A program made the translations under genes and the position numbers. From Anaerolineaceae bacterium (lineage in GTDB: Bacteria; Chloroflexota; Anaerolineae; Anaerolineales; Anaerolineaceae), in the NCBI GenBank assembly GCA_017417055.1, contig JAFPZX010000134.1, forward strand, positions 46,712 to 110,711: a stretch of DNA of 64,000 bases, given 5' to 3'. The notes below the pieces were generated by a model. The model searched no databases, was not told where the DNA came from, and saw only the letters and a list, made by a program, of their open reading frames with translations. Shown piece by piece: positions 1-64,000 of the stretch (its first letter is position 1; every line of letters starts with the position of its first letter).

Positions 1-1
1 G

Positions 2-382
2 CTTGAAGGTGCCCTGGAGAATCGATCTGACCGTGTATTGATATACGCAACTTCCAATCGAAGGCATCTGATCCGTGAAACCTGGACAGACCGGAATGAT
101 ATGGAATATCAGAACGATATTCATCGGTCCGACACCATGGAAGAAAAACTTTCGCTGGCAAGCCGCTTTGGCGTGATGATCTATTATTCCAAACCTGATC
201 CGAAAGAGTATTATCATATTGTGCAGGAGCTTGCGGAGCGGAACGGGCTCACACTCAGTGAAAATGAACTGCATGACCTGGCCCGTAAATGGGAACTGCG
301 TCATGGAGGCATGTCCGGAAGGACAGCAAGTCAGTTGATAACCTGGCTTCATGGTGAAGCCGGTATTCATACAAATCAGTAA
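2..382 (+). CDS. DUF815 family AAA+ ATPase, C-terminal part
   Basis: The reading frame is open from base 2, so the gene begins upstream of the window and only about 126 C-terminal residues are present. The segment [12 protein letters not shown] followed by a basic/acidic stretch and KLSLASRFG matches the sensor-1 and arginine-finger region of the DUF815 group of AAA+ ATPases. These are predicted P-loop proteins whose substrate is unknown. It ends 27 bases before ilvE. The family call rests on the remembered pattern of this C-terminus, as the Walker A and B motifs lie outside the window. Confidence 0.75.
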
Positions 383-409
383 ATTTTTATCTACGAAAAG
401 GATATTATT

Positions 410-1468
410 ATGCATTACACTTTTCCGATTACACGAAATGAGAATCCAAAACAAAAACCGGATCCGAATGACATTGGTTTCGCAAAATATTATACTGATC
501 ATATGTTCTTTATGGAATATGATGAAGGGAAAGGCTGGCATCATGGCCGCATTATTCCTTACGGACCGCTGACGCTTGACCCCGCAGCGGCAACTCTTCA
601 CTATGCGCAAGAAGCATTTGAAGGATTGAAAGCCTACCGTAATCCGGAAGGAAAGGTTAACCTTTTCCGCCCGGATATGAATGCAAAACGCATGCGCAAC
701 TCTTGCGAACGCATGTGCATTCCGGAAATTGACGAAGACCTGTTTATCTCAGCAGTTGAAGAATTGGTTAAGATCGACGCGGATTGGATCCCGGAAGGTC
801 CCGGAAACTCGCTGTATATCCGTCCGTTCATTATTTCTCCGGAATTAAATCTTGCACCGGTAGCACCCAAGAGCTTTTGGTTCATCATTATTCTTGCGCC
901 GGCAGCACCTTACCATTCAAAGATCAGCCATATTCTTGTGGAAGATGAATACATCCGTGCAGCGGTAGGCGGTACCGGTTTTGCCAAATGCGGCGGAAAC
1001 TACGCAGGAGCTCTTAGAGCCAATGTGAAAGCCGCAAAATACCATTGTGACGATGTTCTCTGGCTGGATGCGAAAGAACATAAATATATTGAAGAAGTGG
1101 GTACATCTAATGCTTTCTTTGTCATCGACGGCAAGGTCGTCACTTCCCCGCTGACCGGTTCCATCCTTCCGGGCGTTACCCGTGACAGCGTCATCCACCT
1201 TCTTGAAAAATGGGGCGTTGAAGTTGATCAGCGCCGCCTGCCGGTGGAAGAAGCTATTGAAGCCGCAAAATCCGGCCGAATGACCGAAGCCTGGGCGTCC
1301 GGCACCGCCTGTGTGATTGCGCCTATGGGTCTTTTGAACTACAAGGGACAAGATTACCCGATCAACGGTGAGCAGCTTGGCGATCTGAGCAAAAAACTCT
1401 TTGATTGCCTTTACGGTATGCAGACCGGCACAATTCCCGATGATATGGGCTGGGTAATAACGCTGTAA
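410..1468 (+). CDS. ilvE: Branched-chain amino acid aminotransferase
   Basis: A PLP-dependent fold-type IV aminotransferase that interconverts Leu, Ile or Val with their 2-oxo acids using glutamate/2-oxoglutarate in the cytoplasm. The 352 residues match the long bacterial and eukaryotic BCAT subgroup. Visible motifs are HYAQEAFEGLKAYR near residue 65, the PLP-lysine segment GFAKCGGNYAG (lysine about residue 193), EEVGTSNAFFV, LPGVTRDS and ASGTACVIAP. The start is supported by an AAGGA sequence about eight bases upstream. It may be co-transcribed with the DUF815 gene. A repeat element and a rho-independent terminator follow. IlvA lies about 19 kb away in the same window. Confidence 0.95.
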   Translation: MHYTFPITRNENPKQKPDPNDIGFAKYYTDHMFFMEYDEGKGWHHGRIIPYGPLTLDPAAATLHYAQEAFEGLKAYRNPEGKVNLFRPDMNAKRMRNSCERMCIPEIDEDLFISAVEELVKIDADWIPEGPGNSLYIRPFIISPELNLAPVAPKSFWFIIILAPAAPYHSKISHILVEDEYIRAAVGGTGFAKCGGNYAGALRANVKAAKYHCDDVLWLDAKEHKYIEEVGTSNAFFVIDGKVVTSPLTGSILPGVTRDSVIHLLEKWGVEVDQRRLPVEEAIEAAKSGRMTEAWASGTACVIAPMGLLNYKGQDYPINGEQLGDLSKKLFDCLYGMQTGTIPDDMGWVITL

Positions 1469-1485
1469 ATTACAGAATTATCTAT

Positions 1486-1578
1486 GGAAGCACTGATTAA
1501 TTGAGGTTCGGGGACGGTTCTCCCGAGGAACAAGGGGAACTGTCCTCACGCCTTCACAGAAATTAATCAGCATTTTCC
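1486..1578. repeat. MITE-like element, copy 1 (intergenic)
   Basis: A block of about 93 bp with inverted ends: CTGATTAATT at 1493-1502 and AATTAATCAG at 1561-1570, with similarity extending a few bases outside each. The interior folds as GGACGGTTCTCCC against GGGGAACTGTCC (about 12 bp including two G-T pairs). The first 69 bp align without gaps to 54044-54112 (53 of 69 identical by hand count). No transposase gene is inside, so it would be a non-autonomous element. Confidence 0.7.
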
Positions 1579-1590
1579 TATATAATAAAA

Positions 1591-1628
1591 GGGATCGGAA
1601 TAAATATAATACGTTCCGATCCTTTTTT
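1591..1628 (+). terminator. Rho-independent terminator after ilvE
   Basis: A perfect 9-bp stem, GGATCGGAA at 1592-1600 with TTCCGATCC at 1614-1622, is followed by TTTTTT. It lies downstream of ilvE on the same strand, beyond the repeat element. Confidence 0.85.
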
Positions 1629-1732
1629 CTAATGCGATCCGAGTTTTTATCGACAAATATGAGACCGAACTCACTCATATTGGCTATTGCTCAGATCCTT
1701 ATATTTCTTTTTATTATTTATTAATATTTAGT

Positions 1733-1762
1733 AAAAAAAACCGGACTGGATATCAGCCCGGT
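1733..1762 (-). terminator. Rho-independent terminator after the PPIase gene
   Basis: Read on the minus strand, ACCGGGCTG pairs with CAGTCCGGT (9 bp, one G-T) and is followed by a run of eight T. It ends the rpsF-rpsR-PPIase transcript, 22 bases beyond the PPIase stop codon. Confidence 0.85.
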
Positions 1763-1784
1763 CTTTTATCATAACTTTTTGAGA

Positions 1785-3395
1785 TTACCCGACGAAAGAA
1801 GGATCGGTAGGTGTCATATCAGCTACATTGTTTTCCATGGTGATGTCAAGCTGTTCTGAATAACCGTTCAGCCATTCACGATAAGCGTTATCAACAGCGG
1901 TTTTGTATTCACTGCTGGTATAAGGATGCTCTTCGTGAGCGATCACCTGGATCAAATGCCAACCGAAATCTGTCTGGACAGGTTCGCTGATGGTCCCAAC
2001 TTCCTGACTGAAAGCTGCATCGTTGAAGGCCTGAACCATTGTACCCTGGGTGAACCAGCCGAGATCACCGGCATTGCTTGCGTTGGAAGTATCGGTTGAG
2101 ACTTCAGCGGCAACATCGCCCCATTCTTCACCATTCTTGATACGTTCGAGAGCAGCTTTCGCTTCTTCTTCTGTGGCGACAAGGATATGACGTGCCCAAA
2201 CCATATCGGCTGTGCGTTCAATGCCGCTCTTGAGTTTTTCTTCAACCTTATTCTGGAGCAGTTCATACTTCAGCTGACCCTTGAAGAAATCCTTGCTGTA
2301 ATAGTAATTGTTGGCGAAATAAACACTTTCATACTGTTTGAACATGTCTTCCGTGTAAACAGTCGGCGTAACAGTGGGTTGAAGAGCTTCATTGACAAGG
2401 TCGGCAGTTTCAGCAGCAAGATCTTCTGCTTCTGCGGCTGCTTCATCAACAGCTTCTTCGATTTCTGCTGCAGTTTCTTCTGCGGCTTCTTCAACTGCTT
2501 CTTTGACTTCTGATTCGGCTTCTTCAACGACAGCATTTACATTTTCAACAGCTTCTTCAACTGTATCTGCATATTCAACTGCGTCACTCAGCTCTTCAAC
2601 AGTTTCTTCGACAGCTTCGTTCGCTTCTTCAACCGTAGCCTCGACCTCATCAACGGTTTCTTCGATTTCAGCTTCAGCTTCTTCAACCGCTTCTTCAACT
2701 TCAGGACCAATTTCTTCTACTGCTTCTTCAACAGCGGAATCAACTTCTTCAGCGATTGCTTCAACTTCTTCAGCTGGAATATCGGTCGGAAGCGGAGTTT
2801 CCGTATAACGGAGGATAGCAAGCTGTTCTTCGCTTACAGTCGGAGTTGCTTCAAAGGGAGCATCGGTCGGGGCAGCTGTCGGTGTTCCGTCAGGATAATA
2901 AGCAAACATACTCTTGTAGTAGTTTTCCACTTCATCGTCACTCACGGTAATGCCTTCTTTGGCTGCGCCGTATGCCAGCACCCGCTGGTCAACCATGTTT
3001 GAAAGAACGCTCTGGCCTAACAGACCTTTATATGCATCAGACATCTGCATTGCGTATTCTTCACGAGTGCTTTCATCCATCTGCATACCGAACATGGAAT
3101 AAAGCTGTTCCATATACTGGTAATTGCTGTTAATATTGGAACGCTGTAATCTTACTGCGGATTGGAAATCCTCAAGTGTAATTTTTTCATCGCCAACTTT
3201 AGCAACAACTTTGCGGGAAGGTTTATTAAAAATTCCCAAAATCAGTCCCACAATCATACAGACAACGACAATACCACCGACGATCATACCGCCAAGACGC
3301 AGCCATTTAGTCTGCTGTTCTTCCTTTTCGCGGCGTTCTCGATTGGTTTTGTTGTTTTGACGGGGATTCAGAATTTCCTGATTATCATTAGCCAT
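1785..3395 (-). CDS. Membrane-anchored SurA/PrsA-like peptidyl-prolyl isomerase with acidic helical insert
   Basis: Predicted extracytoplasmic foldase of 536 residues. The start is set at 3395 (MANDNQEIL), because GAAGGAAG lies just upstream; an ATG nine codons earlier has no such support. Order: a basic cytoplasmic tail, one transmembrane helix (about residues 32-58), a SurA_N-like region, Thr/Pro-rich linkers such as PTAAPTDAP, a Glu/Ala/Val-rich helical stretch (about 205-335), a second linker, then a parvulin PPIC domain (about 398-490) with WARHILV, GDLGWF and FGWHLIQV. Parvulins isomerise X-Pro bonds. The acidic insert between chaperone and PPIase parts is not usual for the family. It is the last gene behind rpsF-rpsR, about 70 bases after rpsR. 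Confidence 0.85.
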   Translation of the reverse strand: MANDNQEILNPRQNNKTNRERREKEEQQTKWLRLGGMIVGGIVVVCMIVGLILGIFNKPSRKVVAKVGDEKITLEDFQSAVRLQRSNINSNYQYMEQLYSMFGMQMDESTREEYAMQMSDAYKGLLGQSVLSNMVDQRVLAYGAAKEGITVSDDEVENYYKSMFAYYPDGTPTAAPTDAPFEATPTVSEEQLAILRYTETPLPTDIPAEEVEAIAEEVDSAVEEAVEEIGPEVEEAVEEAEAEIEETVDEVEATVEEANEAVEETVEELSDAVEYADTVEEAVENVNAVVEEAESEVKEAVEEAAEETAAEIEEAVDEAAAEAEDLAAETADLVNEALQPTVTPTVYTEDMFKQYESVYFANNYYYSKDFFKGQLKYELLQNKVEEKLKSGIERTADMVWARHILVATEEEAKAALERIKNGEEWGDVAAEVSTDTSNASNAGDLGWFTQGTMVQAFNDAAFSQEVGTISEPVQTDFGWHLIQVIAHEEHPYTSSEYKTAVDNAYREWLNGYSEQLDITMENNVADMTPTDPSFVG

Positions 3396-3467
3396 ATAAA
3401 AACTTCCTTCAAAAAAGGGCATAGAGAGATAACCTCCATGCCCTGAATGACTTATTTGCTTTTGATA

Positions 3468-3755
3468 TTAACGAACGACATCCTGATAAGGTTCAGAGGT
3501 AAACGGCAGCAGAGCGATCTGGCGGGCGCGTTTCACAGCATAAGCAATTGCTCTCTGATGTCTTGCACAGGTACCGGTTTGGCGGCGCGGGCGGATCTTA
3601 CCTTCTTCGGTGACAAACCGGCGCAGCATATCGGCATTTTTATAATCAATTTTCAAACTTTTATCTGAACAGAACTGGCAAACCTTCGGGCGTGCAACAA
3701 AACGACGGGCAGCACCACGATGTTCCTGTTGTTCATTCATCATTTCTTCACTCAT
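3468..3755 (-). CDS. rpsR: 30S ribosomal protein S18
   Basis: Small-subunit protein that binds the 16S central domain beside S6. Its 95 residues fit the family with a slightly long N-terminus ([12 protein letters not shown]). Diagnostic segments are [17 protein letters not shown], the arginine-rich [17 protein letters not shown], and [20 protein letters not shown]. It follows rpsF by 41 bases on the minus strand. The usual single-stranded DNA-binding protein gene between the two is absent. Confidence 0.97.
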
Positions 3756-3796
3756 TGTGTATCTCCTGAACGGGCTTTTACCGTTCCACAGAATTA

Positions 3797-4087
3797 TTAG
3801 TCTTCATCAACAGAAGTGATCATTGAACGCATGATGCTTTCAACGTACCGCATGTTCTGGCTCAGGTTCTTCACGGAAGCAGGTTCCATATTGGCAGTGA
3901 TCAGGACATATTGACCTTCACGCTGTTTCCGGATACGATAAGCCAAACGTTTCTTACCCCAGTTGTCAACACTGACAACTTCGCCTTTATCATCAGCGAT
4001 CCAGCCTTTAACCTTTTCAACAACGTTGTTCAGGTTCTCTTCATCAAGATCCGGATGAGCAATGAAAATGATTTCGTACTTGCGCAT
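3797..4087 (-). CDS. rpsF: 30S ribosomal protein S6
   Basis: Ribosomal protein S6, 96 residues, the S18 partner on the 30S platform. It begins [17 protein letters not shown] and contains [15 protein letters not shown] and [10 protein letters not shown], all typical of S6. The start has an AAGGAG sequence 8-9 bases upstream. It is the first gene of the minus-strand run rpsF-rpsR-PPIase, with its own promoter and a hairpin-rich leader. Confidence 0.97.
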
Positions 4088-4191
4088 GTTAGTTTCTCCT
4101 TTCCATGGGATTGTTTCCGTGCGAAACGGAAACGGAAAGATTGCTTCTCAGCAAACCTCGTCTATTATATCACTTTTCTTTAATACAGCAA
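4086..4191 (-). promoter_or_regulatory. rpsF promoter and hairpin leader
   Basis: On the minus strand a -10 TATAAT (4169-4164) sits 16 bp from a -35-like TTGCTG (4191-4186). The leader contains a perfect 7-bp hairpin GTTTCCG/CGGAAAC with loop TTTCGCA, flanked by CTTTCC and GGAAAG that can extend it and would involve the ribosome binding site. The arrangement resembles the S6:S18-binding leaders that autoregulate rpsF operons in other bacteria. That function here is inference. Confidence 0.6.
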
Positions 4192-4195
4192 TAAT

Positions 4196-4582
4196 TCATG
4201 AGAAATTCAGTACAAATAATTGAAAAATTTTCGGAAGAAAAATAATCAATCCGATTATTACGCTTGCCATGGCTATAATCAACACAGCTCCGGCAGCAAG
4301 ATCTTTCGCTGCCTTTGCAAGAGGCTTTTTTTCCAGTGTGACCAGGTCTACTACCCGTTCAACACCGCTGTTAATTGCTTCCATGCCCCATACTGCGGCA
4401 ATCGTAAGAATCAGCAAAGCAAATTCAAGCGGGCTGATTTTCAGAAGAAAACCAGCAGCAATTGCGGAAATGGTAAAAAACATATGAATTCTGGTATTTT
4501 TTTCCTTCACCCACAGTTCTTTAATGCCCGCGAAAGCATATCGAAACGAATTTAATCTTTTTTTAAGAAAATCAAAAATCAA
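4196..4582 (-). CDS. dgkA: Diacylglycerol/undecaprenol kinase, DagK family
   Basis: Small integral membrane lipid kinase of 128 residues. In Gram-positive relatives this family phosphorylates undecaprenol, feeding the lipid carrier of wall synthesis. Features are the N-terminal RLNSFRYAFAGIK, the EKNTRIHM segment, several membrane helices, and the conserved GMEAINSGVERVVDL block that carries the active-site and metal-binding glutamates. The start is a TTG inside the 3' end of ybeY, behind a GGGGGA sequence. The overlap of about 11 bases suggests translational coupling. Last gene of the yqhQ-to-dgkA run. Confidence 0.9.
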   Translation of the reverse strand: MIFDFLKKRLNSFRYAFAGIKELWVKEKNTRIHMFFTISAIAAGFLLKISPLEFALLILTIAAVWGMEAINSGVERVVDLVTLEKKPLAKAAKDLAAGAVLIIAMASVIIGLIIFLPKIFQLFVLNFS

Positions 4583-5042
4583 AGTCTTCCCCCGGCCTGC
4601 GATTTAATTGAATTCCACATTGATCCAGATACATATTCTGATATTTCCACATCTCGTCATGTTGTTCCTTATCAAGATGGTCGTACCCTAAAAGGTGCAG
4701 CAAGCCATGAATTTCAAGGAGAGCAATTTCATTTTCGACAGGATGACCGGATTGTTCCGCCTGTCTGCGGGCTTGCTCCAGACAAATAACAATATCGCCC
4801 AGATATTCTCTTCCTGTCTCGGGGTCAATTTCTCCATCTGATTCGAAGGACAAAACATCGGTAACAGAATCGGTTTCCCGGTAGTTTTTGTTCAGTTCAC
4901 GTATTGTCTCATCCGTCACGAACATTAATGTAAAATCAGGAATATTTTCAAAATAATCCTTCAAAATGGTCTGTGCGATTTCTTCCAGCTTTTTGCTGTC
5001 AATATTTTTTGTTTCCGAAATTTCTTCTTTATTCAGATACAT
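4572..5042 (-). CDS. ybeY: Endoribonuclease YbeY
   Basis: Zinc-dependent endoribonuclease for 16S rRNA 3'-end maturation and ribosome quality control. The 156 residues carry the family signature HGLLHLLGYDH with three metal-binding histidines (HxxxHxxxxxH), preceded by DVLSFESDGE and GDIVICLEQA. The start lies directly behind the pgpH stop, and the 3' end overlaps dgkA. The pgpH-ybeY-dgkA order is a widely conserved gene string. Confidence 0.96.
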   Translation of the reverse strand: MYLNKEEISETKNIDSKKLEEIAQTILKDYFENIPDFTLMFVTDETIRELNKNYRETDSVTDVLSFESDGEIDPETGREYLGDIVICLEQARRQAEQSGHPVENEIALLEIHGLLHLLGYDHLDKEQHDEMWKYQNMYLDQCGIQLNRRPGEDFDF

Positions 5043-5044
5043 AA

Positions 5045-7156
5045 TTATTCACCGTTATTTTGTTTTTCTGCTTTTTCTTTAGACTCTTTTTCGTCTTTCC
5101 TCTTCTGACCGGGATATAAGACCCGCGGATGATATATATTCTGCAGTACCCTTTCAAAAGACTGGCGTGCAGTGGTCAGGTCTCTGAATGTTAATGGGGT
5201 ATTATCCATCTGACCGGAATTGGAATAAAGATTGAACATACTTTTAACGAGTTCGGATATTTCTTCCTTTGTCGTCGGCCGTTCTGCACGGGCACGTGCT
5301 TCAACCGAATCTGCCAGCATAACAAGCGCGGTTTCCTTAGAATTAGGAATAGGACCGGGGTAAGTAAAATCAGCCGGATCCACATTTTCCGCACCATTTT
5401 GTTCCACTGCCTGACCATACTGGAACCTGGTCATATTGGTTCCATGATGCTGTAAAATGAAATCAATAATCCTCGGCGGGAGATGATACTGATGGGCAAG
5501 CTCTACGCCATCCGTAACATGCTTCATAATAGTAGCTGCGCTTTCCTGCGGCGTCAGATCCGCATGCAGGTTCAGCACACCGGACACCTGGTTTTCTACA
5601 AAAAACATGGGGTTCAGTGATTTTCCAACATCATGGTACATCGCACCGGCTCTTGTTAGCAGTGAATCAGCGCCGATATCTCTGGCGGCCTGTTCCGCAA
5701 GGTTCGCGACCTGAAGGCAGTGTTGATAAGTTCCCGGAGCATGCGAAAGCATAAACTGGAGCAGCGGGGAATCCGGCCGGATCAATTCCATCAGCTGTGT
5801 AGGCGTAACAATCCCCAGCCATCCCGCAATAATATAGTGCGACAAAAGCGAAAGCGTCGCAGATATAACACTTCCAACAAGAACAGCTACGGCAATTGAA
5901 ACCAATCCGGTTGTGTCAGGAACTACGGATGCATTCATAAACTGATAGGATATAACAATCGGTATGCATACAAGACCTGAAATAATACCCGTTTTCAAAA
6001 AATTACCGATGCTGCGCTGTTTTCCCAGAACGACTATAGCAGTTAATGAGCTGATCAGATAATAGATGCAGAATACAATTGCATTGGAAAAATCATAAGG
6101 AATCAGTATAGCAAGAAGTAACGCAATAATTCCGGATGTTGAGGTACCATACAATGCAGCCAGTGTCAATCCCAATCCTGAAGCAGGGAAAACATATGGA
6201 ATCAGTGTATGATTGGGCGTCAGCATCCTGCCGGCGATAAAATAAATCAGGAATAAAACTGCCGTCACAAGCCAGTTTGTAAAACCATTTATCCCACTGT
6301 CAGGAATCCAATGGATATACACCAGCAATGCTGCAGCCAATCCGGTGATAATACAGATCACGGAAATATATTTTTCCGGATTATTTTGTGAAACGACCAA
6401 CCCCAACTTATTCAGTGCTTCATAATTCAACGCGGTTACGATCTGTCCTTTTTGAACAATGGTCTGGTTGATCACATAAGTTCTTTCCCGCGGCTGCACG
6501 GCGGCTTTTGCTTCCTCCCTGCTTTTTTCAGTTAGTTCAGCACTATACAGACTGTTTGCAGTGATGAAACGACTGACCATAGTATTCACAAGATTTGCAA
6601 CTGACTGACTGATATAGTAATTGATCATTGCAGGGATATTTTGAATTTCACTGACCACCTGCGTTTCCCGAATGGAATTCCGCATTACATTTTCGAGAAT
6701 ACTGATGCTCTCTTCCTGCAAAACGGACCAGTCATCAGCGCTCAAATCTAAGAGTTGTTCGATCGTGCTTTCATCAAAATCAGCAACAGATATTTTATTG
6801 ATGTCTTCAATTTTCTGTGTTCTGCTTGAATATTCATCGTTTCTTACAACGTTAATGAATTGAAACGTATAACGCAGGTTTTGCACCTGCGTTCGTGAAA
6901 TGGATGGATCAGCCGGTAAATAAATATTATTAACATTATCCGCAGCGTCCTGCCTGGCTTCTTCTGTCAGGATATCGCTGACATAAGTAATCGTTTTCGG
7001 CGCAGTAATATCTGTCGTTGCTACATCACCGATTTTCAAGCCAAAACTTGTACGACGCAACGATATTTGTGTGATCAACAGTAAAAAAACGACCACACAG
7101 ACAACGATAAACAATAAAATATTCGATTTATTCGGCTTACCTTTATTGTTTTGCAT
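5045..7156 (-). CDS. pgpH: 7TM-HD family cyclic di-AMP phosphodiesterase, PgpH-like
   Basis: Membrane phosphodiesterase of 703 residues, by family a hydrolase of c-di-AMP to pApA. Order: an N-terminal transmembrane helix (about residues 11-31), a large extracellular 7TMR-HDED domain, a bundle of about seven helices (about 270-470), then a cytoplasmic HD domain with HCLQVANLAEQAA and MYHDVGKSLNP (His-Asp near residue 505), HVTDGVELA and QHHGTN. The C-terminus is Lys/Glu-rich. It sits between yqeY and ybeY, as in many Gram-positive and Chloroflexota genomes. No c-di-AMP cyclase gene is seen in the window. Confidence 0.92.
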   Translation of the reverse strand: MQNNKGKPNKSNILLFIVVCVVVFLLLITQISLRRTSFGLKIGDVATTDITAPKTITYVSDILTEEARQDAADNVNNIYLPADPSISRTQVQNLRYTFQFINVVRNDEYSSRTQKIEDINKISVADFDESTIEQLLDLSADDWSVLQEESISILENVMRNSIRETQVVSEIQNIPAMINYYISQSVANLVNTMVSRFITANSLYSAELTEKSREEAKAAVQPRERTYVINQTIVQKGQIVTALNYEALNKLGLVVSQNNPEKYISVICIITGLAAALLVYIHWIPDSGINGFTNWLVTAVLFLIYFIAGRMLTPNHTLIPYVFPASGLGLTLAALYGTSTSGIIALLLAILIPYDFSNAIVFCIYYLISSLTAIVVLGKQRSIGNFLKTGIISGLVCIPIVISYQFMNASVVPDTTGLVSIAVAVLVGSVISATLSLLSHYIIAGWLGIVTPTQLMELIRPDSPLLQFMLSHAPGTYQHCLQVANLAEQAARDIGADSLLTRAGAMYHDVGKSLNPMFFVENQVSGVLNLHADLTPQESAATIMKHVTDGVELAHQYHLPPRIIDFILQHHGTNMTRFQYGQAVEQNGAENVDPADFTYPGPIPNSKETALVMLADSVEARARAERPTTKEEISELVKSMFNLYSNSGQMDNTPLTFRDLTTARQSFERVLQNIYHPRVLYPGQKRKDEKESKEKAEKQNNGE

Positions 7157-7162
7157 ATTTCT

Positions 7163-7606
7163 TTATGAAAGAAGCTCTTTTACGGTTTTACTGATCAAAT
7201 CGTTTGCAGCCAAACCCTTAACTTTTGGCATAACAGCTTTCATGACTTTTCCCATATCAGCAGGGGATGACGCATTGATTTCATTGATAACTGTCTGTAT
7301 TATGGTTTTTAACTCGTCTTGGGTCATCTGTTTTGGAAGGAAAGGTTCAATCAATTCAATATCTTTTTTTGCTTCCGCGGCAGCTTCTTCCCGGCCTGCC
7401 TTTTCAGCCTCTGTAAGAGATTCTTTTCTGATTTTCAATTCTTTTTGTAAAATTTGTGTTACTTCGCTGTCTTCCAATTCCTTTCCGGATGTTTTTTCAG
7501 CGAATTTGATTGAAGACAGAATCATTCTATAAACCCGTTTTCCATCTTCATCGTGGTTTTTCATTGCTTCTTTTAATTTTTCGTTTATACTTTCTTTAAT
7601 CGTCAT
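7163..7606 (-). CDS. yqeY: GatB/YqeY domain protein
   Basis: A 147-residue protein related to the C-terminal tRNA-binding region of the GatB amidotransferase subunit; its free-standing role is not established. It begins MTIKESINEKLKEAMKNHD and contains RMILSSIK, AEKAGREEAAAEAKKDIELIEPFLP and MGKVMKAVMP, all family-typical. A strong ribosome binding site (AGGAGG) precedes the ATG. It lies in the yqhQ-comEA-yqeY-pgpH string on the minus strand. Confidence 0.93.
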   Translation of the reverse strand: MTIKESINEKLKEAMKNHDEDGKRVYRMILSSIKFAEKTSGKELEDSEVTQILQKELKIRKESLTEAEKAGREEAAAEAKKDIELIEPFLPKQMTQDELKTIIQTVINEINASSPADMGKVMKAVMPKVKGLAANDLISKTVKELLS

Positions 7607-7629
7607 AAATCCTCCTGAAAACCGCTGAT

Positions 7630-8193
7630 TTACTCAACAATCAACCGGTCATAAATGCTTTCCAACAGTTTTTCCCCGATTCCGGGAATTTCCAAAATTT
7701 CTTCGATTCTTTTAAAACCGCCTTTTTTTTCTCTGAGTCTTATTATATCATCAGCTCGTTTTTCGCCAATACCGGGAAAGGACATTAGTTGTTCTTTATC
7801 TGCTGTATTGATATTGATCCTTTCTTTTTCCTGTACAGGTAAAGTAAGCGTCGGCTGAAAAGGTCCGGCAGTTGGGATAATTATATTCTCTCCGTCAATT
7901 ACCCATTTCGAAAGATCAGCATATTGTCTGTCAGCATTATCAGTTAACCCACCTGCAAATTCAACAACATCAGACAGACGAATTCGTCCAGTAAATTTAT
8001 AAATTCCAGGCGTTTTCACAGCGCCATAGATACTCACCTGCCTGTCTGATTCGTCATAAACATTCCTGATAAGAATAGGAGTTGGCTGTGAAGGGTTTGT
8101 AATCAGCATAACCAGACCGGTTACGATTACAATAACTAATGAGAAGATTACAACCCTCCACAACCAATCCATCTTTTTTTTAATATCAAGCAA
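7630..8193 (-). CDS. comEA: ComEA-like helix-hairpin-helix DNA-binding protein
   Basis: Membrane-anchored DNA receptor of the competence type, 187 residues. An N-terminal transmembrane helix (VVIFSLVIVIVTGLVMLI) is followed by a SLBB-like domain with SIYGAVKTPGIY, then two helix-hairpin-helix motifs (FPGIGEKRADDIIRLREKKG and IPGIGEKL). The first start codon available is a TTG overlapping the yqhQ stop; an ATG at 8172 is an alternative. No comEC or comEB is visible nearby, so a role in DNA uptake is inferred from the family only. Confidence 0.88.
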   Translation of the reverse strand: MLDIKKKMDWLWRVVIFSLVIVIVTGLVMLITNPSQPTPILIRNVYDESDRQVSIYGAVKTPGIYKFTGRIRLSDVVEFAGGLTDNADRQYADLSKWVIDGENIIIPTAGPFQPTLTLPVQEKERININTADKEQLMSFPGIGEKRADDIIRLREKKGGFKRIEEILEIPGIGEKLLESIYDRLIVE

Positions 8194-9106
8194 CGCTTTC
8201 AGCTTCTCTCATAACAGGGATTTCCCGTTCTTCCTCAAGTGCGAGCATTGTTTCAAAAGAAGCTAAAGCAACTTCCAGCATGGAATCATCCGGCTCTGCT
8301 GTCGTAATATTTTGAACCAGCAGATTCGGCTTCGCAAGGAACCTGACAACAGGATTGTCAAGATGCCGTGCTGTAAAGAAAATGAATTCATACGAAACGC
8401 CCGCGATAACCGGGATCAACAGAAGACGGCTCAACAAACGGGACGCCATCGTTTTCGTAAGCGGCCCGATCAGGATAAACAGCAGAACAGAAATAATCAC
8501 AACGGTAACCATAAAGGCTGTTCCGCAGCGGGGATGCTGACGAGACTGTTTTCGTGCGTTTTCCACTGTCATTTCCAGTCCGGCTTCATAACAATTGATG
8601 GTTTTATGTTCCGCACCATGATAACGGAAAACCCGTTTGATATCTTCCATTTGCGAAACAGCAATCATGTAGATCAAAACAACTGCAAGTCGGAAAATAC
8701 CTTCCAGCGCATTGGATAACCACATGGAAACATGCAGACGGTCTTCCAATATTTTTCCGATCCATGCCGGACCGACAAAAAACAACAAGGCTGCAAGGCC
8801 AAATGCGATGAGCATTGTCAACACCATTTCAACCGGTGTAATTTTTTCATCCTCACCTGTCTGCATATTTGCAGAAATCGACAAATACTTCATTCCCAAT
8901 CCCAGTGAGTCCCACAAAGAAACCAAGCCTCTTAAAAGAGGAATTTTCGTAATTTTAGATTTGTAGATACCTTTTAATTCCTCGGTTACAGTTTCTATGC
9001 TGCCATCGGGCTTCCGAAAAGAAGCGGCAAGGTATTTTTTCCCCCGCATCAATACACCTTCAATTAAAGCTTGTCCGCCATAAGACGGTAAACATTTCTC
9101 TGCCAT
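8186..9106 (-). CDS. yqhQ: DUF1385 membrane protein, YqhQ family
   Basis: Integral membrane protein of unknown function, about 306 residues. The signature near the start, PSYGGQALIEGVLMRGKKY, together with YHGAEHKTINCYEAG and HPRCGTAFMV, identifies DUF1385. Start 9106 is preferred: AGGAG lies 11 bases upstream, and a TATAAT box on the same strand covers the alternative ATG at 9130, so a transcript from it would begin inside that longer version. It is the first gene of the six-gene minus-strand run. Divergent to the membrane protein gene at 9232. Confidence 0.92.
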   Translation of the reverse strand: MAEKCLPSYGGQALIEGVLMRGKKYLAASFRKPDGSIETVTEELKGIYKSKITKIPLLRGLVSLWDSLGLGMKYLSISANMQTGEDEKITPVEMVLTMLIAFGLAALLFFVGPAWIGKILEDRLHVSMWLSNALEGIFRLAVVLIYMIAVSQMEDIKRVFRYHGAEHKTINCYEAGLEMTVENARKQSRQHPRCGTAFMVTVVIISVLLFILIGPLTKTMASRLLSRLLLIPVIAGVSYEFIFFTARHLDNPVVRFLAKPNLLVQNITTAEPDDSMLEVALASFETMLALEEEREIPVMREAESVA

Positions 9107-9231
9107 AATTAATTTAACTCCTGCTAACATTATATTCGAAAATTGATATTTAATTAAGATATCGAAAAAAATTTACAAAAATCTAATATCCATTTGTTTT
9201 TAATGTATAATCAACTTTCTGAGGCATACAA
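9107..9231. promoter_or_regulatory. Divergent promoter region
   Basis: Two -10 hexamers face opposite ways: TATAAT on the minus strand at 9134-9129, serving yqhQ, and TATAAT on the plus strand at 9206-9211, serving the gene at 9232. The -35 elements are weak in both. The plus-strand gene has a GAGG ribosome binding site at 9221. Confidence 0.6.
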
Positions 9232-10476
9232 ATGACTGTACAAATCTTTCGTTATATCCGCGTTTTTTTTATCCTGATTTTGTTATTCTCACTCGGATTG
9301 ATTCTTGTTGATCTTTTCCCAAATGATTATCTGGAACCGCAATATTCAAAATCAATTAATCAGCTGGAAAGTGAAGAAGTTTACCCAAATTATCTGTTCA
9401 GCACCGATGCCGCTATCATGGATAATTTTACTGACATGATTATGATAAAAGCATGCAGAATATCTGATGCCTACACAAACAGTATTCAGGCTGCATTCGG
9501 CAATAACGGATATCCACGCTATTGGAACGGTTATTTACTTTTTTTGCGTCCGACACTTTCCCAATTTACCTATCAGCAAATCAGATACATTAACATGTTT
9601 GTACTAATACTCTGCTTTTGTGTTTGCTTTTCGGGGATTCATCGAAAAATAAATATCGCAGCTGCAATTGGGTTTGCAATATCAATTATCGCATGTTTTT
9701 TTGTCTTTATCGGAGAATCACTTCAGTATTTTTCTGTTTTTATTCTTTTATTCCTGGTTTTGATAATGATACTTTATAATCCGAAATTTCAAGTTTTGGA
9801 AAATTCAGCACTGCTTTTATTTGCCGCAGGAATGATGACAAATTTCTTTGATATGCTTACTGCTCCGCTGCTGACACTTGGAATTCCTCTCATCCTGATT
9901 CTTTGCCTCAGCGCTAAGAATTCCGAATCCGTTTCAATGAGCAAACAATTTTCCTCAATATTTACCCATTCCATCGCATGGTGCTTTGGTTATGCCTTTT
10001 GCTGGATTGCGAAATGGACACTTGGAACTTTAGTCCTGAATGAAAACATTTTTGCCGACGCTTTGAAGACAGGACAATTGCGCACATTCGGCAGCGAATC
10101 ATTTCCGATTGACAGGCTTTTAATGTATAAACTGAATATAGAAACTTATTATTTTTCAAAAGGACATAAGCCATTTGTTTTTATTATTGCTGCAATAACA
10201 ATTCTTATTATCTTCTTGTTCAAGTATCATATAAAAAACAATATTAAAAAGATTATTATTCCGGTGCTGTTTATCGGTATTTACCCCTATATCTGGTTTT
10301 TTGTATTTGCCAATCACTCACAGCAGCATTATTTTTACACTTACAGAATCCAGGCAATAACACTTTTTGCGGTTTTTGCGGCTCTCAGCAGCTCTATAGA
10401 CTTTGATCGTTTCTTATCCGAAATAATAGACAACAAAAAGAATCAAGATGTTTTTCTAAAATCGGATAACTGCTGA
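9232..10476 (+). CDS. Polytopic membrane protein, unknown function
   Basis: A 414-residue protein with about ten hydrophobic segments. An N-terminal helix is followed by a hydrophilic loop of about 90 residues that includes STDAAIMDNFTDM and GYPRYWNGYLLFLRP, then membrane helices to the end with an NHSQQHYFYTYR loop before the last one. The layout, a long first outer loop and many helices, recalls GT-C glycosyltransferases and O-antigen-modifying membrane proteins. I do not recognise a family, and no DD/DE catalytic pair stands out. Monocistronic between yqhQ and recX, with its own -10 box. Confidence 0.75.
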   Translation: MTVQIFRYIRVFFILILLFSLGLILVDLFPNDYLEPQYSKSINQLESEEVYPNYLFSTDAAIMDNFTDMIMIKACRISDAYTNSIQAAFGNNGYPRYWNGYLLFLRPTLSQFTYQQIRYINMFVLILCFCVCFSGIHRKINIAAAIGFAISIIACFFVFIGESLQYFSVFILLFLVLIMILYNPKFQVLENSALLLFAAGMMTNFFDMLTAPLLTLGIPLILILCLSAKNSESVSMSKQFSSIFTHSIAWCFGYAFCWIAKWTLGTLVLNENIFADALKTGQLRTFGSESFPIDRLLMYKLNIETYYFSKGHKPFVFIIAAITILIIFLFKYHIKNNIKKIIIPVLFIGIYPYIWFFVFANHSQQHYFYTYRIQAITLFAVFAALSSSIDFDRFLSEIIDNKKNQDVFLKSDNC

Positions 10477-10837
10477 TATACAAAAATACTTTTGGAAAAA
10501 TATACGGTAAAAAGGAATAATCATTTGTACATGCATCCTGAATGATAGCTTTGATTTTTCGCAAATTTTCACGAAAAACTATACTAAAATAATTGTATTT
10601 TCCCTAATAAATGAAAATTGGTGTATAATAATTTGAAATTTAAAATGATTGAATCGTTTGACGGTTTAACGTAGATGGATTATACCAGTGAACTAATCAC
10701 TGTTTACTAAAAATGCACTGTATAGAAGATATATTATTCAATATTATATATACAGTAACATTATTTTGCAGCAAGTTTTTTATTTCAGCGTATTCTATGG
10801 AACCGTCAGGAGATATCTTGAACGGTTTTTTTATTAA
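10477..10837 (+). ncRNA. Candidate small RNA or leader before recX
   Basis: This 361-base gap has no ORF. A TATAAT box at 10624-10629 is followed by about 200 bases with pairing potential, notably ACTGTATA against TATACAGT with a further AT-rich helix inside. It ends in a hairpin with AACCGT (10801-10806) and ACGGTT (10822-10827), inner pairs, and T7. The length and terminal hairpin fit a free-standing small RNA (for example 6S-like) or a recX attenuator. I cannot match it to a known family. Confidence 0.35.
10801..10834 (+). terminator. Hairpin plus T-run directly before recX
   Basis: AACCGTCAGGA pairs with TCTTGAACGGTT (11 bp with one bulge and a G-T pair), followed by seven T. It stops four bases before the recX ATG, leaving no room for an ordinary ribosome binding site between hairpin and start. 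Confidence 0.65.
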
Positions 10838-11473
10838 ATGGACGAGAATAAGATAACTCGATTAGCCGTACAAAAAAGGAATCCAAAACGAGTCAATGTC
10901 TACCTTGACGGAAACTTTGCATTTGGATTGTACCGCGAAACAGCCGCCTGGCTGGAAATCGGGCAAGTCCTTTCTGATGAAAAAATAAAAAAACTGCTTG
11001 ATACGGACCAAAAGAATGAAGTCTATGAAAAAGCGCTTGAGTTTATTTCTTTCAAGCCGAGAACCATTCATGAAACACGTATAAAACTGCAAAAGTCAGG
11101 TTATGATGAAGAACTCATAAACAGCACACTTGCAGAGTTATCCGAAAACGGTCTGCTGGACGATGAAATATACGCGAACTTATGGGTTGAGGAAAGATCA
11201 AGCTTCAAACCCAGAAGTAGACGAATGATTTCCTATGAACTTCGCCGAAAAGGTATCTCCGATGAATTGATTCAATCCGCCGTTGAAGAAATTGATGATT
11301 ATAAAGCAGCATTGGAAATTGCTGAAAAACGATTGTATCGTTATGAAGGTCTTTCGAGGATGGAATTTCGCAATAAATTAGGAAATTTTCTTGCCGGGAA
11401 AGGCTTCTCTTACGATGTTATTTCAGAAACAACGCAAAAACTTTGGCATCAACTGAACTCTTCAACGAAATGA
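10838..11473 (+). CDS. recX: Regulatory protein RecX
   Basis: Modulator of RecA filaments, 211 residues, made of three-helix repeats: YEKALEFISFKPRTIHETRIKL, LSENGLLDDEIYANLWVEER, SYELRRKGISDELIQSAVEE and the C-terminal LGNFLAGKGFSYDVI. It is not next to recA here; rny follows by 25 bases. No clear ribosome binding site precedes the ATG, and a terminator-like hairpin lies immediately upstream. Confidence 0.9.
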   Translation: MDENKITRLAVQKRNPKRVNVYLDGNFAFGLYRETAAWLEIGQVLSDEKIKKLLDTDQKNEVYEKALEFISFKPRTIHETRIKLQKSGYDEELINSTLAELSENGLLDDEIYANLWVEERSSFKPRSRRMISYELRRKGISDELIQSAVEEIDDYKAALEIAEKRLYRYEGLSRMEFRNKLGNFLAGKGFSYDVISETTQKLWHQLNSSTK

Positions 11474-11498
11474 TATATGATTTGGGGATGGTTGATTT

Positions 11499-13100
11499 AT
11501 GGGAAAAAATTTGTCGATATTGTTAGCGGTAAAACCCGACGCCGCAGCGCCCGCACCCGGCCCTGCCGGTATTCCGGTCTGGATTTTTATCATCTGTATT
11601 TTATTGATCGCAGCAGCTGCCTATTTTGTAGCAAATTATCTGGCTCGTTCTATGAATGAAAAGTTTGTTCATGAACAGCAGCAGGACGCGGAAAATATTA
11701 TTCTTGTCAGCCGTGAAAAGGCACAGCTCATTGAATCTGACGCCAAGGATAATGCAATCAATATTTTGAAAGAGGCTGAAAATGAAATTCAGCGCCGACG
11801 CGGTGAATTAACTCGCGAGGATGACAGACTTCAGAAAAAACGAATTGATCTCGATCATCGTGTCGAAAAAATCGAACAGCGGGAAAATAACCTGAATAAA
11901 CGTCAAAGTACACTTGATAAACGGCAGAACGATATCGAGAAAATGTCTACAAAACAACTGGAAGAACTCCAGCGTGTGTCCAACATGACCGTAACAGAAG
12001 CCCGTCAGGAACTTCTTTCCAAAGTAGAACATGAAGCACACAGCGATATGGCACGAATCATCCGCCAAATCGAACAGGAAGCTCGAGTAGAAGGCGATAA
12101 GAAGGCAAGAGAAATTTTGGCTACAGCAATTCAGCGTGTCGCTTCTGATCAGGTGAACGAAATTACAACTTCCATTGTAAACCTTCCCGGTGAGGAAATG
12201 AAAGGGCGGATTGTCGGACGTAATGGCCGCAACATCCGCGCATTTGAACAGGCAGCAGGTGTTGATGTGATCGTTGATGATACACCTGAAGCAGTTATGA
12301 TCTCCTGTTTTGATCCGATCCGCAGAGAAATCGCACGCCGTTCACTCGATCGTCTGATTCAGGATGGCCGAATTCATCCTGCTCATATTGAAAAGGTTTT
12401 GAACGAAGAGGAAAAAGAAGTCTCCAAACTGATTGTTGAAGCCGGTGAACAAGCGACTTATGAGGCAGGTGTTGTCGGACTCCATCCGGAAATCATCAAG
12501 ATGCTCGGCCGCCTGAAATATCGAACATCGTATGGTCAGAATCAGCTCAATCATTCCATCGAAACATCAAAACTTGCATCCGTTATCGCATCGGAATTAG
12601 GCGCGGATGTGGAGCTTGCCCGATTAGGCGCACTTCTCCATGATCTCGGAAAATCTATGGATCATAATACGGAAGGTACTCATGCAAAGATCGGTGCTGA
12701 ATTCGCAAAACGTTACGGTGTCAACTCAAAAGCGGTAAACATTATCGCAAGCCATCACCATGAGGTAGAGCAGGAATCTGTTGAAGCTGTTATCGTAGAA
12801 GCTGCTGATGCGATTTCCGGTGCACGCCCCGGTGCTCGCCGTGAAGATCTTGACCAATACATCAAGCGGCTGCGTGCTCTTGAAGAGATTGCAAACTCTC
12901 ACAAGGGAGTTTCGAACTCATACGCTATTCAGGCAGGCCGTGAAGTACGTATTATCGTTACTCCGGAAGAGGTTGATGATTACACTGCGCAGCAAATGGC
13001 AAGAGATATTGCCAACCAGGTGGAAGAAACCATGCAATATCCGGGACAAATCAAGGTTACTGTTATTCGCGAAACCCGTGCGGTTGAATATGCGAAATAA
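11499..13100 (+). CDS. rny: Ribonuclease Y
   Basis: Membrane-anchored endoribonuclease that initiates mRNA decay, 533 residues, the usual length. Order: an N-terminal transmembrane helix (GIPVWIFIICILLIAAAAYF), a long charged coiled coil (about residues 60-200), a KH domain with GRIVGRNGRNIRAFE (about 225-290), and an HD domain with LLHDLGKSMDH (His-Asp near 380). The Ala/Pro-rich stretch before the membrane helix is slightly unusual. Probably co-transcribed with recX; a perfect terminator follows. Confidence 0.96.
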   Translation: MGKNLSILLAVKPDAAAPAPGPAGIPVWIFIICILLIAAAAYFVANYLARSMNEKFVHEQQQDAENIILVSREKAQLIESDAKDNAINILKEAENEIQRRRGELTREDDRLQKKRIDLDHRVEKIEQRENNLNKRQSTLDKRQNDIEKMSTKQLEELQRVSNMTVTEARQELLSKVEHEAHSDMARIIRQIEQEARVEGDKKAREILATAIQRVASDQVNEITTSIVNLPGEEMKGRIVGRNGRNIRAFEQAAGVDVIVDDTPEAVMISCFDPIRREIARRSLDRLIQDGRIHPAHIEKVLNEEEKEVSKLIVEAGEQATYEAGVVGLHPEIIKMLGRLKYRTSYGQNQLNHSIETSKLASVIASELGADVELARLGALLHDLGKSMDHNTEGTHAKIGAEFAKRYGVNSKAVNIIASHHHEVEQESVEAVIVEAADAISGARPGARREDLDQYIKRLRALEEIANSHKGVSNSYAIQAGREVRIIVTPEEVDDYTAQQMARDIANQVEETMQYPGQIKVTVIRETRAVEYAK

Positions 13101-13121
13101 AATAAATAATTTATAAAAAGC

Positions 13122-13156
13122 AAAACAAAAGCGTCATAATCGGGCGCTTTTGTTTT
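13122..13156 (+). terminator. Rho-independent terminator after rny
   Basis: Perfect 12-bp stem: AAAACAAAAGCG at 13122-13133 pairs with CGCTTTTGTTTT at 13145-13156. The T-rich arm serves as the T-run. Confidence 0.85.
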
Positions 13157-13164
13157 ATTTGATA

Positions 13165-13177
13165 TATAATTTAAACT
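13165..13177 (+). promoter_or_regulatory. -10 box next to the start of the 804-residue gene
   Basis: TATAAT at 13165-13170 lies eight bases before the ATG at 13178, and no ribosome binding site is present. If used, transcription would start at or beside the ATG and give a leaderless mRNA. No good -35 is visible, as its place is taken by the rny terminator. Confidence 0.45.
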
Positions 13178-15592
13178 ATGGACGGAAATGGCTTTTTAAA
13201 CTTATTCGGAAATCACTTGTCAGAACGGCAAGCGTATTTTGACATCAATCTGCTCCCTATGAATTTGTCAGAGGGACGGAATATAGGTGAGCTTTCCGGT
13301 TTGTTTCTTTATACCGCTCCGAAAAAAACAGAAAGCAGCCGTCAATCTGATATATTTATTGTTCTGTTCTATGTAGATAATATTCAGATAACAGAATCCA
13401 GAATGAGATCATGGGCTGATATATTAGCGAATACATATTATTCTGCCCGCGGTTCTTTTACAATGGGAATGAAAGCCGCAGTAAAAAAAATGGCAGCTTA
13501 CATTGCAAAAGAAAACAAAGATCAAATAATGCCTTCGATTTTTATGAATACAGCCGTTTTACGAGACAGGACTCTTATGATTGCTCACGCCGGTCCGGTT
13601 CATACAACGGTCATATCTTCTGATCGGGTTCAGAATTTTAATGATGAAACATCCCTTCCTATTCAGATCAATCACAACGATTTAAATTTCTTTTCAACTG
13701 ACGTCCATTCTGAAGATATCATTCTTCTTTGTCCAAAAGTTCCGAATGACTGGACAAATGCGGCAATTATGGAAGTAACCGGAGATACACCGCTAAACGC
13801 AATTCGCTTTCTTTTGGATCGGTCAGGAGGAAATCTTCAAGCTGCTGTTATACAGTTAAAAGCAGGGAAGGGTCAAATAACCTTCCGTTCAAGATCAACC
13901 ATTACTGCAAACATCCAGGAAGAAAGACAAACCAAAAACAAATCAGACTCCGGGAAAAAGCGCATATCATCAGAGGAAATCGATCAATTTTCAGACGGAA
14001 CAAATGTAAATTCTATACCTGTTGCCAGGCCTTTGCTTCGTCAACGGAAGTCATTGGAATTATTCGCTGAAGATGAATTGAAAAGTGATGATCAGCAAAC
14101 TAATGCAGAAAAAGAAGACAAAACGAGCGATGACACTTTATCTGTAAATTCAAATGATGACACCAAAAATTCGTTGACCGGAGATCATGAACTTCCCGGG
14201 GCTCAGGATTTACCCTATGATTTTTCGGAAGATGAATCATCAAAAGAAGACAATCAAAAACTTTTGAATCGGAGAAAAAAGCCGGACAGACAATTTACCA
14301 ACAACACAAACACTCAAATCAAAAAAAATGCTGATAACAAGGATAAACCCAAGGGAAAATTCAATGTAAGACGGTTTCTTTTGATCTTGGTTTGCGGTTT
14401 ATTAATTCCTGTCCTTGTTGTGTCAGTTTTGTTTTTTATCTATTCCGGCCGAAGTAAAAACCAGCTTCATGAAGAATATCTTTCACTCGGTATAGCCGCA
14501 GCACAAAAAGCAATCAACGCGAATACATTGCGGAATAAAGAAACACTTTGGGCAGAATCATTATCTTATTCAGAGCAGTCACTGAGTTATGGAAATTCAC
14601 CTGCTGCCAGAGATTTGCGCAAACAGGCAATGACCTCGATCGATCAAATAAATGGTGGAATTTCCACTATTTACAACTACGCAAATCAAAGCAAACTTCC
14701 GCAAGGCCTGAACATTACAGAAATTGCTTCATCCGGGCAGTTTACTTACGCACTTGATTCTGCAAGCGGATCTGTCCTGCGTTTTTCAGCAAGTGGCAGC
14801 GGACTTTCACTTGACAGTAATTTCACATGCGCACCGGGTATCTATAAGCAGCTGAAAACATCCGAGGATGAAGAAAAAGAAGATAAGACGATAAAAGTCA
14901 ACGCTTTGGTTGATTTCGCTGTTCTACCTGGCGGAAATCCACATGGGTTTGTTCTTGCCGGAATCGACAGGGACGCAAACATTTTATACTGTTCCGGAAC
15001 AAAAAATAACCAGGCAGCAGAACTGATAAAACCCAATACAAGAAGTTTGACAGTTTCATCAGTTTACTTTTCCAATAACTCATTATATATTCTTGATTCA
15101 CAAGCTTCTGTTGTTTGGGAGTATCTGTTCAATAATTCAGACGGATTTATTTATGAACCTTCTAATTACTACGGTTCTTATACACCATTTCTTTCAGATA
15201 TTATTGATTTTGCCATGTTTCGAGAATACAGTTATTTTCTTAGAAAAAACAGCAGCCTGTTGGTTTGTGATTATACAGGATACCGCCCTGATTGCAGAGA
15301 TTATACAGATATTCAAAATGAAGATGGATCTGTATTTGTTGGGTTTGACAATCATCGGTTCAAAAAAATCATTATAAACGCCTCACCGGATAATTCGATA
15401 TACATTATGGATGAAAAGCTCCAATCCGTTTTGAACCTGTCTGTCAAAATGAACTACATTCGGTATATTGTCCCAAATCGTTCCATCGATGAGATTTCGC
15501 AATATTCGATAGCGACAGGTTTTGGTATCACCGGACAGAACCGATTGCTTTGGAGTTACCAGAATGACTTGTATACAGCTAATATACCATAA
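13178..15592 (+). CDS. Membrane protein with PPM-phosphatase-like N-terminus
   Basis: An 804-residue protein in three parts. Residues 1-230 resemble a diverged PP2C/PPM-type phosphatase fold (FIVLFYVDNIQITESRMRSWAD, MIAHAGPVHTTVISSDRV, EDIILLCPKV), but the acidic metal-binding motifs are not evident, so activity is doubtful. Residues 235-395 are a low-complexity Ser/Asp/Lys linker. One transmembrane helix (about 397-424) is followed by an extracellular C-terminal half with repeated short beta motifs (GQFTYALDSASGSVLRFS, NSLYILDSQASVVWEY, NSIYIMDEKLQSVLNL) that look like propeller blades. A signalling or surface-sensing role is inference. Confidence 0.7.
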   Translation: MDGNGFLNLFGNHLSERQAYFDINLLPMNLSEGRNIGELSGLFLYTAPKKTESSRQSDIFIVLFYVDNIQITESRMRSWADILANTYYSARGSFTMGMKAAVKKMAAYIAKENKDQIMPSIFMNTAVLRDRTLMIAHAGPVHTTVISSDRVQNFNDETSLPIQINHNDLNFFSTDVHSEDIILLCPKVPNDWTNAAIMEVTGDTPLNAIRFLLDRSGGNLQAAVIQLKAGKGQITFRSRSTITANIQEERQTKNKSDSGKKRISSEEIDQFSDGTNVNSIPVARPLLRQRKSLELFAEDELKSDDQQTNAEKEDKTSDDTLSVNSNDDTKNSLTGDHELPGAQDLPYDFSEDESSKEDNQKLLNRRKKPDRQFTNNTNTQIKKNADNKDKPKGKFNVRRFLLILVCGLLIPVLVVSVLFFIYSGRSKNQLHEEYLSLGIAAAQKAINANTLRNKETLWAESLSYSEQSLSYGNSPAARDLRKQAMTSIDQINGGISTIYNYANQSKLPQGLNITEIASSGQFTYALDSASGSVLRFSASGSGLSLDSNFTCAPGIYKQLKTSEDEEKEDKTIKVNALVDFAVLPGGNPHGFVLAGIDRDANILYCSGTKNNQAAELIKPNTRSLTVSSVYFSNNSLYILDSQASVVWEYLFNNSDGFIYEPSNYYGSYTPFLSDIIDFAMFREYSYFLRKNSSLLVCDYTGYRPDCRDYTDIQNEDGSVFVGFDNHRFKKIIINASPDNSIYIMDEKLQSVLNLSVKMNYIRYIVPNRSIDEISQYSIATGFGITGQNRLLWSYQNDLYTANIP

Positions 15593-15616
15593 TTTATAAA
15601 AAAGGAGAAAATGGAT

Positions 15617-16804
15617 ATGGTTATTAATTATACAGAAATCAAAAGTTCAATAACACCGATAAATCGGGACCATGTTAATGCATTTCTTTCCGAAATTGAA
15701 AAGTCAGGCAGCTTTTCATTACAAAAATGTGATATCAACTCTTATATTGAAAGTGATTTTTGTCTGATTTATATCATGACCGGAGGAACTGAGGGAATTT
15801 TTCTGGAAAATCTGGAAACTTTTACATCCAAACCATGTTATATTCTCACAAGCGGAGAAAGCAATTCACTTGCTGCATCGATGGAAATACTTTCTTATCT
15901 GAAAAACCGGGGATACCAGGGAGAAATTCTGCATGGATCCGCGCAGAGAATCGCAGGAAGGATCAACAGTCTTTATCTGACAAGCCAAACATTGAAAAAA
16001 CTGAATGGGATCCGCGTCGGTACAATTGGTGGCTCATCTGACTGGCTGATTGACAGTGAACCGGATGAAGAAGCATATCAAAATATACTGGGAATTGAGA
16101 CCGTACACATTCCCATGGAAGAATTGGTCAATGAAATCCATAAAGGCGGATATATTCCCAATCAATGGACGGAAAAACTCATGTCATTGGGATATGACCG
16201 GAAAGAGATGGAAAAATCATTGAATGTATACGGAGCAATAAAAAGGATCTCAGAAAAATACAGCCTGTTTGGTGTCACTGTCCGCTGTTTTGATTTATTG
16301 ACATCAGTCCACACAACAGGCTGCCTGGCATTAGCAATTCTGAACGCTGAAGGCATTTATGCCGGATGTGAAGGCGATATGCCATCACTCATTTCCATGA
16401 TCATCCTCGGAGAAATCTCGAAGAAGCCAGTCTTTATGTGCAATTTGAACCGGATCGACACAGACCGTAAAGAATTGATTTTTGCACACTGCACACTCCC
16501 AGCCAATATGCCATACGAGATGTCACTGACGACACATTATGAATCCGGTATCGGAGTTGCAATTGCGGGATCCATTCCTGAAAAGGATGTAACAATTTTT
16601 AAAATCTCAAATGATTTGACCAACTGTTTCGCGGCGGAAGGGAAGATTATTGAAAACCTCAGAGAACCTAATTTATGCCGGACACAAATAAAAATTTTTC
16701 TGGACCATTATGATTATTTTCTCACAAATCCAATAGCAAACCATCATGTTATTTGTCTCGGAAAGTATCAAAAAGATCTGGAAGATTTTTATAGGAATAT
16801 GTAA
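15617..16804 (+). CDS. L-fucose/L-arabinose isomerase-like protein
   Basis: About 395 residues, cytoplasmic. The start is placed at the second ATG (15617), nine bases after GGAG; the ATG at 15611 would have only three bases of spacing. Segments such as GIRVGTIGGSSDWLID, GCLALAILNAEGIYAGCEGDMPSLISM and NPIANHHVICLGKY recall the C-terminal half and metal-site end of the fucose-isomerase-like fold. The protein is shorter than true FucI (about 590), so it belongs to the short fucose-isomerase-like group whose substrates are mostly unknown. It follows the 804-residue gene by 24 bases. Confidence 0.75.
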   Translation: MVINYTEIKSSITPINRDHVNAFLSEIEKSGSFSLQKCDINSYIESDFCLIYIMTGGTEGIFLENLETFTSKPCYILTSGESNSLAASMEILSYLKNRGYQGEILHGSAQRIAGRINSLYLTSQTLKKLNGIRVGTIGGSSDWLIDSEPDEEAYQNILGIETVHIPMEELVNEIHKGGYIPNQWTEKLMSLGYDRKEMEKSLNVYGAIKRISEKYSLFGVTVRCFDLLTSVHTTGCLALAILNAEGIYAGCEGDMPSLISMIILGEISKKPVFMCNLNRIDTDRKELIFAHCTLPANMPYEMSLTTHYESGIGVAIAGSIPEKDVTIFKISNDLTNCFAAEGKIIENLREPNLCRTQIKIFLDHYDYFLTNPIANHHVICLGKYQKDLEDFYRNM

Positions 16805-16851
16805 AACAAGGATAATCGTTTTACAGGGCCATTTTCGAAAAGATAAAAAAA

Positions 16852-16884
16852 AGCTGCAAGAAATATTCTTTGCAGCTCTTTTTT
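16852..16884. terminator. Bidirectional terminator
   Basis: AGCTGCAA (16852-16859) and TTGCAGCT (16870-16877) form a stem flanked by A7 on the left and a T-rich run on the right. It serves the isomerase-like gene (plus) and the YtxH gene (minus), which converge here. Confidence 0.85.
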
Positions 16885-16890
16885 CATCAT

Positions 16891-17103
16891 TTATTCACCG
16901 CATCGTTGTTTGAGATCAGCTTCTAACTCTTCCCTTTTTTTCTGTTTCCCAATTTCATAATCCAATCTAATTTCATCAAAACCATTACGGATATCTTCTC
17001 GAATCTTCTCACCGGATTTTGGTGTTAGTAAAGAAGCAGTTACAGAGCCGATAATGGCTCCGACAATAATACCAAATGTAAATTTCACAATACTTCGTAT
17101 CAT
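16891..17103 (-). CDS. YtxH domain small membrane protein
   Basis: A 70-residue protein with one N-terminal membrane helix (FTFGIIVGAIIGSVTASLL) followed by TPKSGEKIREDIRNGF, the YtxH/general-stress signature, and a charged helix. Start 17103 (MIRSIVK) is chosen because AGAGG lies just upstream; an ATG at 17172 would overlap the preceding gene. YtxH proteins are envelope-associated with an unclear role. Last gene of a four-gene minus-strand cluster. Confidence 0.8.
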   Translation of the reverse strand: MIRSIVKFTFGIIVGAIIGSVTASLLTPKSGEKIREDIRNGFDEIRLDYEIGKQKKREELEADLKQRCGE

Positions 17104-17131
17104 ATTACCTCTTTTCTTATCCTGAATTTTA

Positions 17132-18172
17132 TCACCCTTCAATCTGGTTTTCCAGAATTCTGGCTTTTTCATCTAATAATGCCTCAAAAATATTAAGATT
17201 ATTATATGGGTTCAAATCGTTTTTAAGCATTGAAGCTCTGGCAGCTCCTAAAGCGGCAGCTTTTATATAATTATATGTCTCGTTCAACCCTACAAGATAT
17301 CCGCCGCAAAAACATGAGAGTTCACCGATTTTTTCATGTGGATCTTCTATTTCTATACGCAATCTTCTGACAATTCGATCTGCCCTATTAATAAACATAT
17401 AAGAACGATCTTCTTGTTTTATGACGATATTTTCTGCCCCATAGTCAAGAAGAATTTTCATCATATCTTCCAATTTGCTGATTCGATATTTTTCAAAAAA
17501 CAAGTTTCGAACCTGTCTTTCTCTTACAATAAAGGCAGAGAGACCATTTACCAAAGTCTTGATCCCTTCGAAAAAATAAGGATGCATATATCCATTTCCG
17601 GCATGTATTGTAATCGTTCGCTGGTTTCCTCCCGGAAACGCCTGTGGCAGCAAATTATGAGATAAATAGTCCAATGGACATAGGTGAATACATCGCGCTT
17701 CGAGATATTCAGAGGGGATATCCCGTGCAAGGATTGTTTCGGGAGTTCTTTCTGTTAGACTGTCCCCGGTATTTTTTTTTATATTATATCCAAGTAATTC
17801 TTTTGGAAAAGATTTACCTGCTTTAAAATACTGAGATAGAACACTTTGTTGTTTCTTTGAATCAGCAGAAGTAAAATGATTCTTCTGAAAATATGAAATA
17901 AAATTTCTTTGTTCCAAATCTGAATCAACCCTTTTTATTCCATGGGAGCTGAATTCATATTTTTTCAGTAATGCGAGAAATTTTTCAGGATAATTTTTCC
18001 CGATACGTGTGATAATACCGGGATGTTTTTCTTTTGGACTCATACCGATAGCGGTATAAATCAAATGTCCCCCCGGAATATCATTGATATCTTCTCCTTC
18101 TTCAGTGAGAATAAAATCCCGGGATAGTTTTCCAATTATGATATATGGGGAATAATTGTTTTCTCCGCACAT
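17132..18172 (-). CDS. PfkB carbohydrate kinase-like protein, degenerate active site
   Basis: A 346-residue protein with the ribokinase/PfkB outline: a short N-terminal strand YIIIGKLSRD, an early glycine pair (IPGGHLIYTAIG), a sugar-lid region, ENIVIKQEDRSYMFI, and a C-terminal ELSCFCGGYLVGLNETYNYIKAAALGAARAS. In active members the last segment reads D-T-x-G-A-G-D-x-F. Here the GAGD tetrad is replaced by GELS, so the catalytic Asp appears missing. It may be a non-catalytic homologue or use another base. Its start abuts the stop codon of the 61-codon gene, with YtxH after it. Confidence 0.7.
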   Translation of the reverse strand: MCGENNYSPYIIIGKLSRDFILTEEGEDINDIPGGHLIYTAIGMSPKEKHPGIITRIGKNYPEKFLALLKKYEFSSHGIKRVDSDLEQRNFISYFQKNHFTSADSKKQQSVLSQYFKAGKSFPKELLGYNIKKNTGDSLTERTPETILARDIPSEYLEARCIHLCPLDYLSHNLLPQAFPGGNQRTITIHAGNGYMHPYFFEGIKTLVNGLSAFIVRERQVRNLFFEKYRISKLEDMMKILLDYGAENIVIKQEDRSYMFINRADRIVRRLRIEIEDPHEKIGELSCFCGGYLVGLNETYNYIKAAALGAARASMLKNDLNPYNNLNIFEALLDEKARILENQIEG

Positions 18173-18358
18173 CTACTTTAAAACGATTTTTTGAACAGCA
18201 TTCAATGCTGCTATTCCCATTTTCGCGCCATTTTTCAAAGAAAGGTCAACCTCAGATTTTTTTTCAACAGCATTATTAATCGTAATAATTCCGGCTGCAA
18301 TTCCAATCAATAATCCCCCGAGACTGTAATAGAGAAGTGTTTTTGTTTTCCAATTCAT
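18173..18358 (-). CDS. Small membrane protein, unknown
   Basis: Sixty-one residues with one glycine-rich membrane helix (YSLGGLLIGIAAGIITI) and a basic C-terminus (NGAKMGIAALNAVQKIVLK). Its ATG overlaps the stop codon of the upstream gene, and its stop is directly followed by the next ATG, so it is translationally coupled on both sides. No family recognised. Confidence 0.65.
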   Translation of the reverse strand: MNWKTKTLLYYSLGGLLIGIAAGIITINNAVEKKSEVDLSLKNGAKMGIAALNAVQKIVLK

Positions 18359-18774
18359 TATTTAGATCCTTCCATTTTTCTTTTTGAAAAAATGTGCAGA
18401 AAACCGGCTGTCTCTGATTGTGCTTTAATGACAGGCTCCAATATCTGCTTTAATATTTCCTCAATTTTTTCACCCAGCACAACTACTTTTCCATCCGCAA
18501 ATGTAACAGCTTCATCAATTTTTATTTTTGCAATATTTATTTTGGATATAAGTAAAAAGCAAAGTACAGATAAAGCTACTCCCAAAATAAAGAATAATAA
18601 CGCGAGAAAAGTGATCAAAAAATCACGTATAGCACTGAAAACCACAGGGTTCCGGACTCCAAACCATATCATTATCCCTATAATAACAATCAGTATGGCT
18701 GTGACCCATATTACAGGACGATCAATATGCTTTTTATCATCCTGCATGTTTTTTATCTTTTCACTTTCCCGCAT
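18358..18774 (-). CDS. Two-helix membrane protein, unknown
   Basis: A 138-residue protein with a charged N-terminus, two membrane helices (VIWVTAILIVIIGIMIWFGV and FLALLFFILGVALSVLCFLL), then an amphipathic cytoplasmic tail (DEAVTFADGKVVVLGEKIEE) ending in KRKMEGSK. A good ribosome binding site (AAGGAG, six-base spacing) supports the start. First gene of the cluster with the 61-residue protein, the PfkB-like protein and YtxH. Function unknown. Confidence 0.7.
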   Translation of the reverse strand: MRESEKIKNMQDDKKHIDRPVIWVTAILIVIIGIMIWFGVRNPVVFSAIRDFLITFLALLFFILGVALSVLCFLLISKINIAKIKIDEAVTFADGKVVVLGEKIEEILKQILEPVIKAQSETAGFLHIFSKRKMEGSK

Positions 18775-19192
18775 TTCATTCTCCTTGTTTTATTTTACAC
18801 CGTATTTGAAAAATTTATTGTCTGAAATATATAAATATTAAGTTAAGTACAGAACCTCAAAGCATATTACAGCTAAGATTACTGTGATAATCATGTGAAA
18901 AGCCAAGTAAACCTGTTCAGTACTGTTTGTCCTGGACAGATCCTGTAACACTTCTTATGATATCATACGAAGAAGGATTTTTTACAAACAGGCTCATACT
19001 ATATTCGCAGCAACCGATGTCGTTCTTCATATTTTTGATAATTAGTATCCTGACAAATGTCATGTTTTATAATATATCCAAATTTTTATCTTGACATTCT
19101 AATACTTATTTAGTAGTATTTGTTTTATGTATTTATTCTATTAGTATTAATATATTCGTACTATACTCAATAATTTAAATGCAGAAAAGAGA
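18775..19192. promoter_or_regulatory. Long gap with repeat fragment and a strong promoter
   Basis: No gene is seen in these 418 bases. At 18910-18950 a fragment ACCTGTTCAGTACTG followed by GTCCTGGAC resembles the 53.3-53.6 kb repeats. At 19091-19119 TTGACA, a 17-bp spacer and TAGTAT form a good promoter reading towards the ORF at 19193. The half-sites AATACT and AGTATT flank the spacer/-10 and could be an operator. Confidence 0.5.
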
Positions 19193-19528
19193 ATGCTGAA
19201 TTTGTGGAAACGATCACACAATACAGCGGCGTTTGGTCTTACTCCGGCCTTTAATTCCGCACCTGCTTTCGGTCCATTGAAGGAAGCGCCGCAGTCGAAA
19301 CCGTTTTTTGGAAAAGAACCACCGAAACCTGTTGAGAAAAGGTGTGACCTCGGGATGCTCACAGAGGGAGAAACCCGCAGGATCCTGATTGAAGAGTCTA
19401 TCAAAAATGGTGATCACGCCACAGTTTTGGCGTTCCAGCTGGAAGATTCAGCAGCTTTTCATGAGCGATGGAACCGTCACATCATGGAAATCCGAGCAGA
19501 AAAAGCCAGACGGGAAGCTGCCGCCTGA
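19193..19528 (+). CDS. Hypothetical protein
   Basis: A 111-codon frame. The N-terminal half is Pro/Ala/Phe-rich (FGLTPAFNSAPAFGPLKEAP); the second half is charged and helical (GETRRILIEESIKNGDHATV, HIMEIRAEKARREAAA). It lies behind a strong promoter and ahead of a terminator at 19667, which supports a real transcript. An 85-codon frame on the other strand covers the same bases but lacks such signals. No family recognised. Confidence 0.5.
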   Translation: MLNLWKRSHNTAAFGLTPAFNSAPAFGPLKEAPQSKPFFGKEPPKPVEKRCDLGMLTEGETRRILIEESIKNGDHATVLAFQLEDSAAFHERWNRHIMEIRAEKARREAAA

Positions 19529-19666
19529 GCGCCTTCACAAGATACACACAAAGCTCTGCGCGAAAAACGGAAGAAAAAGAAGAGGTTGCTTTTAGGTGGC
19601 AGGTTTTAGGAAGTTGGCGATTAAGACTGTGAATAGTCATTATGCAATGGGAAATAGTGGATAGTG

Positions 19667-19700
19667 AGCCGAAATCGGTGGATTTTGGCTGTTTTCTTTT
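19667..19700 (+). terminator. Rho-independent terminator
   Basis: AGCCGAAATC (19667-19676) pairs with GATTTTGGCT (19681-19690), 10 bp with one G-T, followed by GTTTTCTTTT. It lies about 140 bases after the 111-codon ORF. Confidence 0.75.
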
Positions 19701-19786
19701 GCAATTTATGAGGGAAGAACTAATCTTTTTATCATCGAAATTTATAATCTGTTATTGCGAATGGATTTGTATTTTTAAATTAAAAG

Positions 19787-19857
19787 AGCGGACAACGAGA
19801 ATCGAACTCGTATTAGATGCTTGGGAAGCACCTGTTCTGCCATTGAACCATGCCCGC
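19787..19857 (-). tRNA. tRNA-Gly (anticodon CCC)
   Basis: On the minus strand the acceptor GCGGGCA pairs with TGTCCGC (one G-T). The D-arm is GTTC/GAAC, the anticodon arm GGTGC-TTCCCAA-GCATC gives anticodon CCC, and the T-arm is ACGAG-TTCGATT-CTCGT. The length is 71 nt to the discriminator T. CCA is not encoded. It decodes GGG. Confidence 0.93.
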
Positions 19858-19913
19858 ACTAAATGCAACAAATATTATACACTGTTTTTGTGTTTTTTCA
19901 ATAAAAAACGTTA

Positions 19914-21107
19914 TTATTGAACGATTTTAAACCCTTCGTTTTGAAGCGACTGCGTGATCAGATTCACGTGATCCCAATCTCGGGTTTCCATTTCGATCCG
20001 CAGGAAGCAGCCATTAATACTTTCAGTATAGCCCTTTTCATAGTGAACGCCGGTAACATTTCCGCCGCAGTCCGCAATGATGCGTGCAATATCCTTCAGT
20101 TGGCCCGGCTTGTCAATCAATTCGATGAGCAAACTGGATGATCTGCCGGACTTGCGCAAACCGCGGTCGATTACACGGGAAAGGCTGGTCACATCAATAT
20201 TTCCTCCCGACACGATACTGACAACTCGTTTTCCTCTGAGATTGAATTTATTAAACATTGCCGCAGCAACAGAAACCGCGCCGGCGCCTTCAGCGATCAT
20301 CTTCTGTTTTTCAATCAGCGCAAGAATCGCGCTGGCTACTTCATCATCACTGACTAAGGCAATATCATCTACATACTTGCTGACCAGATCAAAAGTGTTT
20401 TCGCCCGGCTGCTTTACAGCGATGCCATCCGCAATCGTTGAGACAGAATCCAGACATTCAATTTTACCGTCTTTGATGGATTTAAACATGCTTGGGGCAC
20501 CTGCCGCTTGAACGCCATAAACTTTCACAGCCGGCCGGATTTGTTTCACCGTATAAGCAATACCGGAAATCAGACCGCCGCCGCCAACAGGTACGATAAT
20601 GGCGTCGATGTTGTCCAGGTCATGGTAAATTTCAAGAGCGATGGTGCCTTGTCCGGCGATCACATTTTCATCATCAAACGGATGGACAAACGTGTAACCT
20701 TCACTGTCACGCAGTTCAAGCGCTTTTTTGTAAGCATCATCATAGACACCCTCTACCAGGCATACTTCCGCTCCAAATCCTTTGGTAGCTTCAACCTTGG
20801 ATATCGGAGCACTGTCCGGCAGACAGATCAAGGATTTGATACCATTTTTTGTCGCTGCAAGCGCTACACCCTGTGCATGGTTTCCCGCGGAACAGGCTAT
20901 TACGCCCTTTTTCCGTTCTTCTTTGGAAAGCATAGCGATTTTGTATGCGGATCCACGTACCTTGAAAGAACCGGTGATCTGTAAATTTTCAGGTTTCAGA
21001 TATAGTTCACAATTCGGAGCAATGCCATAGGCTCTCACGACTCGTGTTTCTCTGATGATGTTTTTCAAAACCAATTGCGCATTAAAAACTTTATCAAGTG
21101 ATAACAT
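19914..21107 (-). CDS. ilvA: Threonine ammonia-lyase (threonine dehydratase)
   Basis: PLP enzyme converting L-threonine to 2-oxobutyrate and ammonia, the first step towards isoleucine. About 397 residues, the size of the short single-ACT form. Motifs: KPENLQITGSFKVRGSA with the PLP lysine, SAGNHAQGVA, the phosphate-binding VPVGGGGLISG, and a C-terminal ACT domain from SSLLIELIDKPGQLKDIARI. Start 21107 (MLSLDKVFNA) has AGGA upstream; a more 5' ATG would add 28 non-conserved residues. Separate from asd-hom but in the same pathway. Confidence 0.93.
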   Translation of the reverse strand: MLSLDKVFNAQLVLKNIIRETRVVRAYGIAPNCELYLKPENLQITGSFKVRGSAYKIAMLSKEERKKGVIACSAGNHAQGVALAATKNGIKSLICLPDSAPISKVEATKGFGAEVCLVEGVYDDAYKKALELRDSEGYTFVHPFDDENVIAGQGTIALEIYHDLDNIDAIIVPVGGGGLISGIAYTVKQIRPAVKVYGVQAAGAPSMFKSIKDGKIECLDSVSTIADGIAVKQPGENTFDLVSKYVDDIALVSDDEVASAILALIEKQKMIAEGAGAVSVAAAMFNKFNLRGKRVVSIVSGGNIDVTSLSRVIDRGLRKSGRSSSLLIELIDKPGQLKDIARIIADCGGNVTGVHYEKGYTESINGCFLRIEMETRDWDHVNLITQSLQNEGFKIVQ

Positions 21108-21228
21108 TCCAATAATTCCTATGCCTTTGTGAAATGATGAAAAGTTCTGATACAGACATTTCAGACCATTATTATAATCCTTTGATTTCATTTTTACTGA
21201 TTTTTCAGTATATATTAAATAAAATTAT

Positions 21229-21247
21229 CCCGAAAGACCGTTTCGGG
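21229..21247 (-). terminator. Probable terminator of the 49-codon gene
   Basis: CCCGAAA and TTTCGGG form a perfect 7-bp stem with a five-base loop. On the minus strand an AT-rich tract with a short T-run follows. It lies between the small membrane protein gene and ilvA. Confidence 0.6.
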
Positions 21248-21278
21248 TTCAATTTAATATTCTTTTATTATGAATTTT

Positions 21279-21428
21279 TCAGAACCTTCGGTTCCCGCTT
21301 AAACTGACGACAATAAAACCAATCAGCAGCAGATAGTAGTTGTACGGCGTAACCCAGGGAATCCAGGTAAATCGTCCGATAATTCCTAAAATTCCAATAA
21401 AAAACCCTAATACCCATCCAATATTCAT
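21279..21428 (-). CDS. 49-residue membrane protein
   Basis: A short frame on the minus strand with ATG at 21428 and TGA at 21281-21279, preceded by AGAAGGTG at proper spacing. The product begins MNIGWVLGFFIGILGIIGRF and continues with TWIPWVTPYNYYLLLIGFIV, two hydrophobic hairpin-like segments with a Trp/Pro turn, ending in a basic tail. It resembles many small two-helix membrane proteins; no family is recognised. Confidence 0.65.
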   Translation of the reverse strand: MNIGWVLGFFIGILGIIGRFTWIPWVTPYNYYLLLIGFIVVSLSGNRRF

Positions 21429-21689
21429 AATTCACCTTCTGTTTGTTTTTATTATAAAGAGTGCACGGAATATGCCATGTTGAATTTTAAATTAATTACC
21501 TTTTCTAAACTTAATCCGTTTCTATAAGATTTCATCAGATTTAGGAGAAAGGAATCCCAATTTTGATATTTATCATATAATTGAATAGCGTCTTGGAATT
21601 GATCACCCGAATGTATCTGACTTATTATCGGATATTTCAGGATTATTAATTCTGAATCGCTAAAATTAAGTAAAACAGGAGATTTACAA

Positions 21690-21890
21690 ATGGAATCTGT
21701 AATCAAAGTTGACGGAATGCACTGCCCCCATTGCGCGGCAAGAGTAAAAAAGGCCTCAGAATCAATTCTGAATGTAAAAACTGCGGATGTTGATCTGGAA
21801 AAAGGGGAAGCCACAATCCAACATGACAATGCTGATTTAAATTCTGTTGTTGAGGCGATTAATGCTTTGGGATTCACCGCATCAATTTGA
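21690..21890 (+). CDS. Heavy-metal-associated (HMA) domain protein, CopZ-like
   Basis: Sixty-six residues forming one ferredoxin-like HMA domain. The metal-binding loop is GMHCPHC near residue 10, followed by ARVKKA, VDLEKGEATIQ and VVEAINALGF. Such proteins carry Cu(I) or another soft metal to P-type ATPases or repressors; neither partner is seen nearby. Behind an AGGAG ribosome binding site. The 230 bases upstream hold no clear gene. Confidence 0.9.
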   Translation: MESVIKVDGMHCPHCAARVKKASESILNVKTADVDLEKGEATIQHDNADLNSVVEAINALGFTASI

Positions 21891-21983
21891 TGTTGCTGAA
21901 TAATAAGCACTTCGTCTTGCTTTACGGAATGCATCTCGATTTCAGAATGAAATTTTCCTAATTATATCGGCTTGAGAGGGAAT

Positions 21984-22979
21984 ATGTCAGAACGTTATAT
22001 CATTGTTGTCAAGCGGGTTCCTAACGAAGATTTTACACCGTTGGAACCGGAGTTCAAGCTTGTTTATCTGGATTCTTTATCCGAAAACGAAAAGAATAAT
22101 TTATATTCTGAAATATTGCCGCAAACCGAAGGAATCATCGCTACCGGTCCTGTTTCATCTGAATTAATTGCCAAGGCACTGAAACTGAAAGTGATCATGG
22201 TCAACGGAGCCGGATATGACGACATCGATGTCCGTGCCGCCTCAGCACTGCAGATCCCGGTTTATAATATTCCCGACACTACTGCTGTAGCTACCGCAGA
22301 ACTGGCTTTTTCCCTGATGTTTGACGTTGCGAGAAGAGTCTCTGAATTAAATTACCGAATTCGTGCCGATCAAAAGAACTATAAAGATTTATTTGCTATT
22401 GGAAGAAACCCGGGAGTTTCTCTTTATGGAAAAACACTTGGCATCATCGGTATGGGAAATATCGGCTCCAAATTGGCTCGCATGGCACTCAGCATGAACA
22501 TGAAAGTAGTCTACACACAGCGACATCAGCTGCCGATTGGCTTGGAACAAAACAAACGCTTCATGTTTTTCAACGATCTGCTGGCTGTGTCTGACTTTGT
22601 TTCCATTAATTGTCCTTTGACTGACGAAACGCGCGGCATGTTCAACGAAAAAGCCTTTATGCGCATGAAATACGGCAGCATTCTGATCAACACCGCCCGC
22701 GGCGAAATCGTTGATCAAAAGCAGCTCGTCCGCTTTCTGAAAACGGGAAAATTATTCGGTGCCGGGCTGGATGTTTTTCCGAACAACAACGAAATCGATC
22801 CTGAACTATTCACCCTGCCAAATGTCGTTCTAACACCTCATATCGGGTCCAATACGACAGAAACCCGCAGGGAAATGGCAAATCGGATCGTTTCTATTGT
22901 AAAAGCTGTCTGTGACAATGAAGCTGTCCTGCGGGGAAATCTGGTAAACTCCGAGAGTTTGAAATCCAAAAAGAATTGA
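21984..22979 (+). CDS. D-isomer-specific 2-hydroxyacid dehydrogenase
   Basis: NAD(P)-dependent oxidoreductase of about 331 residues. The start is the ATG at 21984 with GAGAGG upstream; a TTG at 21972 is an unlikely alternative. Motifs: NGAGYDDIDVRAA, the Rossmann glycine loop GIIGMGNIGSKLARMA, NCPLTDETRGMF, NTARGEIVDQ (catalytic Arg), and a PHIGSNT segment with the catalytic His. It resembles glyoxylate/hydroxypyruvate reductases and phosphoglycerate dehydrogenase-like enzymes; the substrate cannot be fixed. It is one base from the next gene. Confidence 0.9.
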   Translation: MSERYIIVVKRVPNEDFTPLEPEFKLVYLDSLSENEKNNLYSEILPQTEGIIATGPVSSELIAKALKLKVIMVNGAGYDDIDVRAASALQIPVYNIPDTTAVATAELAFSLMFDVARRVSELNYRIRADQKNYKDLFAIGRNPGVSLYGKTLGIIGMGNIGSKLARMALSMNMKVVYTQRHQLPIGLEQNKRFMFFNDLLAVSDFVSINCPLTDETRGMFNEKAFMRMKYGSILINTARGEIVDQKQLVRFLKTGKLFGAGLDVFPNNNEIDPELFTLPNVVLTPHIGSNTTETRREMANRIVSIVKAVCDNEAVLRGNLVNSESLKSKKN

Positions 22980-22980
22980 A

Positions 22981-24909
22981 ATGAAAAACAAATTTATATT
23001 TCTGCTTTTTTTGATTGGTTCAGTTTTCGGAAACATTTCGGCACAATCTGATGATATTACACTAATAGGGGAATCTTCCCCTTTATTTTTTCTGGAAAAT
23101 TCATTTTCCGGGACAGTTCTCACTTCTGAAAACGAGAATCTGACTGTTTCCGTACATGATATTTCTGTGGAGAAGAACAGAGTTCTCATACGCTTTTATG
23201 CAGCAGGAGTACCAGAAACCTGGAACTCAAAAATCACCGACAATAACCGGCTGTATGGGTCATATCTGCCTGTCGCTGAAATCGTTTTGGACAATGGAAA
23301 AATTCTGACACCTTCATCTTTGTCAAAGTTCAGTTATCTGGAATACAATGGAGAAAGAATCATCGGCGGACTGCTTGTGTTTTCAACAAATGATATACCC
23401 CAGGCATTTTATTTGAATTTCAACCAGCTGCCCTTTGATACAAAACCGCTTTCAGAAGGATTCTCAAAAGCAGTTATTCTAACTTCAGCTGGGAAGGATA
23501 CATCAGGCACAGCCTTTCCAAAAACCTGGTCAGTTTCCGGAGATGGACTGGAATTTACACTTGACGCCACAGCGCAGACAAGTGAATTTACCATGCTCCA
23601 ACCGATAGTTCATTTGGAACGAGCAGATGAGATCTTGTCAAAGTTTGGATGGATCACCATATCCGATCCATCAGATGGCAGGCGCTTTGGTGTCACTCGA
23701 GGCAATCTTTACGGATTTAATCTTACGGATGATTCTACCTATTCTCCTGCTCACGCGTATGTATTTGCAGCTTTGGGAACCGAAAAGCCTGTGCAGATTT
23801 CCATGGATCACGCCTATATTGTTCGGTCTTTTGACCCGGTCGGGAAGGATGCTGTCGATCTTACAGGTAAGAGAAACACCGTGATCCATCTTGATGATGA
23901 TTTTGAGATAAAAATAACCGAAGTCCATTCCCTACCGGATGAAGACCGAATCAGATTTTATATCGATTCCGGTGAGAAAGCAATAGCGGATATTTCTTTC
24001 AAATTCTATGGCCTTTCCGACATTAACAATCCAGCCGTAACCTGCGGCATGGATCCTGTGAGAAGCTCTTTTGCCTGTGATATTGTTTTTGATGATATCA
24101 GTTTCCCGCTGAATACACTAACATTGGGTATTGACGCAATCGAATATCGGAAAGACGGACCATGGACAATATTCTGGACGCCTGTTCCGATGGGCGCATT
24201 AGAAAAATCATCTGATATTACAGTTTCCGATTTTCCTTTTACCTATGCCTATCCATATGAAAAATCCCAACCGGAAAAGATCCGGCAGGTATTGGATGCT
24301 ATCGAAAAACGAAATGCCGAATTAACAGCCTCACCAGGGTGGATTCATGAAAGTTATGAATTAAACTATGAATTAATTGATAATACAAATCAAACTCTGA
24401 TTCCTGTGGATCAATATGAAATGTATTTCACGTATTACCAAACCGAAAACTGGTATCATATCGACAAAAATGGTTGTATATACGAAATTTTATCTTTTGT
24501 TCGTGAATCTGATGCCAACACAATCCATAATGCGCAGCTGCAGCGTTCTGAATATGTGACCGATTTAATTCATGGACTTTTCTCGCAAACAAACCAACCA
24601 CTTGAAAAAGATTACAGCTGCTTCAAGGATTTTTCTGACATTGCCGAATCATCCGCTGTTTTTCTTTCAGAAGAAAAATGTTCGGAAAACAAAAAATGTA
24701 TCAATTTCCATCAATCGCTGAACGGATTACCAAGCGGTCCAGGAAGTCAGTCAATAACTTTTGAAGTAGATTCGAAAACTGATTTTATATATCGCGAAAT
24801 AATCGATTATGATTACGGCAAATTGATTCTGACCAAAGATACTTTGACTCTGGAAAAAACAGACAGTCTGCCGGATGAAATACATTCCCTGATGGATTCT
24901 GTAAAATGA
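22981..24909 (+). CDS. Secreted protein of unknown function
   Basis: A 642-residue protein with a clear signal peptide (FIFLLFLIGSVFGNISAQ). The rest is rich in beta strands and aromatic residues, with no membrane helix and no motif I recognise. Segments such as GRRFGVTRGNLYGFNLTDDS and SFVRESDANTIHNAQLQR may come from distinct domains; the last 190 residues contain paired cysteines (DYSCFKDF, EEKCSENKKC). Its stop overlaps the next ATG (ATGA), so the two products are coupled. It starts immediately after the dehydrogenase stop. Confidence 0.75.
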   Translation: MKNKFIFLLFLIGSVFGNISAQSDDITLIGESSPLFFLENSFSGTVLTSENENLTVSVHDISVEKNRVLIRFYAAGVPETWNSKITDNNRLYGSYLPVAEIVLDNGKILTPSSLSKFSYLEYNGERIIGGLLVFSTNDIPQAFYLNFNQLPFDTKPLSEGFSKAVILTSAGKDTSGTAFPKTWSVSGDGLEFTLDATAQTSEFTMLQPIVHLERADEILSKFGWITISDPSDGRRFGVTRGNLYGFNLTDDSTYSPAHAYVFAALGTEKPVQISMDHAYIVRSFDPVGKDAVDLTGKRNTVIHLDDDFEIKITEVHSLPDEDRIRFYIDSGEKAIADISFKFYGLSDINNPAVTCGMDPVRSSFACDIVFDDISFPLNTLTLGIDAIEYRKDGPWTIFWTPVPMGALEKSSDITVSDFPFTYAYPYEKSQPEKIRQVLDAIEKRNAELTASPGWIHESYELNYELIDNTNQTLIPVDQYEMYFTYYQTENWYHIDKNGCIYEILSFVRESDANTIHNAQLQRSEYVTDLIHGLFSQTNQPLEKDYSCFKDFSDIAESSAVFLSEEKCSENKKCINFHQSLNGLPSGPGSQSITFEVDSKTDFIYREIIDYDYGKLILTKDTLTLEKTDSLPDEIHSLMDSVK

Positions 24910-25835
24910 AGGTATACACTGCTTCTTATAACTTTCCACAAGGGTTTTTATGGGGAATACGTCCTGGAAAAAATCTTTTTTCAGATTCAGAAATCTATGC
25001 CTATCTTTTTGAGCTGAAGAAAAATAATATCCAGGCAGTCTCAATCCAGATTCCATGGGCGGACTTTGAACCTCTGAAAAACAATTATGATGAAAAAAGG
25101 ATCGACGATATCCGACTGCTGCTTACGCGAATTCACAACCAGAATATTGAACCGGTTATTATCCTCGATATCGGAGATGTTCCTCAATGGCAAAACCTTG
25201 AAAAACAAAGCAAAAAAAACAATTTCATTGAAGATCGATACAATTTTTCAGTTCATTTAATTAACTCATTAGTCACCTACGCGAATTTTTTCGTTCTTTC
25301 TTTATCATATAAATCAATCACATCTTCCAGACAGATGCAAATCGAGCTGCAAACTCACAAAGAAATCAGGGATTACTTGCATTCCCTTTCCGAAAATAAA
25401 TTCGCAGGTACGGCAATACCATCAATCGCATCGATAAAAAGAGGAGGCGGATTCAGAAATTTGTTTGAACGTATCCAAATGACTGAAATTAAATCAATTC
25501 AAACTGATTTTCTCGCAATCCATGCAGATACGTCTTCTTTTGGTGAGATTCAATCAGTGTTTGGGGAAAAGCGAATCCCGCTGCTGTTTTTTTCTAAGGA
25601 TTTGAAAGGAATTGCTCCAAATGACAAAGCGGAAAAAATAATGGATAAACTTTATGACATTTGGCAAATCTACCAGAAAGGGTGGCCTTTGATTGGTTTA
25701 TTTTCAGAGATCGAGATGAATGTCTCTTCAGAAGAAAAGACACTATACGCAAATTCATGTAAAAACAACGCTTTTGAAATCTCAACTGAAAACCAAAATC
25801 TGCCGGATAAATGGGTACGGTTTTTGAAAGATTAG
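24906..25835 (+). CDS. GH1-like TIM-barrel protein without obvious catalytic residues
   Basis: A 309-residue protein without a signal peptide. The start FPQGFLWGIRPG matches the N-terminal signature of family 1 glycoside hydrolases (FPxxFxWG), and VSIQIPWADFEP and NIEPVIILDIGDVPQW follow like barrel strands 2 and 3. The strand that should carry the acid/base TxNEP reads FFVLSLSYKS, and no ENG nucleophile is seen later (LIGLFSEIEMNV is a possible remnant). It is therefore probably a non-catalytic or altered barrel, about two-thirds of the usual length. Coupled to the secreted protein upstream. Confidence 0.6.
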   Translation: MKVYTASYNFPQGFLWGIRPGKNLFSDSEIYAYLFELKKNNIQAVSIQIPWADFEPLKNNYDEKRIDDIRLLLTRIHNQNIEPVIILDIGDVPQWQNLEKQSKKNNFIEDRYNFSVHLINSLVTYANFFVLSLSYKSITSSRQMQIELQTHKEIRDYLHSLSENKFAGTAIPSIASIKRGGGFRNLFERIQMTEIKSIQTDFLAIHADTSSFGEIQSVFGEKRIPLLFFSKDLKGIAPNDKAEKIMDKLYDIWQIYQKGWPLIGLFSEIEMNVSSEEKTLYANSCKNNAFEISTENQNLPDKWVRFLKD

Positions 25836-25918
25836 GAAATCTTTATATATGTTTTTTTCTGCTATACACAACAGGAATAAACATGCAGCGATGCGTTGCT
25901 GAATGTATAGATATAAGT

Positions 25919-26869
25919 TCAGCGTTTGTCGTAATATAAATGGAATATGCGGTTATACATTCCCAGTAAAACTTTCTTCACTACAGGGTTTTCTGCAATT
26001 GCTGATTTCTTTTTCTCAGCGGTTTCTGCAACTTTACGGGAATCATCCAGCGTATTGCTCATGTTCATGGCACAAGGTGTATCTGTCATCAAACGAAGGT
26101 AACCTTTTTCATTCATCCGGGTATCAAGCTGCTTCACCTGTCCCATGGGGCGATTCATCTGAAAAGGCAAAAATTCGTGTAATTTATCTTTGTAAGAAGT
26201 AAACTGCCAATGTGAAGCACCAACTAATGCATTGATTCCCCGATAGGTAAGTTTATGGTCTGTGGTCTCTTGATAGTGTTTTTGAATTTCTTCTTCAGAT
26301 TGTCCCAGACTCAAATCAAATTCACGAAATACTTCAAAGGAAATGATATCACCTTGTTCATGTGTTACATCTACGGTAGAATCAGCCCATTTTATAGTTG
26401 ATGTATAAAGTTCCGGATTCGTACGAAAAGGACGTGCGGTCACCATACCAACATTCGGATAGGTTTCGAGAATATTCACTGAACGGGAAAGCCACTCCGG
26501 AGTAAAAAGACAGTCATTGTCGGTATAAGCGATGATCTCACCTGGAGCTCCTTCAAAAATAATGTTCCATGCTCCGCCTTTGCCAAGATTCTTTTCGGAA
26601 AGGAACAGATACTGAATGCGGCCTTCGGCTTGTTCTTGGAGAAGGAATTGTTTGATTTCATCACAGCTGCCATTGTCAAAAACAAGAATGTCGAATGGCT
26701 CATCAATTTTCGTTTTGTATATCGAGTTCAGACAAGCCTTCAATACACCATCCATTTCTGCGTAAAATCCACTGAGGAACGGAATATAATTCAAAACAGC
26801 CACAGTGATCCGTGCCGGTTTTGCAACATCTTTCACAAATTTTGCCGGATTTTGTCCGATTCTTGTCAT
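25919..26869 (-). CDS. Family 2 glycosyltransferase
   Basis: GT-A fold transferase of 316 residues, cytoplasmic, acting on the surface glycan. Motifs: VAVLNYIPFLSG, DILVFDNGSCDE, LGKGGAWNIIFEGAPG, and the metal-binding DxD-like IIAYTDNDCLFTPEW. The donor sugar cannot be inferred. Its ATG overlaps the stop of the preceding glycosyltransferase gene. Last gene of the eleven-gene export locus. Confidence 0.9.
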   Translation of the reverse strand: MTRIGQNPAKFVKDVAKPARITVAVLNYIPFLSGFYAEMDGVLKACLNSIYKTKIDEPFDILVFDNGSCDEIKQFLLQEQAEGRIQYLFLSEKNLGKGGAWNIIFEGAPGEIIAYTDNDCLFTPEWLSRSVNILETYPNVGMVTARPFRTNPELYTSTIKWADSTVDVTHEQGDIISFEVFREFDLSLGQSEEEIQKHYQETTDHKLTYRGINALVGASHWQFTSYKDKLHEFLPFQMNRPMGQVKQLDTRMNEKGYLRLMTDTPCAMNMSNTLDDSRKVAETAEKKKSAIAENPVVKKVLLGMYNRIFHLYYDKR

Positions 26870-27780
26870 GATTTACTCCTGTTCCTGAATTCCGAATAAG
26901 CCTTTTTTGGGTGAAAAACAGCGAATGCGGCATCGCCTAATGTTTTAGATTTTAAACTCACCAGCGGGAAAATTTCTATCTCACGAAGGATCTTTTTCTT
27001 TGTCAACTCAGGTTTCCGGAGATTTCCTTGTACATCCAATACATAATCACAGTCAAGCAATGTAAAGATCGTCCGATTTCCTCCCGCTGCTTTTACGTTT
27101 TCAGCAGATTCATGCTGACGGTAATGCGGCAATCCATTGGGAAGATGCGCATAATCATGATCCTGATGGATAATATTGATCGCTTTAGAACAGTTTATCA
27201 GTTTCCAGCCCTTTACTCGTGCTTCATAAAACATCCAGTTATCCCAGCCGCTGCGTCCAATCGCAAAAGCGGGAATAGAAGTGAAAACATCACGAGGATA
27301 CACGAAATAATCACTTCCGCCTGCAGGATGACGTCTGCCGCGTTTCGCTAAATCTTCGTCAAAGACTTTTTCCCATCCATCTTCAAAATAAAGATCCTGC
27401 TGAACATCAAGATCCCAGCGTTGCCCAACCAGCAGAAACTTATTTTCCTGATTCAATATTTTTCGTGATATTTCCACAAAGTCCTGTTTTAGAATAATAT
27501 CCGCGTTGACGTAAGCCAGTAAAGGACTGTCTGTATTATCTCTCGCTATACGAAATATATCATCCAACATCGGCGTGCCGGAAGTGTTTCTGCGAACATT
27601 CCGAATATGGCGGACACCCAAGTTCTTCGCATTTTCTTCCACACCCGGATCATCACCGATCAATAAGATATCCACATCGCTGCCCAGTGCTTTCCAGGAG
27701 CGGATGGCATTCCGCTGTATCATGGCAATATGATCGCGTTCAAACCCTTTTGGCGTGATAAATATTGTGATCAGGCTCAT
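26866..27780 (-). CDS. Glycosyltransferase, GT-A type
   Basis: About 304 residues starting MSLITIFITPKGF. Motifs: DHIAMIQRNAIRSW, LGSDVDILLIGDDPGV, and LLAYVNADIILKQDFVE with a D-x-D-type NAD element. GGSDYFVYPRDVF and GWDNWMFYEA recall the acceptor-side GSD and W-D motifs of sugar-phosphate transferases in this group. An upstream ATG at 27810 would overlap the SpsF-like gene. Four-base overlap with the next glycosyltransferase. Confidence 0.8.
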   Translation of the reverse strand: MSLITIFITPKGFERDHIAMIQRNAIRSWKALGSDVDILLIGDDPGVEENAKNLGVRHIRNVRRNTSGTPMLDDIFRIARDNTDSPLLAYVNADIILKQDFVEISRKILNQENKFLLVGQRWDLDVQQDLYFEDGWEKVFDEDLAKRGRRHPAGGSDYFVYPRDVFTSIPAFAIGRSGWDNWMFYEARVKGWKLINCSKAINIIHQDHDYAHLPNGLPHYRQHESAENVKAAGGNRTIFTLLDCDYVLDVQGNLRKPELTKKKILREIEIFPLVSLKSKTLGDAAFAVFHPKKAYSEFRNRSKS

Positions 27781-27793
27781 AGAAGGTCTTTCT

Positions 27794-28549
27794 TCAGCTC
27801 CGGGTATCAATAACTTTCATTTCTTTTGCGTGTGAAGACGCATTGATCATTTCTAATTCGGGGTTTTCATTGATTACCTTCAGAATTTCCAGCCAGGTGA
27901 CATGCATTGGATCGCTCAGTTTTTCGAACAGCGAATGCATCATCTGATAATCTTCCGGGGTGTCTACTGTCCAGCGATGCATTCCATAATCAACCGGATT
28001 ATCAAGGATTGAGACTTTACAGCGCCCCGGTGTATCATAAAACCAGGGCATAACATGCTCTCGTTCAAATTTTTCTTCTGCATTTTCCCAAGCTTTTTTC
28101 AGCATTTCCATGGAAACGATCTCTGTATCAAGCCCAATTGGATAGGTCCTGTGCCATGGGGGAGGAAGACGATTGGCCGCAAAATCTGCCTGTTCGTTTT
28201 TATAGAAGTGATACAATTTATCGATCAAAGCTGGATCAATCAAGGGACAGTCTGCTGTCACGCGGATAATCGTATCAGCTTCAGCTTCCATTGCAGCCCT
28301 ATAATATCGGTCAAGCACGTCATATTGAGAGCCTCTGAAAATATGAACGCCTAAATCTCTTCCCCATTTTTCAATTTGATCATCGGAGGGATCTGTTGTT
28401 GTGGCGACGGTACAGCTATCAATCACCGCGGATTTTGATGCACGGGTAATCACCCATTCCAGCATTGGTTTATCAAGCAGCGGCAGAAGTACTTTCCCGG
28501 GAAGCCGGCTTGCCTGCATCCTCGCCTGAACAATCAGCACTGTTTTCAT
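27794..28549 (-). CDS. Cytidylyltransferase family protein, SpsF-like
   Basis: Nucleotidyltransferase of 251 residues. The start is the ATG at 28549, which overlaps the stop of the GT4 gene (ATGA). Motifs: IVQARMQASRLPGKVL (nucleotide-binding loop), RGSQYDVLDRYYRAA, IIRVTADCPLIDP and HRWTVDTPEDY. The family includes spore-coat SpsF and CMP-sugar synthetases. With NeuB and PseB in the same locus it may activate a nonulosonic acid as a CMP-sugar, which is inference. Confidence 0.87.
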   Translation of the reverse strand: MKTVLIVQARMQASRLPGKVLLPLLDKPMLEWVITRASKSAVIDSCTVATTTDPSDDQIEKWGRDLGVHIFRGSQYDVLDRYYRAAMEAEADTIIRVTADCPLIDPALIDKLYHFYKNEQADFAANRLPPPWHRTYPIGLDTEIVSMEMLKKAWENAEEKFEREHVMPWFYDTPGRCKVSILDNPVDYGMHRWTVDTPEDYQMMHSLFEKLSDPMHVTWLEILKVINENPELEMINASSHAKEMKVIDTRS

Positions 28550-29649
28550 AATTTGCAAGCCTTTCTGTAGGCATAATTAATACCTGCTTTGTTTTTATTC
28601 CAATCCGCTTTTTCCTCGATCAATTTCCGGGCTGCAGATGCGTATTCTTTTAATTTATTCTGATCTCTGCAGCATTTAATCATTTTTTCGGAAAGTTCTT
28701 TCACGTTTTTTGTCTGGAAAAGAATGCCGTTTCTGCCATCCTCAACCCATTCCAAATTTCCTGGAATCGCAGACATCAGCACCGGAATTCCACACCCCAT
28801 GGCTTCCAGCAGGGAAACAGAAGACCCGTCTACAATAGATGCACTGACATACAGGTCACAGGAGCGGTAATAATCAACCAGCATTTCATTCGGCTGCCGT
28901 CCCAAAAAACTTATTTTGTTTCCGTTTTCATCCTGTGCCGCAATAGATTTTAGAACCGGCATTTGGGAACCATCTCCTAAAAGGATCAGACGCATTTTTT
29001 GTTCTGTTTTTACGGCATCCAGAAAAGCACGTACGACTGTTTCAACATCATAATTCGGTTCCATCGTCCGCAGGGAAAGGATCAGAAAATCTCCGCCATT
29101 TGATATCGAATCTCGAAGAATTCCGTTTTTAGGAGAGAACCGTTCTGTATCGATACCCCAAGGGAAAATTGTTGCTCTTTCACGATTATAGCCTAATTCA
29201 ACAGCTTTATCCAGTTCCGCATAACAATCCCCAAGAAACCAATCCGCATGGGACAAAGCGAAAATCGTTCTTTCTTTCGCACCGGGGATAGTTTCAATTT
29301 CACGACCGAGATCAAATCCCCAGGACATTGCGACATGCGGATGAAGCCCCGCTTTTGCAGCGAGATACGAGCAATCCGTCAGCGGTCCGCTGTGTACAAC
29401 GTCGGGTTTCAGTTCGTCGAAAACTTGCTGCAAAGCCTGAATGGCTGATTCTTCATCATTTTTCAAGTCAAATGGAGCCTTACCGTATTTCCAGTCAACT
29501 ACATGTACAGTTTCCGGAAGTGGGCGGCTTTCATATACATTTCTGGTTTCCAATCGCAGATACCAGACATCATCACCGTTTTCACAGATCGCTTTTAGAA
29601 ATCTGTAATCATGCGGGGTATAATCTCGAGTAAAATATAATACTTTCAT
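28546..29649 (-). CDS. Family 4 glycosyltransferase
   Basis: GT-B fold transferase of 367 residues. N-terminal Rossmann half with DVVHSGPLTDCSYLAAKAG; C-terminal half with ILSLRTMEPNYDVETVV, LILLGDGSQMP, VSFLGRQ-type ISFLGRQPNEML, and the donor-site SIVDGSSVSLLEAMGCGIPV. Cytoplasmic face of the membrane. It follows the NeuB-like synthase gene by 14 bases and overlaps the SpsF-like gene. Confidence 0.92.
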   Translation of the reverse strand: MKVLYFTRDYTPHDYRFLKAICENGDDVWYLRLETRNVYESRPLPETVHVVDWKYGKAPFDLKNDEESAIQALQQVFDELKPDVVHSGPLTDCSYLAAKAGLHPHVAMSWGFDLGREIETIPGAKERTIFALSHADWFLGDCYAELDKAVELGYNRERATIFPWGIDTERFSPKNGILRDSISNGGDFLILSLRTMEPNYDVETVVRAFLDAVKTEQKMRLILLGDGSQMPVLKSIAAQDENGNKISFLGRQPNEMLVDYYRSCDLYVSASIVDGSSVSLLEAMGCGIPVLMSAIPGNLEWVEDGRNGILFQTKNVKELSEKMIKCCRDQNKLKEYASAARKLIEEKADWNKNKAGINYAYRKACKL

Positions 29650-29663
29650 AGTTTATTTCCCAA

Positions 29664-30731
29664 TTAGGCGATGAGATCCGTCCAGCGCAGCTCAATACCG
29701 AAAGGCAAATCCTTCACGGCCTTTGTGCCGATAACGGCATTGATTTCATTCGGTAAAATCGCACCTTTGATGGCAGGACGCAATACATCGATCATATCAC
29801 GGGTGAAAGTTTCTCCCGCTTTGATATCTCTGGCAGCCCGCAGGCAGCGTCTCTGGATCACGCAAGTTTCCTGCTCATTGCCGGCGATGAATTTCTCCCT
29901 TGAACCGAGTGCTTTTTCCAATTGTCTCGTGTTGATAACCATCTCTTCCCAGCTCTTCGGATTCATCGCAAATTTATGATCCGGACCGATTCGGTTATTA
30001 TCATCTGTAAAGTGTTTCTCAATCACCCGTGCTCCTAACGCAACCGCTCCAAGAACTGTCGCATGTCCGGATGTATGATCGGAAAGTCCAAGAATCAATT
30101 CCGGCCAGATCTGATGATAAGTTTCCAAAACGCGAAGATGGATATGATTGAAATTATCGTCATCGGCGGTATAGTTTGTGTTGCACTGCATTAGCACAAG
30201 TTCCGGGTTGATTGGAAGGATCGTATCAACAGCCCGCTGAACATCTGCAAGATTTGATGCACCGGTTGCCAAAAGAACAGGTTTATGTTTTTCGGATATT
30301 TTTTCCAGTTCTTCGATCCAATCAATATCGCCTGATCCGATTTTATACACATTAATATATTGATCAAGCCAGTCAATGCTGTCAAAATCATATGGAGCTG
30401 AAAAATATTCGATACCTTCTTTTTCGCAGCATTCTTTCAGTTCTGAAGACCACCGATCCGGGACAGAGGCATCCTGATATACTTCAAATACAGATTTTTT
30501 CCATTTGGATTGATGGCTTTGCTGTCCGCCCATGTGTTTGAAACCATAATCGGAAACAATTTTAGCAGCTTTGAAATTCTGGAATTTTGCCGCATCCGCT
30601 CCACTTTCTTTGGCGATATGGATCAGCATTTTAGCCCGGTCAAGATTACCGTCATGATTGGCAGCGATATCAGCTACAAAATAAACCGGATGATCATATC
30701 CAATTTTCTTATTCCCGATTTTTATTTCCAT
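29664..30731 (-). CDS. NeuB-type nonulosonic acid synthase
   Basis: Condenses phosphoenolpyruvate with an N-acyl hexosamine to a nine-carbon sugar acid (sialic, legionaminic or pseudaminic type). The 355 residues have the NeuB barrel, with FVADIAANHDGNLDRAKMLI, ADAAKFQNFKA, YFSAPYDFDSIDWLD, KIGSGDIDW and GLSDHTSGHATVLGAVALGA, followed by the C-terminal SAF (antifreeze-like) domain (RCLRAARDIKAGETFTRDMI). It lies with a PseB-like dehydratase, favouring a pseudaminic-like product, but aminotransferase and acetyltransferase genes are not in this locus. Confidence 0.92.
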   Translation of the reverse strand: MEIKIGNKKIGYDHPVYFVADIAANHDGNLDRAKMLIHIAKESGADAAKFQNFKAAKIVSDYGFKHMGGQQSHQSKWKKSVFEVYQDASVPDRWSSELKECCEKEGIEYFSAPYDFDSIDWLDQYINVYKIGSGDIDWIEELEKISEKHKPVLLATGASNLADVQRAVDTILPINPELVLMQCNTNYTADDDNFNHIHLRVLETYHQIWPELILGLSDHTSGHATVLGAVALGARVIEKHFTDDNNRIGPDHKFAMNPKSWEEMVINTRQLEKALGSREKFIAGNEQETCVIQRRCLRAARDIKAGETFTRDMIDVLRPAIKGAILPNEINAVIGTKAVKDLPFGIELRWTDLIA

Positions 30732-30750
30732 AGTTTGTTCCTTTTAAAAA

Positions 30751-31674
30751 CTATTTTACAAATCCCTGAATTCTTTCACGCAGTCCGGCTTGACAATCCT
30801 TATAAAAATATTCCAGACTATCCTGTTGATTTGGGAGATTATGTCCCAGGATTTTTTGGAGTTTCTCTGTGTTCATGATCAGATTTGGAGAGCGCTTTGC
30901 AGCCAATCCGCCATCTTTCCAGGAAACTGGATGAACAAGTGTCGGATCAAATCCGAATTTTTCCGCGATAGAAACACCAAAATTATATTTACTTTGATAA
31001 TCTGAACTGAAGACATGATAAATACCACTGGCATCGAGTCCGATCAATTCATCAAGAATATCCGCAAGATAATGAACATATAGCGTACTGAAATAAACGT
31101 CGCTGAAACCATTTACAGGATTTCCCGCAGAAAGATTGTTATAGAAGAACTCGACCAGGCTGCGATTTCCGCCGGTACTCCAACCGTAGAAATTTACTCT
31201 TGCGACCAGAGCATCCGGATTACTCTCAAGTACAAATTCTTCTCCCTTCAGTTTAGTTTCTGCATAACGGCTTATAGGATTGGTTGGATCATCCTCCCGA
31301 TATCCATTTTCACCGCAATTTTCACCGTCGAATACAGCATCAGTAGAAATATGGAGAAATTTGATTTCCCTTTTTGCTGCTTGAGCTGCCAAAAGTCCGG
31401 GATAAATCGTGTTGATCGCTTCTGCTTCGTTTGGATTTTTTTCACATTGGTCGATATTTGCCATAGCTGCGCAATGCAAAATAACATCCGGTTTTGCTTC
31501 ATCCAACAGATCAGCAGCAGAATTAGTGAGTAAATTACAGCGAATTGTCTTAAAAGGAAGTCCGGACAGTTTGGTCGTGTTTACAACACCAAAAACATCA
31601 TATTTCTTATGGAAGAAATAACAAAAATTAAGTCCCAATAATCCGGACGCACCGGTTACAAGAATACGTTTCAC
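30751..31674 (-). CDS. SDR-family NAD(P)-sugar reductase, RfbD-like
   Basis: Extended short-chain dehydrogenase of 307 residues. The N-terminal LVTGASGLLGLNFC gives the nucleotide site; ISTDAVFDGENCGENGYRED and the catalytic NPISRYAETKLKGE (YxxxK) follow. Closest in outline to dTDP-4-dehydrorhamnose reductases. Here it could reduce the keto-sugar made by the PseB-like enzyme next to it. It uses a GTG start that directly follows the stop of that gene. Confidence 0.87.
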   Translation of the reverse strand: MKRILVTGASGLLGLNFCYFFHKKYDVFGVVNTTKLSGLPFKTIRCNLLTNSAADLLDEAKPDVILHCAAMANIDQCEKNPNEAEAINTIYPGLLAAQAAKREIKFLHISTDAVFDGENCGENGYREDDPTNPISRYAETKLKGEEFVLESNPDALVARVNFYGWSTGGNRSLVEFFYNNLSAGNPVNGFSDVYFSTLYVHYLADILDELIGLDASGIYHVFSSDYQSKYNFGVSIAEKFGFDPTLVHPVSWKDGGLAAKRSPNLIMNTEKLQKILGHNLPNQQDSLEYFYKDCQAGLRERIQGFVK

Positions 31675-32676
31675 TTAATGACTCTTATCATATTCTTCCT
31701 GGAAAGGACGAATCATTTCCTTTACGCCTTCCAGGTTAAGCCATTCGGTATTATTATTGCTGTCATAATGGAATCCTTCAGGAAGTTTTTTCCCTATCTT
31801 TTCCCATTCTTTGCCGAACCAAAGCGTACCCGTCGGCTGAACGACATACATATCATCCAATTCAACAGTTGAACGAGCTTCATCTTCGGAAACAAGGACT
31901 TCATGAAGTTTTTCGCCCGGGCGGATCCCGCTGTAAACAATTTCGCAATCAGGAGCAATCGCCGCTCCTAAATCTTTGACGGACATGCTCGGGATTTTCG
32001 GAACGAATACCTCACCGCCATGCATCTGTTCAATACAGCGGATAACAAAACGAACGCCCTGTTCCAATGAAATCCAGAACCGTGTCATCCGCTCATCAGT
32101 TACTGTTATTTTACCGGTTTTACGCTGCTGAAGAAAAACGGGAACCACAGAGCCGCGGCTGCCGACGACATTTCCGTATCGGGTGCAGCTGAATCGGGTT
32201 TCATGTGCTCCGGCATAGGAATTGCTTTGAATGAAAAGTTTTTCTGCACCGAGTTTAGTCACACCATAAAGGTTCACAGGATTTACTGCTTTGTCAGTAC
32301 TGATAGCCAGTACCTTTTTCACCCCGCAATCCAAAGCTGCATCAATAACATTTTGAGAACCAAGGATATTGGTTTTAACAGCTTCGAAAGGATTATACTC
32401 GCATGCTGGTACCTGCTTCAGAGCAGCGGCATGAACAACAACGTCGACATTTTTGAATGCCCGCTTCAAACGATCAAGGTCGCGGATGTCACCAATAAAG
32501 TAGCGGAGAGATGGGTCATCATATCCATTGATGCGCATTTCATGCTGTTTCAGTTCATCACGGCTGAAAACGATTATTTTTACCGGATGATATTCCTTCA
32601 GCATAATTTCAATAAATTTCTTACCAAAAGAACCGGTTCCTCCGGTAACTAATACGACCTTATCATTCCAATTCAT
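31675..32676 (-). CDS. pseB: UDP-N-acetylglucosamine 4,6-dehydratase, PseB-like
   Basis: NADP-dependent dehydratase of 333 residues that makes the 4-keto-6-deoxy sugar opening the pseudaminic pathway. Strong family match: LVTGGTGSFGKKFIEIMLKE, FSRDELKQHEMR, HAAALKQVPACEYNPFEAVK, ISTDKAVNPVNLYGVTKLGA (YxxxK site), RYGNVVGSRGSVVP and SGIRPGEKLHEVLV. The ATG at 32676 with GAGAGG upstream is preferred to a TTG nine bases earlier. No PseC, PseH or PseG homologue is present in the window. Confidence 0.9.
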   Translation of the reverse strand: MNWNDKVVLVTGGTGSFGKKFIEIMLKEYHPVKIIVFSRDELKQHEMRINGYDDPSLRYFIGDIRDLDRLKRAFKNVDVVVHAAALKQVPACEYNPFEAVKTNILGSQNVIDAALDCGVKKVLAISTDKAVNPVNLYGVTKLGAEKLFIQSNSYAGAHETRFSCTRYGNVVGSRGSVVPVFLQQRKTGKITVTDERMTRFWISLEQGVRFVIRCIEQMHGGEVFVPKIPSMSVKDLGAAIAPDCEIVYSGIRPGEKLHEVLVSEDEARSTVELDDMYVVQPTGTLWFGKEWEKIGKKLPEGFHYDSNNNTEWLNLEGVKEMIRPFQEEYDKSH

Positions 32677-32692
32677 ATTATCCAAACCTCTC

Positions 32693-33559
32693 TTATTTTT
32701 TCTTCATGATTATCATCGGATATTGGCCATATTCACCATAATAATTTGAATCAGCCTCTTCTTTTGCAAACAACCTTCGCAGAACAGCTTTCCCATAGGG
32801 CGGATGAATCAGGGCACGCAGCCAACGCACACTGACACTGCGCCAGCAGTGAATTTCAAACTCAACTTTTCCGCCTCCAAGTGTCGAAAGTTCATTCCGA
32901 ATCCATTCGGCATCCATTTTCTTTACAAAAGTGCCAGTAGCTTTTCCATTCGACGGTTTTGCACTTTTTTTTGCATCTTTTGTTTCTTTTCCCCGAAGCC
33001 GGGCAATAAAATGACCGATTTTTTCAGCAGCTTCTACCCGTCCCTGCCATTTTTTCATCATTTCCGATTCAGTCCAGCCATTCACTACAACCGCAGCTGC
33101 ATTATTATTCATAACGCGGTAAGTTTCTTCCCATGCCTTTTTTTGCTCATTAATGTCCAGATGATGAAAAGTATGCAGAGAAACCATCCCATCCATACAT
33201 TCAGACCTAAACGGCAGGTTAGCTGCATCGCACACGACATAAAAACCTTTGTTCCCAATTCTGTTTCTGGCTTCTTTCAAAGCTGTCAGGGAAATATCCG
33301 CGCAGACACGTTTATAAAATTTCTCAGAATAAGTAAGGTATTCCGGGTATTGAATTGGTCCGCAGCCGACATCAAGAATAAATCTTCCCCCATTGGAAAA
33401 ATAGGGAGTGACCCTTAAATGGCATTTATGGATATATTCAGCAGAAACCGGCCGGAGATCTTCATATCGAGCATTCTGATAATAACCGGAGCTTTCCTTA
33501 CTCCAGCCGATTTCATCGTAAAATTCACGGACTTTTTGTTTGTTATCGGCCTGGTTCAT
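32693..33559 (-). CDS. Class I SAM-dependent methyltransferase
   Basis: A 288-residue Rossmann-fold methyltransferase. SAM motif I is FILDVGCGPIQYPEYL, then FYVVCDAANLPFRSECMDGM (motif II region) and VSLHTFHHLD. The C-terminal part is basic and variable. Probably methylates a glycan or lipid-linked intermediate, judged by its position between the capsule-type transferase and PseB-like genes. Its ATG overlaps the upstream stop. Confidence 0.87.
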   Translation of the reverse strand: MNQADNKQKVREFYDEIGWSKESSGYYQNARYEDLRPVSAEYIHKCHLRVTPYFSNGGRFILDVGCGPIQYPEYLTYSEKFYKRVCADISLTALKEARNRIGNKGFYVVCDAANLPFRSECMDGMVSLHTFHHLDINEQKKAWEETYRVMNNNAAAVVVNGWTESEMMKKWQGRVEAAEKIGHFIARLRGKETKDAKKSAKPSNGKATGTFVKKMDAEWIRNELSTLGGGKVEFEIHCWRSVSVRWLRALIHPPYGKAVLRRLFAKEEADSNYYGEYGQYPMIIMKKK

Positions 33560-35172
33560 TTCAAACCTTTTTCGCTAAAAATTTCATTCCAATCTAATGG
33601 CTTTCCGATCATATAATCAAATGTACGTGCAAATTCTGCCTGTCCCTGCTCACTCAGGACATAAGACATCGGCCTTTTTTCATAATCATCCCACATTTTT
33701 ACAAGATGCCATGGGAAAGGCCGCGCGTATTCAAAGAAGAATGAATACGCATACTGCCATGCAAGTTTCACCTGAGTTTCGGTAAGTGCCGCACTGCCCG
33801 GGTTATCAAGGATGTTCCCTATCATTTTATAATAACTCACCCAGCTGTCAGGGTCCATGGTGAATCCTCTGCCACGGTAATGTGTCTCACCTGCAACAAT
33901 TACAGGCACACCGCTCATTGGCATTTCCAACCCCATCGTTGTTGTATATACTAAACCGACTGCCGCAATATCGACCAAATCATAGGAGTTAACTTTGTCT
34001 GTAGGTTTGATCAAATGAATGTGACTCGGCAGCATTGGCATAAGATGTTTTACGACATCAACCATCGACTGTCCGTGTGTCAGCGTTTCTCCGGGATGGA
34101 CACGGATCACAAGCTGCGCATCTTTCCGTTCTGCAAAATATTGAACTGTACGCTCTATCCATTCTGCCATGTTTTTTGAAAATTTTTGCCGTCCAAGCGT
34201 CAGACTGTCACCGAGAACGTTTGTGGCCAGAAATACAATAGGTCTTTCATCCAGATTGAGTTCTTCACGAATTTTTTCAGACCCGACTTTTTCAGTTCCC
34301 TGCCATCGTCTGGTAAAATTCTCCCATAAATCAGCCCGCTGCCTTGCAGAAAGCATATTCCGCATTTTCTCAAATTCAGCATCATCCAAGGGGATTGCTT
34401 TTCTTGCCTCCCACAAGTCATCAGTTTCCTGTCTCATTACTTCACGGTTCTGAGCGATCCAGATACGTTTTCTCTGTTCACCAAATTCATAAGTAGTCAC
34501 CGGGATCTGCATCCATTTTGCGATGCGGTAAAGTACACCCATTTCCTGAATCGTACCGTTCGGAATGATGATGTAATCCGGTTTGTTTTCAAGCAGCCAG
34601 ACATAAACCATGCGCGCAAAGTTTTCATTTGCGGTCAGTCTCATTTTATACAAAGGTTCATCTTCTGCAAAATCTTCAACCTGCAGCGTGTACTGTGTAT
34701 CATAAGAACTTACTTCTTTAATAATATCAATAATTTCATCAGGAAGTTTTTTGTAGGAAGGATGCAGCGGAAGAAACGATTGAATCGTAATATATTTTCC
34801 GGCATCTTCAAGAATCTTTTTTGTATAAATATCCTGTCTGCGTAAATCGAATTTATTTACCGGCTTCTGCCAATCCGAAAACGGAAGGTAGCCAAAAGTT
34901 ACATCATGTCCAAATGCACTGAAATATAACGCAACTGTTGCTGCATGTTCGATCCAGTAATGAAGAGAAGTAAAGACAAATATCTTTTTCGGATCATCAC
35001 AGGTTTTTTTGTTTTTTTCGATATCAGTAAGCATTTGCGGGAGGTTCGCCTGAATATTTTTCAGTGAATATCGTGTAAAAGGCTGATTCTTTTTCTTTAA
35101 TTCATAATAGAATTCTGCTGTAAGCGGAATTTCACCTAAAATATTCCGAAATGTTTCTTTATAATTTGGCAT
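33556..35172 (-). CDS. Capsule polysaccharide biosynthesis-type glycosyltransferase
   Basis: A 538-residue protein with a C-terminal half like the Kps/Kdo-transferase group: VFLATNVLGDSLTLGR, QLVIRVHPGETL, DIAAVGLVYTTTMGLEMPM, and GVPVIVAGETHYRGRGFT. The N-terminal half holds a second Rossmann-like region (KIFVFTSLHYWIEHAATVAL, PDYIIIPNGTIQEMG). Likely transfers sugars to a lipid-linked acceptor before export by the adjacent ABC transporter. Strong GGAGGA ribosome binding site. Confidence 0.82.
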   Translation of the reverse strand: MPNYKETFRNILGEIPLTAEFYYELKKKNQPFTRYSLKNIQANLPQMLTDIEKNKKTCDDPKKIFVFTSLHYWIEHAATVALYFSAFGHDVTFGYLPFSDWQKPVNKFDLRRQDIYTKKILEDAGKYITIQSFLPLHPSYKKLPDEIIDIIKEVSSYDTQYTLQVEDFAEDEPLYKMRLTANENFARMVYVWLLENKPDYIIIPNGTIQEMGVLYRIAKWMQIPVTTYEFGEQRKRIWIAQNREVMRQETDDLWEARKAIPLDDAEFEKMRNMLSARQRADLWENFTRRWQGTEKVGSEKIREELNLDERPIVFLATNVLGDSLTLGRQKFSKNMAEWIERTVQYFAERKDAQLVIRVHPGETLTHGQSMVDVVKHLMPMLPSHIHLIKPTDKVNSYDLVDIAAVGLVYTTTMGLEMPMSGVPVIVAGETHYRGRGFTMDPDSWVSYYKMIGNILDNPGSAALTETQVKLAWQYAYSFFFEYARPFPWHLVKMWDDYEKRPMSYVLSEQGQAEFARTFDYMIGKPLDWNEIFSEKGLK

Positions 35173-35175
35173 AAA

Positions 35176-36447
35176 TCATCCTCCATTTGATTCGATTTCC
35201 CAATAAAGGCGGGGACGAATCATTCCGGTTCTGGGCTCCGGCCATTGAGTACCCGGCGCACCGGTACCGTTTACATTAAATACCAATGCCTGTTCATCAT
35301 GAAAGTATGTTCTTATTTTGAAAATACTGGCGTTTACACCAATAACAAACCGGCCTTCATTCAAAAAATCTGCCGGAAGTGTACAACGACTGATATATTT
35401 ACCCGCTTTTCTGATACTGAATTTCTCATAATTTTCATGATCATCAACATCGAATGAAGTCAATATAAATTCACCCCGAGTACTTATGATATATAAACCT
35501 ACTCGCAGACCAGAAATATCTTCATCTATTTGATATTCAAACTCAATATAAGCTGGTTCTGTTGAACGAATTGTATCTGAGACTAAACCAGTGTTTGATA
35601 AAACTCTTATACGAATTGGATGGAAAGGCGCTGGATTTTTCTCTAATTCATCCTCTTTCCATTCCCGCTGGCCTTCCTGAGAAAAACCTTGTGAAAGATA
35701 ATAATCAACAGCATCCGCAGTTGGAGCCTGCATGGCTACTTTGCCTTTTTCCAATACCAACGTTTGATCGGTAAGCCGCATGATAGCAGACATGTTGTGA
35801 CTTACAAATAAAACGGTTCTGCCCTGATTCGCTACATCACTCATTTTTCCAAGACATTTCCGCTGAAATTCCGCATCACCAACGGCTAACACTTCATCAA
35901 CGACAAGAATTTCCGGTTCCAGATGTGCAGCGACAGAAAAAGCAAGACGAAGATACATTCCACTCGAATAGCGCTTTACGGGTGTATCAACAAATTTTTC
36001 TACTTCTGAAAAAGCTATAATCTCATCCATCTTCTTTTCGATTTCAGAGCGCTTCATGCCAAGAATAGCACCATTCAGGAATATGTTTTCCCGTCCTGTC
36101 AATTCCGGATGAAAACCGGTGCCTACCTCAAGCAATGATCCAACTCTCCCCCGGATAACAGCATTCCCTTCAGTTGGTTCGGTTACGCGAGAAAGAATTT
36201 TCAGTAAAGTGCTTTTTCCTGCACCGTTTCTACCTATAATTCCAATCGCTTTTCCTTCTTCTACCTTGAAATTTACATCTTGTAAAGCCCAGAACGAATT
36301 ATTTTCGTCCATTTTTTTATAAATTCGATCTTTTGGATTATGTACCAATCCTGTAAGGGTTTCACGCAGCGTATTGTATTGTTTAGACGTAACGCCTATT
36401 CTATATCTCTTACCTATGTGATTTACTTCAACTGAATAGTGTGCCAC
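35176..36447 (-). CDS. wzt: Polysaccharide ABC exporter ATPase with Wzt-type C-terminal domain
   Basis: ATPase of a Wzm/Wzt (or TagGH) exporter, 423 residues. Walker A IGIIGRNGAGKSTLLKIL, signature YSSGMYLRLAFSVAAH, Walker B ILVVDEVLAVGD and the H-loop FVSHNMSAI are all present. After about residue 265 there is a beta-sandwich extension typical of Wzt proteins that recognise the glycan's terminal cap before export. A GTG start with GAGGGG close upstream. It is the second gene of the locus, ten bases after the permease. Confidence 0.93.
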   Translation of the reverse strand: MAHYSVEVNHIGKRYRIGVTSKQYNTLRETLTGLVHNPKDRIYKKMDENNSFWALQDVNFKVEEGKAIGIIGRNGAGKSTLLKILSRVTEPTEGNAVIRGRVGSLLEVGTGFHPELTGRENIFLNGAILGMKRSEIEKKMDEIIAFSEVEKFVDTPVKRYSSGMYLRLAFSVAAHLEPEILVVDEVLAVGDAEFQRKCLGKMSDVANQGRTVLFVSHNMSAIMRLTDQTLVLEKGKVAMQAPTADAVDYYLSQGFSQEGQREWKEDELEKNPAPFHPIRIRVLSNTGLVSDTIRSTEPAYIEFEYQIDEDISGLRVGLYIISTRGEFILTSFDVDDHENYEKFSIRKAGKYISRCTLPADFLNEGRFVIGVNASIFKIRTYFHDEQALVFNVNGTGAPGTQWPEPRTGMIRPRLYWEIESNGG

Positions 36448-36457
36448 TTGCCCCTCG

Positions 36458-37303
36458 CTAAATTAAGTCGGCAAATTGTTTTTCCATGTGTCGGAAATAA
36501 AACAGTCCGCCAAAAAGAATCAGCAGCGAAATAAGTGAACTAAAAATCATACTTTGAATAGGAATTTCAGTGTATATTCCCAAAAAAGCAGATCGGAATC
36601 CGTTCACAACGCCAACCATAGGGTTCAAATTATAAATAAATGCCCATTTTGGATCGGAAATAAGAGATGCCCCATAGGCAATTGGTGTAATATACATCCA
36701 AATTTGACTGACAAATGGTACAACAATACCGACATCACGATAAAGAACATCTAACGCTGAAAACCATAAACTTACACCCAGAGAAGTAATAATAGTAAGC
36801 AAAAGATAATAAGGAATCAGCAAGATATAGATATTAACATGATACCCATAAATAATCATCATCACGATCAGTATTGGCAGTGCTACAAAAAAATCAACAA
36901 CACTGGCAAGTATACTTGACATTGGCAGAATCACACGTGGAAAATAGATTTTTGTAATCATATTCCGGTTTGCGACAAGCGATTTACTCGCAGTACGCAT
37001 TGAATTCTCAAACAATTGCCAGGGCATTAGTCCGGCGATAGAAAACAACGGATACGGGATTCCGTCTGAAGGGACTTTTGCAAGACCACCAAAGAAAATA
37101 GAAAACACCACCATGGTCATTAACGGCTGAATCACAGCCCAGGCTACACCTAATATTGTCTGTTTGTAGCGAACTTTCAAATCCCTCCATGTAAGGAAGA
37201 ATATCAATTCCCTGTACATAAACAATTCTTTGAAATTAACCATTTTCCAGCCTTTTGTCGGTTGGATTACAGTTTGAATGGTTTCTGTTTTCACTGCGTT
37301 CAC
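36458..37303 (-). CDS. wzm: Polysaccharide ABC exporter permease
   Basis: ABC2-type permease of 281 residues with six membrane helices. FFLTWRDLKVRYKQTILGVAWAVIQP at the N-terminus, FGGLAKVPSDGIPYPLF and FENSMRTASKSLVANRNMITKIYFPR are signature loops of the Wzm/TagG group. It pairs with the ATPase downstream. GTG start with a poor ribosome binding site. First gene of the eleven-gene glycan locus. Confidence 0.93.
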   Translation of the reverse strand: MNAVKTETIQTVIQPTKGWKMVNFKELFMYRELIFFLTWRDLKVRYKQTILGVAWAVIQPLMTMVVFSIFFGGLAKVPSDGIPYPLFSIAGLMPWQLFENSMRTASKSLVANRNMITKIYFPRVILPMSSILASVVDFFVALPILIVMMIIYGYHVNIYILLIPYYLLLTIITSLGVSLWFSALDVLYRDVGIVVPFVSQIWMYITPIAYGASLISDPKWAFIYNLNPMVGVVNGFRSAFLGIYTEIPIQSMIFSSLISLLILFGGLFYFRHMEKQFADLI

Positions 37304-37488
37304 GTCTTTATCCAGTCTTTAATCATTTTATTGATTAGAATCTAATAATTATTCTCTTTTAATTTTATTGGTTCCTGATATATCAAATCGATATCTCTAT
37401 CTATTAATGTCGTAAAATTATTATCATGATCTTCAAGAACCCCAATTTTTTTTTCAAACAGTTCAATTTACAAATTTCACAGATAATC
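37304..37488. promoter_or_regulatory. AT-rich gap upstream of the glycan locus
   Basis: No gene is visible in 185 bases between wzm and the winged-helix gene. The minus-strand sequence is very AT-rich with dyad-like TTAGATTCTAA (around 37336-37346). It should hold the locus promoter unless transcription continues from the regulator gene. No clear terminator separates them. Confidence 0.3.
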
Positions 37489-37836
37489 TCACAAAAAACA
37501 GAGGAAATTTTTATTTTTTATCATCGTAAATATATATATTGAACTAATTTCCTCTCTTATTTCGCGATATATCGTCATTGATTCGAAAATGTAATCTTTT
37601 ATTAATTCACTTTTGCGGAAAATTCCTTTTGGAGTTATGCTATATTTCAATCTGCGCTTTTCACTGCGCTGGACTTTTATAAATTTGGACTCAAACAGCC
37701 ACTTGATATGCAGGTCAATAGAACCAACAGCTGCATTTATATTTTGAGCAATGGAAGCCTGTGCTGTATCAGGATTTTTTTCAATCTCGTCAATTATGAA
37801 GAGATCATGCTTTGAGGTATAGGCTGGCGTTTTCAT
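37489..37836 (-). CDS. Winged-helix regulator, EPS-associated MarR-like
   Basis: A 115-residue DNA-binding protein. Helix-turn-helix region DTAQASIAQNINAAVGSIDL, a wing with RSEKRRLKYSITPKGIFRK, and a C-terminal helix. This outline matches the small MarR-like regulators often found at the head of exopolysaccharide loci. It stands just upstream of wzm, so it probably controls the glycan locus. The last residues (IKNKNFLCFL) are not conserved-looking. Confidence 0.75.
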   Translation of the reverse strand: MKTPAYTSKHDLFIIDEIEKNPDTAQASIAQNINAAVGSIDLHIKWLFESKFIKVQRSEKRRLKYSITPKGIFRKSELIKDYIFESMTIYREIREEISSIYIFTMIKNKNFLCFL

Positions 37837-37884
37837 CGCAAAATTAAAAAGTCCTAAATTCCCATATTAAAATTCAATTGCTGA

Positions 37885-37913
37885 ATTATACTCATAAAGC
37901 GAAAAAAAGTCAA
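37885..37913 (-). promoter_or_regulatory. Promoter of the winged-helix gene
   Basis: On the minus strand TTGACT (37913-37908), a 17-bp spacer and TATAAT (37890-37885) make a near-consensus promoter about 50 bases before the regulator ATG. It lies back to back with the trmFO promoter. Confidence 0.8.
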
Positions 37914-37979
37914 CACAAGGTAGTTGTTTGACAATTTTTCCTTACAATTTCGTAAATAATCGTAATTAAATAATTTAGA

Positions 37980-37994
37980 TGATACAATTAAGTA
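37980..37994 (+). promoter_or_regulatory. Extended -10 promoter of trmFO
   Basis: TGATACAAT (37980-37988) is an extended -10 ending six bases before the trmFO ATG. There is no ribosome binding site, so the transcript may be leaderless. A further TTGACA at 37928-37933 could belong to an upstream promoter. Confidence 0.5.
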
Positions 37995-39356
37995 ATGGAA
38001 GAAAAAAAAGAAACACTAACAATTATCGGTGCCGGTTTGGCAGGATGTGAGGCTGCATGGCAGGCAGCCAACAGAGGAATTTCTGTTTCACTTTATGAAA
38101 TGCGTCCGGAAGTTTCTACCGGCGCTCACACCGGCGGAGATTTAGGTGAACTTGTCTGCTCCAATTCGCTCGGTTCCAACCTGAAAGACCGAGCTTCCGG
38201 TGTTCTGAAAGAGGAACTTAGGTTAGCCGGATCATTACTTGTAAATTGTGCTGAAACCGCCGCAGTTCCGGCAGGAAACGCTTTGGCTGTCGACCGAAAA
38301 ATCTTTTCCCGTGAAATCGAAAAACATATAATAAATCATCCGAACATTACATTGATCCGCAAGGAAGTTCGAAAAATTCCGGATGACGGAACGGTAATTA
38401 TCGCTTCCGGCCCACTAAGTTCGCCGGCAATTTCTGACGAAATCAAACGATTATGCGGTACTAATAATTTATTCTTCTTTGACGCGATAGCACCTATCGT
38501 TGAACATTCATCGATCAATTTGAACATTGCTTATGAAGGTTCAAGATACAGCAAAGATCCCGACGACACTGGGGATTACATCAACTGTCCATTTACCAAG
38601 GAAGAATATGAGACTTTTGTTGAAGCCTTGGTTAATGCAGAACGAATCCCATTAAAGAGTTTCGAAGAAGCAATCAATTCTGGAGTTACTGCTGGAAAAA
38701 AGACCTTCTTTGAAGGATGCCTGCCTGTTGAAGTTCTTGCAGCAAGATCAGTTCAGTCTTTGGCTTTTGGACCGATGCGTCCTGTCGGTTTGATCGACCC
38801 CCGGACAGGAAAACGGCCATGGGCAGTTTTGCAACTGAGACAGGACAATTTGTCCGGAAGTTTATATAATCTTGTCGGTTTTCAGACGAATCTTTTACAA
38901 AAAGAGCAGGAACGTGTATTCAGAATGATTCCCGGACTTGAAAATGCGCAGTTTATTCGTTATGGACAAATGCATCGAAATACTTATATCTGCGCACCAG
39001 GGGTCTTGAATGCCTCACTGCAGATGATTAACCACCCTTCAGTCTTTTTTGCAGGACAGCTTTGTGGTGTTGAAGGGTATATGGGAAATATTGCTGCGGG
39101 ACTTTTAGCTGGTATTAACGCGGCTCGTCAGATCAAAGGAGATGATTTGCTTGTTCTGCCAAAAGAAATGATCTCAGGAGCTCTTTTCCATTACATTTCA
39201 ACCGCAGAAGCAAAGCACTTCCAGCCAATGAAGGCAAATTTTGGAATTCTCCCACCGCTATCTGAAAAAATTCGCTCGAAAAGAGAACGATACGTGAAAT
39301 ATTCTGAAAGAGCTTTAGAAAATGCCGCCTTATTTTTCAAAGAGAATGATTGTTGA
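37995..39356 (+). CDS. trmFO: Methylenetetrahydrofolate-tRNA (uracil-54-C5) methyltransferase
   Basis: Flavin- and folate-dependent enzyme that makes ribothymidine at position 54 of tRNA. The 453 residues fit the family. Motifs: FAD site IIGAGLAGCEAAWQAANRG, LYEMRPEVSTGAHTGGDLGE, LVCSNSLGSN with its conserved Cys, INCPFTKEEYE, FEGCLPVEVLAARS and GQLCGVEGYMGNIAAGL. Monocistronic. This folate-type enzyme occurs in Gram-positives, Chloroflexota and some other phyla in place of SAM-dependent TrmA. Confidence 0.96.
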   Translation: MEEKKETLTIIGAGLAGCEAAWQAANRGISVSLYEMRPEVSTGAHTGGDLGELVCSNSLGSNLKDRASGVLKEELRLAGSLLVNCAETAAVPAGNALAVDRKIFSREIEKHIINHPNITLIRKEVRKIPDDGTVIIASGPLSSPAISDEIKRLCGTNNLFFFDAIAPIVEHSSINLNIAYEGSRYSKDPDDTGDYINCPFTKEEYETFVEALVNAERIPLKSFEEAINSGVTAGKKTFFEGCLPVEVLAARSVQSLAFGPMRPVGLIDPRTGKRPWAVLQLRQDNLSGSLYNLVGFQTNLLQKEQERVFRMIPGLENAQFIRYGQMHRNTYICAPGVLNASLQMINHPSVFFAGQLCGVEGYMGNIAAGLLAGINAARQIKGDDLLVLPKEMISGALFHYISTAEAKHFQPMKANFGILPPLSEKIRSKRERYVKYSERALENAALFFKENDC

Positions 39357-39567
39357 GTCGGATGACGACAAATTTCATCGGATAATGTATCTATTCAGGT
39401 AAGAATACGTTCGAAAAACCTCTTCAGCGTCGATTTACAGGGGAACATTTTGCACGGAATACAAAATTTATCGTTATATAAAACAATAAATTACTTAATT
39501 TTTTTGTGTCTTCTTGTTCTGGACAGTTATAATAAATAAAAAAAATCAGAAAGGATTGTTTAAATAA

Positions 39568-39780
39568 ATGGATGATAACGTACAGGGAACAGTAAAATGG
39601 TTCAACACGAATAAAGGTTTTGGATTTTTACTAACCGAAGACGGCAGGGAAGTCTTTGTACATTACACAGACATACTTACCGATGGTTTCCGTAATTTAT
39701 CAGAAGGCGAATCGGTTCGATTCACAATAACAAATACAGGGAAAGGACTTCGAGCAACCAAAGTAATCCGGTCAGAATAA
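39568..39780 (+). CDS. csp: Cold shock domain protein
   Basis: A 70-residue single-stranded nucleic acid-binding OB-fold. RNP1 is KGFGFLLTED and RNP2 is VFVHYTDI; the N-terminus QGTVKWFNTNKG is canonical, though RNP1 departs from KGYGFI. It acts as an RNA chaperone. A TATAAT box at 39528-39533 and AGAAAGGA precede it, the 200 bases upstream being otherwise empty. Its 3' end overlaps the convergent GlsB-type gene by nine bases. Confidence 0.92.
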   Translation: MDDNVQGTVKWFNTNKGFGFLLTEDGREVFVHYTDILTDGFRNLSEGESVRFTITNTGKGLRATKVIRSE

Positions 39781-40032
39781 CGGACGGCTGACCATACTGC
39801 CAATCAGGAGAAAAATAAAACTGATTATGGTTCCCCACCCCAAATTAATAACGCCTACCTGGATTAACTCCCTGCCAATGACATTCCCAATGAATTGTCC
39901 AGCAAAAAATCCACCTGTCGCGATAACCATATCCATTATCATCATAAAAAAATTCCCGCCTGTAATCAAATGAAACAGACAGCCGTAAAATGAAGAAAGA
40001 ATTAGAATGAATAAAATTGCCTGAATTGTCAT
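39772..40032 (-). CDS. GlsB/YeaQ/YmgE family membrane protein
   Basis: Eighty-six residues with three hydrophobic segments. The pattern GGFFAGQFIGNVIGRELIQVG followed by LGWGTIISFIFLLIGS is typical of the transglycosylase-associated/GlsB family, whose function is not settled. It converges on csp with a nine-base overlap of coding ends, and no terminator lies between them. Confidence 0.7.
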   Translation of the reverse strand: MTIQAILFILILSSFYGCLFHLITGGNFFMMIMDMVIATGGFFAGQFIGNVIGRELIQVGVINLGWGTIISFIFLLIGSMVSRPLF

Positions 40033-40265
40033 TTATACCTATATCCAAGCCGGTATTCCGGTCTATATCAAGTATTATAATTCAAATTTAGACTTGGCAC
40101 ATAAAAACAAGATTTATTACACAGGTATAAAAGAAACCTTGACACTATGAGAAAAGCCAGCATTAGTTTAAGCTTTTTATTGTTAATGATATTTTTTTGA
40201 TTAAATAACTTTTTTACCTATTGAAGGTTAGCTATAAATTTATAAAAATTGTAAAAAGAGGAACA

Positions 40266-41201
40266 GTGGAGACTGTCATAGCAAAACTAATTCCAATTTT
40301 CATATTGGCATTGATAGGTTTTTTTGCAGGAAAACTGAAACTACTGCCTGAAAACACAAGTGACGCATTGTGTACCTTTTTATTTTATTTCAGTGCTCCT
40401 GCTGTTTCTTTTGTTAATATTGTTACATCCGATATAGAGACTGTTTTCAATTTACGTTATGCTTTAGCTCTGATTGTTTTCGAAATGAGCGTATTTTGTC
40501 TCCTGCTATTATTCTACAAAAAAATTTTTAATCTCGAAGGCTCTAACCTAATTGTACACAGTCTTTGCAGCTTTTATGGAAACATCTCTTACGTAGGAAT
40601 TCCAGTTTTCCTGACATTATTTAATAACGTAATTCCGAATGTAATCACCATTCTTGTTCATGGTATTCTTACCTTTCCCCTGATGATTTTCCTTCTTGAT
40701 ATATTTTCCGGTTCAAAATCGAAAAAAGGTGCCTCACACGCAATAAAAAGCGCTATCAAAAACCCAAATATTTTTATTCCGCTGATAGGCGCATTGCTGC
40801 TTTACCTGAAAATATCCGTTCCCAAAGTAATCATAGATACTGCAGATCTTTTAGGCAAACCAACCACAACAGCAGGTATGTTTGCCCTTGGACTTACTTG
40901 TGCCCAATCGAAAGAAAAAATAGCATCGCCAAAAATTTTCTTCAATGCGCTGCTCAGTGCAGTCATTAAACTTGTATTTTGCCCACTCGCCGCATGGTTC
41001 ATCGGTAAATATATCTTTGCACTGGATCAATGGTGGCTCAATGCCCTCGTAATTATCGCAATGCTTCCCGCCGCATTGAATGATTACATTCTCAGTCAGC
41101 GCTATCACGCTGATGAAACCTACGCAAGTATGGCAGTTTTACTTTCGAATTTACTATTTTCCGTTACAATAAGTTTGTATATTTTATTCATTGGGTTATA
41201 A
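40266..41201 (+). CDS. AEC family transporter (auxin efflux carrier type)
   Basis: Membrane carrier with about ten helices, 311 residues from a GTG at 40266 with AGAGGA just upstream; a TTG at 40221 lacks support. Family marks: IPIFILALIGFFAGKLKLLPE, the start of a second half NPNIFIPLIGALLLYLKISV, GMFALGLTCAQ and MLPAALNDYILSQRYHAD. Members export or exchange small organic acids such as malate; the substrate here is unknown. The next gene follows by 19 bases. Confidence 0.88.
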   Translation: METVIAKLIPIFILALIGFFAGKLKLLPENTSDALCTFLFYFSAPAVSFVNIVTSDIETVFNLRYALALIVFEMSVFCLLLLFYKKIFNLEGSNLIVHSLCSFYGNISYVGIPVFLTLFNNVIPNVITILVHGILTFPLMIFLLDIFSGSKSKKGASHAIKSAIKNPNIFIPLIGALLLYLKISVPKVIIDTADLLGKPTTTAGMFALGLTCAQSKEKIASPKIFFNALLSAVIKLVFCPLAAWFIGKYIFALDQWWLNALVIIAMLPAALNDYILSQRYHADETYASMAVLLSNLLFSVTISLYILFIGL

Positions 41202-41220
41202 TAAAAAATTGAGGTGACTT

Positions 41221-41793
41221 ATGGCAGAATTCTTTAACAATATCAATGCTGAAATTAACTGGTATCTTTCACTTGAAAAAGCAGACTTTCTTGGAGTTAC
41301 TGCGTTTCTAATTTGTATCATAGGCTTTATTTGCCTAATTGTCCGGCTGATCATAAGACTTGTAAAATCATATCAGAAACCTCCGCTCAGCATTTCATTT
41401 AAAATAGAAGATGCTGTTCTGGAATCTTTCAGAAAAAAAAGTTTTGTTACTTTCGATTTATATTTGCAAAATACAGGCCGACGACCAATTGAAATCAGCA
41501 GAGTTGGCTTTGTAATGTCAGACGGATCTGAAAAAACTTTTTATCAGGAACCGCACGTTATCAAAGCTCCGGACAGATTGACTCTTGATCCGGGAGAAGA
41601 AGCGTTTTACGATGATTGCGATTTGTATTATTGTTTGAGTGAGCGGCCGCCCTATTATAAAAAGGTAACAGGACTGTTCGCAGATATAAAAGGATATCCG
41701 CGTTTTACAAAAGTTGCGGATATTCCGGCGGTAATAAATGACCAGGCGATTCGGCAAATGCTTACCGATCAAAAAGGCGTAAACGGATTTTGA
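41221..41793 (+). CDS. Single-pass membrane protein, unknown
   Basis: A 190-residue protein with one N-terminal membrane helix (LGVTAFLICIIGFICLIVRL) and a soluble beta-rich domain (SISFKIEDAV, FVTFDLYLQNTGRRPIEISR, DRLTLDPGEEAFYDD) that looks like an immunoglobulin-like sandwich. No family name can be given. A GAGGTGA ribosome binding site supports the start. Probably co-transcribed with the AEC transporter; a perfect terminator follows. Confidence 0.7.
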   Translation: MAEFFNNINAEINWYLSLEKADFLGVTAFLICIIGFICLIVRLIIRLVKSYQKPPLSISFKIEDAVLESFRKKSFVTFDLYLQNTGRRPIEISRVGFVMSDGSEKTFYQEPHVIKAPDRLTLDPGEEAFYDDCDLYYCLSERPPYYKKVTGLFADIKGYPRFTKVADIPAVINDQAIRQMLTDQKGVNGF

Positions 41794-41800
41794 TTTTTAT

Positions 41801-41833
41801 TCCCATGTCAATTTTTACGACATGGGATTTCTT
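41801..41833 (+). terminator. Rho-independent terminator
   Basis: TCCCATGTC (41801-41809) and GACATGGGA (41819-41827) form a perfect 9-bp stem followed by TTTCTTT. Ends the AEC transporter transcript. Confidence 0.85.
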
Positions 41834-42018
41834 TACACAAATTAATAAATTTGTTGGGAAAATAATTCAATATTACAAAGTTGTCATATAATTGATTTTG
41901 TGTAAAACAATTATTTGCTTTTGTATATTTGATTTATACGCAAATAATTTCTTAAAACCATCTTTCCTCTTTGGTTTTCTTTAAGAGGCAGCAAATTTCA
42001 TAAAATGAAGGGGGTTTT

Positions 42019-42858
42019 ATGATTAGAATATTCGGAGATACTACCAGTGGCATGACACTCGAACAAGCGAAAGATCTTGGCATTGAATATATTCCACAAC
42101 TGGTGATTTTTGGTGAAGAGACTTATCGTGACGATACTGAAATTGACAGTGCCACTTTTGTGAGAAAACTGAAAGAATCCACACAACTTCCAAAAACTGC
42201 AGCACCACCGCCGTCTCTATATACACCGATTTATCAGGATATGCTTGAAAAAGGAGACAGTGGTATTATTATTTGCCCATCTTCACAATTAAGTGGAACA
42301 GTTCGCAGCGCCTTGACTGCGCTGGAAGACTATCCGGATCTTGATGTTCGCGTGATCGACTCAAAACAAATCGGCAGTATACAGGCGGAATTACTCAAAA
42401 TGGCAAAACAATGGGCTGACGAAGGAAAATCTCTGGATGAAATTGAAAACCTTGTAAATGAAAAAATTGCTCATGCGAAAATTTATGCAGTTGTAGATAC
42501 GCTTGAATATCTTTATAAAGGAGGACGAATTGGAGGAGCATCCAAACTTTTGGGAGACGTTCTTCAGATAAAACCCATCCTTTCTATAGTAAATGGCCGC
42601 GTTGAATCTTTTGAAAAACAGCGTACCAAGAAAAAAGCATTAGCTCGTTTGGTTGAACTTGTTGAAACAGAATGTAAAGATTACAAAGAAGGACATTTTT
42701 CTTTCAGTACTACAGCAGACAACCCTGATATTCCATTTCTTGAAAACGAATTCAAAACAAAATTTGGCGCAGCAAATATTCCATGTCTGAATTTACCTCC
42801 TGCAATTATGGTTCATGCAGGTCCTGCTACGATCATTGTAAGCTTTTTTTCGGAATAA
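42019..42858 (+). CDS. DegV family fatty acid-binding protein
   Basis: A 279-residue protein of the DegV/FakB fold, which binds fatty acids and presents them to the FakA kinase in Gram-positives. Motifs: FGDTTSGMTLEQAKDLGI (the usual D-S/T-x-x loop), TAAPPPSLYTPIYQDMLEKG, ICPSSQLSGTVRSA, VIDSKQIG, and the ligand loop KGGRIGGASKLLGDVLQIKP. AAGGGGG precedes the start. FakA is not in the window. Confidence 0.9.
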   Translation: MIRIFGDTTSGMTLEQAKDLGIEYIPQLVIFGEETYRDDTEIDSATFVRKLKESTQLPKTAAPPPSLYTPIYQDMLEKGDSGIIICPSSQLSGTVRSALTALEDYPDLDVRVIDSKQIGSIQAELLKMAKQWADEGKSLDEIENLVNEKIAHAKIYAVVDTLEYLYKGGRIGGASKLLGDVLQIKPILSIVNGRVESFEKQRTKKKALARLVELVETECKDYKEGHFSFSTTADNPDIPFLENEFKTKFGAANIPCLNLPPAIMVHAGPATIIVSFFSE

Positions 42859-42891
42859 AACTTTTTATAGTATAAATACAGAAAAGTATTC

Positions 42892-42926
42892 ATCAGGGAA
42901 ATTTAAAATTTCCCTGATATTTTTTA
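42892..42926 (+). terminator. Rho-independent terminator after degV
   Basis: ATCAGGGAAAT (42892-42902) pairs perfectly with ATTTCCCTGAT (42908-42918) and is followed by ATTTTTT. Confidence 0.85.
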
Positions 42927-43001
42927 AATTACCTATTGATTTTTTCAAAAAAGAGTGTATTCTCTATTAGTAGAAAAATGACTGAGGGATAAAAAAAATT
43001 T

Positions 43002-44225
43002 ATGGAAGAAGAATTAATCAACATGAATACTGAAGAATATGAAAATGATTCCGCCATTTCACAGCTTATCGAGTATGGCCGGCAAAAATCGTTCGTCACC
43101 ATTGATGACATTCTTCGTTTTTTCCCCGATGCTGAACAAGATGTAGATCAGCTCGAGGAAGCCTTTGCGGCTTTAATGAATGCGGGAATACAATATACGG
43201 AGGAAACTCAATCAGATGACGTAGATGAAGAAGATCTTGACCTGTCTGATATCGATGAAGAAGATGAGGGAAACGCTATTGGTCTTTCCGATGATCTTTC
43301 TAATATTGACACTGACGACACGATTGGTCTTTATTTGAAAGAAGTTAGCCGCGTACCACTTCTAACTGCTGATGAAGAAGTAGAACTTGCACAGCGAATC
43401 GAAAAAGGAAGAATTTCCCGTGAAGAATTAGCACGTGTAAATGTCACACCGGAACGTCGATTGGAGCTGCGTAAAAACATAGAAGACAGCTGGGCTGCAC
43501 GTGATCATTTGATTACAGCTAACTCACGTTTGGTTATTTCTGTCGCTAAGAAATATATGGGGCGCGGTGTACCTTTTCTCGATTTAATCCAAGAAGGAAA
43601 TATTGGGTTGATTCGGGCAACCAAAAAATTTGACTATCGCCGCGGGCATAAATTCAGTACCTATGCAACCTGGTGGATTCGTCAGGCTGTAACCAGAGCT
43701 ATTGCGGATCAAGGCCGTACCATTCGTGTTCCTGTCCACATGGGTGACCAAATCAATAAACTGCTACGTTATCAGCATCAGCTGACACAGAAACTCGGAC
43801 GTGATCCATCCGTAGAAGAATTAGCAGCAGAACTTGATGTACCAATCAAAAAAGTTGAAAATATGATACAGGTTGCCAGACGTCCATTGTCGCTCGAAAC
43901 ACCTACAGATGATGAAGAGGATTCAGTATTAGGTGATTTTATAGAAGATGATGACGCTCCGGCTCCGGCAGACTCTGCCACATACAATTTATTAAAAGAG
44001 CATTTGCAGATTATCCTAAACGATCTACCGCCTCGTGAAGTAAGGATTCTGCAGCTTCGCTATGGCCTTCTGGACGGTCAAGCTTACACACTGGAAGAAG
44101 TAGGCAATAAAATGGGTGTGACTCGCGAAAGAGTCCGCCAAATTGAAGCTCAAGCGCTTTCCCGACTGCGACACCCTTCCGTGCAAAAAATACTTCGTGA
44201 TTACCTCCGGGATGATTTAAAATAA
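43002..44225 (+). CDS. sigA: Primary sigma factor SigA/RpoD
   Basis: Housekeeping sigma-70 factor of 407 residues, short because region 1.1 and the non-conserved insert are reduced. Region 1.2 ([21 protein letters not shown]), region 2 ([55 protein letters not shown]), region 3 ([12 protein letters not shown]) and region 4 ([20 protein letters not shown]) are all complete. An acidic linker (about residues 68-100) precedes region 1.2. It heads a run with the TPR protein and ndk. Confidence 0.97.
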
Positions 44226-44246
44226 TTTCATTCCGAAAGAGTCATA

Positions 44247-45638
44247 ATGCCTATCATTGAAATTGACAATTATCTAAAAAAAATCGATAATCTTATAGAC
44301 AATGGAAATCTTGAACAGGCAGCTTTCCATTGTCTGTATTTATTGCGCCAATATCCGAAAATGCTTCGAATTTACGAACGATTGGGACGAACTTTTTTGG
44401 AGATGGATAACTATAATGGTGCATTAGATACATACCTTCGTCTTTGTTCCGCTCAGCCGGATAATTTCCTAAACCATATATCACTTGCCTATACATATGT
44501 AGAATGTGGACGAACGGAAAATGCTATTACACATTGCGAAACCGCAAAATGTCTACAGCCTGATAACACGGCTGTAGAAAGAGATCTTTCCGCATGGATG
44601 AATACACATAGTGTTACATTATCATCCGACGACCGTCTTTTGAATGAGTTTTCAGAAGGTATCCGCGCATACCACAAACATGATTACACCTCTGCATGTA
44701 AACGCTTTCTTTCCGCTGAAAAAAAACCGATGCAAAATCTGCCTGTTCTTTTCCTTGGTCTTTCATATTATGAGAAGGGCGATTATCAAAAAGGAATTTG
44801 GTTGTTGGAATCGGTTTTGCGCAGAGAACCCTACAATCAAACCGCGCTCAGAACGCTGGCTGTTTATTATTCCAAACATGACAGAATGAAATTTAATCAA
44901 TATATAAACAAACTCATCGAACTGGATCCACAATATCAACATTGGGAAATCCGTGATGAAGAGATTATCGGTCAGCATTTTCCAATCAACATTTCCTATT
45001 ATGATTGGACCGGGATTCCCGGTACAAGAGTCAGAATCGGCTGGCATCAGGCAAGTGAAAAATTGATTCTAAACGACAACACAAAATTACCTTCCTGGCT
45101 GGAACTTCTGCCGATTACAACCAGTTCCTCAATCTCAGAAGAAACAGTCCAGAGTATTATCAATGAAGGCGAATTGTTTTATCGTAATTCTTTTTTTACA
45201 TCAAAATCTGCTGTGGAAAAATCCTTTGCAGATGATCAACAATCCACAGGAAAGGTACCCCTCACTGTCTCAAGCGAGTTAGATGAAGCCTTCAACTTTT
45301 TGGAACACATCGCATCAAGAGGGTTTGAACCAATTGATCCCAATCCGGAAAAAATAAATACAATCTCTTCAAATAACGAATCTGATAAAAAAGAAACATC
45401 ATCAGAAAACGATAGTGAACAATTGAAACAAACGCCTTCAGCCGAAGAAAGGCAAATGATGAGAGAAGCTTGGCGCTGTTTTAGTACCGACCAACAGGAT
45501 CTTGGTGTACAATTATACAAGAAATTGATTGATAAGCCAAATTGTTTACCAGCAGTTGAAGAAGAACTGGAAAAATTGGTTATTCTCTTCCCGGAAAACA
45601 CAGATTTGGCTGAATTATATAATTCTATAAAAGGATAA
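44247..45638 (+). CDS. Tetratricopeptide repeat protein
   Basis: Cytoplasmic protein of 463 residues. Four or more TPRs lie in the N-terminal half (AAFHCLYLLRQYPKMLRIYERLG, NYNGALDTYLRLCSAQPDN, ENAITHCETAKCLQPDN, GIWLLESVLRREPYNQTALR). A middle segment ITHQ-like NISYYDWTGIPGTRVRIGWH is unrelated, then come a Ser/Asn/Glu linker and a C-terminal helical pair. It probably scaffolds protein contacts; partners unknown. It lies 21 bases after sigA and 12 bases before ndk, a likely operon. Confidence 0.82.
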   Translation: MPIIEIDNYLKKIDNLIDNGNLEQAAFHCLYLLRQYPKMLRIYERLGRTFLEMDNYNGALDTYLRLCSAQPDNFLNHISLAYTYVECGRTENAITHCETAKCLQPDNTAVERDLSAWMNTHSVTLSSDDRLLNEFSEGIRAYHKHDYTSACKRFLSAEKKPMQNLPVLFLGLSYYEKGDYQKGIWLLESVLRREPYNQTALRTLAVYYSKHDRMKFNQYINKLIELDPQYQHWEIRDEEIIGQHFPINISYYDWTGIPGTRVRIGWHQASEKLILNDNTKLPSWLELLPITTSSSISEETVQSIINEGELFYRNSFFTSKSAVEKSFADDQQSTGKVPLTVSSELDEAFNFLEHIASRGFEPIDPNPEKINTISSNNESDKKETSSENDSEQLKQTPSAEERQMMREAWRCFSTDQQDLGVQLYKKLIDKPNCLPAVEEELEKLVILFPENTDLAELYNSIKG

Positions 45639-45650
45639 AGGAATAATAAA

Positions 45651-46109
45651 ATGGAGAAAACTTTTGTATGTGTCAAACCTGATGGCGTTCAGCGTGGACT
45701 GATAGGTGAGGTCGTAAAACGATTTGAAAACAGAGGATTCCAGCTTTGTGCTGCAAAGTTCATGCAGGTAAGTGATGAACTGGCAGCGAAACATTATGCT
45801 GAACATGAAGGAAAACCATTCTACAATGGTTTGATTTCTTACATCACATCCGGTCCTGTTTTCGCCATGGTTTGGGAAGGTGATAATGTGGTAAAAGCAG
45901 TTCGCCAGACAGTCGGTTCCACAAATCCGACAGAAGCTGCACCCGGTACGATTCGCCATGATTTTGCTGCAAAGATGGATCGCAACCTGATCCATGCATC
46001 GGATGCTGTTTCTACTGCCGAGCGCGAAATTGCTCTTTGGTTTAAAACGGAAGAAATCGTCGATTATGAAAAGTCAGGTACTAACTGGGTTTTCGGTAAA
46101 AATTCATAA
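45651..46109 (+). CDS. ndk: Nucleoside diphosphate kinase
   Basis: Transfers phosphate from NTPs to NDPs through a phospho-histidine. The 152 residues are the usual length. Motifs: [58 protein letters not shown] and the catalytic [16 protein letters not shown] (His). Last gene behind sigA and the TPR gene. Confidence 0.97.
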
Positions 46110-46175
46110 TACCGAAACTATTCGAATGTAGATATACAAGGATTTTATCTATCCAATTATCTTTCTTTCTGGTTG

Positions 46176-46212
46176 AAGGACGATTACTTGATAATCTCGT
46201 AATCGTCCTTTA
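46176..46212. terminator. Terminator between ndk and dut
   Basis: AAGGACGATTAC (46176-46187) pairs perfectly with GTAATCGTCCTT (46199-46210). T-rich flanks on both sides let it serve ndk, and weakly dut, which converge here. Confidence 0.8.
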
Positions 46213-46260
46213 TATTGTGTTCAGTCTTATTTACCAGACTGTTGAATATTGCCAGCTTAT

Positions 46261-46689
46261 TTATTTTGAATTTCCTAAAATACCACCGGTTGCTCCTCTT
46301 TCAGATACTTTCGAATGAATCTCAGCTATATCAATTTCTTCTATTTCCGGGGTTTCGATCGGTATGATCAGCATTTGTCCTACTGCCTGACCATACCCGA
46401 TTTCAAGCGGTTCGTCTTTAATGTTTGAAATTTTGATTTGAATTTCACCTTGGTATCCCGCATCAATAACACCTGCTCCCAAAAGATGATTGTTTCGGCT
46501 TTTGGGCATCAATAAACCAACAAATCCCTGAGGAATTTCTATCGTAATTCCTGTTTTAACAACTCCGAAATCATGAGCAGCAATCACGATTGGTTCAACA
46601 GCATAAAAATCAATTCCTGCGTCATTCGGATGTTTTCTCGTCGGTAAAACAGCATTTTCATTTAATTTCGCTGCCTTGATTTTATTCAT
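46261..46689 (-). CDS. dut: dUTP diphosphatase
   Basis: Trimeric dUTPase of 142 residues hydrolysing dUTP to dUMP and pyrophosphate. The five motifs can be followed: HPNDAGIDFYA, MPKSRNNHLLGAGVIDAGY, QGEIQIKISN, GQAVGQMLI and the C-terminal glycine-rich RGATGGILG. Motif 3 reads GAGVIDAGYQGEI as expected. Monocistronic, divergent from the asd-hom operon. Confidence 0.93.
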   Translation of the reverse strand: MNKIKAAKLNENAVLPTRKHPNDAGIDFYAVEPIVIAAHDFGVVKTGITIEIPQGFVGLLMPKSRNNHLLGAGVIDAGYQGEIQIKISNIKDEPLEIGYGQAVGQMLIIPIETPEIEEIDIAEIHSKVSERGATGGILGNSK

Positions 46690-46812
46690 ATTACTCCAAC
46701 TATCATAAAGCTATAAAATATATATGCGGTGAAATTATATCAATAAAACACTGCAAAGGAAATGGAGAAATACAAAAGTGTAATGAATTTAAACAAATAA
46801 TCCACTTTTTAT

Positions 46813-46840
46813 TTGACAATATACTTAAGAAGTGTTAAAT
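46813..46840 (+). promoter_or_regulatory. Promoter of the asd-hom leader
   Basis: TTGACA (46813-46818), a 16-bp spacer, and TTAAAT (46835-46840). The implied start site falls at about 46847, on or next to the leader-peptide ATG. Confidence 0.75.
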
Positions 46841-46847
46841 TTACCTC

Positions 46848-46928
46848 ATGAATTTAAAAACTAATGATTACACCATTACTGCTATGATTACCACTACTAT
46901 CGGTCGTGGTTTGTTTTTGATACACTGA
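46848..46928 (+). CDS. Threonine-rich leader peptide of the asd-hom operon
   Basis: A 26-codon frame, beginning MNLKTNDYTITAMITTTIGR and ending GLFLIH. It has six Thr codons, three of them consecutive (46890-46898), and four Ile codons, the same bias as the thrL peptide of enterobacteria. Its stop codon lies inside the 5' arm of the antiterminator. No ribosome binding site precedes it at normal spacing; with the start site at about 46847 it would be translated from a leaderless mRNA. Function by analogy: the ribosome stalls when Thr-tRNA is scarce. Confidence 0.85.
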   Translation: MNLKTNDYTITAMITTTIGRGLFLIH

Positions 46929-46989
46929 GGCAGTTGGATCATTAAGTCATAAATTGGCAGCTGTCTCACACAGAGGCAGCTTTTCTTTT
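46926..46989 (+). promoter_or_regulatory. Transcription attenuator: antiterminator and terminator
   Basis: Two exclusive hairpins. Terminator: GCTGTCTC (46960-46967) with GAGGCAGC (46973-46980), followed by TTTTCTTTT. Antiterminator: TGAGGCAGTTG (46926-46936) with CAGCTGTCTCA (46958-46968), 11 pairs with two G-T. The shared arm makes the two incompatible. A ribosome at the stop codon (46926-46928) covers the antiterminator arm; one stalled at the Thr codons leaves it free, giving read-through to asd and hom. Confidence 0.85.
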
Positions 46990-47017
46990 ATTTTATGTAA
47001 TAAGGCAGGTATTATTT

Positions 47018-48076
47018 ATGAACAATAAAATTCCGGTTGCAGTATTGGCAAGCACGGGCAGTGTCGGACAGCGAATGATTTCCCTGTTGGATGGACATCC
47101 CTGGTTTGAAGTGGTTGAAGTTACCGCATCTGAACGATCTGAAGGAAAAACCTATCAGGAAGCATGTCATTGGTTTCTCTCCAAACCAATGCCTGATTAT
47201 GTAAAAAATATGAAGCTGCTGCCTACCGAAGCATCAGCATTAAAACATGCGAAAATCGTTTTTTCCGCGCTTCCCGCTGACATTGCGAAGGAAATTGAAC
47301 CTGATTTCGCAAAAGCAGGAATGTATTTAAGCTCCAATGCATCAGCCTACCGAAAAGATCCGCTGGTACCGCTGCTTGTTCCTGAAATCAATCCGGATCA
47401 TCTGGATCTGATCGAACTCCAACACAGTCAATACGGTTGGTCGGGCGGAATTATCACCAACCCGAACTGTACAACAACCGGTTTCGTTATTCCGCTGCAT
47501 GCCATTGATCAAAAGTATCATGTAAAACAGCTCTTTGCATTTTCCATGCAGGCACTTTCCGGGGCTGGCATTCCGGGCGTTCCCTCTCTGGATATTATTG
47601 ATAATGTGATTCCCTATATTGGCGGTGAAGAAGAAAAACTTGAATTCGAACCGAAGAAAATCATGGGAACAATGCAGGCGGATTCACTATCCCTGCACCC
47701 GATGGCTATTTCTTCTCATACGAACCGGGTCGCTGTTGTTGATGCTCATACCATCTGCTGCACAATCGCTACAGAAGAAAAGCCAACAGTTGAAGAATTG
47801 ATCGAAACTGTAAAGAACTTCCAGGTTCCCGAAGTCACCAGGAGCCTGCCGTCATGTCCGAAACAGGCAATCATCTATCATGAAGAACCCAACCGACCAC
47901 AGCCGCGTCTGGACCGTGATCTTGAAAACGGAATGGCAACAAGCATTGGACGAATCCGGAAAGATACAATACTGGATTACCGCTTTGTTTCTGTTTCGCA
48001 TAACACAATTCGTGGAGCTGCCGGCGGATCAATTCTTAATGGCGAACTGATCGCGAGAAGATTCTTCGGGAAATAA
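47018..48076 (+). CDS. asd: Aspartate-semialdehyde dehydrogenase (archaeal/fungal type)
   Basis: Reduces aspartyl phosphate to aspartate semialdehyde with NADPH. The 352 residues follow the archaeal/fungal-type branch: VLASTGSVGQRMISLLDGHP, SNASAYRKDP, the catalytic TNPNCTTTG (Cys about residue 151), LSGAGIPGVPSLDIIDN, and the late SHTNRVAVVDAHT with GRIRKDTILDYRFVS. A ribosome binding site (GGCAGG) lies seven to eight bases upstream. First structural gene behind the Thr attenuator, five bases from the hom reading region. Confidence 0.95.
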   Translation: MNNKIPVAVLASTGSVGQRMISLLDGHPWFEVVEVTASERSEGKTYQEACHWFLSKPMPDYVKNMKLLPTEASALKHAKIVFSALPADIAKEIEPDFAKAGMYLSSNASAYRKDPLVPLLVPEINPDHLDLIELQHSQYGWSGGIITNPNCTTTGFVIPLHAIDQKYHVKQLFAFSMQALSGAGIPGVPSLDIIDNVIPYIGGEEEKLEFEPKKIMGTMQADSLSLHPMAISSHTNRVAVVDAHTICCTIATEEKPTVEELIETVKNFQVPEVTRSLPSCPKQAIIYHEEPNRPQPRLDRDLENGMATSIGRIRKDTILDYRFVSVSHNTIRGAAGGSILNGELIARRFFGK

Positions 48077-48117
48077 GGCATTTGACAATCAACCATAAAC
48101 CCTTCGAAAGGAATGCT

Positions 48118-49134
48118 ATGAAACTCATAAAAATCGGTATGATTGGCTTTGGAAATGTGGGGCATGGGTTTATCCAGGCTCTCATTGAAAAGAGAACATT
48201 TTTCAGAAATGAATTAGGCCTTGAATTTGTGGTCACCGCCATAACAGATATCCGATACGGCACAATCTACGCCCCTGACGGACTCCCGCTGAAGGAACTT
48301 GTCTCAGCGAAAGATTTTTATGGAATGGATCCGTCATTCTATCAAGACTGGAACACGATCCAGATGATCCGAAACGCCGAATCCGATGTGATCATTGAGC
48401 TCAGCTTCACGGACCTCAAAACCGGCGAACCGGCTGTTCTCCATTGCCAGGAAGCATTGCTTTCCGGGAAACATGTCATCACGTCCAACAAAGGTCCGAT
48501 CGCTCTACATTACAGCATGTTGAAAGGATTGGCCAGAGATAACGGTGTAAAAATCGGCTGTGAGGGCACCGTAATGAGTGGTACACCCGCTTTGCGCCTG
48601 GCAACAGACAGTCTGCTGATTACCGGAATTTCCGAGATCAAAGGCATTTTGAACGGTACGACAAACTTTATCCTGACAGAAATGGAACATGGTTCCACAT
48701 ATGCCGAAGCACTGAAAGAAGCTCAGATTCTTGGATATGCAGAAGCAGACCCAAGCGGCGATGTCGAGGGATTCGACACTGCGGGGAAGATTGCAATTTT
48801 ATCTCATCTTGTTTTCGGTACATTCATTAAACCGGAAGACATTGAGCGTGAAGGGATTTCGGATATAACCTTGGATGATGTACAAAAAGCGCTGAAAGAT
48901 AAACTCCACTGGAAGCTCATCGGCGCAGTAAAAAAGACCGAGAATGGTGTTGAAGCCTCTGTAAAACCCGTATTGCTCCACGAAGACAATCCGCTTGCGA
49001 ACATCAAAGGAGCAGGCAATGCGATCCAATATCGTTCGGATCTATTGGGTGAAATCACGCTGATCGGTCCGGGTGCCGGAAGAAAAGAAACCGCAGCTGC
49101 ACTGATCGAAGACCTCATCCATATCGTCCAATAA
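48118..49134 (+). CDS. hom: Homoserine dehydrogenase, short form without ACT domain
   Basis: Reduces aspartate semialdehyde to homoserine, the branch to Thr and Met. The start is the ATG at 48118 behind AAAGGA. About 338 residues: IGMIGFGNVGHGFIQAL (NAD site), SGKHVITSNKGPIALHYS, GTVMSGTPALRLA, GILNGTTNFILTEME, and DPSGDVEGFDTAGKIAILSH. It ends without the C-terminal ACT domain of feedback-inhibited enzymes, so control may rest mainly on the attenuator. Co-transcribed with asd. Confidence 0.94.
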   Translation: MKLIKIGMIGFGNVGHGFIQALIEKRTFFRNELGLEFVVTAITDIRYGTIYAPDGLPLKELVSAKDFYGMDPSFYQDWNTIQMIRNAESDVIIELSFTDLKTGEPAVLHCQEALLSGKHVITSNKGPIALHYSMLKGLARDNGVKIGCEGTVMSGTPALRLATDSLLITGISEIKGILNGTTNFILTEMEHGSTYAEALKEAQILGYAEADPSGDVEGFDTAGKIAILSHLVFGTFIKPEDIEREGISDITLDDVQKALKDKLHWKLIGAVKKTENGVEASVKPVLLHEDNPLANIKGAGNAIQYRSDLLGEITLIGPGAGRKETAAALIEDLIHIVQ

Positions 49135-49238
49135 CAGCATCAATAACCTGAGGCGGGAGAGCATATTGCCAAAACAAGCTTTCCCGCTGTACCTTCGAAA
49201 GTCAAAAATTGTGCCTTTTAAGATAAATCAATAAAAAG

Positions 49239-49268
49239 CCGGCGGAAAATAATTCTGCCGGTTTTATT
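49239..49268 (+). terminator. Rho-independent terminator after hom
   Basis: CCGGCGGAA (49239-49247) pairs with TTCTGCCGG (49253-49261), 9 bp with one G-T, followed by TTTTATTTT. Confidence 0.8.
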
Positions 49269-49336
49269 TTCAGTAATTACATTTCTAAACGAAATCTTTA
49301 CTTTCCGTAAAATAATGATTATTTTTGCAAATGTAC

Positions 49337-49372
49337 GAGGACAGTTCTGTGTTTCGCACAAAAACCGTCCCC
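49337..49372. repeat. GGGACGGTT-type hairpin repeat
   Basis: An imperfect palindrome: GAGGACAGTTCTGTG and CACAAAAACCGTCCCC with loop TTTCG. Its ends match the GGGGAC(A/G)GTT family seen at 1486, 58904 and 59011. It lies between hom and the convergent GH4 gene. Confidence 0.55.
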
Positions 49373-49396
49373 GATCCAAAATTTAACTGTTCTTTA

Positions 49397-50824
49397 CTAA
49401 TTATATTTCGGCAGCCAGTCACCGTAGGCTTCAATCAGCTCATCGCACATAGAGACAATATCGTCAATGGAAAGCTCTGCGGACGCATGCGGATCGAGCA
49501 TAACAGCCTGATAAATATAATCCTTCTTCTGGGTCATAGCAGCTTCGATGGCCAGCAGCTGCACGTTGATATTCGTCCGGTTAAGTGCGGCACATTGCTC
49601 AGGCAGATCGCCGATTACGGTCGGCTGCACGCCATTGCGGTCAACCAGACAGGGAACTTCCACACAGGCATTATATGGCAGATTAGTAATCAAGCCATCG
49701 TTCAACACATTCCCGCCAATTTGCGTCGGCACATTGGTCTCCATTGCCTCCATGATATAGCTTGCATATTCACGAGACCGTTCATGTGTCAGGTTCGGAT
49801 TCTGCGTGAGTTCATGGCCTCGTTCCTTCCAGTCCTTGATTTGGCGAATACAGCGGCGGGGATATTCATCCAGCGGCACGTTGAAGCGCTCGATCAATTC
49901 AGGATAATTGCGTTTGATGAAGTAGGGCGTATACTCTGCATTATGTTCACTGGATTCGGTGATGTAATATCCAAACCGTAGCATCAGTTCCAGACGAACC
50001 ATATCGCCATGATGTCCGGTCTTTTGATAGAGATCATATTCTTCACGCATGCGGTCGACCCACTCACCCGGACGCGGTTCTCCATTAGTCATGCGCTGCA
50101 CCCATTCATCGAAAGTACCGATATCCAGTTTTCCAGCGTTCAGCAGCTTCGCACGCCGCTTGATCTCCGGATACAAATCTTCTCCGTTTCGAGTACATTC
50201 CAGCAGCCATGCCTGATGATTGATACCGGCGATCTTATACTGTACAGAATCATCGTACCCCATATTCAGTTCATTGAGCAGTGTCGGCGCACAGACCTGG
50301 ACAGAGTGGCAAAGCCCGACTGTCTGCACCTGGGTGTAACGCAGCATGGCTCCGGTGAGCATAGCCATCGGATTGGTGTAATTGAGAAACCAAGCATTCG
50401 GACACACCTCTTCCATATCCCGGGCGAAATCCATCATCACAGGAATCGTACGCAATGCACGGAACACACCACCGACGCCCAGCGTATCCGCGATGGTCTG
50501 CTTCAGCCCATACTTTTTCGGAATTTCAAAATCAGTAATCGTACAGGGATCGTATCCTCCGACCTGAATGGCATTAATAACATAATTCGCGCCTCTCAGT
50601 GCATCTTTACGGTTTTCCACTCCCAGATATTTTTCGATACGGGCTTTAGAACCGTTGGACCGGTTGATAGCCTCCAGCATTGCTGCGGACTCATCCAACC
50701 GTACCGCGTCAATATCATACAGCGCGATAGTGCTTTCTTCCAATGCTGGTGTCATCATACTGTCACCCAGGACATTTTTGGCGAACACGGTGGAACCGGC
50801 TCCCATGAACGTGATCTTCGGCAT
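49397..50824 (-). CDS. melA: GH4 family alpha-galactosidase/alpha-glucosidase
   Basis: NAD- and Mn-dependent glycosidase of 475 residues acting by an oxidation-elimination mechanism. Motifs: KITFMGAGSTVFAKNVLGD (dinucleotide site), IALYDID, NYVINAIQVGGYDP, GVGGVFRALRTIPVMM, NYTNPMAMLT and the metal-binding GLCHSVQ. The MelA-like motif set suggests alpha-galactosidase, but alpha-glucuronidase and alpha-glucosidase activities exist in the family. AAGGAG supports the ATG. No sugar transporter is adjacent. Confidence 0.9.
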   Translation of the reverse strand: MPKITFMGAGSTVFAKNVLGDSMMTPALEESTIALYDIDAVRLDESAAMLEAINRSNGSKARIEKYLGVENRKDALRGANYVINAIQVGGYDPCTITDFEIPKKYGLKQTIADTLGVGGVFRALRTIPVMMDFARDMEEVCPNAWFLNYTNPMAMLTGAMLRYTQVQTVGLCHSVQVCAPTLLNELNMGYDDSVQYKIAGINHQAWLLECTRNGEDLYPEIKRRAKLLNAGKLDIGTFDEWVQRMTNGEPRPGEWVDRMREEYDLYQKTGHHGDMVRLELMLRFGYYITESSEHNAEYTPYFIKRNYPELIERFNVPLDEYPRRCIRQIKDWKERGHELTQNPNLTHERSREYASYIMEAMETNVPTQIGGNVLNDGLITNLPYNACVEVPCLVDRNGVQPTVIGDLPEQCAALNRTNINVQLLAIEAAMTQKKDYIYQAVMLDPHASAELSIDDIVSMCDELIEAYGDWLPKYN

Positions 50825-50906
50825 AATAATAACTTCTCCTTATAAAAAATCGGTCTTATCAATCAAAAAAGGAAATACCTGATGATAGTCTTCAGAATGA
50901 ATTCCC

Positions 50907-53267
50907 TTATATTTTTCTGACTCTCATAGAAATATAACTGAAAAGATAACAGACGACAGTCATCGCCAGCAGCGCCAACCATGCAAGATGCATATTGGAC
51001 GCGGCATAATTAAAAATATCTTTCGGCGTTGTGATTTCCATAGGAATTTTCCCTCCAAAAATATCAGGAAGGGTATTCAAATTCGCAGTGATACCAAACG
51101 CCTTCATCGCCCAGCGGCAGGTTGTGAAATAAGAGATTGTGTTTTTGATGCCTTCCAATTCAAACAGGATACCGGAAAACAGGATTTGGGGCATGATCAG
51201 CAGCGGAGCGACAACCAATGCCCGATCCGGATTACTGAAAAATGACGAGACCAAAAGCCCCAGCGTCGCAGCGGAAAGTGATGTCAAAAACACAGTCAAC
51301 AGCACTTCCAGAAACGGAGAGAGTGCTACACCCTTTTTTGGCAGCCCAACCATCATACTGTAAAACACTGTAAGAAGCAGAGACTGAACTGCGCATAATA
51401 ACGTAAGAATCAATACTTTAGAGGTGATATAGGCAAACAAACTCAGCCCCGCCATATTCTCCCGTTTAAGAATCACATTCTCTTTACAAATCTCCTGGAT
51501 AGCGCTCAAAACACCGATCCAAAACGCGGAACAGGAGAGCGCAAACAGCAGCGACATCGTGATCGTCCGGCGCTCATATTCATGGCCATCTTTCGTGAAA
51601 GCGATCATCATCACCAGCAACGGCGGCTGCAGCAAAAGCAGAATCATCCGCTGCCTGTCATTAAGCAGTGTCTTCAGGTAACGGACGGATAACGTAGCTG
51701 TATGGCTGAAGATTTTTTTGAATTTCCGTCCGACTGTCTCATGATCTTGCCGAACAGAAAGCTTTCCCCCTGTCACCCCGTATGTATTACCGCCCATCAT
51801 TCCGCTGTTTGCAAAGCGGTCCCGGTATTCTTCCGCGTGCGATTCTGTCAGCATATAAGCATCGGAAAGATGCTCTACGCCAAAAAATGACGGAGCCTGC
51901 TTCGGATCCCCGTAATAACACAGGTTTCCGCCTTTTCCAAGAAAAATGATTTTATCGAACAGGTTGATGTTCTGAATCGTATGTGTGATCAAAATAATTG
52001 TGATTCCCCGACGGGCCATGTTATGCATGGTATACATCAGGTTCTTTTCAGTACCGGGATCCAACCCCGAGGAAGGCTCATCCAGGAAAAACAGCTTCGG
52101 ATCGGAAAGCAGCTCCACCGCGATGGAAGCACGTTTCCGTTGACCGCCGCTTAGCAGATTGATCATGGTTCCTTCGTGGCCTTCTAATTCAACAGTACGT
52201 ATTGCCTCGCTTACACGAGCACTGCGTTCTTCCTTTGTCGAATCGGGAGGCATTCTGAGTTTCGCGGCATATTCCAGCATCTCCCGCAGGGGCAGATTTC
52301 CATGGATGATGTCCTGCTGCGGAACGTAACCGATAATACTTTTGAAGGAATCATAATTCGCGTACAGGTCAACCCCATTGATCAGCACCTGACCTTCGGT
52401 TGCTTTGTTATATCCGCAAAGGCAGTTCATGAACGTCGTTTTCCCGGCCCCGGATCCGCCGATGATACCGGTAAAACTGCAGGGGGAAATGGTCAGTGAG
52501 ACATGATTGCAGATTACTTTATCCTTTCGACCCGATCGGACCCGTTTCACGATATCCACAGCTTCAAGCCCGATACCGTTTTTATATACGCAGTAATTCA
52601 AAATGCCTTCACTGTAAAGCAGTTTGGAATTCGTGATGACGATTACATCTTTATCCTGTAAATAACAAGAGCCTCGCAGCCTTTTTCCATTGACATACAC
52701 ACCATTCAGGCTGTTATTATCTATCAAGAGGAACTTTCCGCCATAATTTTGGATATACGCATGAAGTTTTGAAACACTCTGATGGTCAAGGACTACATCA
52801 CAACCCGAGCTCCGTCCGATAGTTATTTGCTGTTTGTCGGATAAAGTAATTGACTGCCAGATTACAGATTCTTTTCTTGTACTAAAGATAAACAACACAC
52901 CGTTCTGCTCAGTCTGCGGGAACTTGTCAATTTGGATCCGGTCTCCATCCTGAAGCACAGAGCTTGTTATTCTGCCCCCGTTGAGATAAGTACCGTTGCT
53001 GCTGTTTTGATCATTGATCGTGCAGGAATTTCCTTCCAGACGAAAATAGCCATGGTGTCTTGAGACGAATCCGGAATTCAGGACAATATCATTGTCTCTT
53101 TCCCGTCCAAATGTAACCACCTGCTTTTGAAAAGAACGAAGATCAACGGTATACGGCTGTCCGGTTCCATCAAAAACATTCACCACGAATTGAGCGCTGT
53201 TCCCATTACCGTAATTCTCCTGCTGCGGATTGTATCCCATTGTCATGTTCGGATCTATCACATTCAT
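50907..53267 (-). CDS. FHA-FHA-ABC transporter fusion, Rv1747/ABCG-like
   Basis: A 786-residue protein combining two forkhead-associated domains, an ATPase and an ABC2 permease. FHA1 (about 25-110) has VTFGRERDNDIVLNSGFVSRHH and NSSNGTYLNG; FHA2 (about 125-200) has ITIGRSSGCDVVLD, SVSKLHAY and NSLNGVYVNG. The ATPase (about 240-450) has IIGGSGAGKTTFMNCLCG, LSGGQRKRASIAVELL and LFFLDEPSSGLDP. Six helices follow from about 545. FHA domains read phosphothreonine, so export is probably phospho-controlled; the substrate is unknown. No Ser/Thr kinase gene lies in the window. Confidence 0.92.
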   Translation of the reverse strand: MNVIDPNMTMGYNPQQENYGNGNSAQFVVNVFDGTGQPYTVDLRSFQKQVVTFGRERDNDIVLNSGFVSRHHGYFRLEGNSCTINDQNSSNGTYLNGGRITSSVLQDGDRIQIDKFPQTEQNGVLFIFSTRKESVIWQSITLSDKQQITIGRSSGCDVVLDHQSVSKLHAYIQNYGGKFLLIDNNSLNGVYVNGKRLRGSCYLQDKDVIVITNSKLLYSEGILNYCVYKNGIGLEAVDIVKRVRSGRKDKVICNHVSLTISPCSFTGIIGGSGAGKTTFMNCLCGYNKATEGQVLINGVDLYANYDSFKSIIGYVPQQDIIHGNLPLREMLEYAAKLRMPPDSTKEERSARVSEAIRTVELEGHEGTMINLLSGGQRKRASIAVELLSDPKLFFLDEPSSGLDPGTEKNLMYTMHNMARRGITIILITHTIQNINLFDKIIFLGKGGNLCYYGDPKQAPSFFGVEHLSDAYMLTESHAEEYRDRFANSGMMGGNTYGVTGGKLSVRQDHETVGRKFKKIFSHTATLSVRYLKTLLNDRQRMILLLLQPPLLVMMIAFTKDGHEYERRTITMSLLFALSCSAFWIGVLSAIQEICKENVILKRENMAGLSLFAYITSKVLILTLLCAVQSLLLTVFYSMMVGLPKKGVALSPFLEVLLTVFLTSLSAATLGLLVSSFFSNPDRALVVAPLLIMPQILFSGILFELEGIKNTISYFTTCRWAMKAFGITANLNTLPDIFGGKIPMEITTPKDIFNYAASNMHLAWLALLAMTVVCYLFSYISMRVRKI

Positions 53268-53725
53268 ATGATATTATTCTCCTCAATAAAATTACGCTTT
53301 TCATGGTAACTGTTCAGTACCGGGACTGTTACCGCAAACTCATTCTTGAGTCGAAGGGGACTGTCCGAATTACCCGGTTGGCGTATGCTCTAAATACTTA
53401 CTTTTCATAGAACACGGGAATATTTTTTGACTTTTCTCAAAAATGACATAAACGCCCGTAATCCAAAGTTTATTGAATTATAACAGCATTGTCAATTCTG
53501 ACAATTATTTAAACCGCGTTTCGGAATATATGAATTTTTAGGAGAAAAGGTACCTGTTCAGTATCGGGACTGTAACCATAGAAGCGGATTCAAGTCGGAG
53601 GGTGCTTGTCCGGATATCACGATTTTACATGCTTAGAGCAGTTACGATACAAGTTTCACTGAATAAGGTAAATAAAACGCTCTATATCACATATATACGA
53701 TACTCATTCTTCTGTTTTCATATCC
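53268..53725. repeat. Gap holding two diverged direct repeats
   Basis: These 458 bases have no gene. Two related blocks of about 90 bases, 53306-53395 and 53550-53640, each begin with CTGTTCAGTA(C/T)CGGGACTGT and continue with alignable but diverged sequence (GAGTCGAAGGGGACTGTCC against AAGTCGGAGGGTGCTTGTCC). Related pieces occur at 18910 and 57095. The first copy can pair GGTAAC with GTTACC around the core. Confidence 0.6.
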
Positions 53726-54655
53726 CTATGATTTGGAAACAGTTCGAACAGCACCGGAAAGTATTGTTTTCCCCGTCATCGGGTCACTTGCGGCAGAAAG
53801 TTTTCCACCCGGTTCATACAGTGTGAGTAAAATCTTCCTGCCCTCATTTTGAGCCAGATACATTCCAACCGCGGCACTGCCGCTGGCACAGGAATTTTCC
53901 CAAAATATGGTTCCGCTTCCGGGAACAAAGACAAGCGGCGTCAAATGATATGCGTCATTTTCCCGGTTCAAAAACATCAGGCCTAAACCATCTGACTGCA
54001 ATTCATTACACCATTTTTGAACTGCCAACTCGGCATCATTAGGGAAGCACTGATTAATTCGGGATCGGGAAGAGTCCGCCTGAGGTATGTAGGGAACTGA
54101 CCTCTCGCCTTCTTCTAAATTATTCAGCGTTTCCTTAGAATTATGGACGAAATCATAAAAGTGAGAATCCGGCGTTATGATGATGTGAATGATACCCTCC
54201 ATGATGACAACCGGTAATTCATCAGACAACTGATTATAGGTAAACCTTCTTTTACTTATCGAAATAGGGGCAGGCATTTCAATCGAAGTTTTGAAGGTAA
54301 CTGCGTCAACCGGTTCAACGCTGACAGAAACCGGATCAGACGTTCCGGATACACGCAATTTCACGCCAATTGATTGATCCGGTGCAGAATGAAACAGATT
54401 CAAAGCATAAAATACCGAGGCACAGCATGACGCATTCCCGCAAAATTCCCCGCCCGCCATACGCAGATCTATATCATATCCGTCCTCCGATGGATCGGGA
54501 AAATGAACGAATCCGACCTGTTCTACTTCCGGATGCGCTTTCATGATCACAGCCGCAACATCAGGCTGGTCTTCAATACGCACGTCACCTTCCACCAAAG
54601 CCGTAACATTCCCCGCCGGATCAAAAATACTGTATCGATAGGAATTACTATTCAT
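53726..54655 (-). CDS. DapF-like amino acid epimerase/racemase with inserted element
   Basis: A 309-residue protein of the diaminopimelate epimerase fold. The two active-site cysteines are present: GGEFCGNASCCA (Cys 72) and FWENSCASGSAAVG (Cys 256). N-terminal YSIFDPAGNVTALVEGD differs from true DapF, so it belongs to a side branch that includes other cofactor-free amino-acid racemases. Residues about 177-202 (start LNNLEEGERSV) are encoded by a MITE-like element that keeps the frame. The neighbouring polar amino-acid importer suggests an amino-acid substrate. Whether the insert leaves activity intact is unknown. Confidence 0.8.
   Translation of the reverse strand: MNSNSYRYSIFDPAGNVTALVEGDVRIEDQPDVAAVIMKAHPEVEQVGFVHFPDPSEDGYDIDLRMAGGEFCGNASCCASVFYALNLFHSAPDQSIGVKLRVSGTSDPVSVSVEPVDAVTFKTSIEMPAPISISKRRFTYNQLSDELPVVIMEGIIHIIITPDSHFYDFVHNSKETLNNLEEGERSVPYIPQADSSRSRINQCFPNDAELAVQKWCNELQSDGLGLMFLNRENDAYHLTPLVFVPGSGTIFWENSCASGSAAVGMYLAQNEGRKILLTLYEPGGKLSAASDPMTGKTILSGAVRTVSKS
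54043..54134. repeat. MITE-like element, copy 2 (inside the dapF-like gene)
   Basis: Inverted ends CTGATTAATT (54050-54059) and AATTATTCAG (54118-54127) enclose 78 bp, exactly as in the copy at 1493-1570, and similarity extends several bases beyond both ends. Seventy-eight is a multiple of three and the inserted frame is open on the minus strand, so the gene remains intact. Interior identity to copy 1 is about 77% over 69 bp. Confidence 0.75.
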
Positions 54656-54681
54656 AAAATCACTTATCTAAAAGATATCGT

Positions 54682-54758
54682 TGACACCCCAAAACCTTAC
54701 ACCTGATACCTGACACCCGACACCCAACACCTGATACCTGATACCCGAAACCCGACAC
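54682..54758. repeat. Degenerate ACACCTGATACCTGACACCC tract
   Basis: Tandem variants of ACACCTGATACC and TGACACCCGACACCC fill the gap between the ABC ATPase and the dapF-like gene. The same words recur at 57310-57331. A low-complexity intergenic tract; no function seen. Confidence 0.6.
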
Positions 54759-55517
54759 CTAATTCTCAAATACACGCAAAAACTGCTTCGTCCGTTCTTC
54801 CTTGGGATTATCAAAAACCGCGGAAGGATCACCCTGCTCCACAATCAACCCGTCCGCCATGAAGATCACTCGATTGCTGACCGCTTTCGCAAAAGGCATT
54901 TCATGCGTCACCACGACCATGGTCATCTTTTCCTCAGCCAGCTGCCGGATCACCTTCAGCACTTCACCCGTCAGTTCCGGATCCAGCGCGGATGTCGGTT
55001 CGTCAAAAAAGAGGATCTCCGGTTTCATTGCCAATGCCCGGGCAATGGCTACACGCTGCTGCTGCCCACCAGAAAGTTGATAAGGATAGGATTTTGCTTT
55101 GTCTTCAATACCCATTTTCCTCAGCAGCTCCATGGCAGTGGCCTCTGCCTCATCCCTGCTTTTCTTTTGCACCTTCATAGGTGCGTCCGTCAGGTTCTTC
55201 AAAATATTGTAGTGAGGGAACAGGTTAAACTGTTGGAATACCAGACCGCAGTAACTTCGGAACTGACGCAGCTCTTTTGGCGAAACATAAACCACTTTTC
55301 CATTATCATCGGTATAAGCCGCACGTTTCCCCATATAAAGGATCTCACCGCCATCAATCGTTTCCAAAAATGTCGCACAGCGCAGCAGCGTGGATTTTCC
55401 AGACCCGGAGGGACCGATCACACTGACAACTTCACCTTTATCGACGCCAAAACTGATGTCATGCAGAACGCCCAACCCGTCAAAATGCTTTTTAATGTGA
55501 TTCATTTCAATGATCAT
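54759..55517 (-). CDS. Polar amino acid ABC importer, ATPase
   Basis: GlnQ/HisP-type ATPase of 252 residues. The start at 55517 follows GCGGGGG; the frame is open further upstream but overlaps the permease gene. Walker [22 protein letters not shown]-loop [13 protein letters not shown], signature [17 protein letters not shown], Walker [16 protein letters not shown] and H-loop [12 protein letters not shown] are intact. Energises uptake with the permease and binding protein upstream in the same minus-strand operon. Confidence 0.95.
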
Positions 55518-55530
55518 GCTGTCCCCCGCC

Positions 55531-56178
55531 TTATTTATAATAATCCATTGATTTTTCGATGCGTCCCATGACAAACTCGACCAGGTAATTTGCCGCAAAA
55601 TAAAATACACCGGCAATTACAAAAGGCATAAACGAAGTTTGCGAGGCAGAAATCTGTTTGGCAAGGGAAAATACCTCCTGATAAGCCAATGTGAAGGCCA
55701 GTGAGGTATCTTTCACCAGGGTGATGACTTCATTGGTCACGGAAGGCATGATCCGTTTGACAACCTGAGGGAGGATAATGCGCATAAAGGTCTGCATTTT
55801 GGTATATCCGAGCACCTCAGCCGCTTCATATTGTCCGACAGGAATCGATTCGATGCCGCCGCGATAGATCTCCGCGAAATAGGCAGCGTAATTCAGGATG
55901 AACCCGATCGCCAGGGCGGGAAACCGCCAACCGCGGATCGACCAGCCGAACAGATAATATGGACCGAAGTACCAGGCCAGCAGCTGCAGCATCAGCGGCG
56001 TCCCGCGCATCAGGGAAATAAAACCACGGGTGATCCAGCGAACCGGGGCAAAGCGGGATTTCCGCAGGAATGCCACCACCATACCCAGCGGCAAAGAACC
56101 GGCCAGCGTTAAGGCAAACAATCCGCAGGCCCTCAGCATCCCTACACTCATCGTCGAAAGCATTTTGGATAATGTCAT
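55531..56178 (-). CDS. Polar amino acid ABC importer, permease
   Basis: HisMQ/GlnP-type permease of 215 residues. The ATG at 56178 with AGGA nine bases upstream is preferred over a TTG at 56196. Helices include [20 protein letters not shown]; the ATPase-contact EAA loop is [33 protein letters not shown] precedes it. Thirteen bases before the ATPase start. Confidence 0.94.
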
Positions 56179-56215
56179 TGAGCGATTTCCTATCAAATCA
56201 TTTTATTCATCACAA

Positions 56216-56241
56216 ACGCCGGAAGAAACCTTTTCCGGCGT
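56216..56241 (-). promoter_or_regulatory. Intercistronic hairpin between binding protein and permease
   Basis: ACGCCGGAA (56216-56224) and TTCCGGCGT (56233-56241) form a perfect 9-bp stem without a T-run, in the gap between the binding-protein stop and the permease start. Such hairpins commonly stabilise the binding-protein mRNA, so that more of it is made than of the permease. Confidence 0.6.
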
Positions 56242-56279
56242 GTGTGTCGTTTCGTTCTCCGGTATTAAACCGTTTCTAT

Positions 56280-57059
56280 TTATTTTCCAAGGCAAAGATA
56301 ATCATAGATTTCAGGATACTTCTTGCCGATTTCGTCATAGGTACCGTTTTCAACCAATGCCATGAGGGCATCATTGACCTGATCGCGCAGCTCAGTATCA
56401 TCCTTGCGGAAGCCGATCCCGTACTGTTCACTTCCCAATGCTTCTTCCAGAAATTCATAGTCAGTCTGGCCGCTCATCAGGAAGTTGCCGCTGGTAACAT
56501 CGATCGCGAGGGCGTCAACCGCACCGGCCTTCAGATCGTTGAAAGCGATTGTATAGGTTTCATAAACTTCGAGAGACTGGAAAGTCTTGCATAATTCAGC
56601 CTGTCCTTCTTCGTCATTCAACAGATCATACGCAGAAGTAGCAGTCTGTACGCCGACGACTTTCCCGGCAAGGTCGGCAAGGGTTTTGATGCCGGAGTCT
56701 TTTTTGACCATGATCATCTGGGTGTTGTCGGAATAAGCGATGGACCACAGATAATCATCTTCACGGCCGTTGATAGTAAAACCGGACCAGATGCAGTCAC
56801 AGGAACCGGCATTCAATTCCAGATCTTTGGCGTCCCAGTTGAAAGGAACCGCTTCGTATTCCCAGCCGTAGTAATCACAGACGGCCTTGGCCAATTCGAC
56901 ATCAAAACCGCCGGTTTCACCTTCATCATTAATATAGGAATACGGAGGATAATCCAGGTCGAAACCGTGCTTGAAAACAAAGGTATCAGCGGCGGAAGCA
57001 CCGGCGAACAGCACAACGACCATGGTAAGGGTCAGCATCATAACAAATAATTTCTTCAT
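56280..57059 (-). CDS. Polar amino acid ABC importer, substrate-binding protein
   Basis: Secreted family 3 binding protein of 259 residues. A signal peptide (KLFVMMLTLTMVVVLFAGASA) precedes the mature start near ADTFVFKHG; no lipobox cysteine is visible, which is unusual for a monoderm unless it stays uncleaved. Fold marks: FDLDYPPYSYINDEGETGGFDVELAKAV, DCIWSGFTINGRED, GKVVGVQTATSAYDLL and YGIGFRKDDTELRDQVNDAL. Start 57059 follows AAGGAGAG. The ligand is a polar amino acid, not further defined. First gene of the importer operon. Confidence 0.93.
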   Translation of the reverse strand: MKKLFVMMLTLTMVVVLFAGASAADTFVFKHGFDLDYPPYSYINDEGETGGFDVELAKAVCDYYGWEYEAVPFNWDAKDLELNAGSCDCIWSGFTINGREDDYLWSIAYSDNTQMIMVKKDSGIKTLADLAGKVVGVQTATSAYDLLNDEEGQAELCKTFQSLEVYETYTIAFNDLKAGAVDALAIDVTSGNFLMSGQTDYEFLEEALGSEQYGIGFRKDDTELRDQVNDALMALVENGTYDEIGKKYPEIYDYLCLGK

Positions 57060-57555
57060 GAGGTTTTTCTCTCCTTTGGAACATATCTGCACTGATTGTT
57101 CAGTACTTTTTCAGTTTAGCATAATAAAGCGGTATTGTAAAGATTAATAATAAAAATAGTGACACTCTCCATCACTGCAATTGTTACCATGACCACTTTA
57201 TCAATGGGACAGGCCCAAAGGCCTGTCCCATTACCAAGCCCATATGTTTTACTGCGGATTTGGAATAAAAAACGTTATTTGATCCTCTGTTGACAAACCA
57301 CCGTCTGTAAACACCCGATACCTGACACCTTACTGCGAATTTAAAGCTCACCAAGGTCGGCCTTTTTGTTGTCGCGCAGCCGACAGAAAAAGACTGCACT
57401 TTGTGTGCGAGCACCTAAATTCATTTATTATGGTGCCTGTGATAGCATGTTGGATTAACCATTCATAGCGCTGAAAGCCACTTTCAACGCTTTTCAAAAA
57501 CTATATTCTATTTCCTTCTACCTTCTTCCTTTTTCCTTCTTACTTCTTCATTTCC
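57060..57555. promoter_or_regulatory. Importer promoter and repeat-filled gap
   Basis: A minus-strand promoter for the importer is clear: TTTACA (57141-57136), 17 bp, and TAAACT (57118-57113) with an upstream TG. The remainder holds a GTTCAGTAC fragment (57099-57107), a perfect palindrome at 57203-57232, ACCCGATACCTGACACC words and, at 57500-57550, a pyrimidine-rich TTCCTTCT tract. I see no real gene. Confidence 0.7.
57203..57232. repeat. Perfect 13-bp palindrome, REP-like
   Basis: AATGGGACAGGCC and GGCCTGTCCCATT separated by CAAA. The GGGACAG...CTGTCCC core matches the 59.1 kb repeats. Confidence 0.75.
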
Positions 57556-58683
57556 TCACCCACTATCCATCCTGTCAAAATACTCTCGGAACGCCTGTGC
57601 CAGATCCTTTTCATATCTGCAGAATTCCGGATCCGCAAGCAGCTGCCGCATCTCCTCTTCCGTAAAACTGATTGACTCTTCCTCGGAACCTGCACTTCTT
57701 TTCATCGCACACATAATGATGTCAAAATATGCTGACGGTTCTGTGTAAAGGGAAGGTCTTCCCGGTTCCTGTTTTGGAATAATCATATCAGCATCCGGTT
57801 TGGCAGTTTCAGAAGCTTCCTCTGTATGAACCGTCTCTGCTTCCACAGTTGATTCAGTATTAGGAGTTTCAGCAGATACTTCGGGATTCCCGTTTACTGA
57901 TTCTATATCAGAAGAATCAGAAACATCGGAAACAGGAACAGCAGCGATTTCGGCTTCTATGATTTCATCATCCAAATGTTCTTCTCCGGAAATTCCGGAT
58001 TCCTGATGATCCTGAGTTTTTGCTTCTTCTAATACATCATAGCGGATGGGAAATGACGGCGTGCTCCGGAAAGAAATTCCCTTTTTATTCCTTTTGTCCG
58101 GCTCCGGGTTCCCGGCTTTATCGGTAAAAGATAACACACTTTTGGTGCGTTCATATGTATCTGTGAATCCATGATCATATTCGTAAGCGCGGTGTTCCGC
58201 TGCGCTCAGACGTTCCATGGTTCTGGCAAAACTGAGCATCTGATGGAAGTAATCAATATCAAATTCATGACGGTCCAGCTTGATCTGGTTCAGCGCCGCG
58301 TCGCATTTGCGGAAGTTGAAGCAGATCATCTCATACAGATGCTGAGCCGAAAGGGATTCGATCTCGGATATATCAAAATAACTTTTATGGCTCATCGCCT
58401 CTTTGGTGATAAAAGAACTGCCGAGGTGATTTACGGTTTTTTCCAGCGTTTTGCACAATTTCAGATACTGCGGGGAGAAACGGTCGGCACAGCGGGTCAC
58501 GGCAAAAAGCTCTTCCGTCTGTTCCATGATCATCGCGTTGATATGGCAGAAAGACATAGCCATCGTCGGGAATTCATCCGGACGTTCGATCAGGAAATTC
58601 CGTTCGGATTTGCCGTTGTGGTTTTTCACTTCTGCAATCACGTCGGTAACTTCCGCCAGAATCGCTTTGTCTTTTTCGATCAT
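57556..58683 (-). CDS. Hypothetical protein with acidic C-terminal region
   Basis: A 375-residue protein. Residues 1-185 are helical (EVTDVIAEVKNHNGKSERNF, KLCKTLEKTVNHLGSSFITK, ICFNFRKCDAALNQIKLDRH). A Glu/Ser/Thr/Val-rich linker (about 225-300) follows, then a short helical C-terminal domain (SYFDI-like AYFDIIMCAMKRSAGSEEES, FTEEEMRQLLADPEFCRYEK). No signal peptide or membrane helix. GGGAGG precedes the ATG. No family recognised. Monocistronic, with repeat-filled gaps on both sides. Confidence 0.7.
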   Translation of the reverse strand: MIEKDKAILAEVTDVIAEVKNHNGKSERNFLIERPDEFPTMAMSFCHINAMIMEQTEELFAVTRCADRFSPQYLKLCKTLEKTVNHLGSSFITKEAMSHKSYFDISEIESLSAQHLYEMICFNFRKCDAALNQIKLDRHEFDIDYFHQMLSFARTMERLSAAEHRAYEYDHGFTDTYERTKSVLSFTDKAGNPEPDKRNKKGISFRSTPSFPIRYDVLEEAKTQDHQESGISGEEHLDDEIIEAEIAAVPVSDVSDSSDIESVNGNPEVSAETPNTESTVEAETVHTEEASETAKPDADMIIPKQEPGRPSLYTEPSAYFDIIMCAMKRSAGSEEESISFTEEEMRQLLADPEFCRYEKDLAQAFREYFDRMDSG

Positions 58684-59250
58684 CTTCCGTTCCTCCCTTC
58701 TCCGCGCTTCGCGCAGTTGATAGTTAGAAGTTGGTAGTTAGTAGTCAGTGTCCAGTGGTCAGTGACCAGCCCCTACCATCAAGCTTTAGTCCCCAACAAC
58801 TCCTTACTTCCCATAGTCTACACCCAAACTTCAAAAAAGAAAACGGGCAATGTTGTCCGTTGACTTTTTTCAAAAAGTGTGGTAGGGATATAGAACAAGG
58901 ACTGGGACGGTTACTCCGGAACCGTCCCGTGTTTGTTTTGGCACATCGGGGATGTATGTCTAATTAATCAAAGAATCCGACTTCTTTTCCGTGCAAGACT
59001 CATTCATCGCGGGACAGTTCCGGAGTAACCGTCCCTTTTTGTGATACACATCAGTTAAAGGGCGGTTTTTCCGAGAGATTAAATTAGCTTACATCTTGTT
59101 TTCTCTTTGTTCGGGGACTGTCCCTTTATGGGACTGTCCCCTCTGCTGCGGCATATACACGATGGGGACTGTCCCATAAAGGGACAGTCCCCGGCAGGTT
59201 TGAGATCTATAGCCCAAATTTTTGTCAAAATTAATAAATTTTAAGGATTT
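58684..59250. repeat. Repeat cluster before the adhesin leader
   Basis: No gene is found. The first 90 bases hold a degenerate tract of GTTAGTAGTCAGTGTCCAGT words. Then come GGGACGGTT/AACCGTCCC at 58904-58928, the same 25-bp element inverted with one change at 59011-59035, and a large inverted repeat at 59113-59192. All share the GGGAC(T/A/G)GT core, a layout like paired REP sequences. Confidence 0.75.
59113..59192. repeat. 29-bp inverted repeat of GGGGACTGTCCC units
   Basis: The arms at 59113-59141 and 59164-59192 are reverse complements at 28 of 29 positions, separated by 22 bases. Each arm is itself nearly palindromic, with GGGGACTGTCCC and GGGAC(T/A)GTCCCC around a TTTAT or ATAAA centre. 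Confidence 0.85.
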
Positions 59251-59252
59251 CA

Positions 59253-59281
59253 TTAACATTTTACGATAATTAAGCTATAAT
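59253..59281 (+). promoter_or_regulatory. Promoter of the adhesin leader
   Basis: TTAACA (59253-59258), a 17-bp spacer and TATAAT (59276-59281). The start site would fall near 59288, about 345 bases ahead of the adhesin ATG. Confidence 0.7.
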
Positions 59282-59545
59282 CTCCAATAATGGTATTCCG
59301 ATTAGGGAATTATCGGCAGCAAGCCCCTTCCCGAATCGGAGAATGAAATTCGTGTTGGAGAGGGAAAGAACCGCTATGGGAGAGCATAACGGATTTTTCA
59401 GTTATTCATATTACCAAAATCAGGTCTCAGCGGAGAACGGATATAAACCAATCATATCCGAAAGCCCGCCATATTTGAAGACATAATAGAGTTCTGAATA
59501 TTCACAATATTCCGGTATTGTATATATTCAGAACTTTTGTTATTG
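59282..59545 (+). ncRNA. Structured leader RNA of the adhesin, riboswitch-like
   Basis: About 250 transcribed bases with dense pairing. TCCGATTAGGGAA (59297-59309) pairs with TTCCCGAATCGGA (59328-59340), one mismatch. GAAT-GAA-ATTC sits at 59341-59351. CCGCTATG/CATAACGG at 59371-59392 carries loop GGAGAG, and CGGATAT/ATATCCG lies at 59438-59460. TCTCCAA (59281-59287) could close a three-way junction with TTGGAGA (59355-59361), but then the start site must lie further upstream. The leader ends in a terminator. I cannot assign it to a known riboswitch class. Confidence 0.55.
59491..59540 (+). terminator. Leader terminator upstream of the adhesin
   Basis: GTTCTGAATAT (59491-59501) pairs perfectly with ATATTCAGAAC (59524-59534). 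An inner ACAATA/TATTGT helix extends it, and TTTTGTT follows. It stops transcription about 95 bases before the adhesin start, so read-through must be regulated or partial. Confidence 0.8.
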
Positions 59546-59633
59546 GCGCCGGTACATTCCCGCGCGGAAACACCTAAACCGCCGGCACCGCTGGTCAGAA
59601 AAAAACATTCAAGGGAAAAATGGGGAGAGAGTT

Positions 59634-62600
59634 ATGTTGAACTTTAAAAAATTGTTTATGTTGTTATTTGTCGTTTTTATGTTTGGTACTATATCGACCG
59701 TATCAGGTGTTGACAGCGACAATTTGAGAGATTTCGTCACAGAATCAGATGATGTGAAAATATATGTCAAAGACGACAGCGAACACAATGAACAGATAAA
59801 AAACGGTAAGTATGTGATCAATGCGGATACGACCTACACGATTGAAATGCACTTTCACGAAACGAACACAAAACAATTCGCGGACACACATACACTAACC
59901 TATCCCATTCCAGCCGGTATCGATTCATCTAATAAAGCTCAAACTCCAACAACCATAACAATCACCGTAGATGGACACCCTTACAATATTGGTGCAACCT
60001 ACCAAATATCTGGGGATCAAATAACAGTTAACTTCGATACAACCGATCCAAACTTCCATTATCTTCAATCTGCCCCTGACGTAGAGTTCAAAGTCGATTT
60101 TGACGCTAAATTCAACGGAGAAGAAAAGAATCTTGATTTTTCAGACAATATCAAAAAAAATATTATCTTTGATACGGATATTGTTCCGCAGGCTTATGTT
60201 TACAAAGACGGAATTCATAACGGAGACCCATTCAACAGGGAAACCGGACAAATGGATTACAGAATCAGAATTACCGCGGATTTTGATTGCGAAAATGTCC
60301 GCGTTACTGACAGCCTTACCGGTGAAGCTTTGAGCCTCGACATAAGCACAATCAAAATCACAGACGCGCAGGGAAACCCCATTGACAGCAGCAGATATAG
60401 CAAAACAAGCGAATCCACCAGTGGTTTTGACTATACCATCACCCACATGAATGATGGAGAAGTTCTTTTTATCACTTACTCCGCAAATGTTGATTTCGCG
60501 AAAGATACGAACAACAACGGAGCAATCGAATCGTCGCAAACCGGAAACTCCGTCACCGTAAAACCGGACAGAGGTGATGAGAACAAGCATGAAATCAGTA
60601 ATACAATTTCTTTTAACACGACATCAAAGGAGAATGGGACTGCAGGTAATTCATACAAAGACGGGGATAAGGAATATAAAAACATCACTTGGAAAATTAA
60701 ATATAACGAACTCGCCCTGTATCCCGCCGGCGGTGATATTATTAATGACTCGATCGATACCGCTTCACAAGCTTTTATGTCTTACCCCACGGACGGGAAT
60801 ATTACGATCAACACATATACAAAAGATGGAACGGCCGGACCAACCTACACTGTTCCCTACAGTACGGCTGTTTCAGGGAATTCCTGGCAATTATCACTAC
60901 CTCCAACCGGTACAGCATATTCTTATGAAATTATTTATGAAACCATTGTGGATATGGATGCTGTGAATGCCTCCAACACGACCCAGACACTGAAAAACGA
61001 AGTGGAAACAAAAACAGGCAAGGACACCGGCGAAATAGGCGTTCCTCCCTCTACAGTATACAATGTGACAAAAACCTATATCGATTACGATACAAATCAA
61101 ATCCAGTGGTATGCCGAAGTAGATGTGCCTGAGGGAGCGCTTTCAAAATTTGAGGTAACGGATACCCTTCCAGGAATCTGGATTCCAAACAAATGGTATA
61201 ACGATAAACTTGTTCAGAGTCTTCTCAATGTAGAAGGCCTTTATGAAGGTGAATGGTATGATGTGACCTATAATCCATCAACGGACTCACAGGATACCGT
61301 CAAACTGACTTTTTATAAAACAACAGGCACATCCCAACCCGGCTTAAATGAAGCACCGGACAACAGCCGCCGTATCATAAAAATATATATCACAACAGAT
61401 GTAAACCAGGACTGGCTGCAATACGGATACGCACACGGATCGAATGAACAGAAGCATACAAATACTATCAAAGTAAATGATATTGATACAGCAAAAGCTG
61501 AAGCTACAGTTTATTTAGGCGAAACAGGGGTTAGGAAGTTCGGCTCGTATGATCCGTCATCTAAAACTTTCACATTTGATATCATTCTCATTGGAGTCAA
61601 ATCTGCTCCGGTAATTGTCAGCGATATTTTTGACAGATCAATTATGGAACTGACTGATTTAAACGCTTGGAATCAGATGATCGTTTATTACTCAGATTAT
61701 TATAACAACGAACCTTTTACAAGTGGTTATGTGAAAGTCAATCAAACCGCCTCGGCAGATGGATTACTTATAACGATCAATGAGGATACACTCCCGAAAA
61801 AACCTGATGGCAATTATTATGGATATTACGACATTCACTTTTCAACCAAGCTGAAAGATGATGTAGACCTGGCATCCTATGTTCTCATAAACCAGGGTGT
61901 AGTGACAAACACCGCTGTATGGAATGGTCATGAGGATACCTGGGCATACACCGGTTCTCACGACCCGATTGACAAAACCTGTGTCTATGCTGACACTACA
62001 ACAGATTGTTCAACTGCCGGTGTAGCCGACCGTAATATTCAATATCAAATCAATTACAATGAAGATAAGCTTCAGCTGAATAACGGAAAACCGATCCATC
62101 TCTTCGATATATTAAGCGCGAATCTCAGTTTGCATTACGACTCAATTAAAATTGTGGCCGATCCGGATAATTATATTACCTACAATATCAGTGGTACGGA
62201 TGGAAATAAAACACAAATCGATTTTGTTGTTCCCGATCAGACAGCTGTCACAATTACCTATAAGGCACAGGTCATCGGTGCGTTTGACACCACACTAAGT
62301 ACAAACAATACGGTAAAAGTCGGTTATTTTGAAGAAAGCAAGGATATTAATTTCAATTTTGCCAGCAGCTCTGCAGGTACAGGAAGTACCGCGAAACTGA
62401 ATATCGCCAAAGTAGACGAGAATCACGGTGACATCCGGTTCAGCGGTCTCAAATTTGTTGTATACCCGGATCCTGATGATCCGGCTTCAGCAGGGCTTAA
62501 TCCAATGGATCAACACAGCAAAAACCCGTCCGGCGTTTGGGCCGGATGTGAACCGGGAGGGAACTGTGCGATCATTCCGACAACTGCTCAAGGAATATTG

Positions 62601-64000
62601 GAAATTGACGGAACAGAATATTTTTTGGTTGAAGGTGTCAAATATCTGGTTCATGAAATCGATATTCCGGAAGGTTATTCCATACCCGAGTTTGACTATT
62701 ATTTTCATTTGACAAAAGATATGGATAAAGTGAATTACAGTGGAGAAACATATTGGGGTAGTAAGAAACCATATACCTACTATTGGACAGATTCCTTCCA
62801 GATCAAAAACAATCCTGTTAAAGGTTCATTCACGCTTGCGGGTACAAAACAGGTACAGGACGCAGACAATTATCCGGATTTTCGTAATTTCAGTTTTTCA
62901 CTTCGTTACAAGGACAGTTCTAATACTGAACCGGTATCCACAGGCACAGTCAGCTTCCGTGATGACAGTTCAAATACGCCGCATGCAATCGATTTTTCCG
63001 AAGTCAGCTATACGCTCGAAGAACTGGATGCACTTGCCTTAGCAAATATTGCCTCGAAAGTAATAGATGATGTCAATGAAATAACTACTTATACGATCAA
63101 TTACACACTCTCGGAAGACCCGCTTTCTGATGACGTAACGGACTTGCGTATACTTACTGAGCCAATCGACGTTACAGCTGTGTTTACCTATGATAAAGAT
63201 GCTCATAAGATGGACACAACAGTTACACCCTCTTCCTCGTCGATTTCTTTTGTCAACAAAGAAATTGGTGTTGAAGGAAATGCAGTGCTTCAAATCACGA
63301 AAGTCCTGGCTCCGAGTGATGCGGTATGGCCGGTGGAAAAGAGTGTAACTTTCACCCTGACCCCTGATGACGATGCCCCGATGCCTGAAGGAACCGGGAA
63401 TGTTGTGACACTTAATGAAGCAGGAACCGCTTCATTTGAACCAATTTATTATGATTCAGATGATGTCGGGAAAACTTACACCTATACGATCCGTGAAACC
63501 ACCGGTTTCGGTGACGGCTGGGCTGCTTCCGGTTCCATCACTGCTCTCGTGGCTGTGACCGATAATGGTAATGGTACCCTTTCTACCACTGTGACCTACA
63601 CGCCTTCTACCGATAATATCGTGAATACTTACGGCGCTACTGGTTCCGAAACGCTCAAGGTCAAGAAGTCTGTCGCCGAAGGTCAAACCTGGCCGTCCGG
63701 CAAATCTGCCACCTTCACGCTTTCCGCTGTCACTTCCGGTGCTCCCATGCCTGCTGCTGGCGGTACTACCGTCACGCTCAGCAGTGCTGCGGAAGGATCC
63801 TTCGGTCCTATTACCTACAGCCTTGCCAATGCCGGTAATACCTATGAATATCTCATCTCTGAAACTTCAGGCTTCGGTGACGGCTGGGCTGCTTCCGGTT
63901 CCATCACTGCTCTCGTGGCTGTGACCGATAATGGCAATGGTACCCTTTCTACCACTGTGACCTATACGCCTTCTACCGATAATATCGTGAATACTTACGG
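59634..64000 (+). CDS. Giant repeat-containing surface adhesin, 3' end outside the window
   Basis: An uninterrupted frame of over 1,450 codons starting MLNFKKLFMLLF behind GGGGAGAG; checked by hand codon by codon without a stop. A signal peptide (to about residue 28) is followed by several beta-rich adhesin-like domains with recurring FDTDIVPQAYVYKDG and ITVTYKAQV-type motifs. A SpaA/Cna-B-like domain comes next (near 62390-62800, ending in LVHEIDIPEGYS with the usual Glu), then a Spy0128-like pilin domain (62820-63270). After that come tandem 122-residue repeats with TYTIRETTGFGDGW and NIVNTYG ends. Self-crosslinking isopeptide bonds are likely. Any LPXTG or other anchor lies beyond the window. 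Confidence 0.88.
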   Translation, partial: MLNFKKLFMLLFVVFMFGTISTVSGVDSDNLRDFVTESDDVKIYVKDDSEHNEQIKNGKYVINADTTYTIEMHFHETNTKQFADTHTLTYPIPAGIDSSNKAQTPTTITITVDGHPYNIGATYQISGDQITVNFDTTDPNFHYLQSAPDVEFKVDFDAKFNGEEKNLDFSDNIKKNIIFDTDIVPQAYVYKDGIHNGDPFNRETGQMDYRIRITADFDCENVRVTDSLTGEALSLDISTIKITDAQGNPIDSSRYSKTSESTSGFDYTITHMNDGEVLFITYSANVDFAKDTNNNGAIESSQTGNSVTVKPDRGDENKHEISNTISFNTTSKENGTAGNSYKDGDKEYKNITWKIKYNELALYPAGGDIINDSIDTASQAFMSYPTDGNITINTYTKDGTAGPTYTVPYSTAVSGNSWQLSLPPTGTAYSYEIIYETIVDMDAVNASNTTQTLKNEVETKTGKDTGEIGVPPSTVYNVTKTYIDYDTNQIQWYAEVDVPEGALSKFEVTDTLPGIWIPNKWYNDKLVQSLLNVEGLYEGEWYDVTYNPSTDSQDTVKLTFYKTTGTSQPGLNEAPDNSRRIIKIYITTDVNQDWLQYGYAHGSNEQKHTNTIKVNDIDTAKAEATVYLGETGVRKFGSYDPSSKTFTFDIILIGVKSAPVIVSDIFDRSIMELTDLNAWNQMIVYYSDYYNNEPFTSGYVKVNQTASADGLLITINEDTLPKKPDGNYYGYYDIHFSTKLKDDVDLASYVLINQGVVTNTAVWNGHEDTWAYTGSHDPIDKTCVYADTTTDCSTAGVADRNIQYQINYNEDKLQLNNGKPIHLFDILSANLSLHYDSIKIVADPDNYITYNISGTDGNKTQIDFVVPDQTAVTITYKAQVIGAFDTTLSTNNTVKVGYFEESKDINFNFASSSAGTGSTAKLNIAKVDENHGDIRFSGLKFVVYPDPDDPASAGLNPMDQHSKNPSGVWAGCEPGGNCAIIPTTAQGILEIDGTEYFLVEGVKYLVHEIDIPEGYSIPEFDYYFHLTKDMDKVNYSGETYWGSKKPYTYYWTDSFQIKNNPVKGSFTLAGTKQVQDADNYPDFRNFSFSLRYKDSSNTEPVSTGTVSFRDDSSNTPHAIDFSEVSYTLEELDALALANIASKVIDDVNEITTYTINYTLSEDPLSDDVTDLRILTEPIDVTAVFTYDKDAHKMDTTVTPSSSSISFVNKEIGVEGNAVLQITKVLAPSDAVWPVEKSVTFTLTPDDDAPMPEGTGNVVTLNEAGTASFEPIYYDSDDVGKTYTYTIRETTGFGDGWAASGSITALVAVTDNGNGTLSTTVTYTPSTDNIVNTYGATGSETLKVKKSVAEGQTWPSGKSATFTLSAVTSGAPMPAAGGTTVTLSSAAEGSFGPITYSLANAGNTYEYLISETSGFGDGWAASGSITALVAVTDNGNGTLSTTVTYTPSTDNIVNTY
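63271..64000 (+). repeat. Tandem 366-bp coding repeats of the adhesin
   Basis: The period is 366 bp (122 codons). Bases 63504-63634 and 63870-64000 differ at only three positions, all synonymous third bases. The first half of unit 1 (63271-63500) is much more diverged from unit 2. The repeats continue past the window end. Confidence 0.9.

Follow-up and report, generated by a model that had tools for sequence, protein, structure and literature searches.

An IS5-type MITE read in frame within a DapF-like enzyme gene of an Anaerolineaceae bacterium

Background

The gene at 53726..54655 on the minus strand encodes a DapF-like or histidine-racemase-like enzyme of 309 aa, and the question raised by this locus is whether residues ~174-205 of that enzyme were supplied by a mobile element. 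The window, by which is meant the whole 64,000-nucleotide stretch of DNA that was analysed, belongs to an Anaerolineaceae bacterium whose genome is a 4.41-Mb draft estimated to be 85% complete. An initial annotation of the window had described a 78-bp block with 10-bp inverted ends inside the gene, matched by an intergenic copy and likened to the Rickettsia palindromic elements (RPEs). With this locus, the question of whether transposable elements provide usable protein segments in bacteria beyond Rickettsia becomes testable.

Anatomy of the element in the window

The miniature inverted-repeat transposable element (MITE) in the DapF-like gene is 92 bp long (54043..54134, plus strand) and was matched by the family model with an E value of 1.6e-16, this copy being itself one of the 39 sequences behind that model. 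It starts with GGAAGCACTGATTAAT and closes with an imperfect inverted copy of the same sequence; an end-motif search placed these 16-bp terminal inverted repeats at 54043..54058 (plus strand) and at 54119..54134 (minus strand, on which the right end reads GGAAACGCTGAATAAT). Comparison of the flanks revealed a perfect 4-bp target-site duplication, TTAG, at 54039..54042 on the left and 54135..54138 on the right. The second MITE copy, also 92 bp (1486..1577, plus strand), lies 3' of a TAA codon at 1466-1468 in a frame read by eye, and is bounded by an equally perfect duplication, CTAT, at 1482..1485 and 1578..1581. The end motif GGAAGCACTGATTAATT was found in the window with zero mismatches at 1486 and 54043, and four times when up to three mismatches were allowed, against 0.32 matches expected.

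Both copies are where they had been reported: 57 of 78 inner bases are identical without gaps between 54050-54127 and 1493-1570, and the runner-up places in the window reach 36/78 on the same strand and 39/78 on the other. The span of 78 bp with 10-bp ends turned out to be the inner part of both copies, whose true ends are 7 bp beyond it on each side; the size of the element is therefore to be corrected to 92 bp, with 16-bp inverted ends and a 4-bp duplication. As a single strand, the intergenic copy folds to one long hairpin (-40.6 kcal/mol, z -5.6), and the gene-borne copy forms a weaker one (-30.8 and -27.7 kcal/mol by strand, z -2.2 and -2.8).

The gene-borne copy has 78% identity to other family copies across its whole length. 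Of its 92 positions, 19 depart from the consensus, a single one of which falls in the outer 17 + 17 bp (P 0.0007); in the 21 other 92-bp copies that align without gaps and have 10 to 30 differences, this region always holds at least two. Its closest 92-bp copy is 20 differences away, and a sibling sharing its core was not seen. Either its source was a lineage with an already drifted core that landed recently, a reading favoured by the perfect duplication, or the core was altered after insertion. Among the 19 changes, 3 are synonymous, 15 are non-synonymous, and 1 would by itself generate a stop; purifying selection on the inserted peptide is not evident from them. Erosion of the core hairpin by translation was considered and rejected, since the DapF core ranks 55th of 57 in stability but the core in a second gene, RlmD, ranks 8th of 57.

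The MITE family in the genome and the genus

The initial annotation implied more copies than chance would give, and this was confirmed. With up to two mismatches, the 16-base end matched the genome 82 + 87 times, against 0 + 0 times for a reversed control, and the family model detected at least 150 whole-element copies, all with E <= 2.6e-4; the latter count is a lower bound, 150 having been scored of 2108 candidates. The two main length classes are 92 bp (45/150) and 89 bp (48/150). Identical 4-mers adjoin the exact ends in 42/150 copies; when the ends were allowed to slip by 1-2 bp, this rose to 52/150, compared with 8/150 in a control with ends displaced by 30 bp. The most common duplicated 4-mers are CTAA, TTAG, TTAA, and TTAT. 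Across the genus (14 genomes), the family-model search at E <= 0.001 found 9, 2, 2, and 1 copies in four of the 13 congeners and no match in the other nine.

RNA-level conservation was not detected in the family, none of the 6 consensus pairs having changed on both sides. A search of the window against Rfam at gathering scores returned only a tRNA, and a phage search with the element gave no match.

Examination of ~437 kb of loci from the same genome yielded 22 more end pairs outside the 150 copies, some of which enclose other cores and some of which are nested or neighbouring copies. A second family with the same inverted ends, ~119-121 bp in length (L037, L041, L055, and L008:895-1013), has mostly YTAR-like flanks and an unrelated palindromic core of the TGACTCAA type. 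A third, of 110 bp, combines the same ends with a GGGACAATGGGG-type core (L016:1874-1983 and L035:1407-1516).

Transposase partner and class assignment

The DDE transposase domain PF01609 was found at five places in the genome, and a perfect family end, with TTAG in front of it, accompanies only one of them (L103). The transposase at L103 contains one in-frame stop and is positioned at a contig end, the second element end not being found before the contig stops; its product scored 279.5 bits with NF033581 (IS5 family transposase, NCBIfam), for which the cut-off is 140. Another transposase fragment is located at the end of contig C1. In the 85% complete draft, all copies seen of the autonomous element are interrupted or lie at contig ends, and none is intact.

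An uninterrupted candidate partner was identified in the congener G012 (L382). It is 1,227 bp long and carries GGAAACGCTGATTAAT at each end, enclosing a 332-aa open frame without stops whose product shares 98% identity over 287 residues with the L103 protein. Both of its ends contain all 16 bases of the MITE end motif (16/16), and its flanks, CTAA and TTAA, are a non-identical pair. A YTAR-type 4-bp target duplication is typical of IS5. Because its ends are shared with the IS5-family element of G012, the element studied here is a non-autonomous IS5-type MITE: it is short, carries no transposase, has a high copy number, and produces a 4-bp duplication of YTAR type. The finding thereby names an autonomous partner, and the MITE is probably moved in trans by an IS5-family transposase of this kind.

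The host enzyme

The best solved relatives of the enzyme are 6l4l (labelled diaminopimelate epimerase; E 4.8e-23) and 9cr6 (histidine racemase). A profile of 12 homologues, from which the window protein was left out, matched 6l4l with E 9e-42 and 9cr6 with E 4.7e-35. With NF033599 (CntK), the protein scored 115.8 bits and missed the cut-off of 300, and it is called DapF-like only. Ten proteins were compared with Pfam, namely the DapF-like enzyme and nine from the list of open reading frames (ORFs) that span copies of the element; no Pfam family was found for the enzyme, nor for two of its homologues. Cys72 and Cys256, which from their position and motif we take to be the DapF catalytic pair, are both present, and the insert falls between them, as the initial annotation had it. 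The ORF upstream of the gene (54759..55616, minus strand) was judged by eye to encode an ABC transporter ATPase, and ORFs of the same kind adjoin the homologue in five relatives.

Insertion in the DapF-like gene

The minus-strand translation of the gene runs ...FVHNS KETLNNLEEGERSVPYIPQADSSRSRINQCFP NDAEL..., and the element together with its duplication amounts to 96 bp, or 32 codons, which are read through in 53726-54655(-). The ORF stays open when the element and one TTAG are removed. The frame had rightly been described as kept; the gain, put at about 26 residues, is 32. In alignment, every one of the 85 homologues has 32 residues in the corresponding segment, against 64 for the window protein, and the empty site is therefore exact. 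These homologues comprise 80 + 5 sequences, 4 of them identical to those of congeners G005, G006, G012, and G013, so that 81 are distinct proteins; the 80 are the best of 372 relatives found in a scan of named genomes, and the five relatives without exactly the 32 residues are four congeners and one paralogue from the same genome. At E <= 1e-8, a DapF-like gene was found in 5 of 151 genomes, its own included. That homologues in other genomes do not carry the insert residues, on which the earlier proposal hinged, thus proved correct for all 85. The insertion site shows no length variation among the 81 distinct aligned homologues, and the locus is a clean natural experiment in which a transposon of known class adds exactly 32 residues to a conserved enzyme.

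In the profile alignment with 6l4l, a three-residue gap is found close to the insertion point, ahead of a conserved stretch that is taken to be a helix. On the basis of the sequence alignment and the DapF fold, we presume that the insert is placed in the loop preceding this helix.

The explanation that fits best, and which we hold with high confidence, is the insertion of an IS5-type MITE with target duplication, in frame, lengthening the enzyme. An IS5-family transposase would have acted in trans on the shared 16-bp ends, and a 92-bp copy would have been inserted at a YTAR target (TTAG) in the DapF-like gene, with duplication of the 4-bp target. The frame would have been kept and 32 residues gained because 92 + 4 = 96 is divisible by three and because the orientation and phase in which the copy landed are free of stops. 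Selection would remove most insertions in genes, and in-frame ones in tolerant loops or near protein ends would persist. The element anatomy, the duplication, the copy number, the matching ends of the congener's intact insertion sequence, the exact empty site, and the open frame were all observed directly; transposition in trans, selective survival, and the folding and working of the enlarged enzyme are what these observations suggest.

Integrity of the interrupted gene

The gene bearing the insert might be a decaying pseudogene whose function is covered elsewhere, since the same genome has an insert-free paralogue (G000:C36:4480-5292, L066), a 296-aa open frame located beside a similar ABC-type ATPase ORF. 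Because of this paralogue, the DapF-like gene could be dispensable. The insert is also without visible selection, and the window protein deviates more than average from conserved alignment columns: at 4 of the 62 columns conserved at 95% (homologue mean 0.95) and at 5 of the 73 conserved at 90% (homologue mean 1.99). Decay is nevertheless unlikely. The ORF is intact on either side of the insert, both expected cysteines are there, and all 41 columns that at least 98% of homologues conserve are unchanged. Deviation equal to or greater than that of the window protein was seen in 8 of 81 homologues at the 90% columns and in 3 of 81 at the 95% columns, and for paralogue L066 the numbers of deviations are 7, 4, and 2 at the 90, 95, and 98% columns, respectively. 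Given the unaltered columns at 98% and the homologues that are as deviant, the gene does not look decayed as judged from its sequence, and the enzyme function is putative.

Copies read in frame elsewhere in the genome

In-frame insertion of the MITE into genes was then assessed across the 150 copies. ORFs with at least 40 codons on each side were found to span 12/150 copies, of which two (DapF-like and RlmD) were taken as real genes. A looser rule (at least 20 codons on each side and 80 in all) produced 25 rows and added two glycosyltransferase paralogues on contig C157, one of them truncated, which have the insert in common eight residues after the presumed start. Other long spanning ORFs, inspected at 17 places, were rejected by eye as antisense, chance, or upstream reading. 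The clear in-frame copies are accordingly 4/150 and represent three independent genes (DapF-like, RlmD, and the glycosyltransferase with its truncated paralogue), the element core being read the same way in all four; since the remaining copies were judged by eye, four is the number found and not a proven total.

The RlmD case (L015:901-2388) contains an in-frame MITE in a protein that scores 350 bits with TIGR00479, against a cut-off of 183.55. The insert is absent from RlmD of congener G012, where the loop is short. In the sister species G006 (L220), a different near-perfect palindrome is read in frame in the same loop and has one further near-full copy (85%) in that genome, and unrelated long segments occupy the loop in G013 (L221) and G005 (L223). 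The loop is insertion-tolerant in general, and around the RlmD copy a clear target duplication is no longer present; for both reasons, RlmD is weaker evidence than the DapF-like gene.

Empty sites spanned by an ORF with at least 55 codons on each side numbered 15/150, or 38/150 if any of five trims was accepted, whereas the same holds for 278 of 529 YTAR sites taken from the flanks as controls (a single test). By this comparison, the copies avoid genes, and most sit between genes. With most other copies being intergenic, the enzyme described here is an uncommon, though clear, example of a protein in a gut bacterium that has been lengthened by mobile DNA.

These counts bear on the possibility that the family is an RPE-like system, in which the palindrome is kept compatible with coding in its length and open frame and is selected for survival inside proteins. 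The lengths of 92 and 89 bp, each with 4 bp added, are divisible by three, as is length plus 4 in 100/150 copies; minus frame 1 is open in 94/150 copies; and the in-frame cases have their core reading in common. Such a system is nonetheless highly improbable. The clear in-frame copies amount to just 4/150 in three independent genes, and the copies inherited their length classes from common ancestors, so that 100/150 does not represent 150 independent events. An open frame is unsurprising, given that over 31 codons it is expected by chance with P 0.23 for one frame and P 0.78 for any of six. Random insertion, after which harmless copies survive, is enough to account for the data, and therefore no special coding design is needed. 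A broader formulation, that this IS5-type MITE family is a source of ready-made, frame-keeping protein segments in a Chloroflexota lineage in the manner of RPEs, is put forward as a doubtful one. If it were true, the main length classes and the open reverse frame would make intragenic copies tolerable, proteins would have gained segments of ~31-32 residues of known transposon origin in loops or near N-termini, and the empty site would be exactly defined for the DapF-like enzyme.

There is virtually no prospect that an old lineage-specific insertion or native domain accounts for the 32 residues and resembles the repeat by chance: identity to the second window copy is just 57/78 over the inner bases, but the runner-up in the window is far behind (<=39/78), and this reading is refuted by the family match (E 1.6e-16 with a model that includes the copy, and 78% identity over the whole length), the element ends, the perfect target duplication, and the exact empty site.

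An ATG internal to the element (MNQC...) is a possible start codon at two loci, L132:1076-1618 (-) and L110:5-1729 (-), and the genes downstream are a GNAT acetyltransferase (the GNAT gene on C112) and a membrane protein.

Comparison with known systems

Like this family, other IS5-family-derived MITEs are short, lack a transposase, share inverted ends with IS5, produce a 4-bp duplication, occur in many copies, and can form hairpins; the present family differs from them in its host, a Chloroflexota lineage close to Flexilinea. Among the literature matches listed, no paper dealt with a family having these ends, and a search combining Flexilinea with transposable elements found no paper. To our knowledge, RPEs have no autonomous partner and REP repeats no 4-bp target duplications.

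The likeness to RPEs is one of behaviour: in each case, a palindromic repeat is read in frame inside unrelated conserved enzymes, as stated for RPEs in a 2024 review (PMC10969869), and here in the DapF-like enzyme, RlmD, and the two glycosyltransferase paralogues. The initial comparison with RPEs was sound insofar as the in-frame insertion is real and has to be moderated as regards frequency, since a large share of copies in coding frames was not found (4/150), whereas nearly half of RPEs are within ORFs according to that review (PMC10969869). The element behaves as a Rickettsia palindromic element does, yet by class it is an IS5-derived MITE.

The suggestion that such elements are rarely described outside Rickettsia has to be qualified, in-frame insertions of other palindromic repeats having been published (PMC3733652 and PMC10969869). 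The 2024 review regards in-frame fusions via intragenic MITEs as not unusual, notes that RPEs have reached an unusually high frequency, and considers a similar mechanism elsewhere conceivable (PMC10969869). PMC3733652 describes REP repeats (GTAG/CGTC) as small palindromes present inside ORFs of several or many bacteria and links them to tyrosine transposases. The MITE resembles REPs as a small palindromic repeat inside ORFs and differs from them in having IS5-type ends and 4-bp duplications, in contrast to the tyrosine transposase link given for REPs (PMC3733652).

Other repeats near the gene

Two further repeats were noted beside the DapF-like gene. A 29-bp direct repeat (53305-53333 and 53549-53577; 90% identical, 244 bp apart) sits between the gene and the next ORF, and a degenerate tandem repeat with periods of 7, 14, 28, and 35 bp occupies 54682-54760, immediately upstream of the gene.
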